Assembly: GCA_028532905.1 (NCBI GenBank)
Contig: JAQQAM010000281.1
Span: forward strand, 1 to 34,727
Direction of reading: 5' to 3'
DNA length: 34,727 bases
Source: Spirochaetales bacterium
GTDB lineage: Bacteria > Spirochaetota > Spirochaetia > DSM-2461
Shown: piece after piece, positions 1 through 34,727 of the stretch
Layout: every line of letters begins with the position of its first letter
Numbering within the stretch: position 1 is the first letter of the stretch
Notes under the pieces: generated by a model
The model's database searches: none
The model's input: the letters and a program-made list of their open reading frames with translations, nothing else
What the model was told of the DNA's origin: nothing
Translations under genes and position numbers: made by a program

Positions 1-1
1 C

Positions 2-832
2 AGGATGATTCTGGCTTCCATGGCAATTCTCCCTTTTATCAGAAAACTGGCACCTCCTTCGGGTTGGAAACAGGATTGGAAAATCCTTCTGCCCATGGTG
101 CTGTTTCAGCCCTGCCTCTACTTTCTGCTGGAAAGCAATGCCCTCCGGTTTACAACCTCATCCCAGGCGGGTGTTATCTCTTCCTTTGTCCCCCTGCTGG
201 TGAGTCTGGGCGCCTGGATCTTTCTGAAGGAAAAACTGAACTCCCGGGGGCTTGTCGGTCTTGTCCTGTCTGTCACAGGCATCATTTTTCTGACTCTTAT
301 GAACGGGGGAAATGAGAAGGGGGAAAGGATCATTCTGGGAAATCTGATGGAAGTCGGTGCTATGGTGGCAGCCGCCGCCAATATGCTGATTATCAAGAAA
401 CTGTCAGACCGGTACAACCCCTGGACACTGACCATGATGCAGTGTTTTGCCGGAGCCCTCTTTTTTCTTCCCGGACTGTTTGTCCTGATGGAGCAGAAAC
501 CGGTTTTTGAGATGACTCATATACTGCTGCTCCTGTATCTGGGAGCTCCGGTCAGTCTGGGGGCTTTCGGACTCTACAACTGGGGTATGAGTCATACTTC
601 TGCCTCCGGGGCCTCCCTGTTTATCAACCTGGTACCCGTTGTGGCGGTAATTATGGGATGGATCATGTTGGGTGAGTCTTTAACAGCTGTTCAGTGTATG
701 GCATCCGCCGCCGTATTGACGGGGGTCATAATCAGTCAGAGGGGAGAATCATCCGCGGAGATGACTCTGAGAAAAACATCCAGAAGGTCGGGGTCGAAAA
801 GGGAACCCCTCTGGTCTTCCAGAAAGCTGTAG
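2..832 (+). CDS. DMT/EamA-family permease, 5' end outside window
   Basis: Inner-membrane permease of the drug/metabolite transporter superfamily (EamA type), whose members export amino acids or other small metabolites; the substrate cannot be read from sequence. The reading frame is open to the window edge, and the visible part has about nine hydrophobic segments, so roughly the first helix is missing. The second EamA repeat is recognisable in the stretch containing SASGASLFINLVPVVAVIMG, followed by GESL, a usual end-of-repeat motif. The last 30 or so residues are basic, serine-rich and unlike an EamA tail. They are encoded antisense to the conserved end of the HD-GYP gene, so they probably arose by loss of an earlier stop codon. 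Family assignment is confident; substrate unknown. Confidence 0.85.
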   Translation, partial: RMILASMAILPFIRKLAPPSGWKQDWKILLPMVLFQPCLYFLLESNALRFTTSSQAGVISSFVPLLVSLGAWIFLKEKLNSRGLVGLVLSVTGIIFLTLMNGGNEKGERIILGNLMEVGAMVAAAANMLIIKKLSDRYNPWTLTMMQCFAGALFFLPGLFVLMEQKPVFEMTHILLLLYLGAPVSLGAFGLYNWGMSHTSASGASLFINLVPVVAVIMGWIMLGESLTAVQCMASAAVLTGVIISQRGESSAEMTLRKTSRRSGSKREPLWSSRKL

Positions 833-2571
833 GCCTCTTCCCGGCTGAAGCCTTCCCGGTAAGGTCTGTCTTCGCTGATGGCATCGCAGACATCCGCCAG
901 AGTAATGATTCTGGCAATAAGGGGGATTTCCTCTCCCGCCAGACGGTCAGGATATCCGTTGCCGTCCCAGCGTTCGTGGTGATGCCGGACCCCTTTGCGC
1001 ACATCATACATTCCGGGTATATCCTTGATGATTGTATCTCCCTTTTCGGGATGGCTTTTTATAAGATCAAACTCTTCGTCTGTCAGTTTGCCCGGTTTGT
1101 CCAGAATGGATTCGGGGATACCCAGTTTTCCGATATCATGGAGAAGTGCGGCGACTCTCACCCTCTGCAGATCATCTCCCGTCAAGCCCAGCTCTCTGGC
1201 CAGAGCCGCGGACAGTCGGGCCACCCGTTCTGTATGACCGGCTGTCCATTTTGATTTGGCATCCACAGTTCTTGTGAGGGCCAGGAGAGTTCCCTGGGTC
1301 AGCTCCTCCCTCTGTTCCATCTCAATTTTGCTGCGCAGAGCCACACCGACCTGATCGGCCAGCATTTCAAGAGCTTCCTTGTCCTGCTCGCTTACAGTGT
1401 CCAGAGAAATGGCAAAAATGGCTACACAATGCTCATTGTGGAATATGGGAATAATCACACCGTAGCGCTTTTTCTGTTCAACAGGGAAAAGAATTGTGTT
1501 CTTCTGGAATTTTTTTCTGGCTTTTTCCAGATCCAGAACAAGGGTCTCTTTCAGATTCTGAAACTCTTCCGGTAGATCAGAGTAGAAAATAAGCCTGTCT
1601 ATGGTATGTTCCCGTTCGGGAACCAGAGCCGTAATAACAATTCCTTCCTCTTTCCGGCCCAGAACGGCGACAGTGGTTTTGTCAAACTGGTCCGAAATAA
1701 AACCCGCCACCTGCTCCAACAGCTCACTCCGTGATACGGATGAGAGTACAGCCCGGTCAATTTTATTCATGGTCTGCATGGAATTAAAGCGGTGATTCAG
1801 GTTCAGGCTCATCCTGTCCAGTGAACGGGCCAGAGATCCGATATCATCCAGTCTTCTGGAGTGAAAACGGATGCCCATCTCTCCCCGGGCCAGAATCAGG
1901 GCTTTGTCTGTCAGGTTTTTTATGGGTCTGGAAATGGATTTGGCAAAAAGGGCTCCCAGAACCAGTGAGAATACCAGGATGATGGTGGTAAAAGTAATAA
2001 ATGAGCTTTTCTCACTCTCAACAAATTTGGCAAATCCTTCCCGTTTAAGGCTTATGGCAAATACATAACTCAGGGTATCCCGCTCACTGGTCATATCTAT
2101 ATAGAAGACCCTGTGATCTTCCTGTCCCAGATAGACTTCCGGCCGGTAGAAGCGTTTAGCCTCGGCAGTGTTATTCAGATCATTTATAGTTTTCGGGGTT
2201 AAGGCCAATTCCTCTTCCGGTCTGTTGACAGAAGCCAGCATGACCCACAAGTTATTATTGGGGTGTCTGGAATAAAGAGCCAGGTCAATATTCCTGGACT
2301 GATTCTCCGGTATAAGGCCTTTCAGGTTCGTTATAATGCTCTGCCCCAGGGCAGGTTCCTCCACAAAGGCTCTGTAGAGAACATCCGGTTTCTGTGAATG
2401 CATCAGGTCTTCCAGCTGCTGATCCATACCGTCTCTGAAAGACCTGTAGAGTTTATAGGTTCCCACAGCTGTTACGGATAAAAAAGAGACATAGCTGACT
2501 ATGACTCCGTACAGAACGAAAAGGGATATGAGTTTGAAGTAGAGTATCTTTGAGCCCAGGCGGAAATTCAT
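736..2571 (-). CDS. Membrane HAMP-GAF-HD-GYP c-di-GMP phosphodiesterase
   Basis: Predicted to hydrolyse cyclic di-GMP at the inner membrane in response to a periplasmic signal. It is 611 residues: membrane segment about 11-38, extracytoplasmic sensor region about 40-188, second membrane segment about 189-211, HAMP about 211-262, GAF-like domain about 275-415, HD-GYP domain about 425-605. The HD pair is in LLHDIGKLGIP (H478, D479). The GYP signature is in HHHERWDGNGYP (about 530-541), and ADVCDAIS follows at 559-566, so the metal-binding residues appear intact. There is no Shine-Dalgarno sequence before the ATG, and a candidate promoter ends six bases upstream, so the mRNA may be leaderless. 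The 3' end overlaps the convergent permease gene by 97 bases. It may also be read through from the araC gene 50 bases upstream. Confidence 0.93.
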   Translation of the reverse strand: MNFRLGSKILYFKLISLFVLYGVIVSYVSFLSVTAVGTYKLYRSFRDGMDQQLEDLMHSQKPDVLYRAFVEEPALGQSIITNLKGLIPENQSRNIDLALYSRHPNNNLWVMLASVNRPEEELALTPKTINDLNNTAEAKRFYRPEVYLGQEDHRVFYIDMTSERDTLSYVFAISLKREGFAKFVESEKSSFITFTTIILVFSLVLGALFAKSISRPIKNLTDKALILARGEMGIRFHSRRLDDIGSLARSLDRMSLNLNHRFNSMQTMNKIDRAVLSSVSRSELLEQVAGFISDQFDKTTVAVLGRKEEGIVITALVPEREHTIDRLIFYSDLPEEFQNLKETLVLDLEKARKKFQKNTILFPVEQKKRYGVIIPIFHNEHCVAIFAISLDTVSEQDKEALEMLADQVGVALRSKIEMEQREELTQGTLLALTRTVDAKSKWTAGHTERVARLSAALARELGLTGDDLQRVRVAALLHDIGKLGIPESILDKPGKLTDEEFDLIKSHPEKGDTIIKDIPGMYDVRKGVRHHHERWDGNGYPDRLAGEEIPLIARIITLADVCDAISEDRPYREGFSREEAYSFLEDQRGSLFDPDLLDVFLRVISADDSPL

Positions 2572-2577
2572 TATTTT

Positions 2578-2606
2578 AATGTAATAATTTCACGAATAAC
2601 TATCAA
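2578..2606 (-). promoter_or_regulatory. Candidate promoter abutting the HD-GYP start codon
   Basis: On the minus strand a -35 TTGATA (2606-2601) is followed after 17 bases by a -10-like TACATT (2583-2578, 4 of 6 consensus positions). Only six bases separate the -10 from the ATG at 2571, so transcription would begin at or next to the start codon. No Shine-Dalgarno sequence is seen. Prediction from sequence only. Confidence 0.3.
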
Positions 2607-2620
2607 GAATAAGTAATAAC

Positions 2621-3406
2621 TCATTTATTTAAAAACTCTCCTGGAGTTGTACCTGTGTACATTTTAAAGGTTCTGATCATATGGCTCTGGTCGGCAAATC
2701 CCCCATCCAGTGCGGTTTCCGCAAGCCCCTTTCCTGATTTCAGCCATTTTATACAGCTGTTGATTCGTTCATTGATCTGCCAGGCATGGGGGGACAGGCC
2801 ATAAGCCGTATTAAACTGTCTGATCAGAGTATACTTGCTGAAATTCCGGTTCCGGCAGATGTCATCCAGAGACTGTTCCGGATCGGCAAGGAGGGACTCT
2901 CTTATTTCCTTCAGCTCGTTATTCATTATTTTCCCGGGTCTTTCCTGAAGGGATAGGCGGTTATGTGAAGAAAGCATGCCCGCCAGATTTTCAATAAAAG
3001 CCTCTTCCCATTTCATGCTGGAATCAACGGGATGATGCCACTGATTCAGCAAAGAGTTGAAGCGGAGCAGCTCTTCCTTACCGACGGCACCGCTGCTGGG
3101 GAAATCTTCATCCCCTGTGCTTCCTTTCCCGAAAGCCGATTCAAACCACTTTGTATCCATATAGATCATATAAAAACGGAACCGGTTCTCATTGTCCGGG
3201 CGGCAGAGATGAACCCTGTCTGCTGGTATGTAAATACTGTCCATTTCTTTAAGGGGAAAAACAGTATTGTGGACGGTAACAGTTGTGGTTCCTTCTGTAA
3301 TGAGTCCCAGAGACACACGCTTGTGGCTGTGCTTGCGGATGGCATATTCCCGGTCGGTTGTTTTAATTTCTATCCATGGAAACCGGGGATGTCTTTCTAT
3401 ATGCAT
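2621..3406 (-). CDS. AraC-family transcriptional regulator with cupin-like sensor domain
   Basis: Predicted DNA-binding transcription factor of 261 residues. The N-terminal half has the features of an AraC cupin ligand-binding domain, including the HSHKRVSLGLITEG stretch. The C-terminal hundred residues form the double helix-turn-helix: SLDDICRNRNFSKYTLIRQF gives the first, and the second ends in the typical GFADQSHMIRTFKMYTGTTP. I chose the ATG at 3406 over the in-frame ATG 99 bases further upstream. It sits one base after the cmoM stop codon (TGAGATG) with GGAG about 11 bases before it, and it removes 33 residues that do not look like protein start sequence. The tight spacing implies translational coupling with cmoM. 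Ligand and targets are unknown. Confidence 0.9.
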   Translation of the reverse strand: MHIERHPRFPWIEIKTTDREYAIRKHSHKRVSLGLITEGTTTVTVHNTVFPLKEMDSIYIPADRVHLCRPDNENRFRFYMIYMDTKWFESAFGKGSTGDEDFPSSGAVGKEELLRFNSLLNQWHHPVDSSMKWEEAFIENLAGMLSSHNRLSLQERPGKIMNNELKEIRESLLADPEQSLDDICRNRNFSKYTLIRQFNTAYGLSPHAWQINERINSCIKWLKSGKGLAETALDGGFADQSHMIRTFKMYTGTTPGEFLNK

Positions 3407-3407
3407 C

Positions 3408-4175
3408 TCAGTTTTTTCTCCAGATGAAATGACTGTGTTCTCCCAGACCATTAAAAGGTTCTTTTCTGTACCATTCCTTTTCCTGCTCCAGCCACTGATC
3501 GTCACTCAGGGTTCCCGGATCAAACTGCCTGAAAAAATCATAAAAAATTCTGATTCCCGACTGAAGCAGGATAGTGCCTGTATCAGACAGCAGATCTCTC
3601 GCTTCCTGTGAGGAGAGACCTCCGGGAGGGGTCAGCCGGCGCCGTTTGTCCGATCTGTTCTGCCGGTGCAGCTGGCCGTTGATGCCCCGTTTGAGGATCT
3701 GTCTGTCTGTATTGAATATAAGGAGGGACAGATATCCCCCTGATGGAAGTTCACCGCAGGCTTTGCGGATTGCCTTCCGGGAATCCCTCATCCACTCTGC
3801 TGAACCGTGGAGACAGATCAGATCGGCCGGGGTTTTGAAAGGGGAGGGAGGAGCCTTCAGATAATCGGCCTGGATCAGCTCAATGCGGCCTCTGATCTCA
3901 TCCTTTTCGTTCTCGAGCTTTTTCCGGGCAAGTTGCAGCATCCTTTCCGATGTCTCTATAAGACGCACCCGGTGTCCGGAACGGGCACAGGCAAAAGCGA
4001 AATGTCCCGAGCCTCCCCCGGCATCAGTGATATGCAGTTGTGAATCAGAGAAACCGGGAACAAAATCTGTCAGATCATTCTGGATGAGGCTCAGACGGAT
4101 CAGGCCTTTGGCGGAGCTGTACACCTTCTCTTCCAGCCTGTATGCCAGTTCATTGAAATCTGCCTCTTCCTTCAT
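3408..4175 (-). CDS. cmoM: CmoM-like tRNA wobble-uridine carboxyl methyltransferase
   Basis: Predicted SAM-dependent methyltransferase that converts 5-carboxymethoxyuridine at position 34 of tRNA to its methyl ester (CmoM, formerly SmtA). It is 255 residues, close to the 261 of the E. coli enzyme. The N-terminal pattern FNELAYRLEEKVYSSAKG matches the E. coli FDDIAEKFSRNIYGTTKG arrangement. The SAM-binding motif is DAGGGSGHF (51-59). The C-terminal part retains the hallmarks KRRRLTPP, SGIRIFYDF, and a Glu-Pro-Phe...LG...H ending equivalent to QEPYITLGRYIH. The frame runs upstream to 4358, but that would overlap the ald promoter and add 61 residues absent from the family, so I prefer the ATG at 4175 even though no good ribosome binding site precedes it. 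CmoA and CmoB, which make its substrate, are not in this window. Confidence 0.8.
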   Translation of the reverse strand: MKEEADFNELAYRLEEKVYSSAKGLIRLSLIQNDLTDFVPGFSDSQLHITDAGGGSGHFAFACARSGHRVRLIETSERMLQLARKKLENEKDEIRGRIELIQADYLKAPPSPFKTPADLICLHGSAEWMRDSRKAIRKACGELPSGGYLSLLIFNTDRQILKRGINGQLHRQNRSDKRRRLTPPGGLSSQEARDLLSDTGTILLQSGIRIFYDFFRQFDPGTLSDDQWLEQEKEWYRKEPFNGLGEHSHFIWRKN

Positions 4176-4329
4176 AAGCGGACAGTAGCAGATCCGCCGG
4201 TTTCTGTGTACCCCGGAATCCTGTGACAAGGGCAAAACAGAACGATCGGTTTCTATTTGGGTATTCGCAAAACGTCGTGATAGTATTGGAATATACGAAA
4301 TACGTACATAAAGAAGTTTTAAAATGCAT

Positions 4330-4339
4330 ATTCCGGAAT
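4330..4339. promoter_or_regulatory. Perfect 10-bp palindrome upstream of the ald -35 box
   Basis: ATTCCGGAAT lies six bases upstream of the ald -35 hexamer, in the divergent cmoM-ald intergenic region. A related TATTGGAATA lies at 4284-4293. The position fits a regulator operator. Which protein binds is unknown, and a 10-bp palindrome can occur by chance. Confidence 0.3.
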
Positions 4340-4345
4340 TTAGAC

Positions 4346-4374
4346 TTGCGAAAAGCAAAATACTGTAATATAAT
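4346..4374 (+). promoter_or_regulatory. ald promoter
   Basis: A -35 TTGCGA (4346-4351), a 17-base spacer and a perfect -10 TATAAT (4369-4374) fit a sigma-70-type promoter. Transcription would start near 4381, leaving a leader of about 35 bases with the ribosome binding site GGGGAG at 4403-4408. Confidence 0.7.
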
Positions 4375-4415
4375 TCATTTCATAAGATATTTCTTCATGA
4401 AAGGGGAGTATAAGT

Positions 4416-5531
4416 ATGAAAATCGGAACAGTAAAAGAAATAAAAAACCATGAGTACAGAGTCGGTCTGACACCTGCCAGCTGTAAATCCTATATCGCCC
4501 GGGGGCATGAGGTTTTTATCGAAAGTCAGGCAGGGATCGGCGCCGGATATGACGATGAGGCCTACGAATCAGAAGGTGTTACCGTTCTTAATACAGCCAA
4601 AGAGGTCTTTGCTGTTTCGGATATGATTGTCAAAGTCAAAGAACCCCAGCCCTCTGAGTATCCCCTTTTCCGAAAAGGGCAGATTCTGTACACCTATCTT
4701 CATCTGGCAGCGGATAAAGACCTTACGGAAGCCCTGCTGGAAACAGGTATTAAAGGGGTTGCTTATGAAACAATGGAAATGCCCGACAAAAGCCTTCCCT
4801 GTCTGAAACCCATGAGTGAAATCGCCGGCCGTCTCAGTGTTCAGGAAGGTGCCAAGTACCTGGAGAAAGCCTTCGGAGGACGGGGAGTCCTGCTGGGCGG
4901 CGTTCCCGGAGTACGCAGAGGGAAAGTAGCCATCCTCGGAGGGGGTGTTGTGGGTACCCATGCCTGTAAAATGGCTGTGGGACTGGGGGCGGATGTGACC
5001 ATCCTCGATATCTCCGCCAGACGGCTTGAATATCTGGATGATATATTCGGCGGCAGAATTACGACCCTCTACAGTACCCCCCATAATATTGAGGAAGTTC
5101 TGAAAGAGAGCGATGTTGTTATCGGTGCAGTACTGATTCCCGGAGCCAAGGCTCCCAAACTGATTAAAAGAGACCATCTGAAGCTGATGAAACCGGGTGC
5201 CGTTCTGGTGGATGTGGCTGTCGATCAGGGCGGATGTATGGAAACAACCCATCCCACAACCCATGAAGACCCCACCTTTATCATCGACGGGGTTGTCCAC
5301 TACTGTGTCGCCAATATGCCGGGGTCCGTATCTGTCACATCCACAGAGGCTCTGAACTCGGTTACTCTTCCCTACGGCCTGGAGATTGCCGACAAGAGTG
5401 TTGAGCGGGCCTGTGCGGAAAATGAGATCATAAAACTCGGTCTGAATCTGTATGAAGGAAAGTGTGTTTACAAAGAAGTTGCCGATGATCTGGGCCTTGC
5501 CTATACAGATGTTGAAAGTGTTTTGAAATAA
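4416..5531 (+). CDS. ald: Alanine dehydrogenase
   Basis: NAD-dependent alanine dehydrogenase, which interconverts L-alanine and pyruvate plus ammonia in the cytoplasm, linking amino-acid carbon and nitrogen to central metabolism. The protein is 371 residues, the usual length. All expected active-site residues are at their canonical positions: R15, K75 (in IVKVKEP), H96 (in YTYLHLA) and D270 (in VDVAVDQGG). The Rossmann motif GGGVVG is at 175-180, and [10 protein letters not shown] near residue 300 is also typical. The gene has its own promoter, a strong GGGGAG ribosome binding site and a hairpin terminator about 65 bases after the stop, so it is probably monocistronic. The divergent neighbours are a cmoM-like gene and an AraC regulator; whether the latter controls ald is untested. 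Confidence 0.97.
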
Positions 5532-5543
5532 GTTTTACTCACC

Positions 5544-5573
5544 TTGCCAGTCAATGGCTGTGCAGGGTATGGA
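5544..5573 (+). promoter_or_regulatory. Weak candidate promoter for the MATE-rnd pair
   Basis: TTGCCA (5544-5549), an 18-base spacer and TATGGA (5568-5573, 4 of 6) lie between ald and the MATE gene. If used, the transcript would start near 5580 and its leader would consist mainly of the 5596-5621 hairpin. Low confidence. Confidence 0.25.
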
Positions 5574-5595
5574 AATACTGTTCCAAAACTGTCAT

Positions 5596-5627
5596 AATGC
5601 CCTCCATTTAAGGGGGGCGTTATTTTT
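5596..5627 (+). terminator. ald terminator hairpin that also holds the MATE ribosome binding site
   Basis: A ten-pair stem (5596-5605 with 5612-5621, two G-U pairs) and a six-base loop are followed by ATTTTT, the form of an intrinsic terminator for ald. The 3' arm is GGGGGGCGTT. Its G-run ends eight bases before an in-frame TTG at 5626, the likely start of the MATE gene. One structure could therefore both stop ald transcripts and hide the MATE ribosome binding site. Confidence 0.7.
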
Positions 5628-7020
5628 GAAACCAGTCTCTGAAACAGTATCTGAAAAAACCGCTTTAAAGAGAATTATCCTCCTGGGGGTCCCCCTCCTT
5701 TTCGGGCAGCTGACCCACTATTTTCATCAGATTGCCGACTCCGCCATGATGGGGCATTTCGGGGATAAGAGTCTTGAACTGGCAGCCATCGGTATTGCCG
5801 GGCTTTTTGCCTGGATAATGAATACCTGCCTGTGGCCGCTGTCTCTGGGAGTCCAGTCCATTGCTGCCAGACGCTACGGAAAACAGGATCATGAAAATGA
5901 GAAGAGCAGGCACTTTACCGGAGAGGTACTGGACAACGGTATTGTCACTGCCCTTTACGCGTCTGTCATCGCCCTGGGACTCAGTTTTACAGCACCTCTG
6001 ATTCTTGATTTTCTTCTGGACACCCCTGAGATCATAGAACTGTCCCTTCAGTATATCCGCATTATCCGGTTCTCCCTGATTCCCACGGGACTCTATTTTA
6101 TACTCCAGGGGTTTTTCGGAGCCGTCAACAGAACCAAATATGTCATGTGGTCCGGTCTGATCAGCAATCTTCTGAATATCCTGCTCAACTGGATTTTCAT
6201 ATTCGGAAAGCTGGGGCTGCCGGCCATGGGAATCCGGGGAGCCGCACTGGGTACTGTTCTCTCCTATACATTTTCATTTCTCTTTCTGGCATGTGTTATT
6301 CTCCTGGGGGGATACAGAAAAAAATACAGACTCTTTCATTTTGATCACTTTATCCCGGGAATGCAGAAGGACATTGTGAAAGTGGCTCTCCCTCCGGCCA
6401 TTCAGAATATCATCGCCCTCTCCATTTTTATGGTGTACCAGACGATTATTGAAAATTACTCGACCGTTTATCTGGCCGCCACACACAGTATTTTTGCCTA
6501 TTTCCGGCTGAACAAAACTCTCATAAGCGGTTTTGCCCGTTCCGCCTCCATACTGGCGGGAAATGCTTTGGGCAGAAAAGACAAGGAAGAAGCACACCGG
6601 ATTATAAGCGCCAGCGGTCTGGTGGCAGGAGCCGTCGCCTTGTTTGTGGCTGTCCTGACATTCTTTTTCAGCACACAGATCGCCTATATTTTTACTACTG
6701 ATGCGGCTACAGTGGATGCTATTTCACACGCTCTCCGTTTCTTCATCCCCTTCTTTTTTATTGAAGCCCTGGGCTACTCATTCGAGATGGTTTTTACCGG
6801 GAACGGCTACGGTCGATGGGTTCTTTTCAGTGAATCTTCCACCAATTTTATCTTTATTCTGGGAACCTCTCTTCTCGCTTTCCGCTTTTTCCCCCATGAT
6901 ATACGGTATATCTGGTTCAGCTTCGGCATGTACCAGATCACCCATGCCGCTTTGATGATTACAGGTTTTTTCAGAAAAAAGTGGCTCCATGTGGAAGTAG
7001 ACAGGATGGCAGAATCATGA
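5626..7020 (+). CDS. MATE-family multidrug/metabolite efflux transporter
   Basis: Inner-membrane cation-coupled exporter of the MATE family. With the start used here it is 464 residues, with about twelve hydrophobic segments in two homologous halves. The opening LGVPLLFGQLTHYFHQIADS and the following MMGHFG are characteristic of the first MATE helix and loop. The first in-frame ATG is at 5554, but it has no ribosome binding site and adds 24 unrelated residues read through the ald terminator. The TTG at 5626 has a G-rich ribosome binding site eight bases upstream and begins just before the first helix, so I prefer it. The last codons overlap the next gene as ATGA, implying translational coupling with the RNase D-like gene. 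Substrate unknown. Confidence 0.9.
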   Translation: MKPVSETVSEKTALKRIILLGVPLLFGQLTHYFHQIADSAMMGHFGDKSLELAAIGIAGLFAWIMNTCLWPLSLGVQSIAARRYGKQDHENEKSRHFTGEVLDNGIVTALYASVIALGLSFTAPLILDFLLDTPEIIELSLQYIRIIRFSLIPTGLYFILQGFFGAVNRTKYVMWSGLISNLLNILLNWIFIFGKLGLPAMGIRGAALGTVLSYTFSFLFLACVILLGGYRKKYRLFHFDHFIPGMQKDIVKVALPPAIQNIIALSIFMVYQTIIENYSTVYLAATHSIFAYFRLNKTLISGFARSASILAGNALGRKDKEEAHRIISASGLVAGAVALFVAVLTFFFSTQIAYIFTTDAATVDAISHALRFFIPFFFIEALGYSFEMVFTGNGYGRWVLFSESSTNFIFILGTSLLAFRFFPHDIRYIWFSFGMYQITHAALMITGFFRKKWLHVEVDRMAES

Positions 7021-7868
7021 AATATCAGTACCTGGATAATGACAGCACTTTGGCAGCTTATCTGGATTCATTGAAAACCAGAGGGGTTCAGCGGGTAGCT
7101 GTTGACCTGGAAGGGGAGTTCAACCTCCATTGCTACGGAGAGCACCTCTGTCTGGTACAGATTTTTGACGGCAGGGATTATGCTCTTATCGATCCCTTTC
7201 ATGTCAGAATCGGTCTGATCCGTGATTTTTTCGAAAACCCGGACATCAGCAAAATCATGTACGACTGCACCGGTGACAGGACCCTCCTGTACCGGAAGTA
7301 CGGTATTGCCGTCAAGAATATTGAAGACCTCCTGCCGGCTGTTGAGCTTCTTGATCTGGAGAAGCGGAACCTCTCCTTTGTGCTGACACAGTTTCTGGGG
7401 ATTCAGCCCAAGGCCAAAAAGAAGTTTCAACAGTACAACTGGATGCGCCGCCCCATTCAAAAGGATGCTCTGGAATACGCTCTGGAAGATGTGAAGTACC
7501 TCTTTGATCTGCGGATGGAGCTACTGAAAGAGGTGACCGCCTTAAATCTGCTGGATGAGTATGAACAGAAGAATCAGCTGGTACAGACCAGGGAAATCTC
7601 CCTGAATCCCGTACCCGGTATCTTCAGGAAGAACCGTTTCAAGAAAATGCCCGCTGACAGCCGACAGCTGTTCCGGCAGCTCTTTGACAGCCGGGAAGAA
7701 TATGCCGAGAGGCTGGATATTCCTCCCAACTTTCTTGTGACCAATGAGAATCTGTTCCGCTTATGCCAGAGGGAGATGCGCATTAAACACATCCGTTTTC
7801 ACGGCAGAGTCCCCCATAATATAAGTGAGGCTCTCCTTCAGGACTTTTCTCGAATCCTGGAAGACTGA
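7017..7868 (+). CDS. rnd: RNase D-like 3'-5' exonuclease
   Basis: Predicted DEDDy-type 3'-5' exoribonuclease, as in tRNA 3' maturation and RNA turnover by RNase D. It is 283 residues. Exo motif I is VDLEGEF (D30, E32), motif II is in YDCTGDRTLL (D87) and motif III is YALED (Y154, D158), so the four metal-binding acids and the catalytic tyrosine are present. After about residue 190 the sequence does not show a clear HRDC domain, and the protein is about 90 residues shorter than E. coli RNase D (about 375). It may therefore have one degenerate HRDC domain or none. The ATG at 7017 overlaps the MATE stop (ATGA), with AGGATGG upstream as a ribosome binding site; an in-frame ATG 36 bases earlier lies inside the MATE gene and is less likely. 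Confidence 0.85.
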   Translation: MKYQYLDNDSTLAAYLDSLKTRGVQRVAVDLEGEFNLHCYGEHLCLVQIFDGRDYALIDPFHVRIGLIRDFFENPDISKIMYDCTGDRTLLYRKYGIAVKNIEDLLPAVELLDLEKRNLSFVLTQFLGIQPKAKKKFQQYNWMRRPIQKDALEYALEDVKYLFDLRMELLKEVTALNLLDEYEQKNQLVQTREISLNPVPGIFRKNRFKKMPADSRQLFRQLFDSREEYAERLDIPPNFLVTNENLFRLCQREMRIKHIRFHGRVPHNISEALLQDFSRILED

Positions 7869-7929
7869 GTCTCTGCCCGATAAAGTACAAAAAGTCGATA
7901 AATATTACCAATGCGGCCGGACTCCCCAG

Positions 7930-7938
7930 TGCTATAAT
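7930..7938 (+). promoter_or_regulatory. Extended -10 promoter of the DUF1638-hydantoinase gene
   Basis: TGCTATAAT (7930-7938) is a perfect extended -10 element; no good -35 is visible at the right distance, as is usual for this class. Transcription would start about 20 bases before the GTG at 7965, with GGGGAG between. Confidence 0.5.
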
Positions 7939-7964
7939 TCTCTTTTCAAATGAAGGGGAGAAAT

Positions 7965-10754
7965 GTGAAAACCTATTGTATCGCCTGCGGTGTATTCAGA
8001 AAGGATCTTGAAGAGATTCTACCCGCACTACCTGAAACTCCCGAAGTGGAATATCTGGAAGGGGGACTCCACGCCGAGCCCGATCTTCTGAGAAAAGAAC
8101 TTCAGAGCGCCATAGATAACGTTCCTGCTGATTTCCAGCGGATTATCCTTTTATACGGTGTATGCGGCAAGGGTATTGTCGGCCTGCACGCCGCATCTCA
8201 GACCATTGTGGTTCCCAGAGTCCACGACTGCATCAGTCTCTTTCTGGGAGGAACCAGGGAGTACAGAAAACAGTTTACCCATAAACCGGGTACCTATTAT
8301 ATCTCGGCCGGATGGTACGAGGAGCAGGTGCAGACCAAAGGCAAAAGACTCCGGGACATGGAGAATCTTAAAAAACCCTCTCCCTATGCGGATACCCTGG
8401 ATGAAACCGTTCTGACACAGCGCTTCGGTGAGGAGAATTCCCGGGCTGTGAAGGACTTTTATGACGGCTGGAAAAAGAACTACTCCCGGGCTGTGTATAT
8501 CGATACAGGATGCATTGGGAAAGAAACCTATTCGGACTATGCGAAAAAACTGGCCGAAGACAACGGCTGGGAATATACAAGGCTGGAAGGCTCCCAGAGC
8601 CTTATATACCGCTGTTTTTCTGCTGACAGTAACAGTGAGCTTTCAGATGAGGAAATTCTGGTTGTCCCTCCCGGAAGGGAAATCACCTTTGATCCGGTGA
8701 GCGGCCTTGTGAACTTTGCCTCTCCTCTGACGGAGCAGAACAGCAATACCGAACGTCATATCCTCTTCGGCAGTGAGGCTGCACAGGACAATTCGGATTC
8801 CCGGAAGACAGCCGCCCTGGGACTCGGTATAGACGCCGGAGGAACCTATACAGATGCCGTTCTTTTTGATTTCCGGGAAGAAAAGATCCTCTCCCGGGCC
8901 AAGTCTCTGACAACCAAGTGGAAATACTCTGAAGGGATCATGGCGGCGGTCCGGCAGCTTCCCGAAGATCTTTTGAATAAAGTGGATCTGGTATCCCTTT
9001 CCACAACCCTGGTTACCAATGCCATCGTTGAATCCAACATGCACCCGGTGGGACTTTTTCTCATGCCCATGGCCAATATGATTCCCGATAACATCAGTCA
9101 CAATCCCCATTCCCTCATTAAGGGTAGAATGACCATTGAGGGCGCTGTTTCACAGGATATTGATCCGGAGGAGATAAGACAGGCCGCTGTTAAAATGGTC
9201 GCTCAGAACGGTGTAAAAGCCTTTGCTGTTTCAGGTTACGGGGCTTCGGTCAATCCCGAACTGGAGCTGAAAGTCAAAAAGATCCTGAGAGAGGAGACGG
9301 GGCTGGATGTGTGTTGCGGCCATGAGCTTTCAGGGACATTGAACTTCCATGTAAGGGCTCACACCGCAGTACTGAATGCCGGGGTCATCCCTATTATGGA
9401 AGATTTCCTGTCAGAAATGAAAAGAGCTCTGAAAGGGGTAAAGGTGGATGCTCCCCAGCTTGTTGTGAAAGGGGACGGTTCAATCATGACCGGAGCCTTC
9501 GCTTCAGAGTTTCCCGTTCAGACGGCTCTTTCCGGTCCGGCGGCCAGTATGACAGGAGCCCGTTTTCTCACAGGCCTGGATAACGCTCTGGTAATTGATG
9601 TGGGCGGAACCACATCGGACATCGGGTATCTGGAAAAGGGGGAAGTTGCCGTATGCGAGTCCGGGGCTTCCATCTCATCCTGGAGAACCCATGTGAAAGC
9701 GGTGGATATGCTCACAACTGGTCTGGGGGGAGACAGCGCCATTGTTTTTGACCGTCAGGTCTGGAGTATCGGACCGGGAAGAATCACCCCCTTCTGCTGG
9801 CTGAACGGCCGTTATGATTTGAAGCAGTCCCTGGAAGGGGCTCGCAACAGTGCAAAGGACAGTGAGTCTTCTGTTCCTCTGCAATGGATGTACAGCACCG
9901 GCAAAACTCCTGATTTCGAACTGAGCGCACAGGAGAAAAAAATCCTGGAAATACTGGAAGAAGGCCCCCTGCTGGTCTCAGATCTGAGCAGCAGAATCTG
10001 CCACGGGGTCTGGAAACTCCTGAAGCTGGACCGTCTTGAAAAGAATTACTGTATTCAGAGAGCCGGCCTGACTCCCACCGATCTTTTTCACCTCCAGGGG
10101 AGATTGTCCCTCTGGCCCGTAGAGGGTATACAGGAGTACTTTGACCTCCATCTGGAACTGCAGAAGGAGAGCGCCTACAGGGTTATGGACCGGCTTCTTG
10201 AAAAAATCAACCGAACCCTTGCCCGGTCTGCCCTGCAGAAAATCTTCCCCGAGACGTCGGAAAAAAGCACTCTCTTCAGCCCGATTCTCAACGGGGGCAA
10301 TGACTATCTGACTCTGACACCCTCCCTGAAGATCCCGGTTATCGGGCTGGGCGCACCCGCCTCTCTGTTTCTGGAGAATGCGGTAGAACTGCTGGGAGGA
10401 ACTGCCCTGATCCCTGAAAACGGAGATGTGGCCAATGCCCTGGGAGCCATTACCAGTAAAGTCCAGGTGAACTGCAGCGCTTCGGTTGTTCCCACAGTGG
10501 AAGGTCTGTACAGAATCACAGGTCTTGAAGGCTTTGAGGATCAGGAGAGTATGGAAGAAGCAGACAGCCTCTGCATGGAGGCTCTGGTGGCAAAAACAAG
10601 AGATACCGCCAGACGGGCCGGCAGCTCTGAGCAGTCTGTAGAAGTCCGCAGCCATGATAAAACAGCTGAATCCGCAGGAGGAGATCTTCTGTTTCTGGAG
10701 CGGATCTATACATCCTCTCTGAAAGGGTCACCCGATCTTGTTTTCAACCCCTGA
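7965..10754 (+). CDS. DUF1638-hydantoinase/oxoprolinase (ASKHA) fusion protein
   Basis: A 929-residue cytoplasmic protein made of two parts. Residues 1 to about 245 look like DUF1638, with cysteines in YCIACG (C5, C8), YGVCGKG (C67), VHDC (H87, C89) and DTGC (C183) that could bind a metal or cofactor. From about 285 onward it is a hydantoinase/oxoprolinase (HyuA) ATPase of the actin-like fold: GIDAGGTYTD (about 288-297) is the first phosphate motif, ALSGPAAS lies near 520, and DVGGTTSDIG (about 545-554) is the second phosphate motif. A stretch from about residue 645 (EKKILEILEEG...) resembles a winged-helix insertion. In other genomes DUF1638 proteins occur beside corrinoid methyltransferases; none is visible here. 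I chose GTG 7965 because GGGGAG precedes it by four bases, whereas ATG 7950 has no ribosome binding site. The reaction is unknown. Confidence 0.85.
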   Translation: MKTYCIACGVFRKDLEEILPALPETPEVEYLEGGLHAEPDLLRKELQSAIDNVPADFQRIILLYGVCGKGIVGLHAASQTIVVPRVHDCISLFLGGTREYRKQFTHKPGTYYISAGWYEEQVQTKGKRLRDMENLKKPSPYADTLDETVLTQRFGEENSRAVKDFYDGWKKNYSRAVYIDTGCIGKETYSDYAKKLAEDNGWEYTRLEGSQSLIYRCFSADSNSELSDEEILVVPPGREITFDPVSGLVNFASPLTEQNSNTERHILFGSEAAQDNSDSRKTAALGLGIDAGGTYTDAVLFDFREEKILSRAKSLTTKWKYSEGIMAAVRQLPEDLLNKVDLVSLSTTLVTNAIVESNMHPVGLFLMPMANMIPDNISHNPHSLIKGRMTIEGAVSQDIDPEEIRQAAVKMVAQNGVKAFAVSGYGASVNPELELKVKKILREETGLDVCCGHELSGTLNFHVRAHTAVLNAGVIPIMEDFLSEMKRALKGVKVDAPQLVVKGDGSIMTGAFASEFPVQTALSGPAASMTGARFLTGLDNALVIDVGGTTSDIGYLEKGEVAVCESGASISSWRTHVKAVDMLTTGLGGDSAIVFDRQVWSIGPGRITPFCWLNGRYDLKQSLEGARNSAKDSESSVPLQWMYSTGKTPDFELSAQEKKILEILEEGPLLVSDLSSRICHGVWKLLKLDRLEKNYCIQRAGLTPTDLFHLQGRLSLWPVEGIQEYFDLHLELQKESAYRVMDRLLEKINRTLARSALQKIFPETSEKSTLFSPILNGGNDYLTLTPSLKIPVIGLGAPASLFLENAVELLGGTALIPENGDVANALGAITSKVQVNCSASVVPTVEGLYRITGLEGFEDQESMEEADSLCMEALVAKTRDTARRAGSSEQSVEVRSHDKTAESAGGDLLFLERIYTSSLKGSPDLVFNP

Positions 10755-10784
10755 AGATGCATCCGCTGCTCTGGTCGTAACAGG

Positions 10785-11150
10785 TCAACGGCCGATTCTC
10801 CCCATATGGGTTTCATGAAAATCATCACTGTGCTTTAAGCCGTATCCGAAGACTCTGTCCAGGGAGGAGTGGGCAAAGAGAATGAGACCGGCCAGCGCCA
10901 GCAGGGGGCGTCCCAGCAGTATCCCGCTGATGTAGAGGATCAGGGCGATTCCTCTGTGATGTATGAAATTATACACATAGGCTCCTGTTACGGTGTTGAT
11001 CATGTAAGCCAGAATGCTGACATCCGGAATAAAAAGGAGCAGAGGATAGACCCACCAGGGATAGGGGAGCCGTGTAAACAGATAGATGGTCAGAAGGAAA
11101 AATCCCAGTTCCTCCAGGCGGATAAGAATATTCATAGACCGGCTTTTCAT
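10785..11150 (-). CDS. DUF4260-family small membrane protein
   Basis: A 121-residue integral membrane protein with about three or four hydrophobic segments. The conserved ending of the DUF4260 family is clear: DRVFGYGLKHSDDFHETHMG, followed by RIG. No biochemical function is established for the family. The ATG is preceded by AGGAGG at six bases, a strong ribosome binding site. It converges with the DUF1638-hydantoinase gene 30 bases away, with no terminator visible between them. Confidence 0.85.
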   Translation of the reverse strand: MKSRSMNILIRLEELGFFLLTIYLFTRLPYPWWVYPLLLFIPDVSILAYMINTVTGAYVYNFIHHRGIALILYISGILLGRPLLALAGLILFAHSSLDRVFGYGLKHSDDFHETHMGRIGR

Positions 11151-11329
11151 TGGAGCCTCCTTGTTTAATCTTTCCTACTCTTTAAGTCTAAACGATTTTT
11201 ATCCGGGATTCCTGATGATTCCTTTTCTGATTTTTAAGAATCTCCTAAAAAAGTTCTTGACCAAAGGGGCTTCTATTATTGAAAATAGTGGAGTTATTAA
11301 ATCAGTCCATTATATAAGGTGATCTTCCC

Positions 11330-11551
11330 ATGGGTGAGTGTGAGTTTATCGAAAAATGCCCCTTTTTCAATGATGCTTTAAGCGGCGACTTTGATGCCAT
11401 TGATGATATGAAAGTTAAGTACTGCAAAAGCAATAACCTGAACTGTGCCCGATATATGGTTGCCAATGCTCTGGGAAAAGAGTTTATGCCCTCCAATCTT
11501 TTTCCTCATGAGAAACAGAGAGCCTATCTGGAAATTGCCGAAAACGGCTGA
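11330..11551 (+). CDS. Small four-cysteine protein of unknown function
   Basis: A 73-residue soluble protein that I recognise as a recurrent hypothetical family but cannot assign a function. It has four cysteines in two pairs: C4 and C10 in ECEFIEKCPFF, and C32 and C39 in KYCKSNNLNCARYMVANALG. Spacing of this kind suggests an iron-sulfur or zinc site. AAGGTGAT lies about eight bases before the ATG as a ribosome binding site. Its stop codon is one base from the stop of the convergent MBL-fold gene, within a palindrome. Confidence 0.7.
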   Translation: MGECEFIEKCPFFNDALSGDFDAIDDMKVKYCKSNNLNCARYMVANALGKEFMPSNLFPHEKQRAYLEIAENG

Positions 11552-11559
11552 ATCAGCCG
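11545..11559. terminator. Palindrome spanning two convergent stop codons
   Basis: CGGCTGA-A-TCAGCCG is a perfect seven-base inverted repeat that contains the stop codons of both the four-cysteine gene (plus) and the MBL-fold gene (minus). On the minus strand it is followed by TTTT, so it could act as a weak terminator there; the plus strand is followed by AAAA. Weak evidence for termination, strong for the palindrome itself. Confidence 0.35.
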
Positions 11560-12263
11560 AAAACCCTGCTGAATTGAACTGCAGCTTCTTTTTTTATGGT
11601 TCTGCCATGGGAAAAATAAGCTGATTCAAAGTCCATGGTCCCCAGCTTTTTAAGAGTATCCCGTCCTGTTGCCTCATCTTCAAAGAGAAATGGGTAACCC
11701 GGCTTAGAACCTCCCGATGCTGCATCTCCGGCAATCAGTATTTTTTCCTGTTCAAGGAGACAGCAGATATGCCCTTTTGTATGGCCCGGCGTATGGATGA
11801 TACGTATTCCTCCTCCTGCCTCTATCCGCTGTTCATTTTCCAGCTTTACATCCACTGAACAGGGGGACTGTGTCCGTCCCAGGCTTCTGCCGGCAATAAG
11901 GGGAAATAACAGTTTTATAAGAAACCTCGGGGGCGGAGAACACTCCCTCATAAGCCGTCCTTCCTCAATGGCGGGGGCTTCCTCTTTATGCGCATAAACA
12001 CAGGCCCCTGTCAGCTCTTTCAGTTCGGCCAGACTTCCTGTATGATCTTCATGGAGATGGGTAATGATAATGTGCTTCAGATTTGAACTGTTCAGACCCG
12101 CATCATCAATGGCATTCAGTATGGCCTTTCCCTTTCCTGCCACACCCGTATCAATCAGAACCAGTTCCGCCTCGTTCGGGCTGCCTTCTCCTTTGACAAT
12201 AAAGGCTTTCACATATCCCATTGTCAGCTCGAATAGTCTGTCTGTTTTCTGAATCACTTTCAT
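11553..12263 (-). CDS. MBL-fold metallo-hydrolase
   Basis: A 236-residue cytoplasmic metallo-beta-lactamase-fold hydrolase. The metal motif is THLHEDH (H69, H71, D73, H74). The later conserved elements HTPGHTKGH, GDAASG (aspartate ligand) and FSHGR (final histidine) are all present, so a two-metal site is likely. Proteins of this type act on thioesters, lactones or phosphodiesters; the substrate cannot be told from sequence. A GGGAGAGAG ribosome binding site precedes the ATG. The acr3 gene lies upstream on the same strand, but a hairpin terminator lies between, so they are probably separate units. Confidence 0.9.
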   Translation of the reverse strand: MKVIQKTDRLFELTMGYVKAFIVKGEGSPNEAELVLIDTGVAGKGKAILNAIDDAGLNSSNLKHIIITHLHEDHTGSLAELKELTGACVYAHKEEAPAIEEGRLMRECSPPPRFLIKLLFPLIAGRSLGRTQSPCSVDVKLENEQRIEAGGGIRIIHTPGHTKGHICCLLEQEKILIAGDAASGGSKPGYPFLFEDEATGRDTLKKLGTMDFESAYFSHGRTIKKEAAVQFSRVFG

Positions 12264-12293
12264 AGTCTCTCTCCCAGCCTCATTTCTGTAAAC

Positions 12294-12344
12294 ATAAAGC
12301 AGGGTTCCTCAGACAGCGGGACAGCCTGAAAGAACCCTGTTTAT
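12294..12344 (-). terminator. acr3 intrinsic terminator
   Basis: CAGGGTTC (12300-12307) pairs perfectly with GAACCCTG (12332-12339), extended by ATAAA/TTTAT on the outside past one bulged base. On the minus strand the stem is followed by CTTTATGTTT, a T-rich tail. It lies about 50 bases after the acr3 stop codon. Confidence 0.55.
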
Positions 12345-12394
12345 CAAGATCTGTAATTAACTATACAGACCGGAACTGAAAAATCCAGAACTAT

Positions 12395-13438
12395 TTATGC
12401 CAGAGCGGGAAATTTGTTTTTGGAAGCATTGGCAATACGGACAAGGCTCAGCATAACAGGCACTTCCACCAGAACACCCACAACAGTCGCCAGGGTGGCT
12501 CCCGAAGACAGGCCGAAAAGGCTCACAGCCACTGCCACAGCCAGTTCAAAAAAGTTGGAGGCACCAATCATTCCCGAAGGAGCCGCCACAGCATAGGGTA
12601 CTTTCCAGAGCCGTGACCAGGTGAATCCCAGAAAGAACACAAAATAGGTCTGTATAATCAGGGGCACCGCAATCAGCACAATGGCAATGGGGTTGCTCAG
12701 AATCGTCTCTCCCTGGAAGGAGAAGATAATAACCAGGGTCAACAGAAGACCGGCTTCTGTAATACCGTCGAACTTCCTGCAGAAAACATTCTCAAACCAG
12801 TCCTTGCCGTGGTTTTTCAGCAACAGAGTCCGGGTAATGACTCCCGCCGCAAGGGGAATAACCACAAACAGAACAACAGACATAAACAGAGTGTCCATGG
12901 GTACCTGAACATTGGTCACACCTAAAAGGAAGGCTACTATGGGCGCAAAGGCAATGAGAATAATCAGATCATTCACAGCAACCTGAACCACCGTATAACC
13001 CGGATCACCATCGGAAAGATAGCTCCACACAAACACCATGGCCGTACAGGGAGCGGCACCCAGAAGAACAGCACCGGCAATATATTCACTGGCCAGGGCA
13101 TCGGGAATAAACGCCCGGAAGACGACTTTCAGAAAAAAAGCAGCTATAAGGTACATGGTAAAAGGCTTGATCAGCCAGTTGATCACAAGAGTCACCACAA
13201 GCCCCTTGGGCTTTTTGCCGGCATTCACAATGCTTTTAAAATCAACCTTCAGCATCATGGGATAAATCATCAGCCAGATCAGAAGGGCAACCGGAATAGA
13301 CACATTGGCATACTCGAGTGTGCCCAGAAAATCGGGAACCTGGGGAAACAGGACTCCAATCGCCACACCCAGACCTATACAAATAGCCACCCACAAAGAC
13401 AGGTAGCGGGCAAAAAAACCAATTCTTTTATCGGACAT
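12395..13438 (-). CDS. acr3: ACR3-type arsenite efflux permease
   Basis: Inner-membrane arsenite exporter of the ACR3 (BASS-related) family, giving arsenic resistance. It is 347 residues with about ten hydrophobic segments. The conserved cysteine is in GAAPCTAMVFVWSYLSDGDP, and the following NDLIILIAFAP and GASNFFELAVAV stretches are family signatures. The ATG has GGAGAG six bases upstream. A -10-like TATAAC is at 13462-13457 on the minus strand, with no convincing -35. No arsR or arsC gene is next to it in this window, which is unusual because acr3 is normally in an ars operon; control may be from elsewhere. Confidence 0.95.
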   Translation of the reverse strand: MSDKRIGFFARYLSLWVAICIGLGVAIGVLFPQVPDFLGTLEYANVSIPVALLIWLMIYPMMLKVDFKSIVNAGKKPKGLVVTLVINWLIKPFTMYLIAAFFLKVVFRAFIPDALASEYIAGAVLLGAAPCTAMVFVWSYLSDGDPGYTVVQVAVNDLIILIAFAPIVAFLLGVTNVQVPMDTLFMSVVLFVVIPLAAGVITRTLLLKNHGKDWFENVFCRKFDGITEAGLLLTLVIIFSFQGETILSNPIAIVLIAVPLIIQTYFVFFLGFTWSRLWKVPYAVAAPSGMIGASNFFELAVAVAVSLFGLSSGATLATVVGVLVEVPVMLSLVRIANASKNKFPALA

Positions 13439-13547
13439 TTAGCTCTCCATCGAAATGTTATATCTGCAATTTGCCAAAAAAGGTTCATTTAGTCAATACT
13501 CGAATCGTTTCGCACATCAGGCTAACACAATTTTAACATTCTGTTAT

Positions 13548-13636
13548 GGGGAAATCCCGGCTCCCGCCGGGCGGGCTTTCCGAGACTCCGCTTCCGCTCC
13601 GGCCCCGGCAGACCGGTCCGCCGGGTCTGCTGCGCA
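13548..13636. repeat. GC-rich structured intergenic element, possible dispersed repeat
   Basis: About 90 bases of markedly GC-rich DNA in an otherwise AT-rich gap between acr3 and ywbE. GGAAA (13550-13554) can pair with TTTCC (13577-13581) around CCCGGC-TCCC-GCCGGG (13556-13571), which competes with CCCGC-CGG-GCGGG (13563-13575). A second hairpin is GCAGACC (13608-13614) with GGTCTGC (13624-13630). I see no convincing coding sequence in it. The composition and hairpins resemble REP-like dispersed elements or a structured RNA; only one copy is in this window. Confidence 0.45.
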
Positions 13637-13688
13637 TCTCTCCAATCCCTATTTCTTACTCACTATAGATTTATTTTTTCCAATACAG

Positions 13689-13694
13689 TATGAT
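13689..13694 (+). promoter_or_regulatory. -10 element of ywbE, possibly leaderless
   Basis: TATGAT (13689-13694, 5 of 6) lies eight bases before the ywbE ATG, so transcription would begin at or just before the start codon. No ribosome binding site is present in that gap, and no clear -35 is visible. Confidence 0.35.
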
Positions 13695-13702
13695 CCCTTT
13701 CT

Positions 13703-13894
13703 ATGAACGGACAGAATAGAGACAATATAAAACCCGGTATTCAGGTGGATATCGTATTAAAGAAAGACCAGCGCACAGGGATTCTGACCCGGGGTGTTGT
13801 AAAAGACATACTGACCAACTCATCCTATCATCCTCACGGCATCAAGGTGCGGCTTGAAGACGGACAGGTGGGCCGGGTTCAGGAAATCCTGTAA
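13703..13894 (+). CDS. ywbE: YwbE-family small basic protein
   Basis: A 63-residue cytoplasmic protein of the YwbE (DUF2196) family. It matches the family from end to end: it begins MNGQNRDNIKPG and contains VDIVLKKDQRTG, GVVKDILTNS, HPHGIKVRLEDGQVGRVQ. The fold is probably a small beta-barrel, and the family's function is not established. The conserved family start fixes the ATG at 13703 although there is no ribosome binding site. A DEAD-box helicase gene begins 37 bases downstream in the same direction, so an RNA-related role is a reasonable inference. Confidence 0.92.
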   Translation: MNGQNRDNIKPGIQVDIVLKKDQRTGILTRGVVKDILTNSSYHPHGIKVRLEDGQVGRVQEIL

Positions 13895-13931
13895 GGCCAT
13901 TCTGTAAGATAATCTGATAAAGGCGTATTGA

Positions 13932-15350
13932 ATGAAATTTGAAAAACTGGCCCTGCTGCCTGAAATTCTTCAGGCTGTAAAAGAAAAAGGGTACACCCAT
14001 ACAACCCCTATACAGACCCGGGCCATCCCGGCGGTACTTGCGGGGAAGGATATACTGGGAGGCGCCCAGACCGGCACCGGAAAAACCGCCGCCTTCGCCC
14101 TGCCCATACTGAATCTTCTGGAAACCAGTGCCGGTACTGGCGCATCACCCCGGGCCCTGGTTCTGGCTCCCACACGGGAGCTGGCCGATCAGGTTGGGGA
14201 GAGCTTTAAAACCTACGGCGCTCATCTGGACCTTGTAACCCTCAAGGTGTACGGAGGGGCCAAAATGAGCGCTCAGACCAGTAATCTGGAAAAGGGATCG
14301 GATATTGTGATTGCCACCCCCGGCAGACTGATGGATCATATCCGGCAGGACAGCATTGACCTGAGCCGTCTTCAGATCTGTGTTCTGGATGAAGCGGACC
14401 GTATGCTGGATATGGGATTTATCAATGATATCAGAGCCATTATGGGAATGATAAAACAGAAAACCCAGAATCTCCTTTTTTCCGCTACCTATGGACCGGA
14501 CATTGAAAAGCTGGCCCGTCAGATTCTCAAAGATCCTGTTGCTGTGGAAGTGAGTAAAAGAAATGCGGCCGCCTCGGATATAAAGCAGAAGATCCATTAT
14601 GTGGACAAGGGAAAGCGCTTTGATCTCCTCCTCCATCTCATACAGGAAGGGCAGTGGTATCAGGTCCTTATCTTTGTGAAAACCAAGCATACCGCCGACA
14701 GAGTCGCCGCCGACCTGCTGAAGGCAAAAATCCCGGCAGCCGCCCTCCACGGCGACAAGAGTCAGGGAGCCCGGAACAGAGCCCTGAAAAACTTCAAAAG
14801 CGGAGATCTTCAGGCTCTTGTAGCCACCGATGTAGCCGCCCGGGGCATCGATCTTCACGATATGAGCCATGTGGTGAACTTTGAACTGCCCCAGATTCCC
14901 GAAGACTATATACACAGAATCGGCCGGACCGGGCGGGCGGGAAAATCGGGAACCGCCATCTCTCTGATCTCCTTTTCTGAAAAAAACCAGCTCCTTAAAA
15001 TAGAAAAGCTTCTGAAATCAAAGATTCCCGTTGAACCGGTGGCAGGCTTTGAGCCCAAACATGATGTAGACAAGGTTCTGAAAAAGAAAACATCCTCCCC
15101 CTCCGCCAGAGGCGGTAAACCCGCTGGTAGAGGGAGCAGAAACACTGCCGGCAGCAGCTCTTCCGACCGAAGTTCTTCCGGCCGCAGCAGTACACCGGGA
15201 GGAAAGGCAGCTGCCTCCAGGAAGAAACCGGCTGCAGGGAAACAGGGCTCCGGAAAAACCGGTCCGGGAAAATCCGGTACGGGAACATCCCGGTCTGGAA
15301 GCAGACAGGCCGCCAGCAGGAGGAAGTCCCCGGCCGGCAGAAGACGCTAA
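13932..15350 (+). CDS. DEAD-box ATP-dependent RNA helicase (RhlE-like)
   Basis: Predicted RNA helicase that remodels RNA or RNA-protein complexes, for example in ribosome assembly, mRNA decay or cold growth. It is 472 residues. Motifs in order: Q motif around GYTHTTPIQTRAIP (20-33), Walker A AQTGTGKT (45-52), PTRELA (80-85), TPGR (129-132), DEAD (153-156), SAT (184-186), TDVAARGID (near 300) and HRIGRTGRAG (328-337). All are intact. From about residue 380 the tail is a low-complexity Ser/Gly/Arg/Lys-rich extension, typical of RhlE-type proteins and likely to bind RNA non-specifically. AAAGGCG before the ATG is a moderate ribosome binding site. It is probably co-transcribed with ywbE. Confidence 0.96.
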   Translation: MKFEKLALLPEILQAVKEKGYTHTTPIQTRAIPAVLAGKDILGGAQTGTGKTAAFALPILNLLETSAGTGASPRALVLAPTRELADQVGESFKTYGAHLDLVTLKVYGGAKMSAQTSNLEKGSDIVIATPGRLMDHIRQDSIDLSRLQICVLDEADRMLDMGFINDIRAIMGMIKQKTQNLLFSATYGPDIEKLARQILKDPVAVEVSKRNAAASDIKQKIHYVDKGKRFDLLLHLIQEGQWYQVLIFVKTKHTADRVAADLLKAKIPAAALHGDKSQGARNRALKNFKSGDLQALVATDVAARGIDLHDMSHVVNFELPQIPEDYIHRIGRTGRAGKSGTAISLISFSEKNQLLKIEKLLKSKIPVEPVAGFEPKHDVDKVLKKKTSSPSARGGKPAGRGSRNTAGSSSSDRSSSGRSSTPGGKAAASRKKPAAGKQGSGKTGPGKSGTGTSRSGSRQAASRRKSPAGRRR

Positions 15351-15407
15351 GAGATCAGGAAACCGGAAGATCCGGAAAGCAGAAGGAATACAGAAACAAA
15401 GGCTGAC

Positions 15408-15436
15408 TGATTTTCGATTATTCTTTTAGAAAATCA
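15408..15436. promoter_or_regulatory. Inverted repeat upstream of the ZIP transporter promoter
   Basis: TGATTTTC (15408-15415) and GAAAATCA (15429-15436) are perfect eight-base arms 13 bases apart, ending two bases before the -35 hexamer. This is the position and size of an operator for a metal-responsive regulator. No run of T follows, so it is unlikely to be the helicase terminator. Confidence 0.4.
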
Positions 15437-15438
15437 AA

Positions 15439-15467
15439 TTGCTGATGCTGATAATAATGTGTATTAT
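15439..15467 (+). promoter_or_regulatory. ZIP transporter promoter
   Basis: TTGCTG (15439-15444), a 17-base spacer and TATTAT (15462-15467) form a sigma-70-type promoter. The start site would be near 15474, about 18 bases before the ATG at 15492, with AGAAGGGAT as ribosome binding site. Confidence 0.6.
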
Positions 15468-15491
15468 CAAATAAAAAGAAGGGATAAGTAT

Positions 15492-16307
15492 ATGATTCAA
15501 TGGATCTCCCAATTCCACCCTGTTACACAGGCCTTATTCGGAACTCTTTTTACCTATGCTGTGACAGCTCTCGGAGCTGCGATGGTTTTCTTTTTCAAAT
15601 CTATCAACAAGAAAGTTCTCAATGGTATGCTGGGATTTGCAGCAGGGGTTATGATTGCTGCGTCCTACTGGTCTCTTCTGGCACCTGCGATTGAAATGTC
15701 TGCTGATTTCCCTGGTGCCGACTGGGTACCTGCTGTAGTCGGTTTTCTGCTGGGAGGAGCCTTTCTCTGGCTGGTTGACAAAACTCTGCCCCATGTTCAT
15801 CCCGGTTTCAAAAAGGGAGAACAGGAGGGAATCAAGTCGGGCTGGCAGAGGAGCGTTCTCCTTGTTCTGGCCATAACAATACACAATTTTCCAGAAGGAT
15901 TGGCAGTAGGTGTCGCTTTTGGAGCAGTTGCTGCCGGTATTCCATCGGCTTCCATCGCTGGGGCACTGGCCCTGGCTATCGGAATCGGAATACAGAACTT
16001 TCCTGAGGGGGCGGCGGTTTCCATTCCCTTGCGCAGAGAAGGATTAAGCCGTAGAAAAAGCTTTATATACGGACAGTTTTCCGGCATGGTGGAGCCTGTC
16101 GCAGGTGTTCTTGGAGCCGCTTCGGTTTTGATTTTCCGTCCCATTCTTCCCTATGCTCTTGCATTTGCGGCAGGAGCGATGATCTATGTCGTTGTGGAAG
16201 AACTGGTTCCTTCTTCCCAGGAAGATGAGGATCACAATGATATTTCCACTATCGGAGCCATGCTGGGATTTGCCGTTATGATGACTCTTGATGTGGCTTT
16301 GGGATAA
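15492..16307 (+). CDS. ZIP-family divalent metal transporter
   Basis: Inner-membrane importer of zinc or related divalent metals, ZIP family, similar to ZupT/GufA-type members. It is 271 residues with about eight hydrophobic segments. The metal site is visible as HNFPEG (131-136) in one helix and QNFPEG (168-173) in the next, with MVEP (E201) after. The loop between helices III and IV is short, with HVHPG (101-105) as its only histidine cluster. I start at ATG 15492, which follows GGGAT, and not at the in-frame ATG 33 bases earlier, which lies in the promoter. It is a single-gene unit with an upstream inverted repeat. Its stop is seven bases from the convergent radC stop. Confidence 0.92.
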   Translation: MIQWISQFHPVTQALFGTLFTYAVTALGAAMVFFFKSINKKVLNGMLGFAAGVMIAASYWSLLAPAIEMSADFPGADWVPAVVGFLLGGAFLWLVDKTLPHVHPGFKKGEQEGIKSGWQRSVLLVLAITIHNFPEGLAVGVAFGAVAAGIPSASIAGALALAIGIGIQNFPEGAAVSIPLRREGLSRRKSFIYGQFSGMVEPVAGVLGAASVLIFRPILPYALAFAAGAMIYVVVEELVPSSQEDEDHNDISTIGAMLGFAVMMTLDVALG

Positions 16308-16314
16308 ACGGTTT

Positions 16315-16986
16315 TCATCCCATCTCCCCCTGCTCCATAAAACTGAAGTACCCCCGGGAGCTGAAAATAATATGATCCAGAACGGGAATACCCAGCAGAT
16401 CTCCCACTTCCACCAGACGTCTGGTTATATCTCTGTCTTCAGGGCTGGGAACCAGCGAACCGGAAGGATGATTATGGGCAAGGCAAAGTGCAGCAGCTCT
16501 GTCAGTGATGGGATCGGCAAAAACTTCCCGGGGATGAACTATGGTACGATTCACCAGCCCCTGGCTGATCTGCCTGGTTTTGATGTGTTCATGGGCTCCG
16601 TTGAGGCTGATGGTAAAGAAGTACTCCTGTTTTCTGTCCGCCATATGGCTTAATAGATTAAATATCAGTTCGGGATGGGTGATTCTGGTATTTTGTGTCA
16701 GATAATGGCGCCTAGAAAACTCCAGTGCTGCTGTCAGCAGGGAAGATCTGGCCATTCCCATACCGGGAATACTCATCAGCTCTTCCGGTTCGGGCATTTC
16801 ATTGTTACTGTCCAGGAGGCTCAGAACATCCTCTGCAATTTTATCAACAGACCGGTTTTTCTGACCGCTTCCAATCAGTATTTTCAAAAGTTCCCTGTCG
16901 TTTAATACCGATATGCCATAACTGAGGGCCTTTTCTCTCGGCTGCATGTTCTGCCTGGACTGTATTGTGTATTTCAAATCGTTCAT
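16315..16986 (-). CDS. radC: RadC-family JAB-domain protein
   Basis: A 223-residue protein of the RadC (UPF0758) family. The N-terminal part has the family opening PREKALSYGISVLNDRELL and LIGSG, then a helix-hairpin-helix SIPGMGMARSS. The C-terminal JAB/JAMM metal site is intact in HPREVFADPI and AHNHPSGSLVPSPEDRD. The biochemical role is unsettled; the name derives from an early DNA-repair link that has not held up. No strong ribosome binding site is seen before the ATG at 16986. An alternative ATG at 16947 would still keep the family start, so the N-terminus is uncertain by 13 residues. Confidence 0.93.
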   Translation of the reverse strand: MNDLKYTIQSRQNMQPREKALSYGISVLNDRELLKILIGSGQKNRSVDKIAEDVLSLLDSNNEMPEPEELMSIPGMGMARSSLLTAALEFSRRHYLTQNTRITHPELIFNLLSHMADRKQEYFFTISLNGAHEHIKTRQISQGLVNRTIVHPREVFADPITDRAAALCLAHNHPSGSLVPSPEDRDITRRLVEVGDLLGIPVLDHIIFSSRGYFSFMEQGEMG

Positions 16987-16988
16987 AC

Positions 16989-17002
16989 AGTCTATACAGA
17001 CT
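16989..17002. promoter_or_regulatory. Inverted repeat at the radC start
   Basis: AGTCT-ATAC-AGACT lies immediately upstream of the radC start codon on the minus strand. A repressor bound here would block radC expression. It does not match a LexA box that I know; possible chance occurrence. Confidence 0.25.
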
Positions 17003-17036
17003 TTTTTGAGCTTCTGATTGAAAAAGAGACGCTTTT

Positions 17037-17903
17037 TTACATATCAGGAACAGGTCCTGTGTAGCTACCGCTGATTATTTCTCCGGTAAATGCAGTCAGA
17101 GAGAAGGAGATGGTAAAACTGTCATTAGATTCAGAAATGACTACCTGACCGCTTGATATATTATACTCATTTTCGTAACCGAAACCGCCCTGAACTCCGG
17201 TATAGAGAGTTATTAAGGGCCAGGTGAGAGCATCTCTGGTACTGTCCTTTGTATAAGTGCCATTAAAATTACTCTGGTCTGGAGTATTCAGATCCATCAC
17301 AAAATAATCTCCGTTACCCTCATATGCATAGTTTGTGAGAGTTCCTGTATACAGGTAGAAGTCCCAGTCATAGCTGTCTGAGTTGGACCCGTTATCTTCC
17401 TTTTGAGCACTGGTGAAACTGCCGGTTACCACTCCATCGATGCTGTAGCTTCCTGATACAGAACCGGAATTGTCATCTGAGTTATCATCAGAAAATGGGG
17501 AAAAACCCAGTTCTTCTGCCCGGGAGTTCATTTCTGAAAGGGATGAGAAGGTTTCACTCGTGTTTCCGTATATAAGAAAATAGATGCCGTTTGCATGCTC
17601 ATCAATTGTATAATCAGTATCTGATGTGTCACCATCAGACTGAGCACCTTCCATAACGAATTCACTTGTATAGATTAAAAAAGCCTCATTACTGCCGGGC
17701 TGGAATGAATCATCAATTTTAGATAACTCCCCGGGTGGAAGTTCCTCTCCATCATACTCAACGGATATTATTTGAAAACCTCCGTAAAGTTCATCTACAA
17801 AACCGACATAGAAAGTGATATCTTTTGAAAAGAGGCTACACCCAGTCAGAAAAAGACAGGACAATAAAATGAGTAAGAATGTTCTGTTTTTAATCGGAGT
17901 CAT
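17037..17903 (-). CDS. Secreted lipoprotein of unknown function
   Basis: A 288-residue predicted lipoprotein. The ATG at 17903 has AAGGAGAG at about six bases and is followed by a classic type II signal peptide, with lipobox LTGC at residues 19-22; cysteine 22 would be lipidated. A longer frame from 17999 has no such context and would bury the signal peptide. The mature part is rich in Asp, Ser, Gly, Tyr and Thr, with a DDNSDDNSGS low-complexity linker near the middle. The second half looks beta-rich (GVVTGSFTS, YDWDFYLYTGTL). I recognise no domain. It is probably anchored to a membrane facing the periplasm or surface. Confidence 0.8.
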   Translation of the reverse strand: MTPIKNRTFLLILLSCLFLTGCSLFSKDITFYVGFVDELYGGFQIISVEYDGEELPPGELSKIDDSFQPGSNEAFLIYTSEFVMEGAQSDGDTSDTDYTIDEHANGIYFLIYGNTSETFSSLSEMNSRAEELGFSPFSDDNSDDNSGSVSGSYSIDGVVTGSFTSAQKEDNGSNSDSYDWDFYLYTGTLTNYAYEGNGDYFVMDLNTPDQSNFNGTYTKDSTRDALTWPLITLYTGVQGGFGYENEYNISSGQVVISESNDSFTISFSLTAFTGEIISGSYTGPVPDM

Positions 17904-18214
17904 AAAACTCTCCTTCAGAATTGTGGTTTGCACAATAAAAATAAATACAGGTTCGAACTCTGCTTCCGGCAGTATAAGAAAGGAAAAAAGGCAGATCATA
18001 TCAGGAACTAAAACTATGTCTGATTAAGTGGCGGGTTCCTTGTATAGTGTACACCCGGTTATTTATATGGTCAAAAGGAAATATCTGTTTAGTGGGCAAG
18101 ATGGGTAACGAGCTATTCTTTGGCCAGTTTGAAGCAGCTTCTTTCTAATGATAATAAATTCTTTAAAAGTATGAAAAACTGCCTGAATAACTTTAACAGG
18201 TATATCAGTAGATT
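17904..18214. other. Intergenic region between the lipoprotein and GGDEF genes
   Basis: A gap of 311 bases. It contains a candidate lipoprotein promoter (18046-18074) and otherwise AT-rich DNA. On the minus strand CCTG...CAGG followed by CAGTTTTT, near 18200-18175, could be a weak terminator for the GGDEF gene. A short frame at 18100-18144 is too small to call, and I see no gene here. Confidence 0.5.
18046..18074 (-). promoter_or_regulatory. Candidate promoter of the lipoprotein gene
   Basis: On the minus strand TTGACC (18074-18069), a 17-base spacer and TACACT (18051-18046, 4 of 6) form a promoter-like pair. It would give a leader of about 135 bases before the ATG at 17903. The -10 overlaps a GTGTACAC palindrome (18048-18055 region). 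Confidence 0.35.
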
Positions 18215-19354
18215 TCAGCGACTGAACTGTTTGTTGCTTTTAACCCTGTACATTTCATTATCAGCATCCCTGACAAGATCCTGGTAGTTTTTGTGTTTTT
18301 CCGGGTCAAAAACAGAGCAGCCGCAGCTGCAGTAGAGTCCGTATTCTTTGATCCCTTTGGCATTAAAATCATTCAATTGATTTTCAAGGCGCTGGATGAC
18401 CAGTTTGATGACCTCTGGTTGTGTCGTTTCCAGGGAAACAAGAAACTCATCTCCTGCAAAACGGGAGGTATTGTCTTCATGTTTCACACACTGATTCAGT
18501 ATCCTGGCAAAATGGATCAGAGCTCTGTCTCCCTCACTGTGGCCGAAGCGGTCATTGATCTGCTTAAACCGGTCCATGTCGATCATAATGACTGAAAAGC
18601 CGATGCCCGTTTTCAGTGCCTGAGACGTTCGGTAATAGAGCCACTCCTCCATCTGTTTTCTGTTATTCAGTCCTGTGAGGGTATCATTGCTGGTTGATCC
18701 GAGTTCCAGGAATATAAAAACAGCAACAATGGCCATAGCTACAGAGTTCCAGACAATCATGGGGCTTGTGGTTACAATCTGGATCACGGCACCGGTTAAG
18801 GGAATCAGAACAAAGGCGAATGTGGCAATTCGGATATTCCGTTCCATTGTCACTTTGCCCCGTATCACCGTCAGAACAGGGGAGTAGATAATCATAAAAA
18901 TAAAGACAGTGTAGAGAATGGAACCCGTCGTATTTCTGATATAGCAGTTGGATGCATCAAAACTGAAAATCCACTGTGTTTTCAGATTGATCAGGAGAAG
19001 TACAAGGGAAATAATCAGGTAATAACTGTAGTAGCCTTTTCTTTTCAGTCTTTCCACTGAGCCGAAAATTTTAAAATCAATGTAATTCAGCCAGATCACG
19101 GGAACCCAAACATTGGAAAAGAAAAAAAGAAAATTGATCAACTGGTTTAGAAAACAGGCCCGGGGGCCGGGAATCCCTTCATACCGCCAGCTGAGAATCT
19201 CCAGAATCAGTACGGCAATCTCTGCGGCTATCAGTTTCATAAACCAGCGGTTGGAGATGGAAAAGTGCTGTTTGTTGTAAATCATATTAAAGAGAAGCAG
19301 AAACAGCAGAGAGATAAAGAAAAAACTGGTCTGGTAATCAAACTGGGGATACAT
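18215..19354 (-). CDS. Membrane diguanylate cyclase (GGDEF domain)
   Basis: Predicted to make cyclic di-GMP from GTP at the inner membrane. With the ATG at 19354 it is 379 residues; a TTG at 19372 would add six, and neither has a good ribosome binding site. The first 220 residues hold about six or seven hydrophobic segments forming a membrane sensor without a known large extracellular domain. The GGDEF domain follows: MIDMDRFKQINDRFGHSEGD, then the active-site loop SRFAGDEF, with AGDEF (300-304) in place of GGDEF, a variant found in active enzymes. The inhibitory I-site reads KHED (291-294) in place of RxxD, so product feedback may be weakened. It is the synthetic counterpart of the HD-GYP enzyme at 736-2571. 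Confidence 0.92.
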   Translation of the reverse strand: MYPQFDYQTSFFFISLLFLLLFNMIYNKQHFSISNRWFMKLIAAEIAVLILEILSWRYEGIPGPRACFLNQLINFLFFFSNVWVPVIWLNYIDFKIFGSVERLKRKGYYSYYLIISLVLLLINLKTQWIFSFDASNCYIRNTTGSILYTVFIFMIIYSPVLTVIRGKVTMERNIRIATFAFVLIPLTGAVIQIVTTSPMIVWNSVAMAIVAVFIFLELGSTSNDTLTGLNNRKQMEEWLYYRTSQALKTGIGFSVIMIDMDRFKQINDRFGHSEGDRALIHFARILNQCVKHEDNTSRFAGDEFLVSLETTQPEVIKLVIQRLENQLNDFNAKGIKEYGLYCSCGCSVFDPEKHKNYQDLVRDADNEMYRVKSNKQFSR

Positions 19355-19451
19355 AGCACCATTATAAATCAATTTCTATAACTGAACAGGCCTTTTTTTC
19401 TGATATTTATGGATTCCCTGATTCAGGAGAATCGGAAAAGGTCAGACAGAT

Positions 19452-19480
19452 TTGACAGTATGCAGTGCAAAATATATTAT
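19452..19480 (+). promoter_or_regulatory. Promoter of the ECF-SAM hydrolase operon
   Basis: A perfect -35 TTGACA (19452-19457), a 17-base spacer and -10 TATTAT (19475-19480) make this the strongest promoter match in the window. Transcription would start near 19487, giving a leader of about 60 bases. The leader holds a small TTTCC/GGGAAA hairpin but nothing I recognise as a riboswitch. Confidence 0.75.
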
Positions 19481-19545
19481 ATTTCTTATGTTTATTTCCT
19501 TAAGGGAAAAAACAAGGTTTAATTAACAGACCAAGGAGTAAGTTT

Positions 19546-20103
19546 ATGAAAGATTATTTTAAAGTGACCACAAGAACTATTGTGGCTACCGGTCTTGGTG
19601 CAGCCCTTTTTATGCTGCTGTTCATGTATGTCAAAGTTCCTTCACCCATCCCCGAGACCAGCCTTCAGACAGCTTACGGTCTGGGCGCCTTTTTTGCAGT
19701 CCTTTTCGGCCCCATTGCCGGCGGATTGATTGCATTCATCGGCCATGCTCTGTCTGACGCTCTGCAGTACGGCTCTCCCTGGTGGAGCTGGGTTATTGCC
19801 AGCGGTGTCTGCGGTTTCGCCTATGGACTGGCCTACAAAAAGACCGGTGTGGAAGAGGGTGAGTTCAAAGGAAAATCCATCGTTGTCTTTAATATTATTC
19901 AGATTGTCGGTAATATCATCGCCTGGGTTGTCATAGCCCCTGTACTGGATATCGTCATCTACAAGGAACCTGTTAATCTTGTATTCACACAGGGAATTGT
20001 TGCAGCGGCCATGAACTCCGTAACGGTAGCCATCATAGGTACTCTTCTGCTTGTTGCCTACAATGCAACCAGAACCCAGAAGGGCAGTCTGGATAAAGAG
20101 TAA
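19546..20103 (+). CDS. ECF transporter S component, UPF0397 family
   Basis: The substrate-binding membrane subunit of an energy-coupling factor (ECF) importer. It is 185 residues with about five or six hydrophobic segments and matches the UPF0397 family along its whole length: VATGLGAALFM at the start (the helix that contacts EcfT), GPIAGGLIAFIGHALSDALQ with YGSPWWSWV, and the ending VAYNATRTQKGSLDKE. The ligand of UPF0397 proteins is not established to my knowledge. AAGGAG precedes the ATG by eight bases, and a near-consensus promoter lies upstream. It opens a six-gene operon with its own ATPase and T subunit and two SAM hydrolases. From this context I infer that the ligand may relate to SAM, methionine or adenosine. 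Confidence 0.9.
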   Translation: MKDYFKVTTRTIVATGLGAALFMLLFMYVKVPSPIPETSLQTAYGLGAFFAVLFGPIAGGLIAFIGHALSDALQYGSPWWSWVIASGVCGFAYGLAYKKTGVEEGEFKGKSIVVFNIIQIVGNIIAWVVIAPVLDIVIYKEPVNLVFTQGIVAAAMNSVTVAIIGTLLLVAYNATRTQKGSLDKE

Positions 20104-20155
20104 AACCTGAAGACTCACAAAAAACGCAAAAGATCTGTATGGGAAGAGGTTCACT

Positions 20156-21865
20156 GTGGAAAATGAAAACATTATTGAGTTCAGGGATTTCAGTTTTCAG
20201 TATTTTACACAGGCAAAACCTACCCTGCATAATATAGATCTGAGCATCAGAAAAGGGGAGAAGATTCTGATAGTCGGTCCCAGCGGCAGCGGTAAAAGCA
20301 CCCTGGGGCATTGTCTGAACGGTCTGATCCCTTTCTCCTATAATGGGGAAATCACAGGCAGCCTGAAAATCCGGGACAAAGAAACCAGAGACCTGGATAT
20401 CTTTCAGCTGTCTAAAATCCTGGGAACCGTCCTCCAGGACCCCGACGGACAGTTTGTAGGGCTCACTGTTTTTGAAGATATTGCTTTTGCCCTGGAGAAT
20501 GATAATATTTCCCTCCCTGAAATGAAACAGAGGGTCCGGAAAGCCGCTGAAATGGTGGATATGGACAGTTTCCATTCTTCCTCCCCCTATGAGCTTTCTG
20601 GCGGACAGAAACAGAGAACCTCCCTGGCAGGGGTTCTGGTGGATGAAGTGGATATCCTCCTTTTTGACGAGCCTCTGGCCAATCTGGACCCGGCAACAGG
20701 CAAAAGGGCCATTGAAATAATCGATGACATTCACAGAGACACCGACAAAACCATAATTATCATTGAACACCGGCTGGAAGATGTCCTTCACAGGGATATT
20801 GACCGGGTTATTGTTATGAATGACGGCCGTATTCTGGCCGATCTGGATGCCGATTCCTTAATGGCCTCTTCGGTTCTGAAAGAGAACGGCATACGGGAAC
20901 CCCTTTATGTTACAGCCCTGAAATATGCGGGAGTTGACGTTTCCAAAGACCTGCAGGCCGGGCACATCGACTCCCTTGTTATGGAAGATGTGAAAAAAGC
21001 CGTATTCGACTGGAATAATTCAGTTGTCTCACCACAGCCGCAAGAAGAAAAAGAGACTCTCCTGCACCTTAAAAATATCTGTTTTTCCTATGACGGGGAG
21101 AAGGATATTATCAGGGATGTCAGTTTCAAACTGGGTTATGGTGAACTCATGGCCATTGTGGGACGCAACGGTGCCGGTAAATCGACTCTGTCCCGGCTCA
21201 TTTCCGGTTTTGAAAAGGAGTCTTCGGGTATCATCTCCTACAGGGGGGAGGATATAAGCGGTCTCACCATCAAAGAGAGAGCTGAAAAAATCGGTGTGGT
21301 TATGCAGAATCCCAACCAGATGATTTCCAAGCCCATGATTTTTGATGAGGTGGCCCTGGGGCTGCGGCTCAGGAATGTGGATGAAGAGGAAATTAAACAG
21401 AGGGTGGAGAAGGTTCTGAAGGTTTGCGGACTGGCCCCTTTCAGAAAGTGGCCTATTGCCGCCCTTAGTTTCGGACAGAAGAAAAGGGTGACCATAGCCT
21501 CCATACTGGCTCTGAACCCGGAAGTCATTATTCTGGATGAACCCACAGCGGGGCAGGATTTCAAACACTATACCCAGATTATGGAGTTTGTGGATGAGAT
21601 CAATAAACTGGGTGTCGCCATTATCCTGATTACCCACGATATGCATCTGATGCTGGAATATGCCGAGAGGGCCGTTGTTATATCAGGAGGACAGAAAATT
21701 GCCGATGCCCGTCCCAGCGATGTCCTTACAAACCACAGTATCATTGAACAGGCAAATCTGAAGGAAACCTCCCTGTATCAGCTCAGTCTGAGTGCAGGGA
21801 TAGAAGACGGTACCGCCTTTGTTCAGAACTTTATTGATTATGAAAAGAAGGTGAGAGTCCATTGA
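20156..21865 (+). CDS. ECF transporter double ATP-binding subunit (EcfA-EcfA')
   Basis: The energy-supplying subunit of the ECF importer, with both nucleotide-binding domains fused in one 569-residue chain. First domain: Walker A GPSGSGKST (41-49), signature LSGGQKQR (147-154), Walker B ILLFDEP. Second domain: Walker A GRNGAGKST (336-344), signature LSFGQKKR (437-444), Walker B VIILDEP. Both appear catalytically complete. The chain starts at GTG 20156, with GAGG about eight bases upstream. Its TGA overlaps the TTG start of the next gene, so the T component is translationally coupled. Such fused ATPases are typical of dedicated (group I) ECF transporters, in which all subunits are encoded together. 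Confidence 0.95.
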   Translation: MENENIIEFRDFSFQYFTQAKPTLHNIDLSIRKGEKILIVGPSGSGKSTLGHCLNGLIPFSYNGEITGSLKIRDKETRDLDIFQLSKILGTVLQDPDGQFVGLTVFEDIAFALENDNISLPEMKQRVRKAAEMVDMDSFHSSSPYELSGGQKQRTSLAGVLVDEVDILLFDEPLANLDPATGKRAIEIIDDIHRDTDKTIIIIEHRLEDVLHRDIDRVIVMNDGRILADLDADSLMASSVLKENGIREPLYVTALKYAGVDVSKDLQAGHIDSLVMEDVKKAVFDWNNSVVSPQPQEEKETLLHLKNICFSYDGEKDIIRDVSFKLGYGELMAIVGRNGAGKSTLSRLISGFEKESSGIISYRGEDISGLTIKERAEKIGVVMQNPNQMISKPMIFDEVALGLRLRNVDEEEIKQRVEKVLKVCGLAPFRKWPIAALSFGQKKRVTIASILALNPEVIILDEPTAGQDFKHYTQIMEFVDEINKLGVAIILITHDMHLMLEYAERAVVISGGQKIADARPSDVLTNHSIIEQANLKETSLYQLSLSAGIEDGTAFVQNFIDYEKKVRVH

Positions 21866-22695
21866 ACAGCAAATTATTCTCATACAATTACATAGATACC
21901 CCTGTTCACAGACTGTCGGGGCTGACAAAATTGATCGCCTTTCTTTTCCTCACCTTTGCTGTAATGTTCAGTTATGATATCCGGGTTATTCTGCTGGTAA
22001 TGGTGTTCTCCCTGTTTGTTCTGCGCCTGTCTAAAATCAAATACAGACAGATCCGGCTGATGGTGATCTATGTGGCTGTATTCATTATAACCAACGCCAT
22101 TATCACTTTTTTCTTTTCCCCGGAAGAAGGGGTTAAGATTTACGGAACCCGGCATGTCCTGTTTAAAATTGCAGGCCCCTATGTGGTAACTCAGGAACAG
22201 CTCTTTTATCAGCTGACCAAGCTGTTTAAATATTCATCTGTCATTCCCCTGGGAATTACCTTCCTTCTCACCACAAATCCCAGTGAATTTGCTTCGGCAC
22301 TCAACGGTGTAGGGGTTCATTACAAAGCAGCCTATGCTGTGTCTCTGACCCTCCGGTATTTTCCGGATATCCAGAGGGAGTACAGAAATATCAGTCTCTC
22401 CCAGCAGGCGAGAGGCCTGGATATGTCCAAAAAAGCCGGATTCGCCACCAGAGTGAAGAATGCCCTTCTGATCATCATCCCTCTGGTATTCTCTACTCTC
22501 GACAGAATAGAACTGATCAGCAATGCCATGGATCTGAGAGGATTCGGCAAGCACAACAGACGTAGCTGGTTCAGCAAGAAGCCATTTACAACATCTGATT
22601 TTATTGCGCTTTTCATCTCCGTATTGATTTTTACAGGGACCATTCTGGTATCCGTATTCATCAATCACGGACGTTTTTATAATCCCTTTATCTGA
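21862..22695 (+). CDS. ECF transporter T component (EcfT)
   Basis: The transmembrane coupling subunit of the ECF importer (CbiQ/EcfT family), 277 residues. It has about five hydrophobic segments and the two cytoplasmic coupling regions: LSQQARGLDMSKKAG near residue 180 (the Ala-Arg-Gly motif) and SNAMDLRGFG near 220 (family motif of the Ala-x-Arg-Gly type, here Leu-Arg-Gly). These dock onto the ATPase. It starts at TTG 21862, overlapping the preceding stop as TTGA, with AAGGTGAG as ribosome binding site. Confidence 0.93.
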   Translation: MNSKLFSYNYIDTPVHRLSGLTKLIAFLFLTFAVMFSYDIRVILLVMVFSLFVLRLSKIKYRQIRLMVIYVAVFIITNAIITFFFSPEEGVKIYGTRHVLFKIAGPYVVTQEQLFYQLTKLFKYSSVIPLGITFLLTTNPSEFASALNGVGVHYKAAYAVSLTLRYFPDIQREYRNISLSQQARGLDMSKKAGFATRVKNALLIIIPLVFSTLDRIELISNAMDLRGFGKHNRRSWFSKKPFTTSDFIALFISVLIFTGTILVSVFINHGRFYNPFI

Positions 22696-22718
22696 TTATC
22701 CAACGAAAGGAGGCTTTT

Positions 22719-23564
22719 ATGGAAAAACCATTAATGGTCTTTCAGACCGATTTTACCTATAAGGAGGGAGCGGTCTGCTCCATGTATGGTGTGGTCAAGT
22801 CTGTTGACCGCTCTCTTGAAATCATTACAGGGACCCATGATATTCCTCAGTTTGATACCTGGAGCGCCTCGTACAGACTCTATCAGTCCATGAAGTTCTG
22901 GCCCGAGGGTACTGTCTTTGTTTCGGTTGTAGATCCGGGTGTGGGAACCGCCCGCAAGGCTTCGGTGGCTCTTACTGAAAACGGTTACTACATCGTTACC
23001 CCGGATAACGGATCTCTCACCCATGTTGATCGGGAATTCGGCATTAAGGAGATTCGGGAGATTGACGAAGGTATAAACCGCCTGAAGGGAAAGGACACCG
23101 AAGAGGTCAGCATTTTTCACGGGCGTGACCTTTTCTCCTACTGTGCCGCCAGGTTTGCTGCGGGCATTATCAGTTTTGAAGAGGTGGGGCCAGCCTACCC
23201 GAGTGAGGATATTGTTCGTTTTCCCATTCTGGAACCAACTGTTGAAGACGGAAAAATATCAGGCATATTTGAGATAAACGATCCCAATTTTGGAAATATC
23301 TGGACCAATATTCCTCTTTCAGTATTTAGAGAGGCGGGGTTTGATTTCGGAGATTATCTGCAACTGCGCATCTGTCACAAGGGAGAAGAGACGTTTTCCA
23401 GAAAGCTCCTGTTTCACAAATCCTTCGGATTTGAAGAGAAGGGGGAGCCCATGATCTACAACAATGAGCTTATGAAAATCTCACTTGCTGTCTCCCAGGG
23501 GAGTTTTATGGAGCAGTACGGCATCGGCTACGGGTCTGACTGGACTGTCGAATTCTCCTGTTGA
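22719..23564 (+). CDS. SAM hydrolase (adenosine-forming), DUF62 family, first copy
   Basis: Predicted SAM hydroxide adenosyltransferase, which uses water to cleave S-adenosylmethionine to adenosine and methionine. It is 281 residues. The triad of the family is present: D72 and R79 in VDPGVGTAR and H134 in FHGRD. TPDNGSL (94-100) is another family motif. The N-terminal motif is altered: DFTYKEG replaces the usual DFGxxDG, with Glu for Asp, so its activity or substrate may differ from the second copy. A strong AAAGGAGG ribosome binding site precedes the ATG, 23 bases after ecfT. The family is related to chlorinase and fluorinase, but plain hydrolysis is the usual activity. Confidence 0.9.
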   Translation: MEKPLMVFQTDFTYKEGAVCSMYGVVKSVDRSLEIITGTHDIPQFDTWSASYRLYQSMKFWPEGTVFVSVVDPGVGTARKASVALTENGYYIVTPDNGSLTHVDREFGIKEIREIDEGINRLKGKDTEEVSIFHGRDLFSYCAARFAAGIISFEEVGPAYPSEDIVRFPILEPTVEDGKISGIFEINDPNFGNIWTNIPLSVFREAGFDFGDYLQLRICHKGEETFSRKLLFHKSFGFEEKGEPMIYNNELMKISLAVSQGSFMEQYGIGYGSDWTVEFSC

Positions 23565-23578
23565 AACTGATTCTTCCG

Positions 23579-23603
23579 AGGATCTCCTTCAGAAGGAAAT
23601 CCT
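23579..23603 (+). other. Hairpin between the two SAM hydrolase genes
   Basis: AGGAT-C-TCCTT, loop CAG, AAGGA-A-ATCCT forms two five-base stems with one mismatch. No T-run follows, so it is not a terminator. It could protect upstream mRNA or tune expression of the second copy, whose ribosome binding site lies about 20 bases further on. Confidence 0.4.
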
Positions 23604-23630
23604 GATAAATGAAAAGAAAAGAGGTGGAAA

Positions 23631-24473
23631 ATGAATAAACTGATTGTATTTCAAAGCGACTTCGGACTGGTGGATGGTGCCGTATCAGCCATGCACGGTG
23701 TGGCCAATGTTGTGGATGACACTCTTAAAATATTTGACCTGACCCACGATATTCCCCAGTATAGCATCTGGGATGCCTCCTATCGGCTGTATCAGACAAC
23801 AGAGTACTGGCCCGAAGGGACGGTGTTTGTTTCCGTCGTAGACCCGGGTGTGGGATCTTCCCGGCTGAGTGTTGTGGCCCGGACTGTGAATAATCACTAT
23901 ATTGTGACTCCCGATAACGGAACCCTGACCCATCTGAAAAAGTATGTCGGCCTGAAAGAGGTCCGGGAAATTGATGAATCAAAACACAGACGGGAAGATA
24001 CGGAATATTCCTATACCTTTCATGGGCGGGATGTCTATGCCAACACCGGTGCCAAACTGGCTTCGGAAACCATCAGCTTTGAGCAGGTGGGCCGGCAGGT
24101 GCCTCTGGAGGATGTGCAGGAACTGGAAGTGGGAGAGGTCGTCAGAACTGAGGAAACCGTTAAAGGGACAATCGATATTCTGGACGTCCGCTTCGGTAGC
24201 CTCTGGACCAATATTCCCCGGGATGCCTTTGTGGAAACGGGATTTAAACACGGTGATTCAGTTGAAGTGATGATCCGGAACGGCAACAAAATGGCTTACA
24301 ACAACAGGATTGTTTACGGCCGTTCTTTCGCTGATGTCTATCCCAGTGAACAGGTTATCTATGTCAACTCGGTCTACAATATGGCTATTGCCATCAACCA
24401 GGGAAATTTTGCCCGTGCCTACAATATCGGTACCGGACGTCACTGGGAAGTGGAGTTCAGAAAAATCAAATAA
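23631..24473 (+). CDS. SAM hydrolase (adenosine-forming), DUF62 family, second copy
   Basis: A 280-residue paralogue of the preceding gene and probably the more canonical one. It keeps DFGLVDG at 10-16, D71 and R78 in VDPGVGSSR, TPDNGTL, and H131 in FHGRD. The two copies share runs such as WPEGTVFVSVVDPGVG and SYRLYQ, which indicates an old tandem duplication followed by clear divergence toward the C-terminus. GAGGTGG precedes the ATG. It ends the ECF operon; no terminator is seen before the convergent phosphatase gene 25 bases away. Confidence 0.92.
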   Translation: MNKLIVFQSDFGLVDGAVSAMHGVANVVDDTLKIFDLTHDIPQYSIWDASYRLYQTTEYWPEGTVFVSVVDPGVGSSRLSVVARTVNNHYIVTPDNGTLTHLKKYVGLKEVREIDESKHRREDTEYSYTFHGRDVYANTGAKLASETISFEQVGRQVPLEDVQELEVGEVVRTEETVKGTIDILDVRFGSLWTNIPRDAFVETGFKHGDSVEVMIRNGNKMAYNNRIVYGRSFADVYPSEQVIYVNSVYNMAIAINQGNFARAYNIGTGRHWEVEFRKIK

Positions 24474-24498
24474 TCTGTTGAGTCTGTCTGTTCCGCTC

Positions 24499-25245
24499 TC
24501 AGGAAGGAATAAGATATCTGCGGTGGAGTTCTTCAACTTCACGGCTGTCTATGTCCAGGAAGTCCCGGATATAGGCATCCATGCTGCCGTAGCGTTCCTT
24601 TATTCCCGAATAGAATGAGTTCAGATACTCTTCTTTCACCGTGATGAATCCCAGCATTTTGTCCCTGATTTCTGACAGATCCAGATCGGGGACAGACCGT
24701 TTCAGAACCGATTCATCAGGCATGAATTTGGTACTCAGAAAATCTATAAGATCAGGATCTATGGTCAGATACTCCTGAGCAATATCTTCCGGTGAAAACT
24801 GGAACAGATGCATAAGGATGACACCGGCAATACCGGTTCTGTCCTTTCCCGCTGTACAGTGAAACAGAAACCCGGGAGATTTTTGGTTCAGAATCTCTCT
24901 GATAAGGGTGCTGTACTCCCGTGATTCGCTGAGCATATCCCTGTACAGACTGTTCATAAAAACAGATGCATTTTCCAGAGATGCTTCAAAATCTCCGTCA
25001 CTCATACCGGCAGCCGGCAGAACATTAATGTGGACCGTCCGGGCCCGGTTCACCTTCTCCTGACCGTCTTTTCTTATTTCCAGATTGCTTCTCAAATCAT
25101 AGATATAGGCGATATTGTGATCATCCAGCTTTTTCAGAATATCCCCGCCGGCAGGGTGAGGGGCGCTGCTTCTGTAAATGGTATTTCTCTTCAGCTTCAA
25201 ACCGCGGCTGTTTGTTTTCAAGCTTAATTCTCTGAAATTCAGCAT
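24499..25245 (-). CDS. Protein-tyrosine/dual-specificity phosphatase-like protein
   Basis: A 248-residue cytoplasmic phosphatase of the Y_phosphatase3 / MptpB-like type. The P-loop is HCTAGKDRTG, with catalytic C130 and the lysine and aspartate that mark this subgroup, which has activity on phosphotyrosine, phosphoserine or phosphoinositides in known members. The N-terminal RNTIYRSSAP and IYDLRSNLE stretches are also typical. ATG 25245 has AGAGG seven bases upstream; ATG 25251 is only three bases from it and is less likely. The natural substrate is unknown. Confidence 0.88.
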   Translation of the reverse strand: MLNFRELSLKTNSRGLKLKRNTIYRSSAPHPAGGDILKKLDDHNIAYIYDLRSNLEIRKDGQEKVNRARTVHINVLPAAGMSDGDFEASLENASVFMNSLYRDMLSESREYSTLIREILNQKSPGFLFHCTAGKDRTGIAGVILMHLFQFSPEDIAQEYLTIDPDLIDFLSTKFMPDESVLKRSVPDLDLSEIRDKMLGFITVKEEYLNSFYSGIKERYGSMDAYIRDFLDIDSREVEELHRRYLIPS

Positions 25246-25366
25246 ACTCATACCTCTATTTTATCTCTTTCCCCTTGTTTCTGAAAGCACCGTCCGAAAC
25301 AGACTGGGGTACAGCGGCAGGCTCATCAGCAGGAGAAGCCTCCGGGACAGCGGGTAAATAAATCGC

Positions 25367-25395
25367 TTGACGGCTGATCTATCTCTTTCTATGGT
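25367..25395 (+). promoter_or_regulatory. Candidate promoter of the moxR operon
   Basis: TTGACG (25367-25372, 5 of 6), a 17-base spacer and TATGGT (25390-25395, 4 of 6) precede moxR. Transcription would start about 14 bases before the ATG, just before the GGAG ribosome binding site. Confidence 0.4.
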
Positions 25396-25415
25396 AATAA
25401 AAAGGAGTTAAACCT

Positions 25416-26375
25416 ATGGAATTGAAAGAAGGCGACTGGCAAAGGGCTGCAGATCTTATCTCCCGGATTAAGGCTGAAACTGAAAAAGGATATCTGGGCA
25501 TGCCTCAGGCCTGTGAAACAGCTGTACTGGCTCTTGTAAGCGGTCTTCATCTTCTGATAGAGGATGTGTCGGGTATAGGAAAAACCACTCTGATCCGCTG
25601 TCTGTCCATAGCTTCCGGACTGGATCTGGGGCGTATTCAGTTTACTCCCGATCTGCTGCCCGGAGATATTACGGGCATGATGATCTGGGAGCCGGGTACC
25701 CGGTCCTTTCTCTACAGAGAAGGGCCCCTGCATCATCAGTTTATTCTGGCAGATGAGCTGAACCGGGCTCCCGCCAGAACACAGTCCGCCCTGCTGGAAG
25801 CCATGCAGGAGGAGACTGTAACGGTAGACGGTAAGGTGCGCTCCCTGCCGGAACCCTTCTTCGTTGCAGCCACCCAGAATCCGGCCTGGTATGCAGGTAC
25901 CTACAACCTGCCCGAGTCCCAGCTTGACCGCTTCGGCCTGTCCCTGTCTCCCGGTTTTCCGGACAGGGACACAGAGGTCAGAATCCTTTCGGAATTCAGA
26001 GACAGAAAAGCGGTGGATCAGGTGACAGCGGTTTGCAGTGCTGATGATATCAGCAGGCTGCGCCGGATGACAGAAGGGGTATTTGTGGAAAAGAATGTGC
26101 TGGATTACACAGCAGCCCTTGCGGGCGCTACCCGGAACAGCTCGCTGTTTCAGGCCGGTCTCAGTATCCGGGGGACCCAGCATCTGCTGAAGGCGGCACA
26201 GGCAAGAGCCCTGAGCCGGGGCAGGGGATTTGTGATACCCGAGGATATGGGTACCATGGCCGGGGCCGTCATGGCTCACCGGCTCCTTCTGACTCCCGAA
26301 CAGCGGAGCCGGGGGCTCAGTCTGACAGAAGCCATTCAGAATATTGTGCAGAGTGTTCCGGTACCGGTAAAATGA
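25416..26375 (+). CDS. MoxR-family AAA+ ATPase
   Basis: A 319-residue cytoplasmic AAA+ ATPase of the MoxR family, thought to act as a chaperone that assembles or activates protein complexes. Walker A is VSGIGKTT (51-58), Walker B is FILADELNRAPARTQ with D113 and E114, followed by LLEAMQEETVTVDG, and sensor 1 is in VAATQNP. MoxR proteins are usually encoded with DUF58 and transglutaminase proteins, as here: the next two genes overlap this one in turn, so the three are one translational unit. AAAAAGGAG precedes the ATG. Confidence 0.94.
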   Translation: MELKEGDWQRAADLISRIKAETEKGYLGMPQACETAVLALVSGLHLLIEDVSGIGKTTLIRCLSIASGLDLGRIQFTPDLLPGDITGMMIWEPGTRSFLYREGPLHHQFILADELNRAPARTQSALLEAMQEETVTVDGKVRSLPEPFFVAATQNPAWYAGTYNLPESQLDRFGLSLSPGFPDRDTEVRILSEFRDRKAVDQVTAVCSADDISRLRRMTEGVFVEKNVLDYTAALAGATRNSSLFQAGLSIRGTQHLLKAAQARALSRGRGFVIPEDMGTMAGAVMAHRLLLTPEQRSRGLSLTEAIQNIVQSVPVPVK

Positions 26376-27553
26376 ATCTTCCCTTCCGATTTCACAAGGA
26401 GACCCTCTTTCTTTTCCTGGCGGGGTCTGTTCTTTTCTTCTTAAGTTCCCGCTATTTCGGCGGCGTGTATATCCGTCTGTCCCGTTTCTGGTTTGTATTT
26501 TTTGCTGCTGATCTGCTGATGCTGCTGATCAACCAGCTCACCATCCGCTACTCCCTCGATTTCAGCAGGGATCATCTGAGTAAAGGGGATACGGTCCGCT
26601 ATACCATCAGTATGGAGAGCTCTTTTTTTCTCCCGGTTCCCCTGATCCGGATGGAACTGGCGCAACTGCACAGCAGAACCGAAGAGGGGGACCGGGAAAT
26701 CCGGCTGTCCCTGAAACCGGGGGAACGATGGGTCTGCAGCCGGGATGTTCATGTCACCCTGCGGGGGGTCTATACCATGGGTCTGTCCCGTCTGACCTTA
26801 AGGAGTGTCAGCGGTCTGCTCTCCCTTGATCTGCCCATCCATTCCAGAAGTTTTTATGTTTATCCCCGGGTTGTAGACATTCCCGCAGTTTTGAAAAAAC
26901 ATCCCTCTCCGGGAGGTAAGAATGCCGGTCTGGAGGGGCAGAAGGGAGATGAGCATAATTTTCTGGGTCTCCGGGAGTACCGGGAAGGGGAGGGTCTGAA
27001 GCATATCAGCTGGTCCCGATTTATGCAGACAGGCCGTCCCTGTATCAAGACCTATTCATCCATGGGAGGATCGGATATTCATATATTTCTGGACAGAAGA
27101 GCCTCGGGCCGTTCTCCATTGTGTGATGATACCGCTCTGGAAGTCTTTCTCTGTATTGTCCGTTCCGGTCTGGCAACTGGGCAGAAAATGACTCTTCACG
27201 GATACCCCGGCTGGGAGGGTATGTCTGTTGAAACGGAAGCTGAGTTTCACCGCCTGTTTCAGAGTACTCTCCTTTTTGATTTTGATGCTCCCGATCTTGA
27301 AGAATTGAGAACCCTTTCGACCCTGGAGGCGGTATATGCTGTATCATCCATGCCCGACCTGGCCCTGCTGGATGAAAAAAGCCGCTTTTCCGGTCTGGGA
27401 CATCTTATCTGTGTGAGCCTCTCCTATTCCCCTTCGGAAAGAGAGCGCTTCACATCCCTCCTGCTTCAGCGAAGACAGGAGGGATCTGTTATTTCTGAGA
27501 TTGATTCTGATCTCTCCATGGAAGAGGAACTGCAATGCCAGCTATACTCCTGA
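26372..27553 (+). CDS. DUF58-domain membrane protein
   Basis: A 393-residue protein with two hydrophobic segments near the N-terminus (about 10-28 and 35-55) and a cytoplasmic DUF58 domain. The DUF58 signature is FLGLREYREGEGLKHISW followed by SRFMQTGRPCIKTYSS. DUF58 proteins often show a divergent von Willebrand-A-like fold and act with MoxR ATPases. The start codon overlaps the moxR stop (ATGA), and the end overlaps the next gene by 19 bases. The biochemical role is not established. Confidence 0.92.
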   Translation: MNLPFRFHKETLFLFLAGSVLFFLSSRYFGGVYIRLSRFWFVFFAADLLMLLINQLTIRYSLDFSRDHLSKGDTVRYTISMESSFFLPVPLIRMELAQLHSRTEEGDREIRLSLKPGERWVCSRDVHVTLRGVYTMGLSRLTLRSVSGLLSLDLPIHSRSFYVYPRVVDIPAVLKKHPSPGGKNAGLEGQKGDEHNFLGLREYREGEGLKHISWSRFMQTGRPCIKTYSSMGGSDIHIFLDRRASGRSPLCDDTALEVFLCIVRSGLATGQKMTLHGYPGWEGMSVETEAEFHRLFQSTLLFDFDAPDLEELRTLSTLEAVYAVSSMPDLALLDEKSRFSGLGHLICVSLSYSPSERERFTSLLLQRRQEGSVISEIDSDLSMEEELQCQLYS

Positions 27554-29466
27554 TTCCATTGCTGGTCTACTATTCTCTTCATTTCTATCTGGCGTCCACG
27601 GCTCCCCTCTGGTTCCCCCTTCTGATTGTACTCCCCCTCCTTCTGAGAATCCTGGAGCTGAAAACTGTACCCTCTCAAAGGGTACATTCCCTGATGAAAA
27701 CCCTGAGGATCACTCTTTTTCTGCTTTTGATTATAGGATTTCTCCTGTTTATCCTGCTTCTGCCCGAAGCCCTATATCAGGCCTGGCTCCTCCTTCTGGA
27801 TGCGGGCAGAGCCGGGGGGATGATCTCTTTTGCTTTTGCCTATGCAGGGGGTCTGGTCAGCTCCGTCGGATGTGCCGCACTGATGAGCTGGACCAACAGA
27901 AAACAGGCTCTGGTCAATCTGCTTCTCCTGTGCAGTCTGGTTGTACTCATACTGTATCCCTCCGCACCGTTTTTTGTACTTTTTCTGATTCTCATTCTCA
28001 TTAAGCTGATTCTGATACAGAGGGATGAGCCGGGGAAGGTCTCTTTTCTTTCCATGGGCATTCTGCTGCTGCCCGCATTGTCAGCCGCCTTTCTGTTTCC
28101 CCTTTTCAATACAGAAGCCAGGGGCAGTCCTTTTGTGGACCGGTTCTCCTCAGGGCTTCAGCAGATAGTGGTACAGTACTTACCGCAGCTTCCCCTTGTT
28201 TTTGATATTCCCGGTTATGGATACGCTTATGATCAGGTGAGGAAAACAGGAGACAGACCGGTTCTGAGTTCCAATGTCATTTTCAGCATTGAAGGAGAGC
28301 CTGGAGCCGTGTACTATCTCCGGTCTGAGGTCTTCTATCTCTATTCCGAAGGGTACTGGGTCTCTGCCCAGCCGGGAACAGGAGAACCCCTATCCTCTGT
28401 TCCAACGGATGCAGGTTTAAAAAACTTTGCTCTGACTCTGGAAAGCGATCTCTATACAAGGATACCCCATAACAGCTGGTCCGCCTATTACAGTATGAAT
28501 GGAGAAAGCTATAAAACGGATGCCCTGGGCAGCTTTTATCCCCCCCGGGGCCTGCCGCTGAGCAGAGGGGACCGGTTGATCCTGTATGATGCTCCGGGAG
28601 GATCCCCTGTTCCTGACGAGGAGCTTCTGAACCGGCAGCTTACAGTAGCCTCCCGTATACCACCGGATTTGAAAAGAGAACTCACGGATCTGGCAGAATC
28701 ATTGAGAGGTGTGGATGAGAAACAGTCTCTGGCAAACATTTCCTCCTATTTGAAAGAGAACTGCCGCTATTCTCTGGATACGGAGAGCTCTGATCAGATG
28801 GTTATTGATTTTCTGTTTAAAACCCGTACCGGGTACTGTGTACACTTTTCCACAGCAGCAGCTCTTCTGGCCAGAACTCTGGGGCTGCCTGTCAGGATAG
28901 CGGAAGGATTCCTGTATCAGATTCCAGACCCCCGGGAGGATGAGCTGTACATCACACAGGAGTCCTACGGCATTACAGGATATTCGGCTCATCAGTGGCC
29001 GGAGGTCTTTCATGAAGATAGAGGCTGGATTCCCTGGGAGGTGACACCTCCCTTTGAAGATCTGGGAAACTCTATGATTCCGGAAAGCAGCATCAGTGAT
29101 GAGTACACCAGGGTGCAGCTGGACCGCATGGGAATCCTCATCAGCGAAGAAGGGATGCCACAAAGGTCTCACGGGGATCGCCGTATTCTTGTTTTTATCA
29201 CAGGAACAGGGCTTGCAGCAGTGTTTCTGTTATTTCTGATCAGGAAACAGGAATCCCGGGTGCAGCGGATTCTGAGACGCAAGGTCAGGAAGGCCGCGCG
29301 CAAACAGGGAATCCCCTCTCCGGAGCACTGCGGCTGGATCAGATGGTTTGAATACCAGAAGGGAAGCCCGGAGGGCTTGTCACTGCTTCTGAGACAGACC
29401 TACAGCCGGGAGAAGCTGGACAGGCAGGAAAAGAAAGCACTCCTGAAGGCTCTCAGGAGGCTCTGA
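27535..29466 (+). CDS. TgpA-like membrane transglutaminase-domain protein
   Basis: A 643-residue inner-membrane protein. The first 200 residues hold about seven hydrophobic segments, then comes a large extracytoplasmic region with a transglutaminase-like cysteine-protease fold, and a final membrane segment (about 543-564) before a basic cytoplasmic tail. The catalytic cysteine is C435 in RTGYCVHFSTAAALLA, and the histidine is H486 in SAHQWPEVF. The third position, normally Asp in a DPTP motif, is Glu here (E502 in WEVTPP), so the triad is Cys-His-Glu. It is the third gene of the moxR-DUF58 operon, overlapping the preceding gene; GAAGAGGA upstream is the ribosome binding site. The substrate is unknown. 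Confidence 0.9.
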   Translation: MPAILLIPLLVYYSLHFYLASTAPLWFPLLIVLPLLLRILELKTVPSQRVHSLMKTLRITLFLLLIIGFLLFILLLPEALYQAWLLLLDAGRAGGMISFAFAYAGGLVSSVGCAALMSWTNRKQALVNLLLLCSLVVLILYPSAPFFVLFLILILIKLILIQRDEPGKVSFLSMGILLLPALSAAFLFPLFNTEARGSPFVDRFSSGLQQIVVQYLPQLPLVFDIPGYGYAYDQVRKTGDRPVLSSNVIFSIEGEPGAVYYLRSEVFYLYSEGYWVSAQPGTGEPLSSVPTDAGLKNFALTLESDLYTRIPHNSWSAYYSMNGESYKTDALGSFYPPRGLPLSRGDRLILYDAPGGSPVPDEELLNRQLTVASRIPPDLKRELTDLAESLRGVDEKQSLANISSYLKENCRYSLDTESSDQMVIDFLFKTRTGYCVHFSTAAALLARTLGLPVRIAEGFLYQIPDPREDELYITQESYGITGYSAHQWPEVFHEDRGWIPWEVTPPFEDLGNSMIPESSISDEYTRVQLDRMGILISEEGMPQRSHGDRRILVFITGTGLAAVFLLFLIRKQESRVQRILRRKVRKAARKQGIPSPEHCGWIRWFEYQKGSPEGLSLLLRQTYSREKLDRQEKKALLKALRRL

Positions 29467-29473
29467 TTCTTTC

Positions 29474-31573
29474 TTATTCGGTTTTAAACCGGTTGATCTC
29501 TTCCTTCAGGTTCTCACTTTCTGCGGCCAGATCTCCCGAGAGACCTTTGACCATATCCATTGCCTGTACAATCTGATTGGACCCTGCTGCGGCTTCCTGA
29601 ATTCCCGACAACACTGTCCGGGACACATCGGTTATGGTCTCCATTTCGCCTGTCATAAGAGCTGCTTCGGACTTCATCAGTTCGGCGCTGTCTTTGATCT
29701 GTGAGGTAATCTCATTCAAGCGCCGGCTGGTACTTCCGATTTCCCTGCTTCCGGTCATCAGTTCCCCGGTGTTGTCGGCAATCTGGTTCAGAGCGTTGAC
29801 AAAGTCATCTACAACCGTATTCATCTCTTTGAAAATCTGTGCGGTCTCCTCGGTATGCTGTACTGTATCGTTGACCCCTTCTTTAATCTCTCTGACGGAA
29901 CCGTCAATGCTCTTCACAGAACTGGCTGAACTTTCCGCCAGTTTGCGGATTTCATCGGCAACCACAGCGAATCCCCTGCCCGAGTCACCGGCATGGGCGG
30001 CTTCAATGGCGGCATTCATGGACAGCAGATTGATCTGGCTGGATATGCCTTTGATGATATTGGTCATCTCTTCGATGGCGGCCAGCCGGCTGACGACAGT
30101 TTCATTGAAGCTGGTGCTCAGAGTTTCCAGTTTGGCACTTCCTCTTCTGGTGGTTTCTGTCAGTTGGCCGGCAATCTGTTTTTTCTCTTTACTGATACCC
30201 GCCACCTGTTCCAGTGAACCGGTCATCTGTACGATGGAGGCGGCTGTCTCTTCCACAATGGCGGCCTGTTCCTCTCTGATCCGGTCAAAACCGGACACCG
30301 AGCTGTCGATTCTTGAGACGGATTCTGAGGATGTTTCAATACTTTTATCCAGGCGGGTAATCAGATTTTCAATGGAGTTTAAATTGGCACTGATCTCATT
30401 AATGGCCGCAGCTGTCTCTTCCGTGTTGACCAGAAGCTGGTCTTTCGTATGTATAGTGGCTTCTGCGGATTCCTTAATCCTGATTATCATTTCCCTGATC
30501 AGCCGGGTAAAACTGTTGAAATTGTGTGTCAGAAGAGTCAGTTCATCATTGCTGTTTTCTTCCAGACTTCTGGACAGGTCTCCGTCTCCTTCGGATATAT
30601 CCTGCAGGGAATCGGATACACGGCTGATCCTGCTGGCAAAGTACCGGGATATGAGATACACCAGCGGCATATTCACCAGAAGGGTGAGGACAATAAACAG
30701 ATAAATCTGGAACCGGAGGGCTTTCAAGGGGCCATACACCAGTTCCTCACTCACCATAATTGCCGTTTTCCAGGACATACTGGGAATATCATCAAAAAAG
30801 ACGGATCTCTTTTCTCCTGCCAGTATAAAGTCATGACGTCCGCTGTAGCTTTTCATAAGCGGTTCCATAAAAGCGGAGCCCTCATCATCCACCAGTTCCA
30901 GAGCGTTTTTGTCTATCAGATCTCTGTCTGTACCGGCAACAATGCTCCCTTTGTAATCCAGAAGGGCATTGCTTGTCCCCTCTTTGTGGTGAGAATCCAG
31001 CAGACGAACCAGATCACTGAGGTACAGATCCATCCCGATAACCCCCAAAAGCTTACCTGTAATATTGTAGATCGGTGAAGCAATGGAAATATTGGCTTCT
31101 CCTGTATTGGCATCGATATAGTAGTCGGTGATGATGGTGTTTTTCTTTTCCACAGCCTGCTCATACCAGGGTCTTCGGGTGGATTTAAAGTCATCCGGCG
31201 GTGTCCAGTCGCCCCCGTAAAGGAAACTGTCATCCGGGAGACCCAGGTAAAAGAACTCGACGCCGTATTTGCCGGAATCGCCCTTCAGGTAGCTGTTGTT
31301 GCCGGCTCCCCCCTGGCTGACCAGATTTATGGTCCCGTCTTTCTCAAGAAATGCCCGTTTTGCTTCAAGGGCTGCAATTCTGAGCTGCATCCAGGCATCA
31401 ATGGACTCGGCAATAAGTTCCGCATTGAGGGTCAGAGTTTCATGTATACTCTCCTGAAGTCTTTTTCTTTCCTGTATATAGGTCAATGTGCCGAAGGCTG
31501 TTACCAGAACAACCGCCAGCAGACTGAAAGACAGAGCCATTCTGTATTTCATGCTGAAGTATTTCTTTTTCAT
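29474..31573 (-). CDS. Methyl-accepting chemotaxis protein with dCache sensor
   Basis: A 699-residue chemoreceptor. Order: membrane segment about 12-30; periplasmic double-Cache sensor about 40-280, with the ligand-pocket signature RRPWYEQA (133-140), TDYYID, and GVIGMDLYL (177-185); membrane segment about 288-308; HAMP about 309-362; and a long coiled-coil signalling domain with the CheA/CheW-binding tip at [20 protein letters not shown] (524-543). No C-terminal CheR-binding pentapeptide is present. GGTGG lies eight bases before the ATG. The sensor resembles those binding amino acids or small organic acids, but the ligand cannot be fixed from sequence. Its stop is seven bases from the convergent transglutaminase gene. 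Confidence 0.96.
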
Positions 31574-31623
31574 AGTGATTCCACCCGGGTAATATTTCTG
31601 TCAGATCTGTAATTTGTCTGATC

Positions 31624-31629
31624 ATTATA
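31624..31629 (-). promoter_or_regulatory. -10 element upstream of the chemoreceptor gene
   Basis: A perfect TATAAT on the minus strand lies about 50 bases before the chemoreceptor ATG. No -35 is evident at 16-18 bases; a TTGCTA sits 23 bases upstream, which is too far. The pattern does not match a sigma-28 flagellar promoter. Confidence 0.35.
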
Positions 31630-31759
31630 TAAGTAAATGATTATTTTTGGGATAGCAATAATATTAATCAGATAATCAAGATCAGGATAAGGGCAATCAT
31701 AAGGTTTTTTTGGGCTTTTATACCCTCGACAGAGTAGGGCAACAGGATTAAAATAAACA

Positions 31760-33346
31760 ATGGTTGTCAGAAAAGACAGGATTATAGCAGCCGGACTTGT
31801 CTGTGTGCTGCTTCTTCTTTACGGTTACAGTCTGACCCGTTCTCTTGTCAGTCCCCCTTCTGCTTATATGAGCCGTGAGATTCCCCTTGCCCAGGCAGAG
31901 TACGGGTTTTCAAAAACGGTGAACAGCCATGTCCGGACAGCGGTTCTTCCTTCAGGCAGCAGCCAGTACATTCTTTGTGTGGACGGCAGCAGGGTCCTTG
32001 TGCTTGAAACAGATGTTCAGGGGAAGATTCTCAGAGAACAATCCTTTGATCTGGACTTATCCCGGGCGTCCCTTATGCAGATCAGTACAGCTTCTTCTCA
32101 GGGGCTGGGTGTCTTTTTCCGGACTGATGCCCTCTACAGGGCTGACCTGTCCATGACAACAGGGGAGATCAAACTTCAAAATCTGACCGATAAAGCCCGG
32201 TATTTTGATTCAGACGGAGAATCCCTTGTCTACGGTAACAGGGACGGTCTGTTCGTACTGCATCCCGATTATTCCGAACCGGTGAATATTTTTCCCGGCA
32301 GTGTTCTGGATTTCAGACTGGTCTGTGACGGACCGGGCTGTTATACGCTTATAATTCATGAACAGAGTTTTGACACAGTCCGGATGGAGGTTCTGTACTG
32401 TTCACCCTCTGTCATGGACTGTACCACTTTACTGTCTCTGGATGTTTCCGCCAAATACTTTTCTGATCTGCAGGATCTCAGACTGGAGGGACGTGAACTG
32501 ATCGCCCTCTATAAGTATGAGAACGGCCGGAACAGAACCAATGAGATGATGGTGCAGAAAATAGGGCTGTCCGGAGACAAGGCGTCCATTCTCTGGCAGC
32601 AGAGTACGGAGGTGCCCCTCTACCACAGCAACTACCGGCTTATGGAAGGTGAAGGGAATGATGTCCGTTTTATCTACCAGACTGACAGTTCCCAGGGCGT
32701 GAACCTGGCCATGGCCGTTATGGGATCTGAGGGTCTTATCTCCACTCATCTCCTGTCCAAAACAAAATCCATGAGTAAACTGGGGGGAGCAGAGGTTCTG
32801 GAGGGCCGCAGGGTCCTTGTGTTCTCCGACATCAATTATGAGAAGCGGTCTCTGCTGTTTGCTTCGTCAGATCCGGCGGTAATGGAATCGACAAGCCGGT
32901 TCCGTACGCTGCCCTTCTGGTATCCCTTTCTGACAACTGTGCTGGTCTATTTTGTATCACTGATTACCGGCTCCCTGTACCTGCTGGTTCTGCTGCCGGT
33001 TCCGGTTCTGGTTATGCTGATTACTGAAAAACTGGTCTTCCACAGGATGGAATCTCCCGCACCCCTGCAGGATTCCCTGATCACCCTTGTTCATACAGCC
33101 GTGAAGATTGTCCTGACGAATATGATTATCTCTTCAGCTTTTAATTACAGCTTTCAACCGGCTTTTATCGGAGCCCCTGCCGTACTTCTGACAGTGGTGA
33201 TTCTCTTTACCATACCCCCTGTTCTCCTGTCTCTGAAAAAAAGGGGGATAGATTTCTACATATCCTTTGCGGTGTATGACTATCTGTTTTACACGGGGCT
33301 GGTGGTCATGTATCTGACAACATCCATTCTGCTCACAAAGGTCTGA
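31760..33346 (+). CDS. Unrecognised membrane protein with beta-rich extracytoplasmic domain
   Basis: A 528-residue protein that I cannot assign to a family. It has an N-terminal membrane segment (about 8-28), then about 350 residues of predicted beta-rich extracytoplasmic sequence with repeated short strands and aromatic turns, suggestive of a beta-propeller. Next come four or five hydrophobic segments from about 390 to the end (ITGSLYLLVLLPVPVLVMLI is the most obvious). The topology suggests a sensor or scaffold domain joined to a membrane domain. AGGAT lies about 12 bases before the ATG, so the ribosome binding site is weak. Its stop codon directly abuts that of the convergent PmbA-like gene. 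Confidence 0.7.
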   Translation: MVVRKDRIIAAGLVCVLLLLYGYSLTRSLVSPPSAYMSREIPLAQAEYGFSKTVNSHVRTAVLPSGSSQYILCVDGSRVLVLETDVQGKILREQSFDLDLSRASLMQISTASSQGLGVFFRTDALYRADLSMTTGEIKLQNLTDKARYFDSDGESLVYGNRDGLFVLHPDYSEPVNIFPGSVLDFRLVCDGPGCYTLIIHEQSFDTVRMEVLYCSPSVMDCTTLLSLDVSAKYFSDLQDLRLEGRELIALYKYENGRNRTNEMMVQKIGLSGDKASILWQQSTEVPLYHSNYRLMEGEGNDVRFIYQTDSSQGVNLAMAVMGSEGLISTHLLSKTKSMSKLGGAEVLEGRRVLVFSDINYEKRSLLFASSDPAVMESTSRFRTLPFWYPFLTTVLVYFVSLITGSLYLLVLLPVPVLVMLITEKLVFHRMESPAPLQDSLITLVHTAVKIVLTNMIISSAFNYSFQPAFIGAPAVLLTVVILFTIPPVLLSLKKRGIDFYISFAVYDYLFYTGLVVMYLTTSILLTKV

Positions 33347-34645
33347 TCAGGCTCCGCTTATGGTTCCTCCGGGAAACATCAGATATCCGGGGCCTGAATA
33401 GTTTTCTATATCCACCCGTTCCTTTGAGAGATACATCTCTTTCTGCACATCAAACAGACAGCTTGAGAGGGACGCTCCGGTAAGGGGAACCGTTTTTTCT
33501 CCGTCATAATACAAGGCCAGACGGATTTCACCGCCGAAATCTCCGGTCAGAGAATCCATCTGAAAATCGGAGAAAGTGACAATCTCCACATGAGGTTCCT
33601 TTTTCCATTCCTCCACACTCTGTTGGCCGCTGTCCACTATGATATTGGGTATTTCGCCGCTGGGCTGTTCTTCCAGGTAGCTGGAATACTGCTGGGAACC
33701 ATGATATCTGAGGAGTTTCCCCCTATCATAGAGACAGATTTTTTTCAGCTTCACACCATCCCTGTCTACGGGAGCCGAGTAGGGGGAGTGGCTCAGAAAA
33801 GGATCAAGAGAGATCGTTACCAGGTCTCCCCTGACGCCGTCACCCTGAAAAACCTCTCCTTTCTTTCCTCTGGCTGTTCCTTCATAGATGCCCTTTACAT
33901 TGCTGTGAGCCCGGTAAAAGTCCATCATGTCCCTGACTGCCGCACCCTTTAGGATAATATTGACAGACTCAATCAACCCGGCAGGTCGGGCTTCCGCTCT
34001 GAGGCGGCAGGATTCGATCTGCCTGCGGCATTCCTCTTCAATAAGGGCTGAATCAAAATCTGCAAAGGAAAACATATTGTATAATTCAACGCCTCCCTTG
34101 CCGTCGTTCCAGTCACAGACAAGCTCTATGGTTCCCCGGTTCTGTGTATAGCTGAGATCCGTACCCTCTGACGAAACAAACCTGTACTCCATCTGATTCA
34201 GAAATAATTCGGCCGAATTGATTCCCCCGTCCTGATGGTTGTCGTGTTTGTACAGACTTTTAATTATATCCGAGCAGACAGGCATCAGATTCTTTTCAGA
34301 CAGCCGTCCCCTGTTTCCTGTGAAGGAAGAGGTCACCCCGGGATGGATCGGATAATGGGGGTTCTTTACAAATCCAGCTGCAAATACGGCATTCTCCAGT
34401 TTGGCCTTCATCTCTTCTTCTGTCATATTATTGCCCAGAACTACCGAGGCGGAACCTCTGTAACTGGTACAGTCCTCGGTAAAATCCTTGAATACGGTTA
34501 CCGTGGAACTGACAACATCTTTGGCTCTGTTCATATCCAGACTTTTCCGGATAAAAAAGAGTTCCCTGGACCGGCTCCTTTTTTCCAGAACAGTCCAGTC
34601 GTCTATGTCAGCATTGATAAGAATATTTTTGATTGTTTCAAACAT
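33347..34645 (-). CDS. PmbA/TldE-like subunit of TldD/PmbA protease
   Basis: A 432-residue protein of the TldD/PmbA (U62) family. In the E. coli pair, TldD carries the metal-binding HExxxH site and TldE (PmbA) is the non-catalytic partner; this protein lacks HExxxH and matches the TldE role. The C-terminal family pattern is visible: SDFQMDSLTGDFGGEIRLAL, then YYDGEKTVPLTGASLSSCLF, ending PGGTISGA. The pair degrades unstructured peptides and matures some antitoxins and microcins. Its ATG overlaps the stop of the upstream TldD-like gene (TGATG), with GGGAG upstream. Divergence from E. coli PmbA is considerable, particularly in the N-terminal half. Confidence 0.8.
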   Translation of the reverse strand: MFETIKNILINADIDDWTVLEKRSRSRELFFIRKSLDMNRAKDVVSSTVTVFKDFTEDCTSYRGSASVVLGNNMTEEEMKAKLENAVFAAGFVKNPHYPIHPGVTSSFTGNRGRLSEKNLMPVCSDIIKSLYKHDNHQDGGINSAELFLNQMEYRFVSSEGTDLSYTQNRGTIELVCDWNDGKGGVELYNMFSFADFDSALIEEECRRQIESCRLRAEARPAGLIESVNIILKGAAVRDMMDFYRAHSNVKGIYEGTARGKKGEVFQGDGVRGDLVTISLDPFLSHSPYSAPVDRDGVKLKKICLYDRGKLLRYHGSQQYSSYLEEQPSGEIPNIIVDSGQQSVEEWKKEPHVEIVTFSDFQMDSLTGDFGGEIRLALYYDGEKTVPLTGASLSSCLFDVQKEMYLSKERVDIENYSGPGYLMFPGGTISGA

Positions 34646-34727
34646 CAGGCCAGTCTCCCTTTGGTTTTCAGATAGGGGCCTCCTGTGGAGGTCTTCACGA
34701 ATTCCTTGTATCCCTTGCCGCAGGCTC
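34645..34727 (-). CDS. TldD-like protease, C-terminal end only
   Basis: The last 26 codons of a gene that continues beyond the window, ending ACGKGYKEFVKTSTGG and then PYLKTKGRLA before a TGA at 34647-34645. The CGKG...GG.P.L pattern corresponds to the conserved end of TldD (MCGKGGQ...GQPTLRI). The stop overlaps the start of the PmbA-like gene, so the two are translationally coupled. Assignment rests on this short segment and the neighbour. Confidence 0.65.
   Translation of the reverse strand, partial: ACGKGYKEFVKTSTGGPYLKTKGRLA

Follow-up and report, generated by a model that had tools for sequence, protein, structure and literature searches.

What does an importer of the ECF type carry when two DUF62 enzymes, which act on SAM (PMC10491745), are encoded in the same operon? 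This question is raised by five genes located on the forward strand at positions 19546-24473 of the window, by which we mean the whole stretch of 34,727 nucleotides from a Spirochaetales bacterium that was analysed here. Our preferred answer, to which we assign a probability of roughly 0.6, is that the operon encodes an ECF importer of the dedicated type (group I) that takes up SAM and is coupled to its own hydrolases.

The operon and its products

The features of the operon are the following:

19452..19480, + strand: predicted sigma-70-type promoter, TTGACA-17-TATTAT, 11/12 consensus match
19546..20103, + strand: S component (UPF0397, PF07155, NF010182), 185 aa, assigned by profile matches and an AlphaFold2 model
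20156..21865, + strand: fused EcfA-A' ATPase, 569 aa, with two ABC_tran stretches and a DUF3744 linker (PF12558)
21862..22695, + strand: EcfT of the CbiQ family (PF02361), 277 aa, with a TTG start and a 4 bp overlap with EcfA
22719..23564, + strand: D1, DUF62 SAM hydroxide adenosyltransferase, 281 aa (PF01887 147 bits, PF20257 59 bits)
23631..24473, + strand: D2, DUF62 SAM hydroxide adenosyltransferase, 280 aa (PF01887 164 bits, PF20257 77 bits)

An earlier, sequence-only reading had described these genes as a co-directional unit behind a near-consensus promoter, and the coordinates, the domains, the promoter and gaps of at most 66 bp bear this out: S and EcfA are separated by 52 bp, EcfA and EcfT overlap, and gaps of 23 bp and 66 bp precede D1 and D2. 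The predicted promoter is the top scorer of the region and its -35 element (TTTGACA) is identical in five congeners; in four congeners it is unchanged although the leader around it has diverged. The operon is bounded upstream by a divergent GGDEF gene (18215-19372) and downstream by a convergent phosphatase gene (24499-25251). The location of the EcfA/A' ATPases and EcfT in the same operon as the S component corresponds to the group I (dedicated) ECF layout. As the host genome encodes its own MetK and a MetH-type domain, the two points covered by our check of its methionine pathway, the role of the importer would be supplementary in this organism.

The S component scored 168.7 bits against PF07155 (cut-off 26.7) and 234 bits against NF010182 (cut-off 99), and its AlphaFold2 model (pLDDT 93.7) adopts an S-component fold. 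Structural alignment of the model with VIA-align gave a Z of 16.8 for ThiT (rmsd 2.9 over 166 residues, 13 % identity) and of 14.7 and 14.4 for FolT and RibU, respectively; the predicted fold is thus held in common with all three at a sequence identity of 12-16 %, and its likeness to ThiT says nothing about the ligand. We know of no measured ligand for a UPF0397 S component. In the library NF010182 is called "ECF-type riboflavin transporter substrate-binding protein", which is a label and not a test, and a sequence comparison with the solved RibU (3p5n) yielded a match with an E-value of only 0.33, which gives no clear relation to a proven RibU. The invariant residues D71, W79, W82, W127, D135, E141 and Q149 of the S component are candidates only.

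D1 and D2 are the sole DUF62 genes of the host genome. Both contain the SAM_HAT_N and SAM_HAT_C domains (PF01887 and PF20257) as well as the Asp-Arg-His triad (D71/R78/H131 in D2 numbering), of which Asp and Arg are conserved in 146/146 and His in 141/146 sequences of our DUF62 alignment. Both domains and the triad are shared with PH0463, SaDUF62 and StDUF62. Since this triad marks the hydrolases of the family and is missing in the halogenases (PMC10491745), we expect hydrolase activity from both enzymes, either with different specificities or within a joint assembly. The nearest named relatives mark the host genome as that of a spirochaete: D2 is 87-88 % identical to its counterparts in Spirochaeta sp. 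UBA5339 and Spirochaetaceae bacterium 4572_59. When 146 DUF62 sequences were placed in a FastTree phylogeny, D1 and D2 fell into separate clades, each spanning spirochaetes and Firmicutes, and judged from this tree they are ancient paralogues. All 38 loci with an enzyme of the core D1 clade also have a partner from the D2 clade; the converse is not true. Fifteen positions distinguish the two clades and are nearly fixed within each, including T77/S76 beside the catalytic Arg, E16/D15, N193/S190 and E250/S247 (D1/D2 numbering).

In contrast to the known DUF62 enzymes, the window encodes a pair of paralogues, which are also about 25 residues longer than PH0463 and remain far below the cut-offs of the (R)-SAM hydrolase equivalogs: D1 and D2 reached 109 and 133 bits against NF058624 and 90 and 108 bits against NF053629, for which cut-offs of 350 and 470 are given in this order. 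DUF62 active sites sit at trimer interfaces, and one enzyme of the family is selective for (R,S)-SAM, the hydrolysis of which has been termed wasteful (PMC12120602). The physiological role of these hydrolases has been called unclear in the literature (PMC10491745, PMC12120602).

Linkage of UPF0397 and DUF62 across genomes

Linkage of the two families in other genomes had been set beforehand as the check on the sequence-only reading. Within the bacterial family of the host, DUF62 is present in 12 of 26 genomes, always in two or three copies, and ECF genes adjoin it in all 11 further loci (the window's own left out). The gene orders among these loci are S-A-T-D1-D2, D-D-S-A-T and D-D-D-S-A, with S components down to 36 % identity, and one more spirochaete genome of the class has the order D2-A-T-D1-S. 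To look beyond this group, 84,980 named genomes were scanned with the DUF62 alignment and the best 80 relatives were examined. In 62 of these, distributed over Clostridia, Erysipelotrichia, Streptococcus and Bacillus, ECF genes are located within the same few kilobases (the S gene in 59, the A and T genes in 3 more); of the remaining loci, 8 are truncated at a contig end and 10 show a clear lack of linkage. Together with D2-S-A-T, at least five gene orders occur, and therefore the link has been kept or re-made through rearrangement.

Since DUF62 was the starting point for the scan of named genomes, we also looked for both families in an independently drawn set of about 249 Bacillota, with two centres left out of the counts. 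UPF0397 exceeded the cut-off in 8 genomes, 4 of which also contain DUF62, and in all four the two families lie within about 5 kb of each other; G225, which is one of them, had also appeared among the best named relatives. Linkage across the Bacillota rules out an accident of the host's own genome or family, and we consider it confirmed that the association of UPF0397 and DUF62 is more than chance and not local.

The association is not obligatory in either direction. Four UPF0397 S-A-T cassettes were found in genomes without any DUF62 (G490, G294, G377, G414). In the Bacillota draw DUF62 is absent from about half of the genomes with UPF0397. Whatever is transported must therefore be of use even when it is not hydrolysed, as holds for SAM but equally for methionine and other relatives. 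Conversely, of three DUF62 proteins sampled from genomes without UPF0397, two belong to other branches (L133 and L135, 27-34 % identity to D1/D2) and one is closer (L134, 49 % to D2), and some D2-type genes occur without an ECF cassette.

The neighbouring genes of the related loci point in several directions. Read by eye from the sequence, metQ-like genes are located near nine loci and metI-like genes near seven. A gene of the nucleoside phosphorylase superfamily is the immediate upstream neighbour of ecfA in L117 and L123, and in L093 a kinase gene separates the two; such a neighbour fits adenosine as a product. In L038 a YhfX-like protein, a phosphopentomutase-like metalloenzyme, an EIIC-GAT permease and two transketolase-like genes lead into the DUF62 operon, the phosphopentomutase and transketolase names being assigned by eye. 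A GNAT or GNAT-GntR-UTRA protein is encoded between D2 and A in Lachnospiraceae, and a GNAT protein between D1 and D2 in clostridia.

Methionine-type control and annotated relatives

Direct scans of 41 related loci against all Rfam families form the basis of the riboswitch evidence; a search for SAM riboswitches in the genomes of 50 relatives was set aside, as its contigs could not all be matched to the loci. In six Bacillota loci (L080, L120, L102, L116, L089, L132) a T-box leader is located immediately upstream of a unit that starts with DUF62, and in each of them the specifier is AUG (methionine), e.g., in the context GAAC-AAUGGCC, according to an alignment read by eye and not computed. L132 comes from the independent Bacillota draw, and L089 is one of the D2-type genes without an ECF cassette. 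A SAM riboswitch directly precedes the S gene in L095 and L071; both loci also carry a Met T-box further upstream, in L095 ahead of a metQ-like gene. In L058 the gene following D2 is metK with a SAM riboswitch of its own.

A palindrome resembling the MET-box was found 54-86 bp upstream of DUF62 in L093, L096 and L118; of 400 shuffles each, 0, 0 and 4, respectively, scored as well. The other streptococci have no significant MET-box: about 8-11 % of the shuffles reached the 3-mismatch site of L114, L119 and L121, and the search found none in L083, L117 and L123. Control of all streptococcal loci by a MET-box was therefore dropped as an assumption and is limited to the first three. That one kind of operon is combined with three different regulators of the methionine type points to a supply of methionine or SAM. 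In the window itself no regulatory RNA matched an Rfam family and no methionine-responsive element was recognised; the spirochaete operon may be controlled by some unrecognised regulator.

The S family has already been annotated in a similar context. In Streptococcus suis a UPF0397-family S component is named "MtsA of methionine-regulated ECF transporter" (PMC9423846), and the corresponding MtsC has been annotated in S. merionis (PMC5066943). The gene before MtsA in the same expression cluster of S. suis (SSUSC84_0348 system) is named "DNA-directed RNA polymerase subunit delta" (PMC9423846). This gene is probably a misnamed DUF62, because the DUF62 homologue in PDB entry 7ccg bears the same odd product name; in the S. 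merionis locus L096, DUF62 is followed by S. The SEED-type MtsABC annotation and the window share the S family, the duplicated ATPase and the T component. The spirochaete operon differs by its two DUF62 genes, its order S-A-T-D1-D2 and the lack of any recognised methionine-type leader. The sequence-only reading had called the module possibly undescribed. This does not hold for the transporter itself, which is not wholly new given the MtsA annotation; the part that seems new is the dedicated pair of SAM hydrolases. No paper joining DUF62 with UPF0397 or an ECF transporter was found in the literature searched, outside of which lie comparative-genomics papers of 2004 and 2009, and within this scope the conserved pairing and the role suggested here for both orphan families seem to be undescribed.

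What does the importer carry?

The sequence-only reading had proposed SAM or a relative, adenosine or methionine as the solute, with cleavage after uptake. The Met T-boxes and SAM riboswitches that govern these operons in Firmicutes narrow this range in favour of SAM salvage, although the ligand itself is reached by reasoning: SAM is the only compound that joins a methionine-type signal, an enzyme converting SAM to methionine and an importer, and from this we infer both SAM as the ligand and the direction of metabolism. Extracellular SAM would be bound by the S component and its import powered by EcfT and the fused EcfA-A' ATPase, after which the cytoplasmic DUF62 enzymes would cleave it to methionine plus adenosine. 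In this way, SAM shed by other cells could become a source of methionine and of purine or ribose. During methionine shortage the cleavage of internal SAM would be futile, while that of imported SAM would yield methionine and adenosine. Cassettes without DUF62 still fit because imported SAM is usable as such. Against SAM stand the D2-type genes without an ECF cassette and the window's lack of a recognised methionine-responsive element.

An aged pool of extracellular SAM contains both sulfonium epimers, and D1 and D2 probably divide the labour, e.g., between these epimers or as subunits of one hetero-oligomer. The more specific proposal that this is the first ECF-type SAM importer, with UPF0397/MtsA binding SAM and D1 and D2 as stereo-complementary enzymes hydrolysing the (S,S) and (R,S) epimers, we consider unlikely in this full form. 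A functional parallel without family relation is the QrtT-QueK-QueL system for preQ1/queuosine salvage in Clostridioides difficile, in which an operon controlled by a riboswitch for the end product encodes an ECF S component and an intracellular hydrolase that releases the usable portion of the imported compound (PMC11477304); S component, ligand and hydrolase differ from those of the window operon.

The best surviving alternative is that the importer carries methionine, a precursor or a by-product (methylthioadenosine, methylthioribose, S-methylmethionine), while DUF62 belongs to the methionine regulon in its own right and recycles the cell's own (R,S)-SAM or an excess of SAM. T-box and SAM riboswitch control argues only for methionine supply and would suit this explanation as well, as would the Met T-box on the ECF-free L089, the cassettes without DUF62 and the (R,S)-SAM-selective enzyme (PMC12120602). 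However, shared regulation would not require the two families to stay physically paired across at least five gene orders, and internal cleavage would be wasteful in methionine starvation, a word that has also been used for (R,S)-SAM hydrolysis (PMC12120602). MetNIQ-like genes are already present near several loci, and the scores of D1 and D2 (109 and 133 bits) fall well short of the (R)-SAM hydrolase cut-off of 350. We therefore regard this alternative as rather unlikely.

A nucleoside-type ligand, i.e., an adenosine-like or adenosyl-sulfonium compound other than SAM that serves as substrate of DUF62, would agree with the phosphorylase-superfamily gene beside ecfA in streptococcal loci and with the phosphopentomutase-like and transketolase-like genes of L038, but it leaves the methionine-type control unexplained, the known substrate of DUF62 is SAM (PMC10491745), and the assumption appears improbable. 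Import of riboflavin, as the NCBIfam and Pfam names imply, with the DUF62 genes as unrelated passengers, is very improbable: the S component does exceed the cut-off of the riboflavin-named NF010182, yet neither the window nor any of the 41 loci contains an FMN riboswitch in the same scans that detected Met T-boxes and SAM riboswitches, the match to RibU is poor, and the conserved pairing would remain unexplained. Finally, signalling, in which uptake of a solute triggers SAM hydrolysis and lowers SAM, was the second proposal of the sequence-only reading and can claim only the co-directional operon; the domain search found no sensor domain there, induction by methionine shortage in the relatives favours supply over disposal, a gene induced by uncharged tRNA-Met would squander scarce SAM, and hardly any likelihood is left to it.

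If the importer does take up SAM for cleavage, SAM released by the community would be a methionine source and the DUF62 enzymes would gain a physiological role. Many gut Firmicutes, streptococci and spirochaetes would then use extracellular SAM as a nutrient, and two orphan families, UPF0397 and DUF62, would account for each other. The gene neighbourhood thereby narrows vague names such as "riboflavin transporter" or "methionine-regulated" to one testable substrate.

Further genes of the window and a MetH match

Outside the ECF operon, the window encodes the following genes, with the DUF58-like and transglutaminase-like names in the second entry assigned by eye:
window 7950-10754, (+), 934-aa protein with DUF1638 joined to a hydantoinase/oxoprolinase part
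window 25416-29466, (+), consecutive genes for a MoxR-type AAA ATPase, a DUF58-like protein and a transglutaminase-like membrane protein

Elsewhere in the same genome (G000:C292:10136-10756) as well as in four congeners, the match to the MetH B12-activation domain spans an in-frame stop (5/5 genomes), which may be only an over-extension beyond the gene end.

PF07155 and DUF62 proteins in other settings

Three further loci carry members of the S-component or DUF62 families:
G000:C186:13226-13699 (L041), second PF07155 protein of the window's genome, 118 bits
L134:5836-6831, (-), DUF62 protein with 49 % identity to D2, the second DUF62 protein of the operon
L109:10001-12668, three tandem DUF62 genes, Coriobacteriaceae

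The second PF07155 protein adjoins a different ATPase (about 25 % identical), and no DUF62 gene was found near it. The L134 protein has an N-terminal stretch resembling a signal peptide and may therefore be a SAM hydrolase that is exported; no UPF0397 protein above the cut-off is encoded in its genome. The Coriobacteriaceae trio, one D2-type gene and two on the side of its paralog D1, is followed by an O-acetylhomoserine-sulfhydrylase-like gene, and no ECF genes are present at this locus.

The DUF62 homologue PDB 7ccg was deposited under the name "DNA-directed RNA polymerase subunit delta", and S. suis SSUSC84_0347, which adjoins the S component MtsA, is called the same (PMC9423846). This is probably a spreading misannotation.

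Genes within or beside related operons

One rearranged DUF62-ECF operon is directly preceded by other genes:
L038:115-6041, YhfX-like racemase, phosphopentomutase-like metalloenzyme, EIIC-GAT permease and two transketolase-like genes

At L066, L105 and L107, where the S component is divergent, an M20-family peptidase gene separates EcfT and DUF62. In Lachnospiraceae and clostridia (L067, L072, L085, L092, L104, L051, L055), a GNAT or GNAT-GntR-UTRA fusion protein is encoded inside the operon and perhaps acts as its regulator.
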